IMG/VR virus record: IMGVR_UViG_3300025137_000099 | Coordinates: 1 to 38,591 of that record | Reading direction: 5' to 3' (one strand) | Length of the DNA stretch: 38,591 nt | Source of the DNA: a virus | Part shown: positions 1 to 38,591 of the stretch, one piece after another | Numbering within the stretch: the first letter of the stretch is position 1 | How the letters are laid out: each line of letters opens with the position of its first letter | The notes under the pieces: generated by a model | The model's database searches: none | What the model saw: the letters and a program-made list of their open reading frames with translations, nothing else | Told to the model about the DNA's origin: nothing | Translations under genes and position numbers: made by a program

Positions 1-25
1 TGTGTCCTTATGTACTATTTTTATA

Positions 26-700
26 TTATGCTGGAGCTATTGCTAAAAATAATGCTCCACTACTTGTAGCATTAGAGGCAAAAGTGGCTGTAATCGTGGC
101 AGTCTGAGCGGTTGCAAAGTTTCCCGAGGCAAAAGAAGATCGCACGCTCTCAAACGGTCCCTCGTCACTACCTTCAGTTAAATTTTCCGTCCAACTTGTG
201 CCACCGTCATTGTGAAGGACAGCGGCTATAACTATGCCTCCAGCAGACACAGACATGTCTGATGTCACCGAACTTGTGTTTGCCCCAGTGCTATGTTCTT
301 TCGTGGCTGTGACATCACCTACTTCCCCATCGACGGATGCCGTATCAATACTTGCCCGGCCCGGTGCAGAAGACCAAGTGGCGATTACGTCGCCTGTTGT
401 CGCCCCGCTAACGTCGGCTCGGGCAATTTTAAACATTGAAACACCTGGTTCTCCAGTGCCTGTCCCATCAATCTTGGTAGCTGCCTCACCTTCCACCGTA
501 CAACTGGCCGCCGCGTTGGCAGAACCGCCACCACCTTGAACTGATACAATAATAAATTCATCCCCCGCAGGACCGAGGGATACTCCTGAAGCAGTCATCG
601 CCGTTCCGGGTGCGGTACTTGTCGTCACGGATCGCCACGTCACAGTCAGTGGGCTGCTGCCAGCACTTGAAAATAATACTTGAGGAGACCATAGAGGCAT
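26..700 (-). CDS. Putative virion protein, beta-rich (224 aa)
   Basis: The frame is complete, starting at ATG 700 and ending with TAA at 26-28. The protein is rich in Gly, Ala, Ser and Thr, has few charged residues and no membrane segment, and ends in GALFLAIAPA. This looks like a beta-sheet virion or fibre-associated protein. Its start overlaps the stop of the preceding fibre-like gene by one base (TAATG), so it is probably translationally coupled and part of the late operon. I do not recognise a named family. The structural role is inferred from position and composition only. An AAGGACA motif just left of it, at the window edge, suggests another gene starts immediately outside. Confidence 0.7.
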   Translation of the reverse strand: MPLWSPQVLFSSAGSSPLTVTWRSVTTSTAPGTAMTASGVSLGPAGDEFIIVSVQGGGGSANAAASCTVEGEAATKIDGTGTGEPGVSMFKIARADVSGATTGDVIATWSSAPGRASIDTASVDGEVGDVTATKEHSTGANTSSVTSDMSVSAGGIVIAAVLHNDGGTSWTENLTEGSDEGPFESVRSSFASGNFATAQTATITATFASNATSSGALFLAIAPA

Positions 701-2172
701 TATGAAAACGCCAACTGAGCAGCACCCAACTGAATGGAGCCACTCGCTTTTACCACATACGGCACAATATCAACTGCATTAGCTGCCGTGGAAATTGTTA
801 GCCCCGCTCCTCCCGCTGTTTCGTAGTCTGTTCCCAAAGCAAGTGTCCTGCTTCCTGTGCCGTCTTGAATAATTACAATAAAACCACTCTGTCCTACCGC
901 TTCCGTGGAAGGATTGGCAAAAGTAACCGCAGCGCCAAACGTCAGAATAAAGTTCTGGTGAGTCTGGAAATCAAGAACTGTGCTTCCAGAGATCGAGGCC
1001 GTTTGTGTAGACCCAATCGCCGCATGGCTGAAGTTGGTTAGCTGGTTCTCGTCAATTGAGAATGCCACATTAGTGCCAACTGTTGACCCCTGACCAAATA
1101 CAAGGTCATCAGCGGAATCGTCTAGCCCTATGTAAAAGTCTTGAGCGTTCCCATCAAATACGACCTTGGTGTCAACTTCTGCCCCGTCACCTATCGTCAC
1201 AGAGTCATCGTCTAAAGTGATGATTGAGTTTGTGCCTACTGCCGAACCAACTCCTACTACAAACTTGTCAACTGAATCATCCAGACCCACATAGAAGTCC
1301 TTCGCGTTGCCGTCGTAGACAATCTTGGTATCAACCGCCGCGCCGTCTCCAATCGTAACAGCATCATCATCTATCGTCATGATACCGTTTGTTCCAACGG
1401 TGGAGCCCACGCCGACAACAAGTTTATCTTCGCTATCGTCTAGGCCCACGTAGAAGTCTTTCGCGTTGCCGTTATAAACAAGTTTTGTGTCTTCAGCAGT
1501 GCCGTCACCTATAGTGACCGCCGCCGCTGGGAACACTACGGCTTGGTTTTCATCAATAGATAGGGCAGGTGTAGTGCCGACAGCAGTGCCCAATCCTATG
1601 ACGAGGTCATCTGCGGAGTCATCCAATCCAATGTAATAGTCCTGTGCGTTGCCGTCGAAGACGATCTTCGTGTCTTCAGCAGTGCCGTCACCTATCCGTA
1701 GAGCGTCAGACACGTAAAGACTTGCAAAGGCGTCCACAACAGCCGCGCCACCTCCTGCGCCGTCGCAAAACACAACAGCCGTATGGCCATTAGGGATGGT
1801 TATATTAGCACCAGAACCTTGCGATATAATCGCAGAATAGGGTCCACTAGAACCAGAATCCGTTGTTGCATTTATAAAAATAAAATATGCCGTTGTCGTA
1901 TTGGGTGCCACGGTAACCGTATTGTTAGCCCCAAGTGCGCCCGTAAACTTAATGACACGAAACATACCGTCTTGAAGGTTCTCGGTGCCTGCACCAGGAG
2001 ATGCTTCGCGAACCGTCAGAGTGTGCGTAGTGCCAGATAGTCCAACAGCCTTGAAGGATGCTACCCGGTCCAGAAGGTCTAGGTTATGATTGGTAGTTGT
2101 TCCCCATGCGCCAGACTGTTCGCCAGAGCCAATTTTTTCAATACCAAAATTTGTTGTAAATGAAGATGCCAT
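700..2172 (-). CDS. Tail-fibre-like protein with four internal repeats (490 aa)
   Basis: The N-terminus (about residues 10-40, with GSGEQSGAWGTTTNHNLDLL) resembles the start of many marine phage fibre or appendage proteins. Residues about 160-378 are four tandem copies of a roughly 53-60 residue unit with the pattern IGDGTAEDTK, (D/N)GNA(Q/K)D(F/Y)Y(I/V)GLDDS, (L/F)V(I/F/V)G and VGT. The C-terminal 110 residues are beta-rich. A likely role is a trimeric appendage that contacts the host surface. An AAGGACAG ribosome binding site precedes the ATG. The repeat number is the kind of feature that changes by recombination between copies. The receptor is unknown. Confidence 0.75.
   Translation of the reverse strand: MASSFTTNFGIEKIGSGEQSGAWGTTTNHNLDLLDRVASFKAVGLSGTTHTLTVREASPGAGTENLQDGMFRVIKFTGALGANNTVTVAPNTTTAYFIFINATTDSGSSGPYSAIISQGSGANITIPNGHTAVVFCDGAGGGAAVVDAFASLYVSDALRIGDGTAEDTKIVFDGNAQDYYIGLDDSADDLVIGLGTAVGTTPALSIDENQAVVFPAAAVTIGDGTAEDTKLVYNGNAKDFYVGLDDSEDKLVVGVGSTVGTNGIMTIDDDAVTIGDGAAVDTKIVYDGNAKDFYVGLDDSVDKFVVGVGSAVGTNSIITLDDDSVTIGDGAEVDTKVVFDGNAQDFYIGLDDSADDLVFGQGSTVGTNVAFSIDENQLTNFSHAAIGSTQTASISGSTVLDFQTHQNFILTFGAAVTFANPSTEAVGQSGFIVIIQDGTGSRTLALGTDYETAGGAGLTISTAANAVDIVPYVVKASGSIQLGAAQLAFS
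1041..1695 (-). repeat. Four in-frame tandem repeats within the fibre-like gene
   Basis: Four coding repeats of about 160-180 bp encode the units IGDGT(A)EDTK...GLDDS...VGT. The two middle copies are closest to each other (both have GNAKDFYVGLDDS). The outer two share GNAQD(Y/F)YIGLDDSADDLV. This nesting suggests internal duplication followed by divergence. Confidence 0.85.
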
Positions 2173-2182
2173 TATTCTGTCC

Positions 2183-2644
2183 TTATGCTGCTATTTGTGT
2201 CCAAGTAGGTGTTTGGGACGCATTAATTTCTGTAAACCCAGATGTCTGTGACTCATCAATTTGATCCCAAATTAATACAGTGTTAACCAAACCCGCAGCA
2301 GACACTCCTTCTACAGTAAATTTAAAGTTAATTTGTACTGATCCTATCGCACTTGCCGCAGAAACTCCAGATGGAGAAAGAATAGAGTTTGTAATAAAGG
2401 ACGGAGATCCTATCGCGCTGGCGGCAGATACTCCCGTAACCGCCACAACAGCCTTACCTGATACGGTAGGACTTCCTATCGCGCTGGCGGCAGAAACACC
2501 TGTAACGCTTACGGATACAGGAAGACTTATTACCACTGAACCTACGGCGCTGGCGGCAGAAACACCTGTAACTTCTACGGGAAGTGGACTATTCCAAGCC
2601 CCGGAGTTCCAAGTACTTCTATCCCAGCCAGTGATTAAGGCCAT
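2183..2644 (-). CDS. Repeat-containing putative tail or fibre protein (153 aa)
   Basis: The N-terminus is Trp-rich (WDRSTWNSGAWNS). It is followed by five copies of a motif close to TGVSAASAIGS. The first four are spaced exactly 22 residues apart (Gly 27, 49, 71, 93) and the last is at Gly 113. The C-terminal tail, WDQIDESQTSGFTEI, has further Trp and Gln residues. Proteins of this plan occur among marine phage tail genes in my knowledge of the group, but no function is established. The gene sits between the fibre-like gene and a conserved structural gene and starts within the same operon, overlapping the stop of its upstream neighbour by one base. Confidence 0.7.
   Translation of the reverse strand: MALITGWDRSTWNSGAWNSPLPVEVTGVSAASAVGSVVISLPVSVSVTGVSAASAIGSPTVSGKAVVAVTGVSAASAIGSPSFITNSILSPSGVSAASAIGSVQINFKFTVEGVSAAGLVNTVLIWDQIDESQTSGFTEINASQTPTWTQIAA
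2294..2572 (-). repeat. 66-bp coding repeats, five copies of a VSAASAIGS unit
   Basis: On the plus strand the copies share the complement pattern cctatcgcgctggcggca. Four copies are spaced by 66 bp and a fifth is shorter. The near-identity of the bases in adjacent copies indicates recent duplication. Confidence 0.85.
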
Positions 2645-3153
2645 TAGGCAATCCTAATAACTGCATTGTTAGCGTCATTTGCAGGGTACTGAATAGTAAA
2701 ATCACCCGCGCTAGACGATTTGTCTCCACCAAAATTAATAACCGCTATCGCCGGATCCGCTGCATGATTAGTAGTAGAACCCGTACCTGCTGAAGAAAGC
2801 GTTGAATTATAAATCAAAGCTCCTCTAGCACTCGAAATCGTAGAAGACGAAAACGTAGTATCTGCAAAATCTACAAACGCGGTAGGTACAGAAGAACTGT
2901 TGTCGGCAAGACCAATGGTTACACTAGATAACGCTGCACCTCCAGCGGAGTAGTTCGTCCCTGAAACTTCGTTACCCGTAGTGTACCCGGTAGTATCCGC
3001 GTCAATAGAGGAACTGTTTGTAAACATGGCTACTTTAAGAGTGTCCGCAGATATTGCACTAGATCCTGTTCTAGTGTGAGCCGTTAAAAAATGTATCCCA
3101 GCAAGTATTTCACGTTTAAAAGTTCCGCACATTGCGGATGAACCAACGGCCAT
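2644..3153 (-). CDS. Conserved phage structural protein (169 aa)
   Basis: The sequence contains LKVAMFTNSSSIDADTTGYT, NEVSGTNYSAGG, ARGALIYNS and INFGGDKSSSAGDFTIQ. I recognise these as the signature of a small protein conserved in the structural region of many marine phages. Its precise role is not known to me, possibly tail completion or decoration. A strong AAGGAGG ribosome binding site, inside the 3' end of the preceding gene, supports the ATG at 3153. The alternative Met at residue 8 has no such site. The stop and start overlap as TAATG on the upstream side. Confidence 0.75.
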   Translation of the reverse strand: MAVGSSAMCGTFKREILAGIHFLTAHTRTGSSAISADTLKVAMFTNSSSIDADTTGYTTGNEVSGTNYSAGGAALSSVTIGLADNSSSVPTAFVDFADTTFSSSTISSARGALIYNSTLSSAGTGSTTNHAADPAIAVINFGGDKSSSAGDFTIQYPANDANNAVIRIA

Positions 3154-3443
3154 TACAACCTCCTTATAATCTCGGCCATGTCCTCATGGCCTTGTTGTTT
3201 TAGAAGAGCCCAGATAGTTGTTCTCTCGCTTTGGGCCATTCTCTCCATATACGAGATCAGAATCGCTTTTAGCTTATCTCTGTGTGCAAGAGCCTGCTCT
3301 TTAATAACGGGTGGTGCTGTATCAGAAACAACCATAATCTTGTTCATGGCCATCTCGGCCATCTCTTCAGGAGAATGACCTCTGTTCGTAGAAGTAAAGA
3401 CGAAGGGATCTGCAATTGCGGTGGCTGAGTCACTATCAAACAT
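3153..3443 (-). CDS. Conserved small phage protein of the tail region (96 aa)
   Basis: A small, mostly helical, Met-rich protein carrying EEMAEMAMNKIMVVSDTAPP and ending in MAEIIRRL. The VSDTAPPVIKEQA segment is a pattern I associate with a conserved protein of unknown function between adaptor and tail genes of marine phages. Its last codons (AGG AGG TTG) double as the ribosome binding site of the next gene. Start and stop overlap those of its neighbours by one base. Confidence 0.7.
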   Translation of the reverse strand: MFDSDSATAIADPFVFTSTNRGHSPEEMAEMAMNKIMVVSDTAPPVIKEQALAHRDKLKAILISYMERMAQSERTTIWALLKQQGHEDMAEIIRRL

Positions 3444-4087
3444 TATGAAACATCCCTTCTAAGACGATCATAACGATATTGATCTCTTGTCTGAAGTCCC
3501 TCACCCAAGTTCTTAATCCATTGAAGAGATTCTTGAAATCTTCCGTTATACAGCTGCAAAAGGTCTGCCTCGCCTTTCATGAAAGTATACGCCTCAACGA
3601 GACTTCCGTACAAAAGAGCCAATTCTGCATTATCTCCTAGATAGCTGGTTCCGCTTGCCGCTGTTGTTATGGAAGTTGGGCGATAGAAATAGTGAAGCTC
3701 CATTGTATAAACCTGATCGGGCGCAGGCGCCAATAAGAAACTATCGTTATCCCAATCAGCGTAATACACAGGCGTTCCCGTAGTCGCTGAATTCGGCGTG
3801 AAATCTTGAAGCATCGTAACTTGTTTATACAACAAAAATTTATTTTCTGAACTACTGATCACGCTCAAGGAGTTTTGAGAAAGAAAATCAGAAGGCTTCG
3901 ACAGATACTTATTTCCTATGGATGTTGATCCTGTAGAGTTCTTCCTGAATACATCTAGTTGCGCCTCTTTCAGTATGCGCTCTTCCGCGTTTAAAATAAA
4001 ACGAGGAAGCTGACTCACAAACGTGGTCTCTGTATTCTGCGTGTAATCCTGTATCGCTGTTTTCAACGTGGTAAAAGTATAAGCCAT
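3443..4087 (-). CDS. Head-tail adaptor-like protein (214 aa)
   Basis: The sequence includes YTFTTLKTAIQDYTQ, FILNAEERILKEAQLDVFRK, a central beta region (VYYADWDNDSFLLAPAPDQ) and a helical C-terminus (ELALLYGSLVEAYTFMKGEADLL). This plan matches the adaptor or tail-tube-like proteins found next to portal-type connectors in short-tailed phages. The assignment is by remembered pattern, not a search. I chose ATG 4087 rather than the GTG at 4096, because the GTG lies inside the upstream gene and ATG-AYTFTTL gives the familiar start. Confidence 0.7.
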   Translation of the reverse strand: MAYTFTTLKTAIQDYTQNTETTFVSQLPRFILNAEERILKEAQLDVFRKNSTGSTSIGNKYLSKPSDFLSQNSLSVISSSENKFLLYKQVTMLQDFTPNSATTGTPVYYADWDNDSFLLAPAPDQVYTMELHYFYRPTSITTAASGTSYLGDNAELALLYGSLVEAYTFMKGEADLLQLYNGRFQESLQWIKNLGEGLQTRDQYRYDRLRRDVS

Positions 4088-4088
4088 T

Positions 4089-4592
4089 CTATGCACTCAC
4101 CGTAACGGGACCAGCGGATGCAATGCCACCCCCTCCTACCGTATTTCCAGAAGTTGCTGTCTCACCAGTCGCAGAAAAAGTGTACGTGTTATCATTAACC
4201 TTAGTAATTGAGTAACCAGATGCAGATTGCACAGTTGAAGCGGTAAAGCCATCAAACGCTTCAATAGACCGAAATCTAACGGTATCTCCAGTAGAACGAC
4301 CATGATTAGGTTCCGTGACAGTAATTGTTGCGGTTCCACTGGTTCCAGACTTGAAAGGGTTAAACTTCAAAAGAACCGTAACAGCCGGTTCAGAACGATC
4401 TGGGCGGCTGATCCGCAAAGCCTGCGGGTCCGCTCTAACTCTTCTAGGAGATAGTTGAGGCTGCTTGGCCTCGTATTCGTCCCTTCCAACGAGAGCATTA
4501 TTCCACTCTTTTATCATATTGGTAAGTTTATATGCTCTTCCAGAACGATCTGAAATTCCAAGAGCATACTTTCCTGAAGCATATCTAGCCAT
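4089..4592 (-). CDS. Conserved phage protein, probable virion component (167 aa)
   Basis: The N-terminal 60 residues carry ARYASGKYALGISDRSGRAY and WNNALVGRDEYEAKQPQLSP. I recognise this as a conserved segment next to adaptor genes in marine phages. The C-terminal part from about residue 75 is a beta-rich domain (TATITVTEPNHGRSTGDTVRF) resembling Ig-like or ubiquitin-activating-fold repeats of virion proteins. It is likely structural but unassigned. Its start overlaps the stop of the 4592-5494 gene by one base. Confidence 0.65.
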   Translation of the reverse strand: MARYASGKYALGISDRSGRAYKLTNMIKEWNNALVGRDEYEAKQPQLSPRRVRADPQALRISRPDRSEPAVTVLLKFNPFKSGTSGTATITVTEPNHGRSTGDTVRFRSIEAFDGFTASTVQSASGYSITKVNDNTYTFSATGETATSGNTVGGGGIASAGPVTVSA

Positions 4593-5494
4593 TACGTGAC
4601 ACTCAACGAACTGTAACTAGGAACAAGACGAAGAGGTACTCGTTCACCATCTTCTGAAGCCGCTCTGTAGAACTCTTCTTCGTATATATCTTTAAGAACC
4701 CCTATTCTGTCCGGGGCTCTTTTAACAGAAAGATAGTATGATAGTCCCGCAACTAAACACGGAAGAAATCTAAAAGGAACATCCGCATCATTTGTAGAAG
4801 CATCAACATCTTCTATTCTTCTAATCCTGTAATATATAAGTTGATCAGTAGAATTCTCTGGCGCAGGCCATACGGTAATTGTCGGAGTTATCTGACGGTC
4901 AACAAAGAATTGAGTGGGTCGGCCCTGTGTAGTTTTGTCTGGTATGCTTAGATAATCCTGACGGCCAATACGAGTGACTCCGATATCGGTTCCTGAACGC
5001 CTTATCACAGCCTCAAGAACGTCTACCGTTGATTGAGTGTCCGCTAGACTAGCCGCAGAAGTAACAGTGGTTGCTGCGGCACTTGTCGCACCTGTAATCA
5101 CTTCTGTAGCAACGAAAATACCTACAGGGACAGTTATGGTTAATGATGTTGCTGTAGGCTTGGTAATAACGGAAGCCACCGCCGCGCTGGTTCCTCCGCT
5201 AATCGATTCCCCAACAGAGAAATTAGCAGAAGCTGCAACAACCAGCGTAATTGTTCCAATAGGATATGTTGAGATTGCAGAAGATGAGGATAGCCGAGCA
5301 AAATTAAGAGTCTTCTCCTCAACCGTCCATAAATTAAGACCTCTGTTTGCCCATTCTGCAAATAAGAGGTTTAAAGATCTTCGAGCGGTAGCCGCATCGT
5401 ATCCAGTGCGAAACTCAAGTCCACATCTCTCAAACGCCTCTTCAATGGCATCCGACATGTTCAAGTTAAAGTCAGCGGAACCTGAAGTAGCCAT
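4592..5494 (-). CDS. Tail adaptor/accessory-like protein with inserted beta domain (300 aa)
   Basis: The protein has a helical N-terminus (IEEAFERCGLEFRTGYDAAT, RRSLNLLFAEWANRGLNLW), a core with TRIGRQDYLSIPDKTTQGRP and FFVDRQ...WPAPE, and a C-terminus with DVPFRFLPCLVAGLSYYLSV and KRAPDR. This is the pattern of head-completion or tail-accessory proteins of P22-like and marine short-tailed phages. Residues about 80-150 are an Ala/Thr/Val/Ser-rich stretch that interrupts the otherwise recognisable fold and looks like an inserted low-complexity beta domain. It probably joins the connector to the tail. The role is inferred. Confidence 0.7.
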   Translation of the reverse strand: MATSGSADFNLNMSDAIEEAFERCGLEFRTGYDAATARRSLNLLFAEWANRGLNLWTVEEKTLNFARLSSSSAISTYPIGTITLVVAASANFSVGESISGGTSAAVASVITKPTATSLTITVPVGIFVATEVITGATSAAATTVTSAASLADTQSTVDVLEAVIRRSGTDIGVTRIGRQDYLSIPDKTTQGRPTQFFVDRQITPTITVWPAPENSTDQLIYYRIRRIEDVDASTNDADVPFRFLPCLVAGLSYYLSVKRAPDRIGVLKDIYEEEFYRAASEDGERVPLRLVPSYSSLSVT

Positions 5495-5499
5495 GCTGA

Positions 5500-5904
5500 T
5501 TAGTATTCCTTAATACAGTAGATAACTACAGAGTAAGTGTCTCCGCTGCTATGCCCCACAGTAGTTAACTGAATATCTCCGGTTTTTCCTCCAGAAGCTG
5601 CAACATTAGGTAATCCGCTAATGTCTGAGTAATCCAGAGTGTCTGAGTAGTCGGCAGGTAATTCTACAGCGATAACATCTGTAGATGCATCCCAAAGTAG
5701 CTTTACACCCATTCCGGCAGTAGAGAAGGAAACTTTCTGTAGGCGAACCCCAGTGCAAGAAGTGCCATCTGCTCGGTCAGATAGTGCGGACACATCAACC
5801 TTAACAACCGCTGATTCTCCAGTTCCATCACTTGTGTTCGTACAATAGATAACAGCAGATCTTGCTCCATCTATTACCGTAGTCGCTGTTACAGCATCTG
5901 CCAT
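5500..5904 (-). CDS. Conserved small structural protein (134 aa)
   Basis: The sequence contains DGARSAVIYCTNTSDGTGES, SALSDRADGTSCTGVRLQK, LLWDASTDVIAVELPAD and TTVGHSSGDTYSVVIYCIK. These motifs are familiar from a conserved protein near the capsid genes of marine phages. It is all-beta in character and may decorate the head or neck. A hairpin (5933-5953) lies between it and the upstream gene. Confidence 0.7.
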   Translation of the reverse strand: MADAVTATTVIDGARSAVIYCTNTSDGTGESAVVKVDVSALSDRADGTSCTGVRLQKVSFSTAGMGVKLLWDASTDVIAVELPADYSDTLDYSDISGLPNVAASGGKTGDIQLTTVGHSSGDTYSVVIYCIKEY

Positions 5905-5932
5905 ATCTGGCTCCTTCTACATAAGTAAAGAA

Positions 5933-5953
5933 CGGGGAGGAAAACCCCCCCGC
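5933..5953 (-). terminator. GC-rich hairpin after the 5962-6690 gene
   Basis: CGGGGAGG and CCCCCCCCG pair around an A-rich loop with one mismatch. On the minus strand the stem is followed by TTCTTTA. It may terminate transcription partially or protect the mRNA 3' end of the abundant capsid transcripts. A similar hairpin follows the capsid gene at 6805-6826. Confidence 0.5.
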
Positions 5954-5961
5954 CTAAACTA

Positions 5962-6690
5962 TTAGCCATTGTTAAAATCAACATTCATACCCGTGATACG
6001 AATCCAGATTTTACCCGCTGTGTATGCCGCATTCGTTGCATCACCCTGAACCAGATAAATGAACTTCTTGGACAACGCCGCCATCACGGCTCCTGCGTCA
6101 ACCGAGTTATAGTAACCCAGAGTAAGGTCACCGTTGTTCATCATCTGTGTACCGGAAGCAACCGCTGCACCAGAAGCCGTTGTTCCCGTAGCAGAAATAT
6201 CCACGTTAATATCAGGATCACCACCTGTCGGGACCTCAACGCAACCAAACTCAAGAAGAATAGGGATACCGTTAACTTCTTTTGTCAGTTCTGCAATATA
6301 GGCATTTGCATCTGTGCCGTTACCGATAATCCGGTCTCCAGTAGCAGAGCCGTCAAAACCACCGTGGAGGTCAATAAGAATCGATGTAACAATAGTGCCA
6401 CCCATTTTATTAACGAAGGTGTTGATAGAAGCATCTGGGATACCAGAACCATGAGTGTTAGGAGTGATACCAAAAATAGTCGCTCCTGTATCTAAACTAG
6501 CATTGTTCGCTCCAGCGGCGGTAGCCGTTCCAGAAAAACCGTTTGTATCGACAATGTTGTTGATACCAGAAGTAGCAACCGTTTGAACCTCAAACTGTTT
6601 TTGAGTTACCGTTCCAGTGGTGGCATTTGTTGTAATCTGCTGAAACCCGTTTTGAGAACGGACGGGACCGCTAAAAGTTGTATTCGCCAT
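5962..6690 (-). CDS. Putative virion protein (242 aa)
   Basis: The protein starts MANTTFSGPVRSQNGFQQI, a start I associate with capsid-adjacent proteins of marine phages. It is rich in Gly, Thr and Asn with predicted beta structure. A clear AAGGAGG ribosome binding site precedes the ATG. It lies between the major capsid protein and the adaptor genes and is flanked on both sides by stem-loops, consistent with high and separately tuned expression. Function as a minor capsid or fibre component is inferred. Confidence 0.7.
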   Translation of the reverse strand: MANTTFSGPVRSQNGFQQITTNATTGTVTQKQFEVQTVATSGINNIVDTNGFSGTATAAGANNASLDTGATIFGITPNTHGSGIPDASINTFVNKMGGTIVTSILIDLHGGFDGSATGDRIIGNGTDANAYIAELTKEVNGIPILLEFGCVEVPTGGDPDINVDISATGTTASGAAVASGTQMMNNGDLTLGYYNSVDAGAVMAALSKKFIYLVQGDATNAAYTAGKIWIRITGMNVDFNNG

Positions 6691-6804
6691 TTTAAAATCC
6701 TCCTTACGAAAGGTTTCGCCCTAGAGTCTCCGTAAGCGTCTGCTGGGGCAGTCGCTAGGGCCAGTGCATCCCAGATTGTCTCTGTAACCATCATTCGATA
6801 AAGA

Positions 6805-6826
6805 GAGGGGGGTATAAACCCCCCTC
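6805..6826 (-). terminator. Perfect 8-bp stem hairpin after the major capsid gene
   Basis: GAGGGGGG and CCCCCCTC enclose a TATAAA loop a few bases beyond the capsid stop codon at 6834. On the minus strand it is followed by TCTTTAT. It is consistent with a weak terminator or an RNA-stabilising hairpin. The 110 bp between it and the next start hold no convincing gene. Confidence 0.6.
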
Positions 6827-6833
6827 ACTAAAA

Positions 6834-7742
6834 TCACGCTCCAGGCGATCCGAATACACAACGTGGATCGGAGAAACCGAAACTGTAACGCTCACGAGCT
6901 TTGTAGCGAACATTGCCAGTATCGAAGTCACCTTCCATTTTAGTCGTAATCGGAAGACGCTCAAAGTGAACAAACCCTCGAGGAGCATCCGTCTTAATGA
7001 AGAATGCGTCCGTATCCGTGAGGTAGTGGTTAACGACATAACCCTGCGGAAGCATACCCATGTTCCGCGTAGCGTTAATATCGTTATCCGCAGATCCCGG
7101 ACGGAGAGTTGATTCAAGCAGACGATCCGCTACAAACTGCAATGCAGGTGGAACGATCATCTTCAATCCACGAACAGACACTTTGAGGCCGCGCTCATCA
7201 ACGAAGGCTGAGATGTCGATGAGAGAGTTTTCAAGGCTCGTCTCATTGAGGTCTGCCGCCGTAGACAGTTCGTTACGAAGAGTGCTACCACCGGCCAGAG
7301 GATGGTCTGTAGCGCAAAGCTCTTTTCCATCACCACCCGTAACGGTGCTATCAAAAGCATTGTTCAAGACCGCCGCCGCTTTCACCTGTTTGGTGTTAGC
7401 CATGCTGCGAGCAAGTGCCTTTGTGTAACGAGACGCCAAACGATCATAAAGATTGTCTTCAATAGCTTCTTCCGTAATGGAGAAAGCTAAAGCAATCGTT
7501 TCCATCGTGTAACGTGCCGTATACGCCTCTTGAGCGTCATCGAATGAAACTGCCGAACCTTCTGATTTTACTGGTGCCGAGCCAAAGCCAGACAGCATTA
7601 CTTCCTCTTCAAAAGCTCGATCTGAAGATTCCGAATCAAAAATTTCTGCATGTTCCGCGTCATACCTAGCATACTCAAGGCCAAAAAGGGCATTGAGGCC
7701 AGGCTCTAGCTCTTTAGCTAGCTGTGCTCTTGAAATAGCCAT
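6834..7742 (-). CDS. Major capsid protein, Mu gpT-like/HK97-fold (302 aa)
   Basis: Length, position downstream of scaffold and upstream of adaptor genes, and motifs FDDAQEAYTARYTMETIALAF, SITEEAIEDNLYDRLASRYT, ATDHPLAGG and a C-terminal RYSFGFSDPR fit the Mu-T-like branch of HK97-fold major capsid proteins. The N-terminus MAISRAQLAKELEPGLNALF is typical for that branch. There is no long N-terminal delta domain, which agrees with a separate scaffold gene at 8906-9802. A strong AAGGAGGT ribosome binding site precedes the ATG. This should be the most abundant virion protein. Confidence 0.85.
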   Translation of the reverse strand: MAISRAQLAKELEPGLNALFGLEYARYDAEHAEIFDSESSDRAFEEEVMLSGFGSAPVKSEGSAVSFDDAQEAYTARYTMETIALAFSITEEAIEDNLYDRLASRYTKALARSMANTKQVKAAAVLNNAFDSTVTGGDGKELCATDHPLAGGSTLRNELSTAADLNETSLENSLIDISAFVDERGLKVSVRGLKMIVPPALQFVADRLLESTLRPGSADNDINATRNMGMLPQGYVVNHYLTDTDAFFIKTDAPRGFVHFERLPITTKMEGDFDTGNVRYKARERYSFGFSDPRCVFGSPGA

Positions 7743-7756
7743 TTCTCAATACCTCC

Positions 7757-8401
7757 TTATACGCCAGTGGTTGAAGGCGTACCCGCAGCAATGGACCCAA
7801 CGGGTGCATTGAACGGATTGTTCAACCTAACGATTGCAGCAATACCCGCAGCAGTGAAGTCCTCATTTTCAGGATCTTCCATCCAACCCATAACTCGAAG
7901 AGTCAGAGTGTTGGTTGTTGCCAAGGTGCTAATAGCCAATCGGCCTAAAGAAAGACCTGTAGCGTCCGTCCCCGTAATGCCTGTAGAAGTGCTGGCATTC
8001 AAGAACACACTTGCTCTTGCATTTGCCTCACTGGTCCACGAAGCATCCGTAGCAATAGCGTAGAGCTGATTAGGATCATCTACGATAAATGCCTTTACAG
8101 GATGGTTGCTATCAGCGCCTGATCCGGGCCAATAGTTACTGAAGGTCGTTTTTCCAGTGACGCTAGAGACAAACTCACATCCTTGAAATACGCCTAGATG
8201 ACTGACAGTGCCACCAGCTGCATTAGCTGCGTGATCAATAAACCCAGAAGCAAGAGGAATAACCACCTGCCCATGGAAAATCTTGTCACTGTTGTCAGAC
8301 GCAATTTCGTATGGGGAATATCCCGTAACGCCAGTGGAATTAGTGGCACTGCCCAATTTGCTTATTGGGCGAAGGCCAAAGCTTCCATTAGAGTTAGCCA
8401 T
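7757..8401 (-). CDS. Capsid-associated (decoration-like) protein (214 aa)
   Basis: The sequence has FGLRPISKLGSATNSTGVTG near the N-terminus, then GCEFVSSVTGKTTFSNYW, AFIVDDPNQLYAIATDASWT and a C-terminal AGIAAIVRLNNPFNAP. I recognise this as a conserved marine phage protein directly upstream of the capsid gene. Its position between scaffold-side genes and capsid suggests a decoration or minor capsid protein. An AGGAG motif lies upstream of the ATG. Confidence 0.75.
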   Translation of the reverse strand: MANSNGSFGLRPISKLGSATNSTGVTGYSPYEIASDNSDKIFHGQVVIPLASGFIDHAANAAGGTVSHLGVFQGCEFVSSVTGKTTFSNYWPGSGADSNHPVKAFIVDDPNQLYAIATDASWTSEANARASVFLNASTSTGITGTDATGLSLGRLAISTLATTNTLTLRVMGWMEDPENEDFTAAGIAAIVRLNNPFNAPVGSIAAGTPSTTGV

Positions 8402-8414
8402 ATTTTATTTACTC

Positions 8415-8903
8415 CTAGCCCTCTAATTTACGAGGGCCTCCAAAAGTTACACTAGACTGCCGTTCAGGTTTACTGATCGGCATAGCTGGATGCTGCTCTC
8501 GGGCCAGATCATTATCAACAGCGGACATTTGATCTTTAGCAACGTTTTTAAAGTAAACAGTTCGCTCATTCGCAATCTCTTCGGGAATCCGGGCTAGGAG
8601 CAATCCACCTACACCAATAACACCGGCATGTTTGCCGTCATCAACGGTTGGGATTTCAAAGTCTGGATATTCATCACCACGTACCAACTCCCATCCCTCT
8701 CGAGACCTTGCGGAGATGTTCTTGCGGTCATCAAAACCCATAACTTCTGCTCTTATCCACCTGTGCCGATAACCTTCTGGCGCGGGTGGAGCCTCTAACA
8801 TAGACGGCGGCTTCCACGGAGTAGAACGCGATTGATGTTCGCGTGTGCTTTTAGCCCTGGGCGTCTTAGGTGACTTCTGGCGAGTAGTGTTCTCGGTATT
8901 CAT
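8415..8903 (-). CDS. Conserved capsid-region protein (162 aa)
   Basis: A basic, Pro-rich N-terminus (residues 1-45) is followed by a conserved core: YRHRWIRAEVMGFDDRKNIS, SREGWELVRGDEYPDFEIP, HAGVIGVGGLLLARIPEE. The C-terminus ends SVTFGGPRKLEG. I know this pattern from marine phages, where it lies between scaffold and capsid. No function is established. Two bases separate its ATG from the scaffold stop. Confidence 0.75.
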   Translation of the reverse strand: MNTENTTRQKSPKTPRAKSTREHQSRSTPWKPPSMLEAPPAPEGYRHRWIRAEVMGFDDRKNISARSREGWELVRGDEYPDFEIPTVDDGKHAGVIGVGGLLLARIPEEIANERTVYFKNVAKDQMSAVDNDLAREQHPAMPISKPERQSSVTFGGPRKLEG

Positions 8904-8905
8904 AA

Positions 8906-9802
8906 TTAATCCCTCACATATTTTGCGTATTCTTCAAGCGGCACATTCAGCTTCTTGGCAATCGCAATCTGCGACGGAGTTAACCGCACTCTTTTACGTC
9001 CACCTTTGTTGCGGGATTTAGAACTCTCGGCTGACGCAACCTTTTGAGTCCCCCCGATGTTACCGTTTTTTGACCCAAGTTTATGAGGAAACTCAGACAA
9101 AAGACGATTGTCAATCTCAGTATAGTACTCATTACTTGTGGGGTCAAATCCTTCATCCTCCACAAGTTTTCGGTGAATACCAAATGCCGCATAAGTCATA
9201 GCGTCATCTGTACCAAACCAAGAATTTTTTTCTGCCCAGGCTTGCGCTCTTGGGTCAGGAGCCGGTTGCTTAACCTGTGGTTGAGGAGCTTGTGGTTGAG
9301 GTTGCGCTACAGTCTCCGTAGGCACCTCTTTCTTGACCGAAGCTAACCGTTGTTTTTCAGCGGAAAGTTGAGCAAGAGCTTCTTGAGCCTCAACAAGGCG
9401 ATCTACATCACCGCTCTCATGAGCATCTTTTAGGATTCTTTTTGCAGAATCAAGCTGAGAACTCACTCGGCTATCAAATTCTTTTTGATAGCCCTCATCC
9501 AGCGTTTCAAGACGCTGCTTCAAATTTTCGTTTTCCTGTCGGACGTTTTCTGCAAACTGAATAGCTGTCTGCTTTTGTCGTTCCTCTTCACGATACTTTG
9601 AAGTCAGCTGTTTAATTCGGCTTTGAGCTTTTCTAGAGTAATCGTCCAGCTCTTTTTCTTTTTCTCCGTCATCAGCGGACGCTTCTATCTCCACGCCATC
9701 CGCTTCTGGGTTAGATGCCTCAGAGACATCTACGTCAACAGACGTTTCGTCAGAATCTCCAACATCGATTGTTGTTTCTTCTGTTTCAGTTATTTCACTC
9801 AT
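8906..9802 (-). CDS. Capsid scaffold protein (298 aa)
   Basis: The first 55 residues are very acidic (runs of ETEETT, DVDVSEAS). They are followed by a long coiled coil, residues about 55-155 (SRIKQLTSKYREEE, ENENLKQRLETL), a Pro/Gln-rich linker (QPQPQAPQPQ), and a basic C-terminus ending with TPSQIAIAKKLNVPLEEYAK. The acidic, coiled-coil and basic-tail layout, directly upstream of the capsid genes, is that of an assembly scaffold whose C-terminus contacts the capsid shell. GAGGAT sits 5 bases before ATG 9802. An ATG three bases upstream is the alternative. Confidence 0.85.
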   Translation of the reverse strand: MSEITETEETTIDVGDSDETSVDVDVSEASNPEADGVEIEASADDGEKEKELDDYSRKAQSRIKQLTSKYREEERQKQTAIQFAENVRQENENLKQRLETLDEGYQKEFDSRVSSQLDSAKRILKDAHESGDVDRLVEAQEALAQLSAEKQRLASVKKEVPTETVAQPQPQAPQPQVKQPAPDPRAQAWAEKNSWFGTDDAMTYAAFGIHRKLVEDEGFDPTSNEYYTEIDNRLLSEFPHKLGSKNGNIGGTQKVASAESSKSRNKGGRKRVRLTPSQIAIAKKLNVPLEEYAKYVRD

Positions 9803-9819
9803 CATATCCTCTATTCTTT

Positions 9820-10275
9820 CTAGACATGTTTAATATCATCAGGTTCAAGAATTGTAGCAATTACTTCGTCATCATTAATGATACGAACTTCACCGCCATC
9901 AATCTTAAACCTAGCACCAGCATATCGTCCAATGCACACCCATTGGCCCTCGAAACACCAAGGTTCCATATTCTCACCAAATTTATGTGGATCTTTATAT
10001 GCTAGTGGTCCTAATTTAACGACATACGCAACAACCGTTGCCAAGGCTTCTCGGTCTCGAACAGCGTCTGGAATGAAAACTCCCCCATCCGTAGTCGCTT
10101 TTCCAGCGTAAGGCATAACTAGGATACGCCATCCTGTTGGTTGAGGTAATCGTTCCTGTAGAGCCTCTTCCAAAAGAGAGGGGTCTAAAACTTTTTTATC
10201 AGCAGAAACGTATGCTGATGACACAGAAGATTTAGCTTCTGCTACGTGATCTGGTACGTATAAGGTCTTGGTCAT
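9820..10275 (-). CDS. GroES-like co-chaperonin (151 aa)
   Basis: Residues about 46-150 match the Cpn10 fold: PTGWRILVMPYAGK, TDGGVFIPDAVRDREALATV, VVKLGPLAYKD, EGQWVCIGRYAGARF and NDDEVIATI. The first 45 residues are an extension not present in cellular GroES. Phage co-chaperonins such as T4 gp31 replace GroES on host GroEL to fold the capsid protein. The location next to the scaffold and capsid genes supports that role here. The start overlaps the upstream stop by four bases (ATGA-type). Confidence 0.8.
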   Translation of the reverse strand: MTKTLYVPDHVAEAKSSVSSAYVSADKKVLDPSLLEEALQERLPQPTGWRILVMPYAGKATTDGGVFIPDAVRDREALATVVAYVVKLGPLAYKDPHKFGENMEPWCFEGQWVCIGRYAGARFKIDGGEVRIINDDEVIATILEPDDIKHV

Positions 10276-10469
10276 TCTTCTTTCTCCAACCTATCTAATC
10301 GTTCTTTGATTTCAGTTTTAGCATACTGTAGCCCATTAAGTTCTCCTACAAGCTGGCGATACTTTTCCATGCTATCTGGAGAACCGTGCAGTATGTTTTG
10401 TTCTGTAAGCTCAATCCTTCCTTCTATAGCTTTCAGAACGGCATACGCAAACGAAAGAGAGTCTTCCAT
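10272..10469 (-). CDS. Small helical phage protein (65 aa)
   Basis: A short charged helical protein with SFAYAVLKAIEGRIELTEQN and a C-terminal coiled-coil-like KTEIKERLDRLEKEE. It overlaps its neighbours by one to four bases, so it is cotranslated. I recall similar small proteins near phage portal genes but cannot name a function. Confidence 0.65.
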   Translation of the reverse strand: MEDSLSFAYAVLKAIEGRIELTEQNILHGSPDSMEKYRQLVGELNGLQYAKTEIKERLDRLEKEE

Positions 10470-10660
10470 TAGCGCATCTTGGTCTTCTTAGGTTTAGATG
10501 GACCATCGTTGTCTTTCAAATATTTTTTTAGATCCTTGTCTTTAGAATCATTATCAGAAAGTGCTTCTTTTACTGCGTCATAAGCACCTTTTGCATAGCC
10601 AGCAACGCCGAGGCCAGCTAATACTGTAGCACCTTTTGCAAGAGGAATTAAGATAGTCAT
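10469..10660 (-). CDS. Small protein with hydrophobic N-terminus and charged tail (63 aa)
   Basis: Residues 1-25 are hydrophobic and glycine-rich (ATVLAGLGVAGYAKGAY), perhaps membrane-associated. The rest is charged and ends in KKYLKDNDGPSKPKKTKMR. The tail closely matches that of the neighbouring 10661-10963 protein (LRYLKDNDGGSSKSPRDVKLR). The two genes therefore share a C-terminal module, which implies tandem duplication of the 3' part. Function unknown. Confidence 0.6.
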   Translation of the reverse strand: MTILIPLAKGATVLAGLGVAGYAKGAYDAVKEALSDNDSKDKDLKKYLKDNDGPSKPKKTKMR

Positions 10661-10963
10661 TTATCGCAGCTTCACATCTCTAGGTGACTTGCTGGATCCA
10701 CCGTCGTTGTCTTTCAGATACCTCAACAACATACGATCTGCATCAGATATTGCGCGACCACCCTCATCCATAATCATAGCTGCTCTAGCACGATCTGCCT
10801 CAGCCATTTGACCCCTATCAATTATTGTGCGAGCACGATCACCCTCATCCATAAGCATAGCTGCCCGAGCACGTTCTGCATTAGACATTTTGCGACCACC
10901 CTCACCCATAATCATAGCTGCCCGAGCACGTTCTGCATTAGACATTGCTCTACCATTTGCCAT
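10661..10963 (-). CDS. Repeat protein with RARAAM(I/L)M units (100 aa)
   Basis: Three copies of a unit close to SNAERARAAMIMGEGGR begin near residues 7, 26 and 53, and a degenerate fourth (SDADRMLLRYL) begins near 72. The DNA is almost identical between the first two copies. It ends with a YLKDNDG-type tail shared with the downstream neighbour. Basic amphipathic repeats could bind DNA or capsid protein, but I do not recognise the family. Confidence 0.6.
   Translation of the reverse strand: MANGRAMSNAERARAAMIMGEGGRKMSNAERARAAMLMDEGDRARTIIDRGQMAEADRARAAMIMDEGGRAISDADRMLLRYLKDNDGGSSKSPRDVKLR
10746..10946 (-). repeat. Coding tandem repeats (57-bp unit) in the RARAAM gene
   Basis: The plus-strand segment agctgcccgagcacgttctg occurs twice nearly unchanged, and a diverged form (agctgctctagcacgatctg) occurs a third time. 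Spacing is 57 bp, or 57 plus 24 bp where an 8-residue insertion falls. Confidence 0.8.
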
Positions 10964-11145
10964 TAGAATGTTCCTTGTCCACTGTTGCTGTTAAAATAAC
11001 GTCCCTTGAACTGAGCTTCTGTTCCTTTAATAAGCTGCTCGGATACACCACCCCGCTTACGTCTCTCAGGAGCATTCGGAGGAGGTGCATCGACCTCTGC
11101 CATAGTGATCTCCACAGGCTCGTTCATCATTTCAACTTCTTTCAT
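10963..11145 (-). CDS. Small hypothetical protein (60 aa)
   Basis: The protein has an acidic N-terminus (MKEVEMMNEPVEITMAEVD), a Pro/Arg-rich middle (PPPNAPERRKRGG) and a C-terminal GRYFNSNSGQGTF. A GGAGAG ribosome binding site precedes the ATG. It is the first gene after the portal and the parS-like palindrome. No family is recognised. Confidence 0.55.
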   Translation of the reverse strand: MKEVEMMNEPVEITMAEVDAPPPNAPERRKRGGVSEQLIKGTEAQFKGRYFNSNSGQGTF

Positions 11146-11166
11146 AGTTCTCTCCTTTGTTCTACA

Positions 11167-11188
11167 AATTGTTTCACGTGAAACAATT
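11167..11188. promoter_or_regulatory. parS: Perfect parS (ParB-binding) sequence within a 22-bp palindrome
   Basis: Positions 11170-11185 read TGTTTCACGTGAAACA. This is identical to the well-known bacterial centromere site parS bound by ParB/Spo0J. The palindrome extends three bases on each side and includes the last bases of the portal stop codon at 11187-11189. No run of T follows on either strand, so it does not look like a terminator, and a loopless palindrome is a poor RNA hairpin. No ParA or ParB gene is visible in the window, so the natural ligand would be host ParB or a protein encoded elsewhere. The match is seen directly. Binding is inferred. Confidence 0.75.
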
Positions 11189-13562
11189 ATCCCATTTTAT
11201 CGATTCTACTTTGATTAACCCGCGCACGAAGCATCGCAATGTCCTCATGAGAATCAATCTTTTCTCGGTCAATCTCCTGATTTTCTCCCACTCTGCGTTG
11301 GTCAAAGTCTAATCGTGCAGAGAACTCGTTAGCTTTACGCTGCATGTCCATCTCTTTGATGTCCAGTTCCTTGTCACGAAGCTCAACGAGAGGATCAACA
11401 CCAGACCCCGGAGGTGGCCCTAATAAAGGCATAATTTCTTGCATATACTCGGCAATTAACTGAGCAACCTCAGCCTCAACGTCCATTTGAGGCGGCTGCA
11501 TTCCCTGTGCCATCGCTTGCTCAGACATTACCATCGTCTTTGCCTGAACAACATTTCTCGCTTTAAGAGCGATATGCTCACATATATGAGCTTGTAAAAG
11601 ACCCAGTACGGGAGGAGTGCCAGCGGGAACAGGTGTTTTCATAAAGGCTATATGCGACATAATATGCGCATCGTGATCCTGTGTCGGAAACGCCTGTAAA
11701 TTCTCCTGAATCAGAGATCTGGCGTTCTCTATAGAAGGGTCTGTCGGCACCGGAGCTTTAGGCGCCGGAAGTATCGATTCAATGTTCTGTACACCTAATG
11801 CCTGATACATCCTTCTATATGCTTCAAACAGATTGTGTATCTGTGGGTTGGACTGCGCTAATTGAAGCTGCGTCTGAGCTATAGCAATCCTTTGAGATAA
11901 GGAGAAGATATTCGGATCCGATACAGGGATAATATCTACTCGGTCATCAAAGTCCGTTTGCTTGATAAGAGACTCCGCGCCATAGATATTATAAGGGTAC
12001 ATAGGGGGCAGAGACTCTTTAAAAATCTTTGCCAACATACGAAACTCTTGTTTCTGTGCATAGTGAAGCCTCTTGTGAATAGCGGACATCACTCGAGATC
12101 CTCTCTCAAGGAGGGCTACTGTTGTACCTACCGCCGCTTGTTGGTTGCCGTCACCAACTTGCATGTCTGCGATAGCTGCAAATCTTTGCCCTGCCTCGAC
12201 AACGAAGGATAATAAACCAAAGAGAGTCTGGCTCGGCTCCTTGTACGGAAGAGGCATAAGACTGTCGCGCAAAGCTCCTCCAGGAGCATCAATATCACGG
12301 AACTCCCCAGGAGCAAGAGGCTCATCAGCATCACGAATACGGATGCCCCTAGCTTTAAAGCCAGCAGGCAAGTTGGCCAAAGTACCAGCATCAATTAATT
12401 GCCTCATAATAGATGTTGCGGAACGTCCCAGACCTCCAATCATGTGAAGAAGCCCTAAACCATAAAATCCTAGCCCAGGAAGAAATTTGTAGTGCGTAAA
12501 GTACTGGTTCTTTCGGTAATATTCGTCACCCTCGTTCCAGTTTCTACGTATCGACAGAACCTTTGAGCTCCCCTCATCAATTGTAACAATGTAGGGAAGT
12601 TTAATGCCCGTCTCTTCTCCATCAACAGGATTAACGTGCTCAAAACCTTTTAGATCAAGGTTGATGTGAAACTCTATAAGAGTACAGTCCTCGCCATCCA
12701 CCGTCTTTTCAACGCCAACAAGCTCGCGCTCTTTCTCCCGTAGGCTGTCTTCCTGTTCGTAAGGGGAGAGCTCAATGTCCCTATAAAACCCAGCCGCCTG
12801 ATTCTTGCGAACATTGTTGATGTCCATGCGAACCACGTGAGCAATACGGGAAGCGGAATCCAGATCGGTAGCGTTGTACGGAACGACAAGATCGTCCGCA
12901 GGCACAAAACGTGCTACGGCCCTGTCCAGCATATCGTCAAAGTAAATCTTCTTAAACGCACTTCCAGCCAACGGTAAGTAAAACAAGAGACGGTCCATCT
13001 CGGGATCATATTCTTGCATAACGTTGAGTATCTCGTAGTTCATAAACTCCTTGACACGTTGCGCCTGATCCTCAACTTCGGGGGTAATCGCGCCTACAAT
13101 CTGTGTGCGAACAGGGCCAGAAGACGGCAAAAGTTCTTTATACGCTTGTGATTGAAACTGAGTAACAGCTTCGGCAATAACAGGGTGCGTCACTCCACTT
13201 GAACCGCGAAACGGTTCCTCTCGCTCTTCGTACTTAATACCAAGAAGACTTAATCCATCAGAGTAAGCATCTTCCCACTCCTGTCGGCCAGATTTGTCTT
13301 CCTCGTAGTAGTAAAGAAGATCTTGAGCAATCTCTGTTAAGTCCCTCTCGTCTAAAAGTTCCGCGAGATTAGCATCTTGTTCTGTCAGTAATTCTTCTTT
13401 AATCGAATCCTCAAAGTTGATAACTACGGAACCATCCTCTTCCTCAATAATCTCTGTGGGATCCTCAAGCTCCTCAATCTCAATAACTTCTCCCTCCTCA
13501 AGAAGATCCTCTCCTTGAGCCGGCATTGCTCCATCAATTAAAGAAATCGGGGTTTCAGCCAT
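11187..13562 (-). CDS. Portal protein, P22 gp1-like (791 aa)
   Basis: This is the dodecameric vertex channel through which DNA is packaged and ejected. The length fits the long P22-type portals. The first 70 residues are strongly acidic (EEGEVIEIEELEDPTEIIEE). The core includes REEPFRGSSGVTHPVIAEAV, LPLAGSAFKKIYFDDMLDRA, VRFVPADDLVVPYNATD-like segments, and the wing/stem region LGLLHMIGGLGRSATSIMRQ. The C-terminal quarter is helical and Gln/Met-rich (barrel-like). An AGGAAAA motif precedes the ATG. The gene sits between the small terminase-side late genes and the scaffold, the usual order. Confidence 0.85.
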   Translation of the reverse strand: MAETPISLIDGAMPAQGEDLLEEGEVIEIEELEDPTEIIEEEDGSVVINFEDSIKEELLTEQDANLAELLDERDLTEIAQDLLYYYEEDKSGRQEWEDAYSDGLSLLGIKYEEREEPFRGSSGVTHPVIAEAVTQFQSQAYKELLPSSGPVRTQIVGAITPEVEDQAQRVKEFMNYEILNVMQEYDPEMDRLLFYLPLAGSAFKKIYFDDMLDRAVARFVPADDLVVPYNATDLDSASRIAHVVRMDINNVRKNQAAGFYRDIELSPYEQEDSLREKERELVGVEKTVDGEDCTLIEFHINLDLKGFEHVNPVDGEETGIKLPYIVTIDEGSSKVLSIRRNWNEGDEYYRKNQYFTHYKFLPGLGFYGLGLLHMIGGLGRSATSIMRQLIDAGTLANLPAGFKARGIRIRDADEPLAPGEFRDIDAPGGALRDSLMPLPYKEPSQTLFGLLSFVVEAGQRFAAIADMQVGDGNQQAAVGTTVALLERGSRVMSAIHKRLHYAQKQEFRMLAKIFKESLPPMYPYNIYGAESLIKQTDFDDRVDIIPVSDPNIFSLSQRIAIAQTQLQLAQSNPQIHNLFEAYRRMYQALGVQNIESILPAPKAPVPTDPSIENARSLIQENLQAFPTQDHDAHIMSHIAFMKTPVPAGTPPVLGLLQAHICEHIALKARNVVQAKTMVMSEQAMAQGMQPPQMDVEAEVAQLIAEYMQEIMPLLGPPPGSGVDPLVELRDKELDIKEMDMQRKANEFSARLDFDQRRVGENQEIDREKIDSHEDIAMLRARVNQSRIDKMG

Positions 13563-13570
13563 AATTTTTC

Positions 13571-13735
13571 CTAACGACTATCTGGTAATATGTCAACATC
13601 AGGGAAATCTGGAAGAGGACTTCCCTCGCAACAGGGCCCCACATTTATGCCGCATTTCAAACATTGCCTGTGCCCATGTACTTCAACAATCTGTTGAATA
13701 GAAGAACAATGCGCACAGTGTACCTCTTCTAACAT
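13571..13735 (-). CDS. 54-aa zinc-ribbon mini-protein
   Basis: The reading frame ATG 13735 to TAG 13571 encodes VHCAHCSSIQQIVEVHGHRQ followed by CLKCGINVGPCCEG. Its two CxxC pairs (residues 7/10 and 25/28) make a classical zinc ribbon. It begins immediately after the stop of the upstream Lys-rich gene and ends 8 bases before the portal ATG. It could be a nucleic-acid or protein adaptor in packaging. The function is not known. Confidence 0.7.
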   Translation of the reverse strand: MLEEVHCAHCSSIQQIVEVHGHRQCLKCGINVGPCCEGSPLPDFPDVDILPDSR

Positions 13736-13891
13736 TTAGGTTTTTTTCCTGTTTTTACCTTTGGGTGTTTTTGTTTTACCTTTAACTATACCCTTTAATG
13801 TTTTAGCTTGACCCGCATGTAATTTAGAAGCTTTTTTCAAACCTTTAATTACTTTTTTAACTTTAGTTTTGTTTTTTCTAGTTAAATCCAT
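13736..13891 (-). CDS. 51-aa Lys-rich protein
   Basis: The short frame ATG 13891 to TAA 13736 has about 20 Lys among 51 residues (TRKNKTKVKKVIKGLKKASK, then GIVKGKTKTPKGKNRKK). Its start overlaps the stop of the DUF6321-like gene as TAATG. It is one of five small, very basic proteins in this block and may bind virion DNA. The coding claim rests on overlap geometry and composition. Confidence 0.65.
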   Translation of the reverse strand: MDLTRKNKTKVKKVIKGLKKASKLHAGQAKTLKGIVKGKTKTPKGKNRKKT

Positions 13892-14190
13892 TAGCATTTC
13901 CACCTTCTACGAGCTTGCCGAATACGAGAGTTTGGATCATTTCTTGTTTTAGCAGAACTACGTTTCAACTGACCCAACGATCTAGCGCAATAACTTTTAC
14001 GGCGTTTTGCCGCCGCACTTCCTTTTTTAACCTTACCTGTAACAGCTGTCTTTAGTTTTGATCCGGGATTGGCTTTGCGGTGTGCGCGGACACCCGCTTT
14101 AGTCATCCCCGCACCTTTCTCGGTAGGACGATAGTTCGCACCCTTTCCTGTTGTCGTTTTCCTGATGGGCTTCTGCCTCTTCGTGGCCAT
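13891..14190 (-). CDS. DUF6321-like basic protein (99 aa)
   Basis: The pattern ANYRPTEKGAGMTKAGVRAH, RKANPGSKLKTAVTGKVKKG, AAKRRKSYCARSLGQ and DPNSRIRQARRRWKC is what I know as DUF6321, found in marine phages and cyanophages. The protein is very basic. No biochemical function is established. DNA binding or a virion-internal role would fit its charge. It is close-packed with neighbours and overlaps the next gene by one base. Confidence 0.8.
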   Translation of the reverse strand: MATKRQKPIRKTTTGKGANYRPTEKGAGMTKAGVRAHRKANPGSKLKTAVTGKVKKGSAAAKRRKSYCARSLGQLKRSSAKTRNDPNSRIRQARRRWKC

Positions 14191-14191
14191 T

Positions 14192-14872
14192 CTATTTACC
14201 CTCGGAATAAAGGTTGTTAAAGGTCACGGAAGGGTCAAGATACGACTCATGAGACTCTGCGGAGTGCGTCCATTGCGAAGGTGTGAAGTCGGGAGCGCCC
14301 TCCCCCGTTCTCCATAAAGCAGGGCTCGTTGTGCGAACTCTATTGTTGGGCAACGCAACAATATTACCTGTCCACGGTCCAGCGTCAGTCAAAGAGACAA
14401 CATGAGACTGCTTATGCTGCGCAGGGTCATCTGCGATCTCATTATCGGTGTAGTCTACAGTAAACAAATACTTGCCCGTATAGAATTCATTATCAATCTT
14501 ACACAACCATGGCGAAGAACTTACACGATCCATAACTATAACGCTATGGTTTCTTGATTCGCAGTCCCAAGGTTGGCAAATGTGATCGGGCATAGGTTCC
14601 GGCCAATTCTCTAAAGGAACGTCCGCTACCAGCGCCTGTATGGGCATTCTTGCCCACATTGCACCGCCATGAACGTTCTCTTCTGGCCCATCTTCCATGT
14701 CAATCTCACATCCAGTAAAAACAATCTGAAAGCTCAGAGATCGATCTGGTATAGTATTTACGGCAAACGCCATAGCATGAAGAAACTCTCCATGATAGCG
14801 CATGTGGTTACACGTAAACTCTCTTCGCACCCAACATTTAAAATTAGGGACATTACTGATCAGATAAGACAT
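14192..14872 (-). CDS. Conserved phage protein of unknown function (226 aa)
   Basis: The start MSYLISNVPNFKCWVRREFT is followed by YHGEFLHAMAFAVNTIPDRS, GAMWARMPIQALVAD, PWDCESRNHSVIVMDRV and YLFTVDYTDNEIADDPAQHK. This protein is widely conserved in marine phages in my knowledge but remains uncharacterised. It has a neutral composition and sits among very basic mini-proteins. Its start overlaps the preceding stop as TAATG. Confidence 0.75.
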   Translation of the reverse strand: MSYLISNVPNFKCWVRREFTCNHMRYHGEFLHAMAFAVNTIPDRSLSFQIVFTGCEIDMEDGPEENVHGGAMWARMPIQALVADVPLENWPEPMPDHICQPWDCESRNHSVIVMDRVSSSPWLCKIDNEFYTGKYLFTVDYTDNEIADDPAQHKQSHVVSLTDAGPWTGNIVALPNNRVRTTSPALWRTGEGAPDFTPSQWTHSAESHESYLDPSVTFNNLYSEGK

Positions 14873-15036
14873 TATCGACGCTTGGCAGCGCCGCCCTTGG
14901 CATATCCTTTAGTCTTTTTAGCCATACCGCCGCCCATCATTTTCTTACGTGCAGCGCCACCTTTAGCATAACCCTTGGTTTTCTTAGCCATACCGCCTTT
15001 AGCATAACCCTTAGTTGTTTTCTTTTTCATAGCCAT
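14872..15036 (-). CDS. 54-aa Lys/Gly repeat protein
   Basis: The frame ATG 15036 to TAA 14872 encodes three copies of KKTKGYAKGG (one copy is KKTTKGYAKGG). They are linked by MA and AARKKMMGGG, and the protein ends AAKRR. It is highly basic and glycine-rich, with tyrosines at regular spacing. This suggests a flexible nucleic-acid or capsid-binding peptide. Stop and next start overlap (TAATG). Confidence 0.65.
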   Translation of the reverse strand: MAMKKKTTKGYAKGGMAKKTKGYAKGGAARKKMMGGGMAKKTKGYAKGGAAKRR

Positions 15037-15038
15037 AG

Positions 15039-15314
15039 TTATCCCCTTTTTGGTGATGATGTTTTACGTTTTTTAGCAAAGGTTGCTACATTTGTCGGTT
15101 TTCCACCAACTCCTTGCGTTTTTGAACGCTTTCTGGTGACCGCACTCTTCTTTTGAGAAGCTGTCATTCGTTTTGCCTTCGCTAGAGGCACACATTTCGG
15201 GTATTTTCGCTTACTTCCCTTAGAGGACTTGCGTCCACACGCTTGAAACTTACCATCTTTCTTCGGAGCACCAATATCAACCCATTTTTCGCCCACCCAT
15301 TTGCGTAAACTCAT
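15039..15314 (-). CDS. DUF5872-like basic protein (91 aa)
   Basis: The motif WVGEKWVDIGAPKKDGKFQA, CGRKSSKGSKRKYPKCVPLA, KAKRMTASQKKSAVTRKRS matches what I know as DUF5872, a small cationic phage and bacterial family of unknown function with conserved Cys residues. ATG 15314 overlaps the upstream stop (ATGA). It could be a virion-associated DNA-binding protein. Confidence 0.8.
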   Translation of the reverse strand: MSLRKWVGEKWVDIGAPKKDGKFQACGRKSSKGSKRKYPKCVPLAKAKRMTASQKKSAVTRKRSKTQGVGGKPTNVATFAKKRKTSSPKRG

Positions 15315-15517
15315 CGTTTTTTACCACGGGTGGTGGTTTTTCTTCGTGTTTTAGTGGTTGTGCGCTTCTTTGTAGTGGTTTTCTTAGGTTTTTTCTTACC
15401 GCCGGGTTTAACTTTACCGCTACACACCGCACTAGCGTACATATTGGCGTAAGCACTGGGGTAAACGTCAAATTTGCGCTTTGCAGCCGCTTTTCCTCGA
15501 GGACAGAGCTTTGCCAT
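15311..15517 (-). CDS. Small basic protein (68 aa)
   Basis: MAKLCPRGKAAAKRKFDVYP and SAYANMYASAVCSGKVKPGG form a conserved core that I recognise from phage-encoded small basic proteins. The tail (KKKPKKTTTKKRTTTKTRRK) is a Lys/Arg/Thr run like a histone tail. I chose ATG 15517 because upstream residues lie inside the holin-like gene and do not fit the family start. Confidence 0.7.
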   Translation of the reverse strand: MAKLCPRGKAAAKRKFDVYPSAYANMYASAVCSGKVKPGGKKKPKKTTTKKRTTTKTRRKTTTRGKKR

Positions 15518-15518
15518 G

Positions 15519-15998
15519 TTACTTTTTCTCGCCTTGACGCCATGCCCGTGCTTTGGACATCGCTCTATTCCCAAACCAGAAACTCAGTATCGCGCTAAAT
15601 ATTACGCCATCCGTTTCTTCTCTCCATGCCATGTCAATAGCTACCGTCCAATCTAGATTTTGAACTGCAATCATAGCATAGATCATAACCCCCTTGGTGG
15701 TCAAATAGGCTAGTAGGAACAAATAAGTAACGACAGGGCGCACAGAACCGCGAAGAGCATTGATAAAGTTTCCAGCATCGATAGATCTATCATGCTCGTA
15801 CAGTCCTTTCGTTTCTTCAATCTCCGCTTGAGCGTCCAGCTCGGCAACCTTTAGCTTGGACATCTGATCCGCAAACTTGGCTTTCGCCTCAAGCATCTTC
15901 AGCTGATGCGCATCCGCTTGTTTCTGCTTAAAAATACCTAGAATTTCAGGAATTATAGATGTCCCAAAACCCAGAAGACTTCCCAAAAGTGCAATCAT
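15519..15998 (-). CDS. 3TM-type holin-like membrane protein (159 aa)
   Basis: A hydrophobic N-terminus (MIALLGSLLGFGTSIIPEIL) is followed by a charged coiled coil (residues about 25-80). SVRPVVTYLFLLAYLTTKGV and a C-terminal IFSAILSFWFGNRAM make further membrane segments. This matches the GTA-type 3TM holin family (PF11351). It would form membrane lesions to release a lysin. I chose ATG 15998, which overlaps the upstream stop as TAATG, over the longer frame to 16094, whose extra residues fall inside the lipoprotein gene. Confidence 0.75.
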   Translation of the reverse strand: MIALLGSLLGFGTSIIPEILGIFKQKQADAHQLKMLEAKAKFADQMSKLKVAELDAQAEIEETKGLYEHDRSIDAGNFINALRGSVRPVVTYLFLLAYLTTKGVMIYAMIAVQNLDWTVAIDMAWREETDGVIFSAILSFWFGNRAMSKARAWRQGEKK

Positions 15999-16327
15999 TA
16001 TATTGTAGCTCCCGGAACAAGTTCCATTATTTTTAATTCTGTACCAACCACCATTATGCACATAATATCGTTCACAATTCGAGTAAGCGTCCAAGATCCG
16101 TTAGGGCCTGCGTGAATAGTAAAAACTGAACCGTCTGCTGCAACACCGTGCAACAACGGTTGCTCTGCAAAAGTTTTCCCCAGTAAGCCTGTCATTAAAT
16201 CTTTAGGCCCACAGTTTGGCACAGAAGCAGTAGAGACTTTCTGTTGCGGTACGTCAGTAGGCTCCAAAGCAACTGTTTGACAGGATCCTAAAAGCAACGC
16301 TGCAAGAAGCATTAACAATCCCGCCAT
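15998..16327 (-). CDS. Putative lipoprotein (109 aa)
   Basis: An N-terminal hydrophobic stretch ends in the lipobox LLGSC (residues 12-16), so the mature protein would be lipid-anchored at Cys16. The remaining 93 residues are soluble with two further Cys. Within a cassette of membrane proteins it could be the outer-membrane partner of a spanin or a superinfection-blocking lipoprotein. The lipobox is seen. The role is inferred. Confidence 0.65.
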   Translation of the reverse strand: MAGLLMLLAALLLGSCQTVALEPTDVPQQKVSTASVPNCGPKDLMTGLLGKTFAEQPLLHGVAADGSVFTIHAGPNGSWTLTRIVNDIMCIMVVGTELKIMELVPGATI

Positions 16328-16488
16328 TACTTTGATTCCTTAATTGCTTGTCGCCATTTCCAAATTAAAAATGCAAGTGAAGCTGAAATAAACGCAATAC
16401 TAAGTACAGTATTAACAATGCCTAGCCAACTTGCCGCTACAGCAATAGCTCCTGGCGTTACAATCGCAACATCTTTTGGATCAATCAT
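16327..16488 (-). CDS. 53-aa single-pass membrane protein
   Basis: The frame ATG 16488 to TAA 16327 encodes MIDPKDVAIVTPGAIAVAAS, then a long hydrophobic stretch (VNTVLSIAFISASLAFLIW) and a basic tail KWRQAIKESK. Both ends overlap neighbours as compact overlaps. The short hydrophobic protein with cationic C-terminus resembles a small holin or a holin regulator. Confidence 0.6.
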   Translation of the reverse strand: MIDPKDVAIVTPGAIAVAASWLGIVNTVLSIAFISASLAFLIWKWRQAIKESK

Positions 16489-16811
16489 TTATTATCTACT
16501 AACTTATCAATTTGTTTTTCAGCCATTTTAAGTCTTGCACTGAAATCAGCCATCTCTCTATTTAACGCCTTTAATTCAGCAGGTGAGTTAATATCCTTTA
16601 ATGTCGTAATCTGAAGCGTATGTCTTCCACGTTCTTCTTCCGCAGCGTCTAACCTTGTATCAAACTTCATCCAATCCGTTTCAGACTTCTTAATATGTCT
16701 TTCAAGGTCTTCCATAACTCTAGACAAGTTTGACTTAACTACAGCATATCCCCCTACAATGGTTGCTAACACCATAATTCCCTGAATCGCATGACTTGCT
16801 GTAAGTTCCAT
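16485..16811 (-). CDS. Membrane-anchored coiled-coil protein (108 aa)
   Basis: Residues about 8-27 are hydrophobic (IQGIMVLATIVGGYAVVK). The rest is a charged heptad-like helix (RVMEDLERHIKKSETDWMKF, ALNREMADFSARLKMAEKQI). The N-terminal anchor with periplasmic coiled coil is the plan of an inner-membrane spanin, so it could pair with the adjacent lipoprotein. No family is recognised with certainty. Confidence 0.65.
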   Translation of the reverse strand: MELTASHAIQGIMVLATIVGGYAVVKSNLSRVMEDLERHIKKSETDWMKFDTRLDAAEEERGRHTLQITTLKDINSPAELKALNREMADFSARLKMAEKQIDKLVDNK

Positions 16812-17345
16812 TTACCTACAAGTTGCCTCTACACACCGTATTGACCAAACATACCACCCTGTCAAAACTATAAAACCACCTATGCCGACAAGCTGTGCAA
16901 AAATAATACTCCATTTCTTGAGAAACGCTACTGTCTCTTCACGTTCTTTCTTTTTAATCGCTGCTATTTCTTTGGCTTGTGCCTCTCGCTTCTCCTTACG
17001 TTCTTTGCGAAGTTTTTTTATTTCATCAACTGTTCCCGCGCCGTATTTTTTATCAATTTCGTTAAACAGGTTTTGAAGTGCAATTTCATTTTGTTTTTTC
17101 GTCATGACTTCATCAGCTATCTCGCTGAAGCTGTCTTGCTCTCCGTCATCATGAGCTCGCTGTCTCAGAATCTGTTGCTGACGGGTTTTAGGTTTTTTAG
17201 ATGGTAGATGACCCTCTGCGTTTTCCGCAGCCTCTTCATGCGCAAGAAGGTTGTCGATACCTTTATAAGCTGACTTGAGATCACTCGCGGTCTCTATTAA
17301 CTTCTTCGTCCCCGCGATTGCCAACGCTATGGTTGCTGGATCCAT
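16812..17345 (-). CDS. Coiled-coil protein with C-terminal membrane segment (177 aa)
   Basis: The N-terminus (MDPATIALAIAGTKKLIETA) is followed by a hydrophilic region, then a long Lys/Glu coiled coil (KKLRKERKEKREAQAKEIAA) and a C-terminal transmembrane helix (LVGIGGFIVLTGWYVWSI). Similar tail-anchored proteins occur in lysis-proximal regions of marine phages, but no function is known to me. Confidence 0.65.
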   Translation of the reverse strand: MDPATIALAIAGTKKLIETASDLKSAYKGIDNLLAHEEAAENAEGHLPSKKPKTRQQQILRQRAHDDGEQDSFSEIADEVMTKKQNEIALQNLFNEIDKKYGAGTVDEIKKLRKERKEKREAQAKEIAAIKKKEREETVAFLKKWSIIFAQLVGIGGFIVLTGWYVWSIRCVEATCR

Positions 17346-17506
17346 CTCACACCTCTAACACGACCATATTCTCGCCGTTTAATAAACTCGCTTATCCACG
17401 CTTCATGTTTCCAATACGCTGCCTCTCTTGCAGCCTTTCGACCAGCTCTGGTCGGAGGGTACCACACAGAACCTACTTTAATGAGCTTGCGACGATAATT
17501 CTCCAT
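17327..17506 (-). CDS. 59-aa basic protein
   Basis: The frame ATG 17506 to TAG 17327 encodes MENYRRKLIKVGSVWYPPTR, AGRKAAREAAYWKHEAWISE and a Trp/Arg-rich tail. It fills a gap of about 130 bp between two accepted genes and overlaps each by 19-29 bases. Composition is protein-like, with several Trp and Arg, but the ribosome binding site is weak. Function unknown. Confidence 0.5.
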   Translation of the reverse strand: MENYRRKLIKVGSVWYPPTRAGRKAAREAAYWKHEAWISEFIKRREYGRVRGVRWIQQP

Positions 17507-17939
17507 TCAACAAACCGCGCTGCTTATCTTTTAAAGTCTCAACATCTCTTCTAAGAGTTTTCGCATCTTCCTGTAACCGCGTAATGTTAACTCCGTTTGA
17601 CATCCCGTTCTCTATACGCTCCTGAATCTTCTCAACCTGTTTTGACAAGTGTTCTATTAGAAGGTACTGCTCCTGATCCGCGCTTGCTTGTCCAAGTTCT
17701 CCGCGAGGATACTTAACACGAAATTCGTTGTTTTTTTCTATATCACCTTTAAGCTCTCGTAACCCTTGCTCCAGATCTTTCTGGACCAGCTGCTCAAAGG
17801 TTTCCAATCGATTCAAACGTTCTTGAACACCGAAGTACGCCCAGACGCCTATTGAAACCGCAATAATAATACTTATGAGGTTGCGAACAGGCATCGCAAT
17901 GGCGGTGCCGTCGTTTATACTTACTGATTTATCAGTCAT
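17478..17939 (-). CDS. Membrane-anchored coiled-coil protein (153 aa)
   Basis: One transmembrane helix (residues about 19-41, NLISIIIAVSIGVWAYFG) is followed by a long coiled coil interrupted by NEFRVKYPRGELGQASADQE and YLLIEHLSKQVEKIQ. The central motif is conserved in marine phage proteins I know of near the large terminase. It could be a spanin or a membrane-organising protein. ATG overlaps the upstream gene by eight bases. Confidence 0.65.
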   Translation of the reverse strand: MTDKSVSINDGTAIAMPVRNLISIIIAVSIGVWAYFGVQERLNRLETFEQLVQKDLEQGLRELKGDIEKNNEFRVKYPRGELGQASADQEQYLLIEHLSKQVEKIQERIENGMSNGVNITRLQEDAKTLRRDVETLKDKQRGLLNGELSSQAH

Positions 17940-18243
17940 GACCTAAATGTTCAACAGGTAACCACTGATTGCCCGTGGACCCTGTATCGTATTTCCGTAA
18001 AACAAGTTTACCTTTTTTACATTCCCAACGGGTGCCAACAGAGTCTCCCTGACTACGAAGTATCTTACGTTTGACCTTGAGACACTCGCTCATACCACCC
18101 CTAGGCGTAAATTCTTTTAGCTGTCCAGAGACAAACATATGTAAAATCCACCCCGCAAATGTTTTTTCATCATTCGCTAGAGAGACGTTAGGATTGCCAA
18201 AAAATATGATACAGCAAAAGCAGAATAATAATAAGTTTGCCAT
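17932..18243 (-). CDS. Small exported protein (103 aa)
   Basis: A typical signal peptide covers residues 1-23 (LLLFCFCCIIFFGNPNVSLA, with cleavage after SLA). The mature part has GGMSECLKVKRKILRS and GTRWECKKGKLVLRKYD, two Cys that could pair in the periplasm. It is conserved in outline with other phage exported proteins but of unknown function. It lies in the membrane-protein cassette downstream of the terminase. Confidence 0.65.
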   Translation of the reverse strand: MANLLLFCFCCIIFFGNPNVSLANDEKTFAGWILHMFVSGQLKEFTPRGGMSECLKVKRKILRSQGDSVGTRWECKKGKLVLRKYDTGSTGNQWLPVEHLGHD

Positions 18244-18310
18244 AGTCTATGTTCCAAATAGCATTATTTCCACCAAAAGTGTTTTCCCACCATTTTAAAA
18301 TAGTATCCAT
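18188..18310 (-). CDS. Possible 40-aa membrane peptide
   Basis: The frame ATG 18310 to TAA 18188 encodes MDTILKWWENTFGGNNAIWN and a hydrophobic C-terminal helix (KLIIILLLLYHIFW). Its start overlaps the stop of the EF-hand gene as TAATG, and its 3' half is nested out of frame over the signal-peptide codons of the next gene. The geometry fits this cassette, but the ORF is short and evidence is limited. Confidence 0.45.
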   Translation of the reverse strand: MDTILKWWENTFGGNNAIWNIDYGKLIIILLLLYHIFWQS

Positions 18311-18621
18311 TATTTACCTTTAGCCATATAGGCGGTCATTCCCATATATGCACCTACCACCCCTGCCTGACCTATGTAGAAAAGACCGAATAAATCCGAT
18401 AGGGCCTTGATCCGGCCATCAGGGAAGATCGGCAAGAAAACCATCAACGTAAAACCAATCATGGAAATCATCGCCACCCAGGCCATTCGACGCTGGGCAT
18501 CCGCTTTCTCATGCTGATCACGAACTTTCGCTAACGCGAGCTCCTGATCGGAAACCACCCCATCGCCGTCAACGTCAAGCTCGTTATGCGAGCTGTCGTC
18601 CTGTAACTTCTTTTGAGCCAT
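18310..18621 (-). CDS. EF-hand membrane protein (103 aa)
   Basis: Residues 16-27 (DVDGDGVVSDQE) form a canonical calcium-binding EF-hand loop with all ligand positions present. Two hydrophobic segments follow (VAMISMIGFTLMVFLPIF and LFYIGQAGVVGAYMGMTAYM). Proteins with an N-terminal EF-hand and two membrane helices occur next to terminase genes in marine phages. A calcium-responsive holin or membrane protein is a possible reading. ATG 18621 overlaps the terminase stop. Confidence 0.7.
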   Translation of the reverse strand: MAQKKLQDDSSHNELDVDGDGVVSDQELALAKVRDQHEKADAQRRMAWVAMISMIGFTLMVFLPIFPDGRIKALSDLFGLFYIGQAGVVGAYMGMTAYMAKGK

Positions 18622-20084
18622 TAGTAATACTCCCGTGGCCTTGGACCGGAGACGATCTCATCGTCTTCCTCGTCACTGTCCAAACGCAAAAACCCTCCTC
18701 TACGATAACGTATAAGAGCCATCGACATACTATCACAATAATCATCGTGATCACCATTAGGAAATGCAGCGCACTCATCGATTACTTCTTCCGAGAATTT
18801 CATCTCAGGCGCCCACACCATCCCTGACTCAAAGATCGGCGCCACCATGTGCATCCGCGTGTGCTTATCACGGCCCTTGGACGGCGTATAATTTACCACA
18901 GGAATCCCCATCGTCCGTAACTCGTCCGTGAGCGGCGTACCCGTAGCCTTCGCCTCAATAAGAATCATGTCCGGTTCCCAGTAGTTATACTCCTCCAACG
19001 CCTTGTTCTTCAGCTCAGGGAAATCCCAACGGCCTCGATGCGCATCCATCAGGATAATATGATCAGAACCACCCTCCTCCGGCTGGAAAACACCCCAGGT
19101 CGTAATAGCCGAGTAATCCGCAGTCTCCTTCTTGCTAAACGCCGTATCGTAACTCTGTATGATATAACTCACAGGAGGAATGTCCTCTTTCTCCCAGACG
19201 TTCCACCACTCCTTCTTGATTATAGCACCCTCTTCAGCAGTCGGATTCTGCTGCCATTGAGCATTCCACTTGGCCAAGGACAACGAAGCCTTGACCTTTA
19301 ACAACTCATCCTTGTTCCAAAACTCCGGCCACAGAACATTGCCGCTCGGCAAAATAGCAGGGAACTCAACAACCTCCCATTGATCCGACATCTTGTCAGA
19401 ACTCTGAGCCTTGATCAGTTTACCCGTCAAATCCTTCAAAGACCACCGAGTCATAACAACTACAATAGACCCGCCCGGTTGTAATCGCTGACGGGGCCCT
19501 GACGTGTACCACTCGTAGGCGTTTTCCATAGCCGATTCAGATAAGGCGTCCTGTTCCGAATGCGGGTCATCAATGATAAGAAGATCAGCACCTCGGCCCG
19601 TAATCGCACCGCCCACACCCGCAGCATAATATTCGCCACCTTGACCCGTTTCCCAACGTCCCGCCGCTTTTGAATCCACGCGTAAATCCACATCTGGAAA
19701 AATATCCCTGTACCGTTCCTCCTCCATAAGGTTACGAACCTTACGGCCAAACCGCACAGCTAACTCAGATGTGTGCGTCGTCTGAATAATCTTCAACGCC
19801 GGATTCTTGCCGATCAACCAAGCAGGCAATAAATAACTCGCAAACTCAGACTTCGTATGACGCGGAGGCATATTAATAATGACCCGTGAACCAGGAGTCA
19901 CAGACAACTTCTCATATTGTTGCGCAACCTGCTTGTGATGAACACCCTCAATAAATCCATCGTAAACGTAATTGACAAACTCCATAAAAGAAGATTGAGC
20001 ACGAGCACGAATAGATAAACGGTTCTTCGCTTGCTCCAGAGCAAAGACCTCACGCAGTACCTCTTCAGGGGCGTTTAAGCTCAT
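18621..20084 (-). CDS. terL: Terminase large subunit (487 aa)
   Basis: The ATPase half has the Walker A-like MPPRHTKSE (residues about 72-80) and Walker B with acidic pair LLIIDDPHSEQD (about 168-179). The nuclease half carries SYDTAFSKKETADYSAITTW, LIEAKATGTPL and HDDYCDSMSMAL, the expected RNase H-like acidic residues. It packages DNA into the procapsid through the portal. I chose ATG 20084 (MSLNAPEEV). The longer frame to 20195 runs through a strong hairpin and starts with an atypical sequence. No clear ribosome binding site precedes 20084. The small subunit lies 5 kb away. Confidence 0.9.
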   Translation of the reverse strand: MSLNAPEEVLREVFALEQAKNRLSIRARAQSSFMEFVNYVYDGFIEGVHHKQVAQQYEKLSVTPGSRVIINMPPRHTKSEFASYLLPAWLIGKNPALKIIQTTHTSELAVRFGRKVRNLMEEERYRDIFPDVDLRVDSKAAGRWETGQGGEYYAAGVGGAITGRGADLLIIDDPHSEQDALSESAMENAYEWYTSGPRQRLQPGGSIVVVMTRWSLKDLTGKLIKAQSSDKMSDQWEVVEFPAILPSGNVLWPEFWNKDELLKVKASLSLAKWNAQWQQNPTAEEGAIIKKEWWNVWEKEDIPPVSYIIQSYDTAFSKKETADYSAITTWGVFQPEEGGSDHIILMDAHRGRWDFPELKNKALEEYNYWEPDMILIEAKATGTPLTDELRTMGIPVVNYTPSKGRDKHTRMHMVAPIFESGMVWAPEMKFSEEVIDECAAFPNGDHDDYCDSMSMALIRYRRGGFLRLDSDEEDDEIVSGPRPREYY

Positions 20085-20143
20085 AAGAGAAACGTACACG
20101 GAACATGGTTCAATGACAATTACAATGAAATATTTGTTCAAAA

Positions 20144-20171
20144 CACTGTATACACCTTCGTGTACACAGTG
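20144..20171 (-). terminator. Strong hairpin upstream of the large terminase
   Basis: CACTGTATACAC and GTGTACACAGTG pair with a single mismatch around a CTTC loop. On the minus strand the stem is followed by TTTTGAAC, so it could end leftward read-through from the early region or act as a binding site. It lies 60 bases before the chosen terminase start. Confidence 0.5.
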
Positions 20172-20301
20172 CGCGGCGGCGGCAGGCCGACCCACCCGAT
20201 ATCAGGACTCTGGCAAAAATCGGGAACCGGTCTAAGTACCTAGGCCCGATATCTCGCCCATTAGGCGACTAAAATAAAATGGTTCAAGGTGCATAAACTT
20301 A

Positions 20302-20331
20302 TTGACTACTATACCATATTAATGGTAATGT
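20302..20331 (+). promoter_or_regulatory. Rightward early promoter with dyad operators
   Basis: TTGACT (20302-20307) and TAATGT (20326-20331) are separated by 18 bp. The spacer contains the dyad ACCAT-ATTA-ATGGT (20313-20326). A second dyad, TAATGTAC-TT-GTACATTA (20326-20343), overlaps the -10 and likely start site. It should serve the gene at 20413. The spacer dyad resembles those in other promoters of this window. Confidence 0.55.
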
Positions 20332-20412
20332 ACTTGTACATTAAGCGAGCTCGTAAACGAGACGCGGTCAAGGGGCAAAAGCCTCGAATCGATAAAAAAG
20401 GAGAGTATCACT

Positions 20413-20736
20413 ATGAAGAAAATTATCATGAATAACCAAGTGTTCACGAAGCGCGACGATGTTATCTCATTCGGATTTGAGGCAAAACGAATTGTCAAAG
20501 AGTTCGAGACAATTGGAAAGCCTGCACTTGTCAACGATATGACGAGCAAGGGGTTGATGGTTCATAGTGCTGGCATTGCGACAGCGATTATCAAAGAGGC
20601 ATCGACACGAGATGCCTTAAACAAAGATAACACGTTGGCAGTGTTGGCAGAACTTGGTGCAACGCCTGATCAAATCAAGCGTTGTTTCAAGACGACTAAC
20701 GTCAAAGCGTCTCTTACTCTTAAAGAGAATTCGTAA
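20413..20736 (+). CDS. Early hypothetical protein (107 aa)
   Basis: The first rightward early gene has a good AAGGAGAG ribosome binding site. It is a soluble, charged protein with NNQVFTKRDDVISFGFEAKR, VNDMTSKGLMVHSAGIATAI and LAVLAELGATPDQIKRCF. I do not recognise it. Position directly behind the strongest early promoter suggests a host-takeover or regulatory role. A hairpin follows at 20746-20763. Confidence 0.65.
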   Translation: MKKIIMNNQVFTKRDDVISFGFEAKRIVKEFETIGKPALVNDMTSKGLMVHSAGIATAIIKEASTRDALNKDNTLAVLAELGATPDQIKRCFKTTNVKASLTLKENS

Positions 20737-20745
20737 GCAACACGG

Positions 20746-20763
20746 GCGGGGAGCGATCCCCGC
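20746..20763 (+). terminator. Hairpin after first early gene
   Basis: GCGGGGA and TCCCCGC pair perfectly around GCGA, but only a weak T-containing tract (TCATTACTTT) follows. It may be a partial terminator or RNA-stabilising hairpin. Confidence 0.45.
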
Positions 20764-20785
20764 TCATTACTTTGGAGGGTGAACT

Positions 20786-20977
20786 ATGACTACTCAAACA
20801 TTCCACAGGATTCTAATTATTCTATTATCATTGTGCATATTCGGATTTTTCGGCCCAGTTTTCATTATGCTGTTGATTCCAGAATATCTGACAATTCCTA
20901 TGATCTATGGCCAAGTGTTATCGGTAGTAGTTTCTGCCGCTGTATTGCTTAACATTTGGTTGGAAACCGGCAGATAA
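20786..20977 (+). CDS. Small two-helix membrane protein (63 aa)
   Basis: There are two hydrophobic helices (ILIILLSLCIFGFFGPVFIM and GQVLSVVVSAAVLLNIWL) separated by a short loop. A TTTGGAGGGTG ribosome binding site precedes the ATG. Small early membrane proteins often alter the host envelope or exclude other phages. No specific family is recognised. Confidence 0.6.
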   Translation: MTTQTFHRILIILLSLCIFGFFGPVFIMLLIPEYLTIPMIYGQVLSVVVSAAVLLNIWLETGR

Positions 20978-20983
20978 CTAAAC

Positions 20984-21017
20984 AACGGGCGGCCAGAGAT
21001 GGTTGCCCGTTCTTTTG
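20984..21017 (+). terminator. Rho-independent terminator
   Basis: AACGGGC (20984-20990) pairs with GCCCGTT (21005-21011), extended by GGCC/GGTT in the upper stem, and is followed by TTCTTTTG. It ends the short early operon starting at 20413. Confidence 0.6.
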
Positions 21018-21148
21018 CGTCTGGGCGCCCAGCGCCGGACAGGCTCGAGCTTAATCCAATCTACTATATTACTTAATATATAACTATGGCCCTAGGGCCT
21101 AGGCCGGCGGCGGCCAACCCGACCTATCCCGACCCGACCCGTTTCCCA

Positions 21149-21175
21149 TAAAAAAAGGCCCCCAGTGTGGGGGCC
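21149..21175 (-). terminator. Terminator for leftward genes at 21199-22162
   Basis: GGCCCCC (21157-21163) and GGGGGCC (21169-21175) form a perfect stem with loop AGTGT. On the minus strand the stem runs directly into seven or more T. Between it and 21017 are GC-rich palindromes (GGCCCTAGGGCC) and CCCGACC repeats but no gene. Confidence 0.8.
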
Positions 21176-21198
21176 TGAAGTTTGGAGAGTAATTCAAT

Positions 21199-21405
21199 TT
21201 AGACGTTGATGTTTACCCGACCCATGCTCTCATAGCAATAGTTGCAACTCGTCTCATAAGGCCCATTGTAATTAACGCGCTCAATTATTCCTGTTCCATC
21301 ACATTCGAAGCACGCTGCATCCTCTATCTTTCTAGGTTTGGCAACAACACCGTTTCCAATATAGATCCCCGTCGCCCATGGGGGCGTCACTTGTGGCGTT
21401 TTCAT
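21199..21405 (-). CDS. Small zinc-binding protein (68 aa)
   Basis: FECDGTGIIERVNYNGPY followed by CNYC gives a CxxC...CxxC pair with the CxxCxGxG-like feature seen in DnaJ zinc domains. Last gene of a three-gene leftward operon. No family is recognised beyond the metal site. Confidence 0.6.
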   Translation of the reverse strand: MKTPQVTPPWATGIYIGNGVVAKPRKIEDAACFECDGTGIIERVNYNGPYETSCNYCYESMGRVNINV

Positions 21406-21407
21406 TT

Positions 21408-21860
21408 TTAAAGCCTTTCAATCTGCAATTTTGCATCAGGGTTTTCGGATAACCAATAATCGGGAATCCGGTCTAATTTTTCGGCGTAGGTGCAAGGGTC
21501 ATTTTTTGCGTCTTCGATCCAAGACCAATATTTTTGATCTTTGGCTATTTTTGCGCGTTTGGCTTTTTCTTTTTCTAGATCTTTCATATTATCCGGCGTA
21601 TCAATAACGCGCACTAGGTTTTTATAAACATTGCGCCCTTTCCGTCTTATTTTCTTTTCTTGTAAAACGTCTTCGGCATACATGCCCTCAGCCCATTCAA
21701 TATCTATCGTAAAAGTATGCTGCCCGCGTTTATTCCCATAACTCTCTTTTACAATTTGGCCAATGATTTGACGATTTCCCAGAAATTTAGGATTTCTGAA
21801 AGATCCGGCAAATACGGGTTCGGAAATTTCTATTTTCATTCCTGCAACTAGATTTGTCAT
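21408..21860 (-). CDS. Hypothetical protein (150 aa)
   Basis: The sequence has an N-terminal beta region (MKIEISEPVFAGSFRNPKFL), a central IDIEWAEGMYAEDVLQEKKI, and a Lys-rich helical stretch (DLEKEKAKRAKIAKDQKYWS). It overlaps the upstream gene by four bases. I recognise no domain. Confidence 0.55.
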   Translation of the reverse strand: MTNLVAGMKIEISEPVFAGSFRNPKFLGNRQIIGQIVKESYGNKRGQHTFTIDIEWAEGMYAEDVLQEKKIRRKGRNVYKNLVRVIDTPDNMKDLEKEKAKRAKIAKDQKYWSWIEDAKNDPCTYAEKLDRIPDYWLSENPDAKLQIERL

Positions 21861-22162
21861 GCTACTTCACCTACCATCAAGCTAAACATAAGATTGGGAT
21901 ATGCCTCTTGAAACTCAGGTGATGCATACGTGAGGGTATAATATCCGATTACATCAGTTTTATAGGTATCGCCGAATTCCCATGACCCATGAGTCGCGTC
22001 TGACTTTGCAGCAGTGTACCATCTTGCATATTTGTCTTCATTCTTCGGGAGCTTGTACGTTTTCAGAACGCGAAGTTCTACGGCACCAATAGCGCTATCG
22101 TCTATCTTGAAGGTGGCGTATGGGTTTTCGGTGTCTCGAGATTTTCCTAATGGGTTAGCCAT
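21857..22162 (-). CDS. Hypothetical early protein (101 aa)
   Basis: The protein contains YATFKIDDSAIGAVELRVL, KYARWYTAAKSDATHGSWEF and YYTLTYASPEFQEAYPNLMF. No domain is recognised. I chose ATG 22162 over ATG 22177. GGAG lies 9 bases before 22162, and the leader (CAACC..ATGGAG..TTATG) aligns with that of the 23032 gene, where the equivalent first ATG is not the start. It is driven by the leftward half of the divergent promoter at 22186-22226. Confidence 0.6.
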   Translation of the reverse strand: MANPLGKSRDTENPYATFKIDDSAIGAVELRVLKTYKLPKNEDKYARWYTAAKSDATHGSWEFGDTYKTDVIGYYTLTYASPEFQEAYPNLMFSLMVGEVA

Positions 22163-22185
22163 AACTTGATACTCCATAATGGTTG

Positions 22186-22226
22186 TTGACTATTAAGATA
22201 GTATCCCATTATAATGGCATAGTCAA
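22186..22226. promoter_or_regulatory. Divergent promoter module, copy 1
   Basis: An inverted repeat TTGACTAT (22186-22193) / ATAGTCAA (22219-22226) supplies a -35 box on each strand. Rightward: TTGACT, 18 bp, TATAAT (22210-22215). Leftward: TTGACT, 17 bp, TACTAT (22203-22198). The perfect palindrome CCATTATAATGG lies in the overlap. It serves 21857-22162 on the left and 22247-22441 on the right. Confidence 0.75.
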
Positions 22227-22246
22227 ATATTAAATGAGGTAACCAA

Positions 22247-22441
22247 ATGAAAAATTACTCTCTTAACTATGGTGATAATGCAGAGTGTGATGTTTGCTAT
22301 AGTGTATTCGACACACGAAGCAGTCAGTACGAAATAGTTAGTGATAATTGGGTATGTGATAGGTGCCTTGATCGTGACAATGAGGAACTAGCTGAAATGT
22401 TAGGCGTAGAAACATCCATTGTATCGGAGGCGAGAGCATAG
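22247..22441 (+). CDS. Small zinc-ribbon protein (64 aa)
   Basis: AECDVCYSVFDTRSSQYEIV followed by WVCDRCLDRDNEEL gives two CxxC knuckles. A GAGGT ribosome binding site precedes the ATG. It is monocistronic, between a divergent promoter and a bidirectional terminator. Such small ribbon proteins may modulate host polymerase or other proteins, but the function here is unknown. Confidence 0.65.
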   Translation: MKNYSLNYGDNAECDVCYSVFDTRSSQYEIVSDNWVCDRCLDRDNEELAEMLGVETSIVSEARA

Positions 22442-22472
22442 GATTGGAGTGACATGACCCGACCCCGACCAT

Positions 22473-22502
22473 AAAAAAAGGCCCCCGACTTGGGGGCCTT
22501 TT
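22473..22502. terminator. Bidirectional terminator between convergent genes
   Basis: GGCCCCC (22480-22486) and GGGGGCC (22492-22498) pair around GACTT. Seven A precede and four T follow, so it works for both the rightward gene ending at 22441 and the leftward gene ending at 22506. A CCCGACCCCGACC repeat lies immediately before it. Confidence 0.8.
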
Positions 22503-22505
22503 CTG

Positions 22506-22949
22506 TTATGCGGCTTTGCGTTTTCGTTGTTGCTCTATCAGGTGGTGAAGTTCACCCTCCATGATCAGAGTGTTCTTAGGTCCACCCTTCCCCCAATCAA
22601 CTTCGAATACCTCAACGTATAAATCGTCTAGGCCATCACGCTTATCGACCACGTACCAATACTCGGAATCGCTGGAGAATTGCCAAGGGTGTTCGGTATT
22701 GATAAGGCGAACACCACCACTGTTTCCTTTATTGGCAACAATAAAAGAAGCCGCGAAGCCATCAGCCTCAAAGCGTGGCAAGTCCCATGCATAAGAAAGC
22801 GCCTCACGAATCCAGACTAGGCCACCAGCTTCTTCGCCAGTGTGGCATTGAACATATGGATAACCGTCATGGTGCTTATAGACATGAACAGATCTCTTCT
22901 TGCCTCTAGTGAATGTATCGAGGAAAGTATAGCAAGCTCTGGTAGACAT
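22506..22949 (-). CDS. Hypothetical early protein (147 aa)
   Basis: The sequence contains STRACYTFLDTFTRGKKRSV, VYKHHDGYPYVQCHTGEEAG and WQFSSDSEYWYVVDKRDG. The pattern of HVYKHHDGYPY suggests a compact alpha-beta protein that I cannot name. I chose ATG 22949. AGAAGGAAAC precedes it and it lies just downstream of the leftward half of promoter copy 2, while the longer frame to 23417 crosses that promoter and the oppositely oriented Api92-like gene. Confidence 0.65.
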   Translation of the reverse strand: MSTRACYTFLDTFTRGKKRSVHVYKHHDGYPYVQCHTGEEAGGLVWIREALSYAWDLPRFEADGFAASFIVANKGNSGGVRLINTEHPWQFSSDSEYWYVVDKRDGLDDLYVEVFEVDWGKGGPKNTLIMEGELHHLIEQQRKRKAA

Positions 22950-22970
22950 AATTTTGTTTCCTTCTAGTTG

Positions 22971-23011
22971 TTGACTATCCCAATAATAAGGGATACTCTT
23001 CACATAGTCAA
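22971..23011. promoter_or_regulatory. Divergent promoter module, copy 2
   Basis: TTGACTAT (22971-22978) and ATAGTCAA (23004-23011) form the same 8-bp inverted repeat as copy 1. Rightward: TTGACT, 17 bp, TACTCT (22994-22999). Leftward: TTGACT, 17 bp, TATTAT (22988-22983). The spacer holds TCCC...GGGA. Downstream bases AGTCAACAACC match the leftward leader of copy 1. Confidence 0.75.
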
Positions 23012-23031
23012 CAACCAATGGAGAAAAGATT

Positions 23032-23451
23032 ATGCCTAATTGGACAGCGAACACGCTTGAGATCACAGATAAGACTGAAGCCATGGCTTCCTTCAAGAAA
23101 TTTATGGGGGAGGACAATAACGGTTTCTGTTTCAAGAAACTTGTGCCACCACCAGCCGATATGTTTGAGGGAGACCTTGGCGACAAAGAACGTGCCGAAT
23201 GCGAAGATAAAGGAATTGCGAATTGGCGCGATTGGTGTCCTGAGAATTGGGACACCAAATGGAACGCTTGCGGTGTTACTTCTGAGGAGGAAACTTTTCG
23301 GGACGGCAAATGGACAACCATTACATACCAATTCAACACGGCATGGTCACCACCTCTTAAAGTGATTGACGCTTTGAGGAAGAAATTTCCAGACCTTGAA
23401 ATATCAGGAGGATACATAGATGAAGGATATGAAGGCTGTGGACCATTCTAA
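23032..23451 (+). CDS. Api92-like (DUF1281-type) ferredoxin-like-fold protein (139 aa)
   Basis: MPNWTANTLEITDKTEAMAS, CFKKLVPPPADMFEG, NWRDWCPENWDTKWNACGVT and FNTAWSPPLKVIDALRKKFP followed by GCGPF are the hallmarks of the Api92/DUF1281 family. This phage and plasmid family has an N-terminal ferredoxin-like domain and unknown function. A GGAG ribosome binding site precedes the ATG. The gene is driven by promoter copy 2 and followed by a hairpin. Confidence 0.8.
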   Translation: MPNWTANTLEITDKTEAMASFKKFMGEDNNGFCFKKLVPPPADMFEGDLGDKERAECEDKGIANWRDWCPENWDTKWNACGVTSEEETFRDGKWTTITYQFNTAWSPPLKVIDALRKKFPDLEISGGYIDEGYEGCGPF

Positions 23452-23453
23452 CA

Positions 23454-23476
23454 AAGGAGGGGTGAAAGCCCCCCTT
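23454..23476 (+). terminator. Hairpin after the Api92-like gene
   Basis: AAGG(A)GGGG pairs with CCCCCCTT around TGAAAG with one bulged A, followed by GCTCTATTTAG. It lacks a clean T run, so termination would be partial. A related hairpin follows the next gene at 23765-23780. Confidence 0.45.
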
Positions 23477-23500
23477 GCTCTATTTAGAAAGGATAGCAAA

Positions 23501-23749
23501 ATGGATTTTTCAAAACTCTTTCCTCTATATCATAAAGCACTCTTACTTTCTGGTGATCCGCACTGGGGAACTGAAGAGCAAATCAACGCTGAAAATGCGT
23601 TCTTTTCAGAAGCGAAAGCACTAGCAGAAAAGACGGGACTCGCTGAAGAGTACCAAGAGCATTGTGACGGTTTATTAAAAGCCAACGCCGAAGAAATGTT
23701 ACTGTTTACGGTGAATTTCTTCTTAGACCAAGGTTCGGTTGATGCCTGA
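23501..23749 (+). CDS. Small acidic helical protein (82 aa)
   Basis: The sequence has MDFSKLFPLYHKALLLSGDP, EEQINAENAFFSEAKALAEK and EEMLLFTVNFFLDQGSVDA. ATG 23501 is preceded by AAGGATAG. The longer frame upstream to 23420 passes through the hairpin and is not preferred. No family recognised. Confidence 0.6.
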   Translation: MDFSKLFPLYHKALLLSGDPHWGTEEQINAENAFFSEAKALAEKTGLAEEYQEHCDGLLKANAEEMLLFTVNFFLDQGSVDA

Positions 23750-23924
23750 CATTTCAACCAACGGGGGGGCGAAAGCCCCCTCTCTCTCCCAGCGGCGGTT
23801 GTCCGCTCTGAATAGAATCGTCAGAGAGACGACATCGTTTGAACATTTGAACCAAGTAGGCGGGAGCTGGGCCGCGATCTATTGGGCCAACACCTTGAGC
23901 GAGTTTCGGAGGGGAGAGACATGA
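23742..23924 (+). CDS. Small hypothetical protein (60 aa)
   Basis: The frame overlaps the preceding stop by eight bases (ATGCCTGA) and reads through a GGGGGC-GAAA-GCCCCC hairpin. It encodes LSALNRIVRETTSFEHLNQV and GGSWAAIYWANTLSEFRRGE. The start is uncertain: a TTG just after the hairpin, in the LSALN segment, is an alternative. It overlaps the following gene by four bases (ATGA). Confidence 0.45.
   Translation: MPDISTNGGAKAPSLSQRRLSALNRIVRETTSFEHLNQVGGSWAAIYWANTLSEFRRGET
23765..23780 (+). other. GNRA-capped hairpin
   Basis: GGGGGC (23765-23770) and GCCCCC (23775-23780) pair perfectly around a GAAA tetraloop and are followed by TCTCTCTCCC. It could be a weak terminator or a structure controlling translation of the 23742 frame. 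Confidence 0.5.
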
Positions 23925-24079
23925 TTCCCCTATCCGTGGTCCAAGCCTTAACTCGAGAGGCCGCCGGCCACCTGTCCGACCCGACCTCGAGCTCTAGTCT
24001 TAACGACCTATGCCGGAGGTTTTTAAATCAACACTCCCTGCCTGGGAGGCCCTGGCCCGACCCCGACTATAAACATTGA
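23921..24079 (+). CDS. Small hypothetical protein ending in repeat-encoded tail (52 aa)
   Basis: ATG 23921 overlaps the previous stop (ATGA) and has GGAGGGGAGAG upstream. It encodes MIPLSVVQALTREAAGHLSD and LNDLCRRFLNQHSLPGRPW. The C-terminus PDPDYKH is encoded by a CCCGACCCCGAC repeat, so the repeat probably entered the 3' end. No family is recognised. Confidence 0.5.
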   Translation: MIPLSVVQALTREAAGHLSDPTSSSSLNDLCRRFLNQHSLPGRPWPDPDYKH

Positions 24080-24137
24080 CCCCCGACCCCGACTTGGCAT
24101 ATACTTAAAATCTTCATTGTCTCGATTGCCCTAGAAT

Positions 24138-24178
24138 GGCCCCGACTTTCACTGCCACGATTGTCGGGGCCTTTTTTT
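24138..24178 (+). terminator. Rho-independent terminator
   Basis: GGCCCCGAC (24138-24146) and GTCGGGGCC (24163-24171) form a 9-bp stem followed by seven T. It closes the operon that starts at 23032 or 23501. The stem arms use the same CCCCGAC word as the dispersed repeats. Confidence 0.85.
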
Positions 24179-24180
24179 GT

Positions 24181-24224
24181 TTGCATTATCCCTTTTTTAT
24201 GGTACGGTTGCTTAGTCAATCCAA
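24181..24224 (+). promoter_or_regulatory. Promoter module, degenerate copy 3
   Basis: TTGCAT (24181-24186) and TACGGT (24203-24208) are 16 bp apart, with CCCTTTTTTATGG between, and TTAGTCAA plus CAACAACC follow. The layout matches copies 1 and 2, but the left arm is degraded so no leftward promoter remains, which fits the absence of a leftward gene here. Confidence 0.55.
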
Positions 24225-24242
24225 CAACCGAACAGGTGTATT

Positions 24243-24896
24243 ATGAAAATTAGATTCGTTGAGAAGTCGCGCAATATAAAAACGGGTCCTATCCCCGTCA
24301 CGACTACTGAAGAAAAGAGCTGTCCAACAAGCTGCCCATTAAAAAACGGCGGCGGCTGCTATGCCGAGTACGGCCCTCTCAAACACCGTTGGGCCGAGGT
24401 CGATGCATTCGCGGACAATTGGTCCGAGACCATGGCGCGGATATCCGATCTGCCCAACGGTCAAATTTGGAGGCATAACCAGGCTGGGGACCTACCGGGG
24501 GTAGGCGAACGAATCCATAAAGGCAAGCTTTCCGATCTGGTAAAAGCCAACACTGGCAAGCGTGGGTTCACCTACACTCATAAGACCACGACCCCTGCAC
24601 AATTGGCCAGTGTCAAATGGGCAAACGAAAACGGTTTTACCGTTAACCTGTCGGCCAACAATCTAGAACATGCCGACAAGCTTTTGGATAGTGGGGCGGG
24701 GCCAGTATGTGTTACACTGCCCTATGACTTCCAAGGCACAAAAACTGAAACACCAAACGGGGCACCCGTCCGAGTCTGCCCCGCTCAATATAAAGATACC
24801 AGCTGTAAAGAATGCCAATTATGCCAACACCAGCGGCGGCGCGTGGTTGTTGGCTTCGTCGGGCATGGCCCCGCGAAAAGACGCGTTGCCGCATAA
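24243..24896 (+). CDS. Cys-rich, putative Fe-S or metal protein (217 aa)
   Basis: An N-terminal Cys cluster (SCPTSCPLKNGGGCYAEYGP) and a C-terminal one (VCPAQYKDTSCKECQLCQ) flank a TIM-barrel-like middle with SDLPNGQIWRHNQAGDLPG, GFTYTHKTTTPAQ and NEKG-type strands. Phage proteins with this layout are known to me, annotated only as uncharacterised. The spacing of Cys suggests an iron-sulphur cluster or zinc. It has its own promoter copy and terminator. A reaction cannot be assigned. Confidence 0.7.
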   Translation: MKIRFVEKSRNIKTGPIPVTTTEEKSCPTSCPLKNGGGCYAEYGPLKHRWAEVDAFADNWSETMARISDLPNGQIWRHNQAGDLPGVGERIHKGKLSDLVKANTGKRGFTYTHKTTTPAQLASVKWANENGFTVNLSANNLEHADKLLDSGAGPVCVTLPYDFQGTKTETPNGAPVRVCPAQYKDTSCKECQLCQHQRRRVVVGFVGHGPAKRRVAA

Positions 24897-24918
24897 CGGG
24901 GGACTGACTATCCCTCAG

Positions 24919-24952
24919 CCCCGGCTCGAGCTTCATGCGAGCCGGGGTGCCT
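24919..24952 (+). terminator. Rho-independent terminator
   Basis: CCCCGGCTCG (24919-24928) pairs perfectly with CGAGCCGGGG (24938-24947). TGCCTTTTCCC follows. It ends the Cys-rich gene. Confidence 0.75.
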
Positions 24953-25005
24953 TTTCCCTCAATTTTTGGAACACCGACCTGGGGTATACATCCGGGATCA
25001 TCCGA

Positions 25006-25177
25006 TCCGACTTACTTGAAACCCGACCCCGACCCCGACTTACTTAGAACCCGACCCGACCCCGACCCGACCAAGGTCCAAGGCCCGACTCCAAAGTTCA
25101 TCAAGACCCGACCCCGACCACAAGCAATCAACGGTCAGTTTAGCCCCCGACCCCGACCCCCGAACCGCCAGACCGTG
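25006..25177. repeat. Cluster of CCCGACCCCGAC repeats
   Basis: At least six occurrences of CCCGACC(CCGAC) lie in this stretch. A longer direct repeat is also present: CGACTTACTTGAAACCCGAC followed 30 bp later by CGACTTACTTAGAACCCGAC. The cluster forms the 3' end of the VRR-NUC gene on the minus strand, where it encodes Gly/Ser-rich GSGSG and GVGSGSK. Further isolated copies lie near 21122, 22457, 23978, 24055 and 24081, and a related run near 27346. Confidence 0.8.
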
Positions 25178-25486
25178 GGTCGCTAACTCCCGACCTTTGT
25201 CCCCCCCAAATAAATATAGGTTCCTCCCTTTGAGGGGGTGAACCAAGAAGAAACTAACACCGCCCGAGCGCCAATACGCATAGTTCCAAGCTATTTGACC
25301 CGAAGATATATTAATTCGGTTAGTTTTGGTTACTTTAAGTTCTACCCAGAATGGGATGCCTTCTCCACAAAGATGAACGTCTGGGACGCCCCCGCCCATC
25401 CGGTTTTCAATCCGCGTCACATTCCAATGCGAGGGTATCTTTTCCTTTAGTCTTTTCCACAGTAACGTCTCTGGTTTTTGTGCCAT
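25040..25486 (-). CDS. VRR-NUC nuclease (148 aa)
   Basis: TRIENRMGGGVPDVHLCGEG, IPFWVELKVTKTN and SGQIAWNYAYWRSGGVSFFL carry the PD...ExK catalytic core of the VRR-NUC family (PD-(D/E)XK superfamily), used in DNA repair and in phages for branched-DNA or packaging-related cleavage. The domain covers about residues 1-110. The last 38 residues are Gly/Ser-rich and encoded by the CCGACCCC repeat cluster, so they are probably an acquired tail. The 5' end overlaps the small terminase gene by 80 bases. Confidence 0.8.
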   Translation of the reverse strand: MAQKPETLLWKRLKEKIPSHWNVTRIENRMGGGVPDVHLCGEGIPFWVELKVTKTNRINISSGQIAWNYAYWRSGGVSFFLVHPLKGRNLYLFGGDKGRELATHGLAVRGSGSGAKLTVDCLWSGSGLDELWSRALDLGRVGVGSGSK

Positions 25487-25997
25487 TCACTTCCTCGTAC
25501 TCTGCGTCAATGAAAGCACCCGGATGCGCTCCCCGTAATTCTTTCAGTCTATCCTCCACCTGCTCACGCGACATTGCTTCTATAGCATGGAAGTGACTTG
25601 TCTCTCTTCTATCTATAGTCAGACCACCTAATGATGAGCGTATCTTTTCAGCGTTTACTGCTGCGGAGAAGTGATTGTTTTCTTCTGCGGATCTTGATAA
25701 CTCAGAGAACCTTTGAAGTTGACCAATCAACGTCACCCCATATTTTCTTTCCTTATCTTCACGAAGTTCACTGATGTACTCAGCTACATGTGGGAAGGTA
25801 GAAGGATCTAAAAGTTTACACGCTTGTATTTTAGCTATTCCGTTTTTGTCAGAGTACCCCGCCATCCTAGCACATGACGCATTGGAATGGGTTCCTTCAA
25901 CATAATATCTAGAAAACTCTTTCTGCCGATTCGTAAGCTTTCGACCATGACTCTCTTCAATGTCAGACGCTCTAGTCTCAATAGATCGTTTTGTCAT
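25407..25997 (-). CDS. terS: Terminase small subunit (196 aa)
   Basis: LTNRQKEFSRYYVEGTHSNA, CARMAGYSDKNGIAKIQACK and a following long helical oligomerisation region (FPHVAEYISELREDKERKYG) are the Terminase_2-like DNA-binding helix-turn-helix plus coil. The C-terminus is acidic and mixed. It recognises the packaging site and loads the large subunit. Unusually it is separated from the large subunit gene by about 5.3 kb of early genes. AGGGGAGATC precedes the ATG, which overlaps the upstream Trp-rich mini-gene by four bases. Confidence 0.8.
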   Translation of the reverse strand: MTKRSIETRASDIEESHGRKLTNRQKEFSRYYVEGTHSNASCARMAGYSDKNGIAKIQACKLLDPSTFPHVAEYISELREDKERKYGVTLIGQLQRFSELSRSAEENNHFSAAVNAEKIRSSLGGLTIDRRETSHFHAIEAMSREQVEDRLKELRGAHPGAFIDAEYEEVNGTKTRDVTVEKTKGKDTLALECDAD

Positions 25998-26101
25998 GAT
26001 CTCCCCTTATTCCACATACGATTCCATAACCAGCAATGTATCTTACTTATCCATTTAGAAAACCATCTTACAAACGATGAATGCCAAAACCAATGTTTCA
26101 T
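25994..26101 (-). CDS. 35-aa Trp-rich basic peptide
   Basis: ATG 26101 follows a strong GGAGGT ribosome binding site (26105-26110 on the plus strand) at good spacing. The stop overlaps the small terminase start as ATGA. The peptide (KHWFWHSSFVRWFSKWISKI, then HCWLWNRMW) has seven Trp in 35 residues and a net positive charge. It resembles cationic Trp-rich membrane-active peptides. It is too short for confident family assignment, but translation signals are unusually good. Confidence 0.6.
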   Translation of the reverse strand: MKHWFWHSSFVRWFSKWISKIHCWLWNRMWNKGRS

Positions 26102-26179
26102 AGTACCTCCTATATAAAGAGCATTTTACAAAAGTATTACAAAAATTAAAATGTGAAATTTGCCCACGGCTAGAAAAAA

Positions 26180-26302
26180 GTGTAACGAAACAGCTGTTTT
26201 TGCTACAAGTGTAACGAGTAGTGTAACGAGTTGATGACTACTAAACTATTGTACTTATTATATCTTTGGTCCATGAACCATGCTCCGTTACACTTGTTAC
26301 AC
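26180..26302. repeat. Iteron-like GTGTAACGA cluster
   Basis: Direct copies are GTGTAACGA at 26180-26188, GTGTAACGAG at 26209-26218 and GTGTAACGAG at 26221-26230. Inverted copies are CCGTTACAC at 26285-26293 and TTGTTACAC at 26294-26302. ACAAGTGTAACGAG near 26205 and its inverse CTCCGTTACACTTGT near 26284 make a larger imperfect inverted repeat. Confidence 0.75.
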
Positions 26303-26386
26303 TTTTTTTCCCTATTTTTTTATTTTTCAAACTGTTTTTTATATTTGACCCCTATACAGTAACAAGTGCCCCCACTACGTATTCGC

Positions 26387-26416
26387 TTGACCCACATAAG
26401 TGGGATAGACTATAGT
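26387..26416 (+). promoter_or_regulatory. Rightward promoter with CCCAC-ATAA-GTGGG operator
   Basis: TTGACC (26387-26392) and TATAGT (26411-26416) are 18 bp apart. A dyad CCCACATAAGTGGG occupies 26391-26404. The arrangement parallels the other promoters here, with a CC..GG dyad between the boxes. It should drive the small genes from 26448 through the methyltransferase and lysin. Confidence 0.65.
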
Positions 26417-26447
26417 TACGAACAATCCATTTAGAAAGGAGAATAAG

Positions 26448-26504
26448 ATGGACACCATCAACATGGTTCGTGAACTCACATCGAACCGTTTTATTTCCGC
26501 ATGA
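26448..26504 (+). CDS. Possible 18-aa leader peptide
   Basis: AGAAAGGAGAATAAG gives a strong ribosome binding site for ATG 26448, but the frame stops after MDTINMVRELTSNRFISA. An ATGA overlap then opens a 31-codon frame (26501-26596, MKLIRKILFWLRGYRQ). The first could be a leader peptide or the broken start of a longer gene. Evidence is the ribosome site only. Confidence 0.35.
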   Translation: MDTINMVRELTSNRFISA

Positions 26505-26596
26505 AACTCATTCGTAAAATTCTGTTCTGGCTTCGGGGGTATCGTCAAATATCTCCAAAGCACACCCCTAAAATAGAAAGGAAGAAAGATGCCTAG
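26501..26596 (+). CDS. Possible 31-aa basic peptide
   Basis: The frame MKLIRKILFWLRGYRQISPK followed by HTPKIERKKDA starts in an ATGA overlap with the leader frame and ends inside the ribosome site and start of the next gene. It is basic with an amphipathic hydrophobic start. Support is limited to coupling geometry. Confidence 0.3.
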   Translation: MKLIRKILFWLRGYRQISPKHTPKIERKKDA

Positions 26597-26729
26597 TTTT
26601 ACAATTATGATGCCTGACGGAAAGAAGACGGACATCACGGACAAAGTCAAGAAGTCCAAGGGTGAGGATGACGTTAAAGCAGCGGTCCTTGATGCGTTGA
26701 AGCCAGCTTTAAAAAAGAAGAAGTCATGA
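26589..26729 (+). CDS. 46-aa charged peptide
   Basis: AAGGAAG precedes ATG 26589. It encodes PSFTIMMPDGKKTDITDKVK and EDDVKAAVLDALKPALKKKK, a short beta hairpin plus helix with Lys-rich end. It overlaps the following start as ATGA. Function unknown. Confidence 0.55.
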   Translation: MPSFTIMMPDGKKTDITDKVKKSKGEDDVKAAVLDALKPALKKKKS

Positions 26730-26959
26730 CATTCAAGGTTTCAGCATGGAACATGGACGGAACGGACATTGTGGAGATGGACGGTCCTATATCTCCTGAC
26801 AGGATTCATGAGTCTGAAATTGAACCTGTTGATTTACGGTGTCCACATTGCTTCAAGAAAAGCACAGTTGGTCACTTTAACTGGGACGCTTTAGTTTGCG
26901 GAGGCTGTAAGGAAGAGGTTGATCGTTTTGATTGGCTAATTCCTTTAGGTGAAAGATGA
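26726..26959 (+). CDS. Zinc-ribbon protein (77 aa)
   Basis: The N-terminal beta segment (MTFKVSAWNMDGTDIVEMDG) precedes a zinc ribbon LRCPHCFKKSTVGHFNWD and LVCGGCKEEVDRFDW. It is coupled at both ends by ATGA overlaps to a charged peptide and an XRE-type regulator. It might help the neighbouring regulator or bind nucleic acid. Confidence 0.6.
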   Translation: MTFKVSAWNMDGTDIVEMDGPISPDRIHESEIEPVDLRCPHCFKKSTVGHFNWDALVCGGCKEEVDRFDWLIPLGER

Positions 26960-27171
26960 TAGATACGAGACGTTATTCTCCGCTGGTTAATGAGCTCAAG
27001 CAGATCATGAAGGAATCAGGACGCACCAGTCTTAATATTGCGGAAGAGTCTGGTGTTTCTTCTAGTACGTTGAGCACATGGTTTCATCGTCACAATCCGT
27101 CACTTCCGAACTTTGAGAATGTACTTAGAGAACTGGGATATTCTTTGAAAATCGAGAAGAATGAAACTTAA
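26956..27171 (+). CDS. XRE-family (Cro/CI-like) transcription regulator (71 aa)
   Basis: Residues about 8-66 form a helix-turn-helix of the HTH_3 type: LVNELKQIMKESGRTSLNIA, EESGVSSSTLSTWFHRHNPS, LPNFENVLRELGYSLKI. Length is that of a DNA-binding domain alone, as in Cro. It is the only classical repressor-like protein in the window. It is a candidate to bind the CC..GG dyads in the promoters at 20302, 22186, 22971 and 26387. It overlaps the methyltransferase start by 11 bases. Confidence 0.75.
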   Translation: MIDTRRYSPLVNELKQIMKESGRTSLNIAEESGVSSSTLSTWFHRHNPSLPNFENVLRELGYSLKIEKNET

Positions 27172-27994
27172 AACCTTGGACCTGTTTTCTGGGATCGGTG
27201 GCTTTGCGCGAGGGCTCGAAGCCACCGATTTTTTTGAGACGAGCTGCTTTATAGAACAAGAGCCCTACTGTCAGGCCGTACTGAAACATCATTGGCCCGA
27301 CGTTCCCGTGCTAGGAGACATACGCGATGTCCGAAGATCCGACCTACCCGACCCAGACCCCGATGTTATTTGCGGAGGATTCCCTTGCCAGCCATTCAGT
27401 CACGCGGGACGGCAGCCCAAGGCTCAAGACGACCCCCGTCACCTCTGGCCAGAGATGTTTAGGCTTATCAGGGAATGCCGGCCCACTTGGGTTGTTGGAG
27501 AAAACGTTGCTGGAATCATCAACTTGGGCTTGGACGAAGTACTCGCTGACTTGGAGAGCGAAGGCTACGCCACAAGGACGTTTAATATTCCAGCTTGCGC
27601 GGTTGGCGCCCCGCACATCAGGCAGCGGATTTGGGTTGTTGCACACGCCGACAGCCAAAGCGAACCAGATGGCGCCTTCGATGGCAACGCGGGACAGCGG
27701 CAGTTGGGGTTTGGGTTTATGGCCGACACCCAACGCAAGAGAGAAGGGCGGCGGGGAGTATCAGGACCCGGAAAAGATAAAAGCAAGAATGGAAAAGGGT
27801 CATCAGGCCAACTTGGGGGACATGGTGAAGCTGGACCAGAAGAGTGGTGGGAAGTTGAGCCCTCTGTGGGTCGCTTGGTTAATGGGCTACCCAACCGAGT
27901 ACCTCAACTCCGTGCCTTGGGAAACTCCATCGTCCCGCAAATCGCAGAAGAAATCGGAAACGCAATAAAGGTAGCAGAACAATGGAAGCCATAA
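27161..27994 (+). CDS. DNA (cytosine-5) methyltransferase (277 aa)
   Basis: Motif I LDLFSGIGGFARGLE (residues 6-20), motif IV ICGGFPCQPFSHAGRQ with catalytic Cys76, motif VI GENVAGI (113-119), motif VIII RQRIWVVAHA (154-163) and motif X RALGNSIVPQIAEEIGNAI near the C-terminus are all present. The enzyme should therefore be active. It transfers methyl from S-adenosylmethionine to cytosine C5, probably to shield phage DNA from host restriction. The target recognition region (about 165-245) is short. No partner endonuclease lies next to it. Residues 58-68 (RRSDLPDPDPD) carry a GACCC-like repeat. A long second frame is embedded (27327-27968). Confidence 0.9.
   Translation: MKLKTLDLFSGIGGFARGLEATDFFETSCFIEQEPYCQAVLKHHWPDVPVLGDIRDVRRSDLPDPDPDVICGGFPCQPFSHAGRQPKAQDDPRHLWPEMFRLIRECRPTWVVGENVAGIINLGLDEVLADLESEGYATRTFNIPACAVGAPHIRQRIWVVAHADSQSEPDGAFDGNAGQRQLGFGFMADTQRKREGRRGVSGPGKDKSKNGKGSSGQLGGHGEAGPEEWWEVEPSVGRLVNGLPNRVPQLRALGNSIVPQIAEEIGNAIKVAEQWKP
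27327..27968 (+). CDS. Overlapping-frame protein within the methyltransferase gene (213 aa)
   Basis: This frame lies entirely inside the methyltransferase gene in another frame and is open for 213 codons. Its ATG has an ideal AGGAGA ribosome site nine bases upstream (27313-27318). The product has motifs I associate with phage proteins usually annotated near cytosine methylases: SLTWRAKATPQGRLIFQLAR, PRTSGSGFGLLHTPTA, LWPTPNAREKGGG and LSPLWVAWLMGYPTEYLN. Function is unknown. Methylase-linked or anti-restriction roles are possible. Seen: frame, ribosome site, motifs. Inferred: translation. Confidence 0.65.
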   Translation: MSEDPTYPTQTPMLFAEDSLASHSVTRDGSPRLKTTPVTSGQRCLGLSGNAGPLGLLEKTLLESSTWAWTKYSLTWRAKATPQGRLIFQLARLAPRTSGSGFGLLHTPTAKANQMAPSMATRDSGSWGLGLWPTPNAREKGGGEYQDPEKIKARMEKGHQANLGDMVKLDQKSGGKLSPLWVAWLMGYPTEYLNSVPWETPSSRKSQKKSETQ

Positions 27995-28401
27995 TCATGT
28001 GCTTGGCGCTGAACATCTACTTTGAGGCACGTAATCAACCCGTTGAGGGTCAGGTGGCCGTGGGTCAGGTTGTAATCAACAGGGTGCTTGACGAGCGATA
28101 CCCTGATCATGCCTGTGACGTTATTACGCAAGGACCAACGTATCAGAACCGCAATCTGCCTATTCGACATATGTGTCAGTTTTCATGGTACTGTGACGGG
28201 AAGTCCGACATACCGACAGATCGGGATGCCTTTCGGTGGGCCACAGCACTTGCGCACGGGATTGCTAATGAGGATCTTACGGATGTAACCTATGGTTCAA
28301 CGCACTATCACGCAACGAGAGTGACTCCTGATTGGTCTCACAGAGCGAAACATACTGTAACAATAGGTGATCATATATTCTATAGGTGGGAACATGACTG
28401 A
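27982..28401 (+). CDS. SleB/CwlJ-type cell wall hydrolase, probable endolysin (139 aa)
   Basis: LNIYFEARNQPVEGQVAVGQ, VVINRVLDERYPDHACDVI, CQFSWYCDGKSD and STHYHATRVTPDWSH are the conserved features of Hydrolase_2 (PF07486), with the catalytic Glu in YFEAR. These enzymes cleave peptidoglycan glycan strands. No signal peptide is seen, so it would need a holin such as those at 15.5-18.6 kb. It overlaps the methyltransferase end by 13 bases. An early-operon lysin away from the holins is unusual. Confidence 0.85.
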   Translation: MEAIIMCLALNIYFEARNQPVEGQVAVGQVVINRVLDERYPDHACDVITQGPTYQNRNLPIRHMCQFSWYCDGKSDIPTDRDAFRWATALAHGIANEDLTDVTYGSTHYHATRVTPDWSHRAKHTVTIGDHIFYRWEHD

Positions 28402-28615
28402 AGTAATATTACTAATATCGGCATTGTTCATAATGGACAATCAAGAGTTTTTAAAGGAAGCGCGGAAACAGATAAAGGAAGGGGCCGAGTGGCATTACGT
28501 GGGTCACCAAGACATTGATCCGAAGGCCAAGGCTATATCAATGCAATGCGTAGATCACTCAGGAAAGCCATGCGGCGAAGAGTTCATTATATGGAAACTA
28601 AAGAAAAAGAATTAG
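28394..28615 (+). CDS. Small hypothetical protein (73 aa)
   Basis: ATG 28394 sits behind AGGTGG and overlaps the lysin stop by eight bases. The first 13 residues are hydrophobic (MTEVILLISALFI). The rest is soluble, with ARKQIKEGAEWHYVGHQDID and VDHSGKPCGEEFIIWK. A second Met at residue 14 (MDNQEFLKEA) could be the start, giving a wholly soluble protein. No family is recognised. Confidence 0.55.
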   Translation: MTEVILLISALFIMDNQEFLKEARKQIKEGAEWHYVGHQDIDPKAKAISMQCVDHSGKPCGEEFIIWKLKKKN

Positions 28616-28716
28616 ACATCGTGAAATGTGACTGGTGCGGTGAAGAGACCCGCCCCAAAGTCGAGGACAACAAGATCATTTGCCCTCGCTGCCGACGCCC
28701 TTTGTATCAGTGTTGA
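28591..28716 (+). CDS. 41-aa zinc-ribbon mini-protein
   Basis: The frame ATG 28591 to TGA 28716 encodes VKCDWCGEETRPKVEDNKI and ICPRCRRPLYQC, two CxxC pairs plus a terminal Cys. It overlaps the previous gene by 25 bases and the opposite-strand gene end by 10. Such ribbons recur through this genome. Confidence 0.6.
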   Translation: METKEKELDIVKCDWCGEETRPKVEDNKIICPRCRRPLYQC

Positions 28717-28973
28717 ACCTCTTCCTCTTCATCAAACGGAACCAGAGCTCGATGAAACCCGGCCTCTGGATCTCCATCCTCTATTCCTAACGACTCCGAT
28801 AGCAAGCGTGACATAAAGTAGTTCATACGAGTAATACCCAGTGCTTGTGCGCTGTACTCCATCGCGATCCGATACAGAATCCACATCTTCATGGTTGGTG
28901 GAAGACTGACCAGATGCTCTGTAGCGGCCTTCGATGATTTTTGATAGATCGTCTCAAGATCATCCGGGGTCAT
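28707..28973 (-). CDS. Hypothetical helical protein (88 aa)
   Basis: The protein has DDLETIYQKSSKAATEHLVS, LPPTMKMWILYRIAMEYSAQ and a very acidic end (FDEEEEVQH). It is last in a four-gene leftward operon behind the SNF2-type helicase. It overlaps the upstream gene by four bases. No domain is recognised. Confidence 0.55.
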   Translation of the reverse strand: MTPDDLETIYQKSSKAATEHLVSLPPTMKMWILYRIAMEYSAQALGITRMNYFMSRLLSESLGIEDGDPEAGFHRALVPFDEEEEVQH

Positions 28974-29167
28974 GACGAGTACGTCTTTTTTAAGAGAGAC
29001 GCATAGAACTTGCGGATCTGTTTGTCGGACGGGTTCTTCTTGGCTTCGTCCACCAGAAAAGATATTTGCGATCCAGCGGATCGAAAGTTTGGTTTCGCTA
29101 TATTCATAAGATCGTTGTATGTGGCAATGGGTACGGCCACGCTTTTGTATTTCGTAATGTCAGGCAT
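28970..29167 (-). CDS. Small helical protein (65 aa)
   Basis: The sequence MPDITKYKSVAVPIATYNDL and RSAGSQISFLVDEAKKN looks like a ribbon-helix-helix-type or antitoxin-like small protein, where KSVAVPIATYNDLMNIA would be strand plus helix. ATG 29167 has AGGGAAG upstream and overlaps the nuclease stop by eight bases. The RHH reading is tentative. Confidence 0.55.
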   Translation of the reverse strand: MPDITKYKSVAVPIATYNDLMNIAKPNFRSAGSQISFLVDEAKKNPSDKQIRKFYASLLKKTYSS

Positions 29168-29804
29168 CTTTTCTTCCCTTTGATTGATATTGAACTTTTT
29201 TCTTAGCTTCAGAGAAACCTTTCTCTGCAAACGTCTTCGCGGTTATCGAAGCATGGCCAAGACCAGAACTACCGTCGTAATAACCTGTAATGCGCTGACG
29301 ATAATCTTGAGCCGCATGACAAAAATCTATTCTAGCTTTGGGGCGTCTTGCATCTTTCCAAGAGTCCTCCAGAGATCCATCAGAACAATAAGGCCAATCG
29401 ACGTACCGCATAGGTGCTTCATCCCATGACCAAGTGTCCTCATAATCCATATACTCCAGCAACCATCCAACGCACATCTGTTCCCCTTCTTCTGACCAGA
29501 AAGGTTCTGTTCCAACTAAAAGGGCGGGAACACGATGGTTGTTTGTTTTCTCTAAAGCCTCTTGTATTTTTTGAGCGGTCTCCTCACAGAAAGATGTCAG
29601 AGGCTTCACCTCTACAAAAACATCAGGGCGCTCTGGATCTTCTGACTTCAGTAAGAAGTCTGGAAACCATCCATCAAGGTCGAAAGGTTCATATGTCCAC
29701 TGCCAGCGGTATATATCGAAGCAAGCCGCCCAGTTAGCCTCAAGCCTAGAACGAAAGGTTGTTCCATTGTAGACAGTCTCAACAGATTTCATGTTGTATT
29801 TCAT
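29160..29804 (-). CDS. PD-(D/E)XK-like nuclease (214 aa)
   Basis: The N-terminal 90 residues have FRSRLEANWAACFDIYRWQW, TYEPFDLDGWFPDFLL and VFVEVKPLTSF. The order E...PDF...EVK matches a restriction-endonuclease-like catalytic core as seen in T7 endonuclease I-like and phage nucleases. The C-terminal part is Trp-rich and unassigned. It lies seven bases downstream of the SNF2-type helicase, suggesting joint work on DNA junctions or repair. Confidence 0.7.
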   Translation of the reverse strand: MKYNMKSVETVYNGTTFRSRLEANWAACFDIYRWQWTYEPFDLDGWFPDFLLKSEDPERPDVFVEVKPLTSFCEETAQKIQEALEKTNNHRVPALLVGTEPFWSEEGEQMCVGWLLEYMDYEDTWSWDEAPMRYVDWPYCSDGSLEDSWKDARRPKARIDFCHAAQDYRQRITGYYDGSSGLGHASITAKTFAEKGFSEAKKKVQYQSKGRKDA

Positions 29805-29811
29805 ATTACGT

Positions 29812-31257
29812 TTATCCTAACCACTCCCGTATATTCTCCCCCATTACCATTGTGGCAATGTCCATTTTGCTTCTCAGCGCCTTTACGATCTTCTCGTCAA
29901 TCGTTCCTTCCGCAATCATGTCGATGTACGTGACGCTACCCTCCTGACCGATACGATGCGCTCTGTCTTCCGATTGCATACGAACAGCCAGATCAAAACT
30001 GTTAGCGAAATAAATAACGGTGTTCGCCGCCGTCAGCGTAATTCCGTATCCACCTGTCTGTGGATTGCCAACGAAGAATCGAGCCTTGCCGTTCTGAAAT
30101 CTCTCAATGGCCTTGGTCCGTTGTTCGTCATCCGTGTCACCGTAATACGTGACCACCTTGGTATTGCCATACGCCTTGGTCAATGCCGCCGTGATTCGCT
30201 TCATGTCGTAACGGAACCGTGACCAGATAATCACCTTGCCATCGACTTCCTCAAGGCAGTCCAGAAGTTCTTGGATTCGGTTATCGGGAATCTCTATGAG
30301 CTCACCATCGTCAGGCTTGGTGTGACCAGACAAAACCTGTTGCAAGCGGAGCAACTGGGTCATGGCATTAGGAGTCGTCATAAACTTGTCATCACTCAAC
30401 TCAGCAAGGGCGAACTGCTTGAGCTCCTCATAAATGCGTTTCTGTTCCGGCGTCAGTGTGATGTTCCGTTGCGTATAGATCTTGTCGGGCAGATCAAGAC
30501 ATTCACTCTTGAGAATACGTGAACTGAACGTCTTGAGAGTTTCGGACAGCTCTTCAAGATTTCTGTAACCGACAACGCGATTAAAGCTATGACTCCCAAA
30601 AGTTTGGCGCTTCATGACCGCATATCGATATTGAAACTGAAAAAAGTTATCACCGCAATCGCCCAGTAAAGTCTTGTCCAAAAAGTGACACTGCGACCAC
30701 AAATCCATGGGAGACTGTGTCACGGGGAACCCCGTAAGAATTCTTCTGTACTTCGCCAGAGGAGACATCTTGAGGACAGCCTTGGTTCGTTTGGCTTTTG
30801 GATTTTTGATTGCTGTGCTCTCGTCCAGAACCAAAAACGCCTCTGACATCTCAAGAACTTTCGCCAGATACTTCTGACCCTTGACCGTGGACAGGGCTTC
30901 TACATTCATGACGAGGATCCGAAGATCATCGCCTTCATGCGGCATTGCAAACGATGTAAGCTCTTGTTTTTCCTTAACTTTAGGCGAAGGGGTCCAGGCT
31001 ACTATAGAACGCTCAATACGGTCTGGAAGGTGTGCGGGTATCTCTGTCTTTGACCAGTTACGGTAGACCCCCTTGGGTGCGATCACAACCAAAGTATCGA
31101 TATTCCCTGCCTCGAACAAAGCGCCGGCATTGTCGATTGTGACCTTGCTTTTCCCTGTCCCCATCTCGAGAAACAGTCCCCAGTTAATTTTGCTCCAGCT
31201 TTCCTGAAGTACTGTCCGCTGATGTCCATAGGGGTCTGTTTTGTATTCGTATGTCAT
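29812..31257 (-). CDS. SNF2-type DEAD-like helicase/translocase (481 aa)
   Basis: Walker A EMGTGKS (residues 31-37), Walker B VLDESTAIKN, motif III LTGFPVTQSPMDLW and C-terminal lobe motifs ITLTAANTVIYFANSFDLAV and QSEDRAHRIGQ are all present. This is an SF2 ATPase that translocates on double-stranded DNA. Related phage proteins act in replication, repair or chromatin-like remodelling. I chose ATG 31257 because the promoter's likely start point is near 31277, downstream of the alternative ATG at 31281, and AAGAGA precedes it. Confidence 0.9.
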   Translation of the reverse strand: MTYEYKTDPYGHQRTVLQESWSKINWGLFLEMGTGKSKVTIDNAGALFEAGNIDTLVVIAPKGVYRNWSKTEIPAHLPDRIERSIVAWTPSPKVKEKQELTSFAMPHEGDDLRILVMNVEALSTVKGQKYLAKVLEMSEAFLVLDESTAIKNPKAKRTKAVLKMSPLAKYRRILTGFPVTQSPMDLWSQCHFLDKTLLGDCGDNFFQFQYRYAVMKRQTFGSHSFNRVVGYRNLEELSETLKTFSSRILKSECLDLPDKIYTQRNITLTPEQKRIYEELKQFALAELSDDKFMTTPNAMTQLLRLQQVLSGHTKPDDGELIEIPDNRIQELLDCLEEVDGKVIIWSRFRYDMKRITAALTKAYGNTKVVTYYGDTDDEQRTKAIERFQNGKARFFVGNPQTGGYGITLTAANTVIYFANSFDLAVRMQSEDRAHRIGQEGSVTYIDMIAEGTIDEKIVKALRSKMDIATMVMGENIREWLG

Positions 31258-31283
31258 TTTTCTCTTGCCATCAATGTCCACTA

Positions 31284-31312
31284 TATATAAAAGAGAGAAC
31301 GACCCTTGTAAA
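31284..31312 (-). promoter_or_regulatory. Leftward promoter for the SNF2 operon
   Basis: On the minus strand TTTACA (31312-31307) and TATATA (31289-31284) are separated by 17 bp, close to the sigma70 consensus. On the plus strand, TATAAT at 31325-31330 lies at a good place for a rightward -10, but a matching -35 with normal spacing is not evident. Another sigma or an activator may serve that direction. Confidence 0.65.
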
Positions 31313-31324
31313 CACCTTTACCCA

Positions 31325-31330
31325 TATAAT
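31325..31330 (+). promoter_or_regulatory. Possible -10 box for the replication operon
   Basis: TATAAT lies 27 bases before the first replication-operon ATG (31358). The only TTGnnn-like -35 (TTGTAA at 31306-31311) is just 13 bp away, which is too short. So this is a likely but incomplete sigma70-type site. Confidence 0.4.
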
Positions 31331-31357
31331 TGGTAGAGGCAGAGAGAAAGAAAGAGA

Positions 31358-31687
31358 ATGACGGTCTATCTTACTCAAGAAAATCCACGATTTAACGTAC
31401 TAAAAGCAACAAAGTACGGGCAGCTGGAAAGCCTCACAAACACAGACGATCAAATCTACACAAGCGCAAACCGTGTGGTCGCAAAAATAAAGCGCGGCCT
31501 CAAAACGTTTGGGGATGACGATTGGCTGTTGTTGTTGGGTGACCCAGCGGTCATTGGTGTCTGCTTCGCTATTGCAGCGGAGAGAAACGGTGGCCGTGTC
31601 AACATTCTGAAGTGGGACAAGTTTGAGAAGGCGTATTACCCCATCAATGTCCGAATCAAGTCGGGCATTGGTGATTTAGAAACTTAA
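31358..31687 (+). CDS. Replication-operon protein of unknown function (109 aa)
   Basis: MTVYLTQENPRFNVLKATKY is followed by GDDDWLLLLGDPAVIGVCFA and GGRVNILKWDKFEKAYYPIN. It is a compact alpha-beta protein conserved in pattern with the first gene of replication modules in marine phages I know of. GAAAGAGA serves as ribosome site. The opening position in the operon suggests a replication accessory role. Confidence 0.65.
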   Translation: MTVYLTQENPRFNVLKATKYGQLESLTNTDDQIYTSANRVVAKIKRGLKTFGDDDWLLLLGDPAVIGVCFAIAAERNGGRVNILKWDKFEKAYYPINVRIKSGIGDLET

Positions 31688-31707
31688 AACCTGAAGAGGA
31701 GAAACTT

Positions 31708-32271
31708 TTGACAGATATACTTGATACAATTGTGGCAGATGCCACAGCGTTTGAAAACCTGACCACACAAAAGGGCTCTGAGCTTTCTGAACTTATTCGT
31801 CAAGCCGCAGCAATAAACGAGACTGTAGCTTTAGCGGAAGATGCAGTGAAGAGCCTCAAAAAAAGCCGAGACAAGTATTTGTACGAATTGATCCCTGCAA
31901 AGATGTCAGAGGTCGGTATGGACAAGGTAGAGGTGGACGGCAACTCTGTTTCCCTTACCACATTTGTTTCAGCCACGATGCCAAAGGATCCGTTGCAGAA
32001 GGATTTAGCAATCCAACATTTACGATCTATCGGCTGTGGTGACTTCATCAAGAATAAACTGGAAGTGACGTTTGGCCTCACGCAAGACAACGAGGCCAAG
32101 GCACTTGAGGATGATCTGTTGAAGGCTGGGCACGATACCAATGCCAAGATTTGGATTGAGCCCATGACACTCAAGAAACTTGCAAAGGAAAGACTGCAAG
32201 CCGGTCAGGAGTTCGATATCGAACTATTTAACGCATACATTGGAACAGTAGCTAAGATTAAAGGAGCATGA
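31708..32271 (+). CDS. Conserved coiled-coil replication-module protein (187 aa)
   Basis: It starts at TTG 31708 behind a perfect GAGGAGA site. The N-terminal half is coiled coil (ELIRQAAAINETVALAEDAV, KSLKKSRDKYLYELIPAKMS). The C-terminal half has FVSATMPKDPLQKDLAIQHL, GCGDFIKNKLEVTFG and MTLKKLAKERLQAGQEFD. Proteins with this layout precede SSB-like genes in marine phages. They are uncharacterised but could be annealing or SSB-partner factors. Confidence 0.7.
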   Translation: MTDILDTIVADATAFENLTTQKGSELSELIRQAAAINETVALAEDAVKSLKKSRDKYLYELIPAKMSEVGMDKVEVDGNSVSLTTFVSATMPKDPLQKDLAIQHLRSIGCGDFIKNKLEVTFGLTQDNEAKALEDDLLKAGHDTNAKIWIEPMTLKKLAKERLQAGQEFDIELFNAYIGTVAKIKGA

Positions 32272-32273
32272 AC

Positions 32274-33047
32274 ATGGCTAAGAAAAACGGAAGTGGACTA
32301 CCAGCGGAACTTATGGAAGCCTTTGAGGCTGACAGTGGAAGTGGATTTGAGGGCGTTACGACAGACGATCTTCAGATACCTTTTATACGTCTCATTCAAG
32401 CGTTGTCCCCTCAAGTGGACAAGAACGACAGTAACTTCATTTCGGGCAGTGGAGCGGGGGACATCTTTAACACGGTGACCAAGCAGCACTGGGATGGTGA
32501 CGAGGGACTGATCGTTCTGCCGTCGTACTTCCAGATGAAATTGCTTGAGTTTATTCCTAGATCTCAAGGCGGCGGTTTCGTGGGCGAACTGTCACCTGCC
32601 AGTGACGATGTCAAGAATGCGTATCGTGACGAGGATACAGGTATGGAGTTATTGACTTCGGGTAATGAACTGGTTCGCACGGCCCAATACTACGTGAAGG
32701 TTGTTCATGAGGATGGAAACCTTGAGAGTGCGATCCTCGACATGAAGAAGTCGCAACTGAAGAAGTCACGTGCTTGGCTGACGTTGATGCAGATGCAAAA
32801 GCACAACGGCAAAGCGTTGCCTATGTTTGCGAACACGTATCGACTAACCAGTGTATCGGAGAAGAACGATAAAGGTAACTGGTACAACTGGAGCATCACA
32901 AAAGAAGGCTCGGTGCCTTCCATCGAAGCGTACAATGAAGCGAAAGAGATGCATCAGTCTGTCAAGGACGGTGAGCTATCTATCGCAGCTCCTCAAAACT
33001 TAGAACAGATTTCTAATCAGGAATCTGACTCTGACGTTCCGTTCTAG
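32274..33047 (+). CDS. Single-stranded DNA-binding-like protein (257 aa)
   Basis: The protein has ADDLQIPFIRLIQALSPQV-like start (here TTDDLQIPFIRLIQALSPQV), GLIVLPSYFQMKLLEFIPR, YYVKVVHEDGNLESAILDMK and KSQLKKSRAWLTLMQMQKH. It ends in the acidic tip ESDSDVPF, a mimic of the bacterial SSB tail that recruits partner proteins. ATG 32274 is preferred because AGGAG is seven bases away. ATG 32268 is too close. It coats single-stranded DNA during replication (inferred from tail and context). Confidence 0.7.
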   Translation: MAKKNGSGLPAELMEAFEADSGSGFEGVTTDDLQIPFIRLIQALSPQVDKNDSNFISGSGAGDIFNTVTKQHWDGDEGLIVLPSYFQMKLLEFIPRSQGGGFVGELSPASDDVKNAYRDEDTGMELLTSGNELVRTAQYYVKVVHEDGNLESAILDMKKSQLKKSRAWLTLMQMQKHNGKALPMFANTYRLTSVSEKNDKGNWYNWSITKEGSVPSIEAYNEAKEMHQSVKDGELSIAAPQNLEQISNQESDSDVPF

Positions 33048-33055
33048 GGAAGGAT

Positions 33056-33088
33056 GACCCCTAAACGGTACGGGACCGTTTAGGGGTC
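33056..33088 (+). terminator. 14-bp perfect hairpin between SSB-like and primase genes
   Basis: GACCCCTAAACGGT and ACCGTTTAGGGGTC pair around ACGGG and are followed by TATTTTC. It lies nine bases after the SSB-like stop and ends ten bases before the primase ATG, which has no ribosome binding site. It may act as attenuator or processing site to make more SSB-like protein than primase. Confidence 0.6.
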
Positions 33089-33097
33089 TATTTTCGG

Positions 33098-34627
33098 ATG
33101 ACGGAAGCACAGAGATATTTTGACCTTTTTAAAGGGTTTAAGGGAGCGCATGGTCAGACAGAGGTTCTGGACCATCAGCGCCACGGCAAGCAGAAAGCCA
33201 AGAGCTTCATTGTCCGTGAACCGTTGACTCTGGAATTGGTTCAAGGCCACCTTGATGGCCAGCAAGGAATCGGTAGCATACCTATCGATGAGGATAACAG
33301 TTGCAGCTTCGGGGCATTGGACATTGACGATTACAATCTGGATCTGATTGCTCTCTGTAAGAAGTCTGCCAAGCTAAAATTACCTTTGACCCTGTGCCGT
33401 TCAAAGTCGGGTGGCGCTCATTTATACATATTTTTATCTGAGAAAGTGCCAGCGGTGGAACTCAAGGACAAGCTGGCTGAGTTCGCATCTGCTTTAGGTT
33501 TCGGCACATGTGAGATATTTCCCAAACAAGAAGAGGTCATCGTAGAGCGCGGTGACGTAGGAAACTTTATCAATTTACCTTACTTTCAAGCGGAGATTAC
33601 TACACGATTCGCTTACGACAGGAATGGTAAGGAGCTGACGTTATCGGAGTTTATGGATCTGGCAGAGAAGAGCAAGATCACACTCAAGCAGTTGAGGGAC
33701 TTTGAATTAGGATCTAACTCAGATGTTTTGCCTAATGGTCCACCGTGCTTGCAGCAGCTTACGGAGCGGGGAATTCCAGAGGGTGGACGTAATAATACGA
33801 TGATTAATATCGGTGTGTATTACAAACTATCGTCGCCAGAGAATTGGAAAGATCTTCTTGAGAAGCATAACCAGAACTACTGCAATCCATCGCTGCCAGC
33901 CAAAGAGATCGTGACGATACAGGAACAGCTGGAGAAGAAAGAATACTTCTATACGTGTAAACAGGAACCGATACAGAGCCACTGCAATAAGGCGCTGTGC
34001 AGATCCAGACAGTTTGGTGTCGGTGGCAGTCAGTCCTTTCCTACGATTGGAGGGTTGACCGTTGTCTTGTCGGAACCTCCAGTTTGGTTCGTGGACGTTG
34101 ATGGGTCGCGGCTGGAGCTTACGACCAAGCAGCTACAGATGCAGATGGACTTTCAACGGGCTTGCATGGAACAGATGTACCAGATGCCAGCACGTATGAA
34201 GGATCCTGATTGGCGCGACATGATCGACAATCTGCTGACTACAGCAACGCATATACAGGTGCCAGAAGAATTAACAACCAAGGGGCAGTTTAACGAACTT
34301 TTAGAGACGTTCTGCACCTCTCGTATACGTGCAACTTCGGAAGAGGAGCTTTTAACAGGTAAGCCATGGACCGTGGACGGTCATACGTACTTCAAGCTGA
34401 GTTCTCTACAGGAGTTCTTGAAGCGTAAAGGATTTACCAACTATTCACGTGGGCAGATTACGGAGCGGTTGAAGGAGCTCAACAACGGTCAGGAGTCGGA
34501 CAAGCAGTATCGACTAAAGGACAACAAGGGCAAGTGGAGAACGGTTAGGGTCTGGTTTGTCCCGGAGATGGAAGAACTAGAAGTTGACTTGAAAAAGCCA
34601 ATCTTCTCTGAGGAGGTGCCGTTTTGA
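33098..34627 (+). CDS. Archaeo-eukaryotic-type primase, TOTE-like (509 aa)
   Basis: The catalytic core has GALDIDDY (residues 73-79, metal ligands), SKSGGAHLY (102-110) and GNFINLPYF (155-163), typical for AEP primases of the TOTE/primpol group. A helical segment (GGRNNTMINIGVYYKLSSPE) and a Cys cluster (CKQEPIQSHCNKALC) follow. The C-terminus ends in KKPIFSEEVPF, an SSB-like acidic tip. It would synthesise primers for PolA and the helicase encoded next. ATG 33098 has no ribosome site, but an in-frame stop at 33062 excludes a longer start. Confidence 0.85.
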   Translation: MTEAQRYFDLFKGFKGAHGQTEVLDHQRHGKQKAKSFIVREPLTLELVQGHLDGQQGIGSIPIDEDNSCSFGALDIDDYNLDLIALCKKSAKLKLPLTLCRSKSGGAHLYIFLSEKVPAVELKDKLAEFASALGFGTCEIFPKQEEVIVERGDVGNFINLPYFQAEITTRFAYDRNGKELTLSEFMDLAEKSKITLKQLRDFELGSNSDVLPNGPPCLQQLTERGIPEGGRNNTMINIGVYYKLSSPENWKDLLEKHNQNYCNPSLPAKEIVTIQEQLEKKEYFYTCKQEPIQSHCNKALCRSRQFGVGGSQSFPTIGGLTVVLSEPPVWFVDVDGSRLELTTKQLQMQMDFQRACMEQMYQMPARMKDPDWRDMIDNLLTTATHIQVPEELTTKGQFNELLETFCTSRIRATSEEELLTGKPWTVDGHTYFKLSSLQEFLKRKGFTNYSRGQITERLKELNNGQESDKQYRLKDNKGKWRTVRVWFVPEMEELEVDLKKPIFSEEVPF

Positions 34628-36153
34628 AGATTCAGAAGACATATTTAGGTCCACCAGGGACAGGCAAGACACAGAACAACTCCAACCTTATACGGGAGTA
34701 CATACGTCAGGGCATTGAACCAGAGCGTATTGCCGGTGTGTCCTTTACACGTAAGGCGGCACGGGAAAGCTGTGAACGAGTATGCAGGGACACAGGTCTG
34801 GAAGAGGCAAGGCTACCACACTTCAGGACGCTGCACTCTATTGCTTTTCGTGAGGGAGGGTATACCTCCAATGATGTTATTGGTGGAGCGGACTTTGCAA
34901 AGATCGGTAGCGAGATAGGACTTTCATTTGGCAGACGGTCCTCTAATAACATGGAGACAGACTTTGATACGTTAGGCGTGAGCCAAGGTGATTTTTACAT
35001 GAGCCTGTACCACTTAGCGCGGAGCAAGGAGATACCGTGGGAAGAGATGTTCAGAAGGGCTGAGAACTACAATCTGCACTATTCCGAGATGAAGCGCCTT
35101 GTGGACACATACGAAGACTACAAGATTGAGTACAATAAGATCGACTTTACGGATATGATTGAGGAGTTTATCAAGCGGGGCCATCCGCTAGACGTTGATG
35201 CTCTGATTGTCGATGAGGCACAGGATCTATCTACCTTACAATGGAAGATGATAGACGTTCTGAGAGAGACGCCTGATATACAGATATTCAGCGGTGATGA
35301 TGATCAGGCAATTATGGGCTTTCAAGGTGCGGATGTGTCAGCATTCCTCAATGCAACCGAAGATCGTGAGGTTCTGAACAAGAGTTATCGTCTTCCAAGT
35401 AGTATATGGGATGTGGCCCAGAGTGTCGTTTCCCGTATTGAGGGTCGGGCACCCAAGGTGTGGAGTCCTAAAGACGAGGAAGGGACGGTTCAGCAACATC
35501 AAAGCATGTGGGATGTTCCCTTGGATTCTGGAGATTGGTGTATTCTGGCTCGAACCAATCGCATCGCATCACAGTATGCAGATGCTTTGCAAGATGAGGG
35601 CTGGGTGTATAGTCGCAACGGGCACCCTAGTATTCCACCGAGGATTTACGATGCCATTCTTTCTTGGGAAGACTTGACCAAGGGCAAGGCTGTTTCGGCG
35701 TCAGAAATACGAAACATCTATACGCACATGAAGGCAAATGCTGGATACAAGAAAGGTTTCGGCCCAAGGTCTAAAGCTTTGTTGGGAATTGACGAGGAAG
35801 CGTTTGTGAATATGGACTACGCCAGAGATCACCTTGGCCTGTTACAGGTTGGAGATATCAGATGGCATCAGGTCTTGGACAAGGTTACACGTGACATGCA
35901 GCATTACTTGCTGAACGCACTTCGGCGCGGTGACAACGTCAAGAACCCAAGAATCAAGGTAAGCACGATCCACTCTATGAAGGGTGGTGAGGCAGACAAT
36001 GTACTGGTTATTCCTGACTTGTCTTATGCCGCAGATCGTGAGTATCAGAAGGATCCGTCAACAGAGCATCGTGTGTACTATGTTGCGGTAACAAGGGCAA
36101 AAAAGACCCTTCACATAATGGAACCCACAACGGATAAGTATTACACAATATGA
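34624..36153 (+). CDS. UvrD/Rep-type SF1 helicase (509 aa)
   Basis: Walker A LGPPGTGKT (residues 8-16), GVSFTRKAA, motif II LIVDEAQDLS, motif III SGDDDQAIMGFQGAD, and C-terminal ISTIHSMKGGEADNVLV-like and YYVAVTRAKKTLH motifs define an SF1A 3'-5' helicase. It starts at TTG 34624 behind a perfect GAGGAGGTG, overlapping the primase stop as TTGA. In the absence of a visible DnaB-type helicase it is probably the replicative helicase of this phage. Confidence 0.85.
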   Translation: MKIQKTYLGPPGTGKTQNNSNLIREYIRQGIEPERIAGVSFTRKAARESCERVCRDTGLEEARLPHFRTLHSIAFREGGYTSNDVIGGADFAKIGSEIGLSFGRRSSNNMETDFDTLGVSQGDFYMSLYHLARSKEIPWEEMFRRAENYNLHYSEMKRLVDTYEDYKIEYNKIDFTDMIEEFIKRGHPLDVDALIVDEAQDLSTLQWKMIDVLRETPDIQIFSGDDDQAIMGFQGADVSAFLNATEDREVLNKSYRLPSSIWDVAQSVVSRIEGRAPKVWSPKDEEGTVQQHQSMWDVPLDSGDWCILARTNRIASQYADALQDEGWVYSRNGHPSIPPRIYDAILSWEDLTKGKAVSASEIRNIYTHMKANAGYKKGFGPRSKALLGIDEEAFVNMDYARDHLGLLQVGDIRWHQVLDKVTRDMQHYLLNALRRGDNVKNPRIKVSTIHSMKGGEADNVLVIPDLSYAADREYQKDPSTEHRVYYVAVTRAKKTLHIMEPTTDKYYTI

Positions 36154-36416
36154 AACCTGATGAGATTTTACAGAAGTGTCTAGACTTGGTCACAGGGGAA
36201 CGTGCCTCTCAGCATGGAGACTACACGGCTATGCATGAGCGATTTGCTGAACTGGTGACTGTTTACCTTGGTCATCCTGTAACTTCAGCACAAGCTGCGT
36301 TTATAATGGTTTTGCTGAAGGTTGCCAGACATGAGAACGGATCCTTCAACCCAGACGATGGGGTTGATGGGACGGCATACACAGCTATATGGGCGGCACT
36401 TTGCAATGGAAGATGA
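36150..36416 (+). CDS. DUF6378-like protein (88 aa)
   Basis: ITGERASQHGDYTAMHERFA-like sequence (here VTGERASQHGDYTAMHERFA) and KVARHENGSFNPDDGVDGTA with YTAIWAALC are the pattern of DUF6378, a small helical phage family probably related to MazG-type nucleotide pyrophosphohydrolases. It overlaps both neighbours (ATGA at 36150 and 11 bases at the end). A role in nucleotide pool management next to PolA is inferred. Confidence 0.75.
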   Translation: MKPDEILQKCLDLVTGERASQHGDYTAMHERFAELVTVYLGHPVTSAQAAFIMVLLKVARHENGSFNPDDGVDGTAYTAIWAALCNGR

Positions 36417-38331
36417 TCTGTTTGACGAGACAATCTGGACACCCCCTGAGTCTTTGCCGGACCTGTCAGGCGAGAAACTTATCTGCATAGACGTAGAGAC
36501 TAAAGACCCCAACCTGATCTCCAAGGGTCCCGGTTGGTCAAGGGACGATGGACACCTGATCGGTATCGCTGTAGCTACAGAAAGATGGCAAGCGTATCTG
36601 CCTATCGCTCATGATAGCTTCGGCAACATGTCAAAGACAAACGTGGTCAAGTGGCTCAAGGCACAACTAAACCATGGCATGGATGTCGTGTTTCACAACG
36701 CACAGTACGACTTAGGATGGTTGAAGACTGAGGGCCTTGAGGTCAAGGGCCGTGTTTTAGATACGATGATTGCCGCTCCTCTTTTGGACGAGAACAGATT
36801 CAGCTACAGCTTGGATGCTTTGGGCAAGACGTATCTCGGCAAGCGTAAGCAAGAGGACGATCTACGTAGAACCGCTGCTCAACATGGCGTAGATGCCAAG
36901 AAGGAGATGTGGAAGTTACCTCCTGCCAGAGTTGCTTTATATGCAGAGACAGACGCTCGATTGACGTTTGATCTGTGGCATGTACTCAAGCGGAAGCTCA
37001 AAGAGGATAACTGCCTAGACATTCTCAAAATGGAATTGGACTTGCTGCCTCTTATCTTTGAGATGAAATGCAAGGGTGTTCGTGTCGATTTGGACAAAGC
37101 TCATAAAACCAAGAAGCTCTTACAGTCCAAGGAAGATGCGCTCTGTAAGGTTCTCAAGGACGAGACAGGGGTAGACATTGAACCGTGGAACGCGAGAAGT
37201 CTTGCGAAGATCTTCGATCACTATAAATTGTCCTTTGATAGGACGGAGAAAACCGAAGAGCCCAGTTTTACAAAGAAGTTTTTGTCAGAGCATGATCATC
37301 CAGTAGCGAAGAATATCCTTGATATACGTGAATATAACAAAGCGAACACAACGTTTGTTGAGACAATTCTCAGTCATCAGCATGATGGCCGTATTCACTG
37401 TCAGTTCAATCAGCTGCGCTCAGATGGAGGTGGGACCGTGTCTGGAAGATTCTCATCCAGCCACCCTAATTTGCAGCAGGTTCCCTCTCGACACCCACAA
37501 ATTAAAGAACTTATTAGAGGACTTTTTATTCCAGAGGAAGGAACAAAGTGGGGGAGCTTTGACTACAGTTCCCAAGAGCCCAGATGGCTGATGCACTACG
37601 CCTCTCTTACGTCGCCTATGTCTACGGACGAGAAGGTCGTTGACATCGTGAAAGCGTATCATGATGAAGATGTAGACTTTCATCAGATCATGGCAGAGAT
37701 AGCTGGCGTTTCAAGATCACAGGCAAAAACCATAAACCTAGGCGTTATGTACGGCATGGGTGTGGGCAAGTTATCTTCTGTGCTTGGTAACATATCGTTC
37801 CAAGAAGCCAAAGCGATTCGGGATGAGTACAACGAGAAGGTTCCGTTCATTCGCGACCTAGCATCCATGGTTACTAGAACAGCGGAGAAACGTGCGGAAC
37901 TCCGCACAATGTTAGGCCGTAAGTGTCGTTTTCCAATGCGGGAACTCAAGGGCTATTCAAAGACTATGAAGAAGCCGATCCATGCAGAAGCTTTAGAGGC
38001 ACAGTGGGAAGACATTCTGAACACGCCAGAAGAGGAGCGCGACAGGAAGTGGCGTAGCAAGAACCCAAACCTGTATCAGGTAGCGTTCACGTATAAGGCG
38101 CTTAACAGGCTCATACAGGCGTCAAGCGCGGATCAGACCAAGCAAGCCATGCTGGATTGTGCAGCCAAGGGCCATGTTCCAATGCTCACGGTCCATGATG
38201 AACTGTGCTTCTCAATAGAGGGCGGTGAGGTGCCTGAGATTAAGGATTTGATGGAGCAGTGTGTGCCGAAGCTCAACATACCTGCCAGAGTTGATGTAGG
38301 TGTCGGAGAGAACTGGGGAGACGCCAAGTAG
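36406..38331 (+). CDS. Family A DNA polymerase with 3'-5' exonuclease (641 aa)
   Basis: Exonuclease motifs ICIDVETK (D29, E31), VVFHNAQYDLGWL and YAETDARLTFDL, then polymerase motif A FDYSSQEPR, motif B RSQAKTINLGVMYG (R437, K441, L445, Y449) and motif C TVHDEL near residue 600 are complete. The position equivalent to E. coli PolI Phe762 is Leu445. I chose ATG 36406 because residues before it fall in another gene. Replicates phage DNA with primase and helicase of the same operon. Confidence 0.9.
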   Translation: MEDDLFDETIWTPPESLPDLSGEKLICIDVETKDPNLISKGPGWSRDDGHLIGIAVATERWQAYLPIAHDSFGNMSKTNVVKWLKAQLNHGMDVVFHNAQYDLGWLKTEGLEVKGRVLDTMIAAPLLDENRFSYSLDALGKTYLGKRKQEDDLRRTAAQHGVDAKKEMWKLPPARVALYAETDARLTFDLWHVLKRKLKEDNCLDILKMELDLLPLIFEMKCKGVRVDLDKAHKTKKLLQSKEDALCKVLKDETGVDIEPWNARSLAKIFDHYKLSFDRTEKTEEPSFTKKFLSEHDHPVAKNILDIREYNKANTTFVETILSHQHDGRIHCQFNQLRSDGGGTVSGRFSSSHPNLQQVPSRHPQIKELIRGLFIPEEGTKWGSFDYSSQEPRWLMHYASLTSPMSTDEKVVDIVKAYHDEDVDFHQIMAEIAGVSRSQAKTINLGVMYGMGVGKLSSVLGNISFQEAKAIRDEYNEKVPFIRDLASMVTRTAEKRAELRTMLGRKCRFPMRELKGYSKTMKKPIHAEALEAQWEDILNTPEEERDRKWRSKNPNLYQVAFTYKALNRLIQASSADQTKQAMLDCAAKGHVPMLTVHDELCFSIEGGEVPEIKDLMEQCVPKLNIPARVDVGVGENWGDAK

Positions 38332-38332
38332 T

Positions 38333-38590
38333 CTAGCGCAGCGACATGATACCGCCGCCAGACCTCTGACCACCCGTTATCGGACCTCTACGGGCTCTAA
38401 CGTTGTTGTAAAGAGCGTCAAGGCTGACAGCGCCACCTGAAGCGTACTGAGGTACGCGGATATAAGGGTCCGGTTCACCTGACCCTAAAAAATCAGAGAA
38501 ATCTGGTGCATCAATAGAAGTATTTATACTAAAATCATTATCTGTAACGGATGTCTCTGAAAGAGGGTCGTCAACGGTTGTTCCTACCGT
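38333..38590 (-). CDS. Partial putative structural protein, C-terminus only (85 codons)
   Basis: A minus-strand open frame runs from the right edge to TAG at 38333-38335, one base beyond the PolA stop. It encodes DDPLSETSVTDNDFSINTS, DFSDFLGSGEPDPYIRVPQY and ASGGAVSLDALYNNVRARRG, ending GGIMSLR. The YASGGAVSLDAL type of tail is common in virion proteins of marine phages. Converging with PolA, it should be the end of the leftward late module if the genome is circular or terminally redundant. No N-terminus is available. Confidence 0.65.
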   Translation of the reverse strand, partial: TVGTTVDDPLSETSVTDNDFSINTSIDAPDFSDFLGSGEPDPYIRVPQYASGGAVSLDALYNNVRARRGPITGGQRSGGGIMSLR

Positions 38591-38591
38591 A

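Follow-up and report, generated by a model that had tools for sequence, protein, structure and literature searches.

An orphan chromosomal-type parS site in a podovirus-like phage lineage and its probable use of host ParB

Background

The closest precedent for the site described here is the integrative element SGI1. It carries parS sites for the ParB of an IncC plasmid (PMC10954446), and is thus a mobile element whose parS uses the ParB of another replicon. Phage-plasmids such as P1 and N15, the cyanophage Mic1 (PMC7156551) and the extrachromosomal mycobacterial prophages (PMC7157519) likewise have a partition site on phage DNA, which they combine with their own ParA and ParB. In a third kind of relationship, CtrA, which regulates the cell cycle of the host, controls phages of alphaproteobacteria (PMC9437464).

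The chromosomal ParABS systems of B. subtilis, Caulobacter and Hyphomonas use the 16-mer TGTTTCACGTGAAACA as parS (PMC7022226), and the chromosomal form in Pseudomonas is TGTTCCACGTGGAACA (PMC7022226, PMC5450999). Surface plasmon resonance on a chromosomal ParB showed that changes at the distal positions of the site and a transition at positions 5-12 are tolerated (PMC5450999).

The DNA analyzed here, referred to as the window, is a whole stretch of 38,591 nucleotides (IMG/VR virus record IMGVR_UViG_3300025137_000099). Its site is identical to the chromosomal 16-mer. The likeness extends to the tolerated variants, changes at position 1/16 and the 5/12 transition, and to the Pseudomonas-type variant found in Pseudomonas phages. 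Unlike chromosomal parS, the phage site lies on a replicon without parA or parB, away from any GC-skew turning point, and is usually present in a single copy. SGI1 is an integrative element that exploits a plasmid ParABS, whereas the phage lineage carries the parS of a host chromosome and its use is predicted. In contrast to the phage-plasmids, neither ParA nor ParB was found in the window family. As with the CtrA sites, the phage would place itself under a cell-cycle protein of its host; CtrA is, however, a transcription regulator, whereas ParB slides along DNA as a clamp and serves chromosome segregation. No report of an orphan chromosomal parS in phages without ParB was found in a literature search that lay mostly outside subscription papers and preprints, and an earlier description may exist.

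The phage and its site

The window comes from a marine, podovirus-like phage with an SU10-type portal, a terminase, a family A DNA polymerase and a TOTE-type primase. Its gene order agrees with that of the Pelagibacter phages HTVC027P and HTVC023P, phage 023Pt_psg01 and phage DSL-LC04. These genomes are 57-62 kb and near-complete relatives 56-61 kb, so the window represents about 60-65% of the phage, and the missing part is covered by two close relatives (G003 and G007). Genes for a C5-cytosine methylase, a SNF2-like helicase and the TOTE-type AEP primase are at 27161-27994, 29812-31281 and 33098-34627. A host search of a genome collection returned only phage contigs inside metagenome-assembled and single-cell genomes and so gave no host assignment, and the window has no tRNA.

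Direct reading of the window bases confirmed the exact chromosomal consensus and its perfect 22-bp palindromic extension, AATTGTTTCACGTGAAACAATT, both of which had been reported in the initial annotation (Table 1). No second copy occurs in the window even when three mismatches are allowed. The odds of a random match had been put at about 1 in 100,000, which is correct; the expectation for an exact match in the window is 9e-6 for uniform bases and 1.1e-5 after correction for composition. The site is a single copy in the late operon, with the portal gene as its upstream neighbor in the direction of transcription. The palindrome overlaps the TAA stop codon of that gene (minus strand, 11187-11189). 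The GroES-like gene closes a hypervariable region of small genes within which the site floats. A DUF6321 gene directly follows the site in about half of the relatives, but not in the window, where the next gene, encoding 60 amino acids, has no match in Pfam or PHROG. The site is at no turning point of the GC skew, and a link to a replication origin is therefore unsupported.

Table 1. Position of the parS site and of nearby genes in the window
Feature	Position	Strand	Evidence or remark
GroES-like co-chaperonin	9820..10275	-	PHROG 3188, E 7.3e-13
60-aa gene, end ...RGRYFNSNSGQGTF	10963..11145	-	downstream neighbor of the site; many relatives have a member of this gene family in that place
Perfect 22-bp palindrome around parS	11167..11188	.	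outer 3 bp on each side not conserved among relatives
Orphan parS, exact canonical chromosomal site TGTTTCACGTGAAACA	11170..11185	.	kept in 34/40 dereplicated relatives
Portal protein gene (SU10-type, 791 aa)	11187..13562	-	Pfam PF23899, E 3.8e-11; PHROG 1216 portal, E 3.8e-46
DUF6321 basic protein gene	13891..14190	-	Pfam PF19846
Large terminase subunit	18621..20195	-	Pfam PF17289

Conservation among relatives

A search with the portal yielded 80 relatives, most of which have a parS-like site at varying distances, and clustering of their portal genes at 95% nucleotide identity gave 40 clusters. A site with two or fewer mismatches is present downstream of the portal in 34 of the 40 clusters and is exact in 26. 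Absence from close relatives had been named beforehand as grounds for rejecting the interpretation; with 34 of 40 dereplicated relatives keeping the site, it was not refuted. It is the most widely shared 16-mer of the region (26 clusters, as compared to 11 for the best unrelated 16-mer), and no other palindromic 16-mer occurs downstream of the portal in any representative. In whole records, 19 of 20 from the window clade carry the site, most of them exactly once, and none carries the reversed pattern. It is absent from the available sequence of one subclade (L130, L134 and L146), either through loss or through relocation out of the contig.

The position of the site is not fixed. The initial annotation placed it at the portal stop codon, which is accurate for the window but does not hold as a rule: among relatives the offset from the portal ranges from +5 to about +2060 bp, and the sites float among intergenic gaps. 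The site usually occupies the space from the stop codon of one gene to the start of the next, often 2 nt before the ATG, and this gap is often only about 16-20 bp long. The gene that follows belongs to one of two unrelated families, the ...GRYFN...GTF gene (the window type) or the DUF6321 gene. Switches between neighbors were counted on a tree of the portal protein, since clustering of contexts linked by blastn merged nearly all sites through shared genes. The tree requires seven changes per neighbor label, of which 5-6 are forced by well-supported branches. Thus the element persists while its surroundings reshuffle. This pattern of conservation indicates that the site is kept by selection, not accident.

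A scan of viral contigs for exact parS gave at least 120 matches, and 54 of the contigs listed encode relatives of window proteins, mostly of the terminase or the portal. Wider relatives have parS near the large terminase gene, often just ahead of its start; among the matches listed in the exact-parS contigs the site is often upstream of terL, sometimes by only tens of bases. One separate group of phages (L016, L043, L052 and L074; also L290, L291 and L307) has two to five exact parS near terL, an arrangement that resembles a bacterial parS cluster.

The distribution also has limits. In cultured HTVC027P, CGTTTCACGTGAAACA lies between gp31 and gp32, and in the clade closest to it, which is mostly low in GC, only 5 of 79 loci have the site. 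A Pelagibacteraceae single-cell genome has a canonical ParB and parS, and since the clade nearest to HTVC027P is nearly devoid of the site in spite of this, not every phage of this kind requires it. As the terL relatives near HTVC027P mostly lack it, the claim is confined to certain clades. The HTVC023P record, from a pelagiphage without canonical parS, has an intergenic parS-like palindrome, TGTTACACATGTAACA, with a CATG center and A5/T12 (29137-29152; 17138-17153 in locus L203).

Variant positions and parS forms in other phages

The fetched contigs contain 35 distinct sites with a single mismatch. Position 1/16 accounts for nine of the changes, 5/12 for 20 and the central CG for six, while half-site positions 2, 3, 4, 6 and 7 show none. 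All 20 changes at 5/12 are T-to-C or A-to-G transitions. Thus 29 of the 35 fall at positions where ParB tolerates variation, and the chance of 29 or more doing so is 1e-12. The central changes C8T or G9A, found in about 15% of window-clade lineages, lie outside those tolerated in PMC5450999 and count against recognition by host ParB.

The site is no peculiarity of the window phage; many other phages carry parS as do the relatives. A 30-nt parS query matched 343 of 50,697 phage records, an upper figure because some of those labeled Listeria or Enterococcus have the look of bacterial contigs, and the reversed palindrome matched four. The leading genera were Listeria, Microbacterium, Arthrobacter, Gordonia, Bacillus and Lactobacillus phages. 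Among the INPHARED records OR846xxx-OR849xxx, 'Listeria phage LM 4-11-1', 'LM 4-14-1' and 'Enterococcus phage Efs 1-1-1' are unannotated, have several parS each and resemble bacterial contigs. The Pseudomonas form matched 102 records, with Pseudomonas phages first at 21.

Eleven cultured phages were analyzed as whole records. Each has one to six sites and none has the reversed pattern; ten of the eleven lack ParB_N. The 13 sites of three Pseudomonas phages include no canonical one (seven are of the Pseudomonas form and six are hybrids), and an Alcaligenes phage also carries the Pseudomonas form. Phage vB_PpuM-KoPa-4, which infects Pseudomonas putida KT2440, has three sites. In seven phages of Listeria, Lactobacillus, Ruegeria and actinobacteria all 14 sites are canonical. 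As the cultured phages were found by form-specific queries, only the sites that a genome has in addition to its first provide an unbiased test of form, and with these extra sites alone the difference has a Fisher P of 5e-5. The form tracks the host in the cultured phages.

Two other cases were noted. Microbacterium phage Metamorphoo (NC_047988) has a parS at 43534-43549 inside a gene annotated as DNA-binding protein, with 49702-49959 also noted; as this phage does encode ParB_N, the system may be self-contained. Bacillus phage phi29 (EU771092, 17239-17260) and its relatives have a near-parS (about 91% over 23 nt) within gene 16, the gene of the packaging ATPase.

ParB and ParA

The window has no match to ParB_N, HTH_ParB or ParA (AAA_31), which bears out the initial annotation. 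Because it covers only part of the phage, the genomes of relatives were also needed to establish the absence of ParB. ParB_N (PF02195) and HTH_ParB (PF17762) are absent from 40 family and outgroup records (the window and 39 others), and the ParA-type ATPase (PF13614) from 37, complete genomes included in both sets; the ParA control was positive in 14 of 14 genomes. A self-contained ParABS of the phage-plasmid type is thus unsupported, as neither parB nor parA is on the replicon in the records searched. Among other viral contigs with parS, 47 of 50 lack ParB_N. Five marine bacterial genomes have one ParB each, with a canonical parS within about 4 kb on the same contig in four.

Discussion

The site is probably a functional orphan parS that loads the ParB of the host chromosome on phage DNA, with the likeliest benefit in cis. 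Capture of host ParB had been suggested at the outset, and predicted binding now draws support from four sides: conservation of the site, variants of the kind ParB tolerates, lack of ParB and ParA in the family, and a site form that follows the host in cultured phages. After injection, the host chromosome's ParB would recognize the palindrome, load as CTP-dependent sliding clamps and spread over the adjacent phage DNA. A partition complex of the host would thus form on the phage genome, which itself encodes none. Host ParA and the ParB-recruited SMC condensin could then hold the phage DNA with the nucleoid or the origin region and organize it during replication; if division precedes lysis, both daughters would inherit it.

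The same predicted binding could serve the opposite end. Replicating copies of parS might act as a decoy that titrates host ParB, and thereby ParA and SMC, and stalls segregation and division, so that the benefit would be in trans. Some phages do have three to six sites, and one group up to five exact ones near terL. Titration should however favor many sites, and window-clade records mostly have exactly one, the minimum for a cis-acting loading site; in P. aeruginosa a single parS suffices (PMC4368675). With exactly one site in most members, a role in cis (tethering, SMC organization or inheritance) is favored, and titration appears unlikely.

It is more doubtful still that the palindrome is the operator of a DNA-binding protein encoded by the phage and shares the parS sequence by coincidence. 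The window encodes a small helix-turn-helix protein (26956-27171, HTH_3), and many proteins of the phage have no known function. Coincidence does not readily explain why the same 16-mer is found in Listeria, Lactobacillus, actinobacterial and Ruegeria phages and the Pseudomonas variant in Pseudomonas phages, nor why the variant positions agree with ParB tolerance. The site also has no fixed place among the genes, and a scan of the surrounding 800 bp gave nothing promoter-like.

It is highly improbable that the palindrome acts as an RNA hairpin in the late transcript, be it a terminator, a processing site or a translational operator. A stem of 6-9 bp could form, window-clade variants mostly spare it, and in many relatives the site ends 2 nt ahead of an ATG. 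The hairpin is weak, however, with a mean of -4.9 kcal/mol, and its loop is mostly conserved as well. The T5C change is common without a change in its partner, and one genome, G017, has both 5/12 single variants. Furthermore, other phages have the identical sequence in gaps that are not part of the late operon. An intrinsic terminator, with its GC-rich stem and T run, was rejected: the stem is weak, there is no T run (about 2.3 T in the next 8 nt), a terminator scan made no call at the site, and Rfam gave no match.

Some of the parS-rich public 'phage' records (Listeria and Enterococcus, OR84xxxx) do look bacterial, but for the window clade chance, host contamination or mis-binned chromosomal DNA is refuted to the point of being negligible by an expectation of 1e-5, the absence of the reversed pattern, the conservation in 34 of 40 clusters and a location that, in independent samples, is flanked by the portal and GroES genes of the phage.

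Loading of host ParB in cis thus stands as the preferred explanation, and the single site per record in most relatives fits what is expected of a cis-acting loading site. A511 and its relatives have a virulent lifestyle; if this holds, they cannot be accounted for by a partition role confined to lysogeny. With somewhat less assurance, we lean towards a widespread strategy in which phages of many bacterial phyla, virulent ones included, dock on host ParB, ParA and SMC via a 16-bp host-matched site and no protein of their own.

If host ParB does load on these sites, virulent phages would exploit chromosome segregation with 16 bp and no gene, a host interaction that would be invisible to protein-based annotation. 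Phage genomes would be given a defined place in the cell and phage replication would be tied to ParA and SMC. The form of the site, following host ParB, would also provide a hint of the host from sequence alone.

What the first reader, a model, noticed from the sequence alone, without database searches (positions are those of the whole stretch)
22186..23011. Repeated divergent promoter/operator module
Two copies (22186-22226 and 22971-23011) of a TTGACTAT/ATAGTCAA inverted repeat each place a consensus -35 on both strands, with 17-18 bp to a -10 on each strand. Downstream leaders also match (AGTCAACAACC, then GGAG). A degenerate one-way copy lies at 24181. Five early genes thus share one control element. 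Phage modular accessory genes acquired with identical bidirectional promoters would be a neat expression cassette.
Basis: seen in the sequence. Interest (0 to 1): 0.75.

Follow-up and report, generated by a model that had tools for sequence, protein, structure and literature searches.

The report
Two-way promoters at swappable phage cassettes
Marine phages related to pelagiphages carry, usually twice, a compact symmetric promoter that appears to drive genes in both directions just upstream of their packaging gene, and related phages swap the genes on either side while keeping the promoter.

Summary
TTGACTAT-N25-ATAGTCAA occurs exactly at 22186-22226 and 22971-23011 and nowhere else in the window (0 of 100 shuffles reach two). 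Each copy has -35 and -10 boxes on both strands; a degraded one-way copy lies at 24181. In 177 related loci GTTGAC-N(30-33)-GTCAAC occurs 32 times (controls 0-3), usually two per genome, 1-4.5 kb upstream of terL, never in 745 kb of replication loci. One-way promoters keep the leader but lack the GTTG prefix on their -35. A divergent gene is present in 69 of 79 records with the leader-like upstream arm and 3 of 27 without (independent: 13/16 vs 2/16, p=2e-4). Nested -10 boxes exceed shuffles in both directions. Flanking proteins form 41 families in 27 pairings; at c1 relatives keep promoter and ribosome site but carry unrelated genes from the start codon on. Transcription, timing and any regulator are untested. 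A new variant of a known kind.

The parts
22186..22226 (.). Element c1, symmetric divergent promoter: + strand -35 22186-22191, -10 TATAAT 22210-22215; - strand -35 22226-22221, -10 TACTAT 22203-22198 (or the overlapping GATACT of the ATGGGATACT extended -10)
   Evidence: conserved in L089, L098, L100
22181..22191 (-). Leader AGTCAACAACC of the 21857 gene, predicted 5' end of its mRNA; overlaps the + strand -35 of c1
   Evidence: start site inferred from the -10 distance
22971..23011 (.). Element c2: + strand -35 22971-22976, -10 TACTCT 22994-22999 (or GATACT 22992-22997); - strand -35 23011-23006, -10 TATTAT 22988-22983. With flanks, a 12-bp inverted repeat GTTGTTGACTAT/ATAGTCAACAAC
   Evidence: orthologous copies in L089, L098, L189
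23006..23016 (+). Leader AGTCAACAACC of the 23032 gene; its complement holds the - strand -35 of c2
22967..22975 (-). Leader GTCAACAAC of the 22506 gene; its complement holds the + strand -35 of c2
24181..24229 (+). Element c3, one-way promoter: -35 TTGCAT 24181-24186, -10 TACGGT 24203-24208, leader AGTCAATCCAACAACC 24214-24229, for the 24243 gene
   Evidence: leader kept upstream of seven of the eight closest orthologues
21857..22177 (-). 106-aa gene driven leftward from c1 (first of a likely run with 21408-21860 and 21199-21405); no family match
   Evidence: its family pairs with seven partner families
22247..22441 (+). 64-aa gene driven rightward from c1; replaced by unrelated 74-aa and 159-aa genes in L100 and L089
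22506..22949 (-). 147-aa gene driven leftward from c2; missing beside c2 in L089
23032..23451 (+). 139-aa gene driven rightward from c2 (DUF1281_C / Api92-like domain), followed by 23420-23749
24243..24896 (+). 217-aa DUF7227 gene (phrog_2554) driven by c3
22469..22499 (.). Hairpin AAAAAAAGGCCCCCGACTTGGGGGCCTTTT, terminator-like on both strands, between the two divergent cassettes
   Evidence: D5; -22.9 kcal/mol, z -4.2
21146..21176 (.). Sister hairpin terminator closing the left cassette
   Evidence: D5; z -4.4

Best explanation
Each full element is a pair of host-type (sigma-70-like) promoters on opposite strands, nested face to face so that they fire outward. The -35 boxes sit in the outer arms and the -10 boxes (often ATGG[G/T]ATA-type, extended) lie side by side in the middle. 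Predicted start sites fall in or just before the far arm, about 30 bp apart, so every transcript begins (A)GUCAACAAC, followed 21-28 nt later by the start codon. Because the complement GTTGTTGAC contains the -35 TTGAC, one 9-mer serves as -35 for one gene and as the first transcribed bases of the other. That double duty accounts for the inverted repeat and its fixed 30-33 bp spacing. The elements drive small accessory cassettes bounded by two-way hairpin terminators next to terL, and relatives exchange the genes while keeping promoter, leader and ribosome site. Shown: sequence, conservation, spacing, both -10 boxes, partner shuffling. Inferred: transcription in both directions, start sites, the leader's role, homologous exchange at the element.
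For: -35 to leader distance is 34-38 bp in two-way and one-way copies alike, i.e. -35 to +1 geometry. The weaker of the two -10 scores averages 4.50 against 2.77 +/- 0.18 in shuffled spacers; both score at least 5 in 12 of 22 against 0.5. A divergent gene is present in 69 of 79 records with a leader-like upstream arm and 3 of 27 without; strictly independent 13/16 vs 2/16, p=2e-4. A promoter definition that ignores the leader still finds GTCAA leaders at most one-way promoters outside coding DNA, read by eye. Elements number 34 in terL loci and 0 in 745 kb of polA loci. Partner genes fall into 27 family pairs; homology at c1 stops at the start codon.
Against: No transcript data. c2+ has a weak -10 and c1+ a degenerate leader. 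What selects GTCAACAAC is unknown; a regulator binding the arms would also conserve it. Two arm positions are slightly more complementary than chance (p 0.013 and 0.015 of eight tested). Two two-arm copies (L163, L166) have no gene found on one side. The leader set was largely found by searching for the leader, so its invariance there is partly by construction.
Confidence: 0.72

Rival explanations
1. The arms are the two half-sites of an operator: a phage regulator binds GTTGTTGAC/GTCAACAAC over the -35 and +1 of both promoters and switches the cassettes off (or on) together.
For: Arms cover -35 and +1, an ideal repression site. Mycobacteriophage ESAS, found by the same pattern, has longer symmetric arms on one-way promoters, and its authors suggest a repressor (PMC11373665). 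The window encodes an HTH_3 protein at 26956-27171.
Against: Arms do not covary beyond GTTGAC. One-way promoters lack the mirrored upstream half. The HTH protein has at best weak relatives in the fetched loci, whose flanks may not reach it. The only terL relative in bacterial genomes is a 3.3-kb contig of a SAR86 MAG, so no sign of lysogeny.
Confidence: 0.2
2. The leader works as RNA: GUCAACAAC at the mRNA 5' end is a translation or stability tag, perhaps read by a phage factor, and the promoter symmetry follows from it. This can hold together with the best explanation.
For: Leader kept in one-way copies and at a constant 21-28 nt from the start codon; the leader region is unstructured.
Against: No test of RNA function was possible; a DNA-level role in promoter escape fits equally.
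Confidence: 0.3
3. The inverted repeat acts as an RNA hairpin or mobile-element end (terminator, processing site, recombinase site) and the promoter look is incidental.
For: Read-through RNA over c2 would fold strongly (-21.2 kcal/mol, z -4.4); genes at the element are exchanged.
Against: c1 shows no excess folding (z -0.19). No T run follows; -10 boxes are enriched on both strands; arms do not covary; no recombinase was recognised beside the copies in the window.
Confidence: 0.04

Closest known systems
Bidirectional sigma-70 promoters (Warman et al. 2021, cited in PMC10268837 and PMC12825309)
   Same: Pseudo-symmetric DNA that lets RNA polymerase start outward on both strands.
   Different: There a shared -10 gives start sites usually 18 bp apart (7-25 bp by definition). 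Here separate adjacent -10 boxes and mirrored -35 boxes put predicted starts about 30 bp apart, and the repeated 5' leader is an added feature.
Extended start-associated sequences (ESAS) of cluster K mycobacteriophages (PMC3203893, PMC11373665)
   Same: Repeated ~46-bp intergenic promoter with 17-18 bp spacing and an inverted repeat; the same GTTGTTGAC/GTCAACAAC ends at the same spacing.
   Different: ESAS mostly face one way, have longer mirrored arms (15-17 bp) and sit over the SAS GGGATAGGAGCCC, which is absent here. Likely convergent; common descent not tested.
PeSL promoter-terminator cassettes of T4-type phages (Arbiol 2010, Comeau 2014, as cited in PMC4503421)
   Same: Repeated regulatory joints at which small genes are shuffled between related phages.
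   Different: Here the joint is a two-way promoter and terminators lie between cassettes, apart from it.
Intergenic repeats of halovirus HF2 (PMC8707807)
   Same: Repeated intergenic sequences shown to carry promoters, the start site within a conserved motif; some active both ways.
   Different: Archaeal TATA/BRE promoters, unrelated sequence.

Membership tests
Bidirectional (shared -10) promoters | -10 sequence shared by both strands, start sites 7-25 bp apart | tested here: not met
   In c2 the -10 boxes are 22983-22988 and 22994-22999, separate; predicted starts about 30 bp apart (sequence; definition)
Bidirectional (shared -10) promoters | Transcription observed in both directions | not testable with these tools
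   No transcript data for this phage; both -10 boxes enriched over shuffles
Mycobacteriophage ESAS | Located just upstream of SAS GGGATAGGAGCCC | tested here: not met
   One 2-mismatch hit inside a gene at 24283, 0.63 expected by chance
Mycobacteriophage ESAS | -35/-10 with 17-18 bp spacing inside a 15-17 bp inverted repeat | tested here: inconclusive
   Spacing fits; the repeat is 8 bp at c1, 12 bp at c2, and its inner part is not consistently mirrored in relatives
T4 PeSL cassettes | Early promoter joined to a stem-loop terminator in one repeated unit | tested here: not met
   Terminators lie at 21146-21176 and 22469-22499, some 240 bp or more from the two-way promoters
T4 PeSL cassettes | Neighbouring genes shuffled among relatives at the motif | tested here: met
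   27 family pairs among 41 families; homology stops at the start codon at c1 and c2

The most novel reading that the evidence does not exclude
A phage-wide cassette joint in which one 9-mer is at once -35 box, mRNA 5' tag and recombination homology: newly acquired genes inserted at the start codon receive promoter, leader and ribosome site ready-made, and a phage factor reading the 5' tag or the arms controls all cassettes together.
Probability: 0.25. Interest if true: 0.72.

Novelty: new variant of a known kind. Interest (0 to 1): 0.52.

Why it matters
It gives a simple rule for finding transcription starts and accessory-gene slots in a widespread, mostly uncultured marine phage group, and a clear case of a promoter staying put while the genes around it turn over. 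The double use of one arm as -35 and leader is a compact design that can be tested with a few point mutations, and the same arm sequence in mycobacteriophage ESAS suggests that unrelated phages reached it separately.

Tried and rejected
(1) Pattern with a 6-bp gap: no match, wrong spacing. (2) Near-DNA search of phage records with 10 kb: no match. (3) Plain promoter scan: no more sites than shuffles, so not used as proof. (4) Long-arm operator: rejected as the main reading because arms do not covary and one-way copies lack the mirror half. (5) Hairpin reading: c1 does not fold better than shuffles. (6) HTH protein 26956 as regulator: few and weak relatives, left open. (7) Element in cultured or named relatives: absent from the fetched parts of HTVC023P, HTVC027P, 023Pt_psg01 and DSL-LC04. 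(8) Fourth copy at 20302 (TTGACTACTATACCATATTAATGGTAATGT, upstream of 20413): promoter-like but without the leader; not counted. (9) Literature search for the motif letters: the listed papers were unrelated. (10) The leader window was too short, so its printed tally understates leaders; its rows were read by eye, and searches were used for counts.

Full report
What is there. The window is a whole IMG/VR virus record of 38,591 bases. Its terL matches Pelagibacter phages HTVC023P/HTVC027P and phage 023Pt_psg01 at 59-61% and its DNA polymerase at 45-47%, so it belongs near the HTVC023P-type group; those genomes average 58.8 kb (PMC9599517), so this record may be a fragment. Structural genes run leftward from terL (18621-20195), replication genes rightward (31358-38331), and small genes fill the space between terL and terS (25407). 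The two symmetric elements and the one-way copy lie in that space.

Anatomy. Each full copy has TTGACTAT at both ends facing inward, 25 bp apart. On each strand a -10 lies 17-18 bp after the -35. The -10 boxes sit side by side in the middle. The expected start sites fall in or just before the opposite arm, so transcripts should begin (A)GUCAACAAC. c1 rightward has a perfect TATAAT but a degenerate leader; c2 rightward has a weak -10.

Conservation. Protein searches brought in relatives. In 177 loci (1.67 Mb), GTTGAC-N-GTCAAC with any gap of 15-60 gives 33 hits, 32 of them at gaps 30-33; reversed and scrambled inverted-repeat controls give 0-3. In terL loci most genomes with the element have two, 0.9-4.5 kb upstream of terL, none downstream in the loci tabulated; 80 polymerase loci (745 kb) have none. 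Base composition differs widely among carriers (G+C 37-55% of the loci).

Why promoters, and why the arms do two jobs. In 106 oriented records (32 strictly independent) the -35 to leader distance is 34-38 bp, the -35 to +1 geometry, for two-way and one-way promoters alike, and the leader mostly lies 21-28 nt before the start codon. In 22 independent two-arm copies the spacer holds a -10 for both directions far above shuffled spacers. If the arms were an operator dyad, both halves should persist on one-way promoters. They do not: of 79 records whose upstream arm is leader-like, 69 have a divergent gene; of 27 whose upstream arm is not, 3 do (independent: 13/16 against 2/16, p=2e-4). The full-set p-value counts two-way elements twice and should not be used. 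A promoter definition that ignores the leader still lands on GTCAA leaders at most one-way promoters outside coding DNA, by reading the rows.

Cassette exchange. Proteins on either side of the elements form 41 families in 27 pairings; the family of the 21857 gene pairs with seven others. At c1 the window, L100 and L089 are near identical through the left gene's start, the promoter and the right gene's ribosome site, and then carry unrelated proteins from the start codon on (64, 74 and 159 aa; no blastp match). At c2 the right-hand sequence differs among the window, L189 and L089 from the start codon on, and in L089 the left gene is gone, its leader running into a terminator hairpin. Hairpins that look like terminators in both directions lie between the cassettes. 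Homologous exchange at the element is the natural inference but was not shown.

Specificity. Another divergent gene pair in the window (31281/31358) and a promoter at 26387 lack arms and leader, so the element marks a set of genes rather than all divergent starts.

Other phages. Both orientations of one element can count, so this is a rough figure. Some hits carry the SAS GGGATAGGAGCCC of cluster K mycobacteriophages, i.e. they are ESAS, which the Adephagia authors describe as a SigA-like promoter within an inverted repeat, perhaps repressed through it (PMC11373665). There the arms are mirrored further and mostly face one way, so a regulator is more likely in that case than here.

Limits. No transcription data exist for this phage, the cultured relatives examined lack the element, host and timing are unknown, and the leader's function is not established. 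The only terL relative in bacterial genomes was on a 3.3-kb contig of a SAR86 MAG, which does not establish a host.

Noticed in passing
22457-22471, 24055-24095, 25027-25159: CCCGACCCCGAC repeats, seven copies of a 15-mer at gene ends; relatives carry longer CGGGTCGGGTCGGGT runs beside one-way promoters.
   Followed up: partly
26160-26310: Repeats of AGTGTAACGA and its inverse CGTTACACTT in a noncoding stretch right of terS, possibly an origin or packaging region.
   Followed up: no
24243-24896: DUF7227 / phrog_2554 protein with a CPTSCPLKNGGGCY cysteine motif, with relatives in many viral contigs; function unknown.
   Followed up: no
20302-20331: Promoter-like TTGACT-18-TAATGT with a near palindrome ACCATATTAATGGT, upstream of the 20413 gene; no leader.
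   Followed up: partly
L303 4636-6799; L313 6078; L297 9797; L301 2234: Other phages with GTTGTTGAC/GTCAACAAC arms at the same spacing around a likely promoter, four copies in L303: a recurring phage promoter design.
   Followed up: no

Follow-up and report, generated by a model that had tools for sequence, protein, structure and literature searches.

Two overlapping frames of the same DNA, with a probability of about 0.85, encode the two subunits of a single C5-cytosine DNA methyltransferase (MTase). They are located in a viral record of 38,591 bases, which is referred to, over its whole length, as the window; ten of its larger proteins were scanned, with terminase, portal, major head protein, primase, helicases and DNA polymerase among them. 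The shorter frame, termed beta, lies wholly within the longer one, termed alpha, on the same strand and one base further on (+1 frame). An AGGAGA-preceded second open reading frame (ORF) inside the MTase gene had been described in the initial annotation and was confirmed at 27327-27968 within 27161-27994 (AGGAGA-N8-ATG). The length of 213 codons given there for beta holds and excludes the stop codon, whereas the 278 codons given for alpha include it, the product having 277 amino acids. The motifs quoted at that time were found as given, namely RALGNSIVPQ in alpha and LWPTPNAREKGGG and WVAWLMGYPTEYLN in beta. The features of the locus are as follows:

27161-27994, plus strand: alpha, C5-cytosine MTase frame of 277 amino acids with motifs I-VIII and X (PF00145, phrog_363, AF2 catalytic domain closest to M.HhaI)
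27179-27205, plus strand: alpha motif I, DLFSGIGGF, outside the overlap (alignment A4)
27313-27318, plus strand: AGGAGA Shine-Dalgarno site of beta, 8 nt upstream of the ATG (from the sequence; matches enriched at the beta ATGs of relatives)
27327-27968, plus strand: beta, nested +1-frame ORF of 213 amino acids with ATG start, recognition-type segments and motif IX (phrog_1008, E 9.4e-25; selection tests)
27374-27400, plus strand: alpha motif IV, GGFPCQPFS, with the catalytic PC (G73, P75, C76, Q77 and S80 invariant in 85 sequences)
27717-27755, plus strand: beta LWPTPNAREKGGG, one PTPxAxD-type segment (P133, T134 and P135 each shared by at least 90% of 98 sequences)
27852-27905, plus strand: beta motif IX-like KLSPLWVAWLMGYPTEYL (M186 and P189 identical in all 98 sequences; no change at the 36 underlying fourfold sites in five close pairs)
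27911-27940, plus strand: alpha motif X, RALGNSIVPQ (G254, N255 and P259 identical in all 85 sequences; helices predicted at 246-254 and 259-274)

DLFSGIGGF and GGFPCQPFS are what we take to be motifs I and IV, respectively. Members of the alignments A3 (98 beta sequences) and A4 (85 alpha sequences) were picked by length and completeness. Alpha shares its first 11 nt with a helix-turn-helix (HTH) gene (26956-27171) and its last 13 nt with a cell-wall hydrolase gene (27982-28401; PF07486, E 2.5e-24), both on the same strand. Because of these overlaps, the HTH gene, alpha and the hydrolase gene appear to be translationally coupled.

Alpha matches PF00145 (E 1.4e-40, residues 4-166) and phrog_363 (E 5.7e-82), and the presence of the catalytic PCQ, ENV and GN motifs identifies it as a C5-cytosine DNA MTase. 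Besides the residues of motifs IV and X listed above, E114 and N115 are invariant in A4. Similarity to C5 MTases of known structure is confined to residues ~5-166. In the AF2 model (pTM 0.72), confidence is high for most of residues 1-165 and again at both motif X helices; residues 166-241 mostly show pLDDT values below 50, and disorder is predicted to about residue 243. The model resembles M.HhaI (Z 23.7, rmsd 3.4, 203 of 327 residues aligned), relative to which the missing part is presumably the small domain, which includes motif IX and the recognition region. In its model, alpha represents a catalytic domain with a disordered stretch at the place expected for the recognition domain. Motifs I-VIII and X are present and motif IX is absent, as in the large subunit of M.EcoHK31I-type enzymes, judging from the model and from matches ending at about residue 166.

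For beta, no family was found in Pfam or NCBIfam; it matches phrog_1008, as do all 98 aligned relatives. By means of tblastn, it was located in 132 phage records. Some records annotate it as a second gene, namely as 'g55 internal gene' in Paenibacillus phage Shelly and as 'putative Mte8-like protein' in E. coli phage fTaEco03, and the ORF annotated for a Porphyromonas phage is beta rather than alpha. The pair is also carried by the phages N15 and Bas73, which infect E. coli. Based on A3, beta carries PTPxAxD segments and a C-terminal end of the form LxPxWVxWLMGYPxxW. In a comparison of the beta profile with a profile of single-chain C5 MTases, LNPxWVEWLMGYPxGW aligned with RKLTPRECWRLQGFPDW, that is motif IX; this direct profile match is weak (E 0.063) and a pointer only. 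Placement of the motif IX-like segment in beta, i.e. in the small subunit as in M.EcoHK31I-type enzymes, is based on the relatives L369 and L375 (see below), which join this segment in frame with motifs I-VIII. Furthermore, PADLOC gave weak oMTase matches for 13 of the 98 beta members (best 3.1e-5) and MTase_II matches for five (best 0.0055); for beta of the window, the latter corresponds to the motif IX segment on profile positions 340-361 of 367. The AF2 model of beta is poor (pLDDT 62.6, pTM 0.24), a fold search with it returned no fold (best E 0.72), and against PDB sequences only matches to Csf1 with E 0.2 appeared, which were disregarded. The poor model without a fold match and the weakness of the direct motif IX match count against the two-subunit reading. 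A function of beta as a homing endonuclease was rejected, there being no HNH match in Pfam for the 98 beta members.

At loci fetched with beta, an overlapping MTase match was present in 80 of 80 viral and 80 of 80 bacterial cases; the bacterial loci are the best 80 of 237 and address the occurrence of beta without MTase, not the frequency of beta among MTases. The titles of the bacterial records with beta refer to Bacillota, Proteobacteria, Bacteroidetes, Acidobacteria, Anaerolineales, Verrucomicrobia and others. When plasmids were searched for a restriction-modification system of this layout, beta matched six records. The expectation that the 213-amino-acid product has independent relatives was borne out in part: none of the 80 viral and 80 bacterial loci had beta without an MTase, whereas other arrangements of its parts were observed in mycobacteriophage Relief gp77 and in the loci L369 and L375.

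Several loci deserve mention in their own right. One Roseovarius genome record contains five copies of the pair (L201, L202, L203, L205, L206) with identical match coordinates and identity, and two MTase-like and two beta-like frames follow in succession on one contig in L112, possibly as a tandem pair. The alpha search also found a small E. coli plasmid (L377) annotated as one long MTase gene. In a marine podovirus (L005, 1237-2180, plus strand), the start of alpha and its remainder are in different frames; the record annotates an 80-codon MTase and the beta ORF instead of one MTase, which would fit a sequencing error, a frameshift or a gene that is broken.

In Relief, gp78 has motifs I-VIII, and gp77, which is encoded in the +1 frame and partly overlaps gp78, has PTPxAxD segments, WMMGW / LNAAFSEWMMGWEEGW and MKIIGNGVVVQQ, a motif X. 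The beta profile scored 73 bits against the gp77 frame (in a search of six sequences, for which bits rather than E-values were used), and relatives fetched with gp77 show alpha and beta matches in separate frames one base apart in 16 of 18 cases. A single open frame of L369 holds motifs I-VIII, PTP segments, KLSDEFDEWLMGYSAGWITD and KACGNG; this frame shifts directly after GNG, and L369 may be a decayed or mis-assembled copy. The parts are found in two frames in L368, which is 84% and 73% identical to L369 in the two parts. In L375, motifs I-VIII, PRLSPPFVEWLMGLPAGHVTD and LKALGNGVVPQQ share one frame. The motifs are divided between the alpha and beta frames, and one-frame as well as differently split relatives exist. 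Because of the split in Relief and the one-frame relatives L369 and L375, the beta parts are considered to represent the missing middle of a C5 MTase.

These arrangements bear on the alternative that beta exists as a protein but has an unrelated function, e.g., in anti-restriction or regulation, and is overprinted on a self-sufficient MTase. Selection and a start signal demonstrate a protein and not its role; the beta model is largely unfolded, and many overprinted proteins are largely unfolded, too. Nevertheless, an unrelated function is unlikely, since alpha is without a folded small domain and motif IX, the beta parts are in frame with motifs I-VIII in L369 and L375 and make up the second half of the split MTase of Relief, and freed copies of beta amounted to 0 of the 160 loci fetched with beta.

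A programmed +1 frameshift after motif VIII would join the beta parts to alpha, making the enzyme partly a fusion chain. The constant frame relation, which is +1 in 142 of 143 non-redundant loci (the remaining one having another relation), and fused forms of the L369 type, in which the order of parts works in one frame, are in line with such an event. However, beta possesses a conserved start signal of its own, and conservation of its frame sets in about 110 codons ahead of the junction. The product of a single shift would, in addition, be without motif X, which sits in the alpha frame. A frameshift fusion is accordingly regarded as very improbable.

In order to evaluate selection on the second frame, 80 viral loci fetched with the MTase and without beta were used; they are the best 80 of 594 relatives and represent the nearer part of the family, and some of the contigs end within the gene. 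From 171 sources (the window and L001-L170), those whose middle 60 MTase residues were already represented were dropped, resulting in the 143 non-redundant loci, among which all 80 MTase-seeded loci were kept. Rather than being interrupted by stop codons in homologous genes, the second frame is open in these loci: a +1 ORF matching a beta profile was found in 80 of the 80 best MTase-seeded loci, and ten of ten more phage records likewise keep the frame open. The open +1 run of the window (217 codons) was reached in none of 300 synonymous-codon shuffles, for which the mean longest run was 87. With 300 shuffles per gene, the longest +1 run yielded values of ≤0.01 in 72 and ≤0.05 in 79 of the 80 loci. 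At ≤0.05, the +2 frame was exceptional in one and the antisense frames in 11, 4 and 0 of the 80 loci. Among the further phage records, the open-run test was weaker in some GC-rich members (L258, 0.06; L253, 0.035). Neighbouring non-MTase genes served as calibration (100 shuffles, 160 of 261 eligible genes) and gave values of ≤0.01 in 4 and ≤0.05 in 10 of 160 for the +1 frame; for the +2 frame, ≤0.05 was obtained in 27 of 160, which makes this control frame less well calibrated. Shuffles and calibration together rule out a chance or GC-driven open frame.

Conservation of the encoded product was also assessed by scores against a beta profile built from ten sequences (the window and nine phage records). 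Beta of the window reached 238.7 bits versus at most 115.6 bits in 50 shuffles, with the window itself among the ten profile sequences. The natural +1 frame exceeded all 20 shuffles in 80 of 80 loci (median 169 vs. 49 bits); when 50 shuffles were used, it ranked above every one of them in N15 and in ten of ten additional phage records. According to the column table, 107 beta-frame stops occur in the natural sequences, compared with 796 expected.

Silent sites provide a further line of evidence. In the 143 non-redundant loci, the fourfold third bases of conserved alpha residues carry an average of 0.12 bits before the overlap (14 sites) and of 0.81 bits inside (41 sites), a difference with p 2.4e-6 when sites are treated as independent; at alpha residues 254-266, the information is low again (0.07-0.21). 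Frozen third bases include T at Ala145 in essentially all of 139 sequences, T at Gly237 in 99% of 99 and G at Val236 in 97% of 94. The GC3 of the genes ranges from 0.29 to 0.67, and shared codon bias is therefore not the cause of the frozen bases. The window was also paired with five close sequences, and differences were counted at fourfold sites whose amino acid is unchanged. They numbered 40 of 76 ahead of the overlap, 32 of 163 across the catalytic part and 39 of 62 across the variable part; beneath beta motif IX there were 0 of 36, and beyond it 9 of 29. Moreover, the first beta-frame ATG is preceded by a Shine-Dalgarno match of at least 5 nt in 79 of the 143 loci, compared with 4.8% of 819 control ATGs, and by one of at least 4 nt in 111 of 143, compared with 20% of the controls.

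Both frames are under selection, and beta has its own start signal. The assertion of the initial annotation that the same bases are constrained in two frames is thereby supported by open-run shuffles, calibration, profile shuffles, frozen silent sites and the start signal. Constraint at the RNA or DNA level alone would leave the conserved +1 amino-acid motifs and the start signal unexplained. It is extremely improbable that the +1 frame arises as a side effect of codon bias and of the conservation of the MTase, with no protein made: although similarity is partly forced, as seen from the 49-bit median of shuffled MTase genes, and shuffles fairly often reach the open runs of L258 and L253, the natural profile scores lie above all shuffles in the 80 loci and the ten further phages, silent sites are frozen only within the overlap, and the MTases of E. 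coli K-12 (dcm), phi3T and Klebsiella phage KLB21 showed no nested beta in the same tests.

Other frames hidden in MTase genes were noticed as well. Streptococcal-type single-chain C5 MTases (L270-L344) feature an unusually long +1 open run in 18 of 18 non-redundant members (135-195 codons, each ≤0.01 versus shuffles), which extends over motifs II-VIII only (MTase codons 37-198 in L270); these MTases retain motifs IX and X in frame. Their +1 frame has no resemblance to beta beyond chance, the score of Javan83 being equalled by 10 of 50 shuffles. Because the 18 members are related, the long runs possibly reflect one event. In L375 (1865-2806, plus strand), a +1 ORF inserted between MTase motifs VI and VIII contains AAGLLDGEGC and looks, by eye, like a LAGLIDADG homing endonuclease; its only Pfam match was DUF7260 (E 0.033). 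Possibly it is another hidden homing element in a phage methylase.

For the pair in the window, we infer translation, assembly, activity, a target site and an anti-restriction role along the following lines. Ribosomes would start alpha at 27161 and, on the same message, beta at 27327 from the internal Shine-Dalgarno site. Alpha would supply the AdoMet-binding and catalytic domain (motifs I-VIII and X), and beta would add what alpha is without, namely motif IX and the portion of the small domain responsible for target recognition. Where the frames are nested, alpha may pass through the recognition segment as a disordered linker and then provide motif X. Both chains are predicted to assemble into an active enzyme methylating the phage DNA, which would so be shielded from host restriction. 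The earlier suggestion that beta is linked to restriction or methylation defence pointed in the right direction but was vague, as beta most likely serves as the other subunit of this MTase and not as a defence protein in its own right.

Since the variable stretch varies in both frames (as seen from its fourfold sites), target recognition may be carried by either frame, and the recognition domain of M.EcoHK31I, predicted to be in the large subunit (PMC3404938, in excerpt), counts against recognition in beta. Regarding expression, genes 78 and 77 of mycobacteriophage Kampy, both labelled 'DNA methylase' and assumed from name and order to correspond to those of Relief, were the most and 13th-most transcribed at 15 min, and their products are absent from the proteins listed as detected at 30-120 min in the available part of that report (PMC4626039).

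Extending this to the family level, a large family of phage and prophage C5 MTases that spans phyla and is annotated as single-chain enzymes is probably obligately two-subunit, with the subunit for recognition and motif IX nested in the catalytic gene in another frame. The recognition domain would evolve fast with both frames kept open; M.EcoHK31I would be one member of an ancient kind and not an oddity, and the same gene would exist in further states, namely the AquI-like split and the one-frame forms. It is unusual for double-stranded DNA phages to have long overlaps on one strand with strong selection in both frames, and that of the window is testable by simple genetics. If the two-subunit reading is true, many phage 'orphan MTases' are half described, and cloning the annotated gene happens to carry both subunits; codon-optimised synthesis would destroy beta and could yield an inactive enzyme. 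It would also offer a natural case for how a recognition domain changes beneath an overlapping frame, and account for the scattered labels found in records, e.g., 'internal gene', 'Mte8-like protein' or 'DNA methyltransferase' for a second time. Both phrog_363 (alpha) and phrog_1008 (beta) are labelled 'DNA methyltransferase', a label that is silent on shared DNA in two frames.

A search of open-licence PMC literature, which leaves other papers possible, returned no report of a nested beta in phage MTases, and the accessible portions of PMC6070908, PMC11860570, PMC5582158, PMC3025963, PMC8227390, PMC11536984, PMC6456624, PMC10274946 and PMC5944983 do not discuss it. What is known is the two-polypeptide layout; what was not found in print is that nesting occurs commonly across a widespread family of phages and is subject to strong selection in two frames. 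Hidden HNH endonucleases of the ShiLan type are second proteins from another frame of a phage DNA methylase gene, and are described, in the part of the source available, as insertions of patchy occurrence without a detectable ribosome site (PMC11855218). Unlike these, the overlap in the window extends across conserved motifs of the MTase, is present in each of the 80 relatives tested and comes with a Shine-Dalgarno site, and beta is no HNH ORF in an insertion missing from close relatives.

M.EcoHK31I recognises YGGCCR and is part of a restriction-modification system; M.EaeI is also a two-polypeptide C5 MTase of this kind. The small subunit of M.EcoHK31I was reportedly found by Lee, Kam and Shaw in 1995 to be read from another frame inside the large-subunit gene. 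In contrast to that restriction-modification system, the pair of the window resides in a phage, and no endonuclease was recognised nearby among the tested proteins. In the accessible text of PMC3404938, the two-polypeptide C5 MTases M.AquI and M.EcoHK31I are described as exceptions, and the latter is termed naturally split in that of PMC3439449. Like M.AquI (PMC3404938, in excerpt) and Relief gp78/gp77, the C5 MTase of the window is divided after motif VIII into two chains. However, motifs IX and X are both in the second, only partly overlapping chain of M.AquI and Relief, whereas beta is fully nested and motif X is in the alpha frame (27911-27940). In M.EcoHK31I, the large subunit bears motifs I-VIII and X, and the small one bears motif IX (PMC3404938, in excerpt). 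The recognition domain of this enzyme is predicted, in the same excerpt, in the large chain, where alpha of the window is predicted to be disordered, with the PTPxAxD segments in beta. As in M.EcoHK31I, likened here by described layout and not by sequence, alpha carries motifs I-VIII and X and beta motif IX, with the beta ORF nested in another frame.
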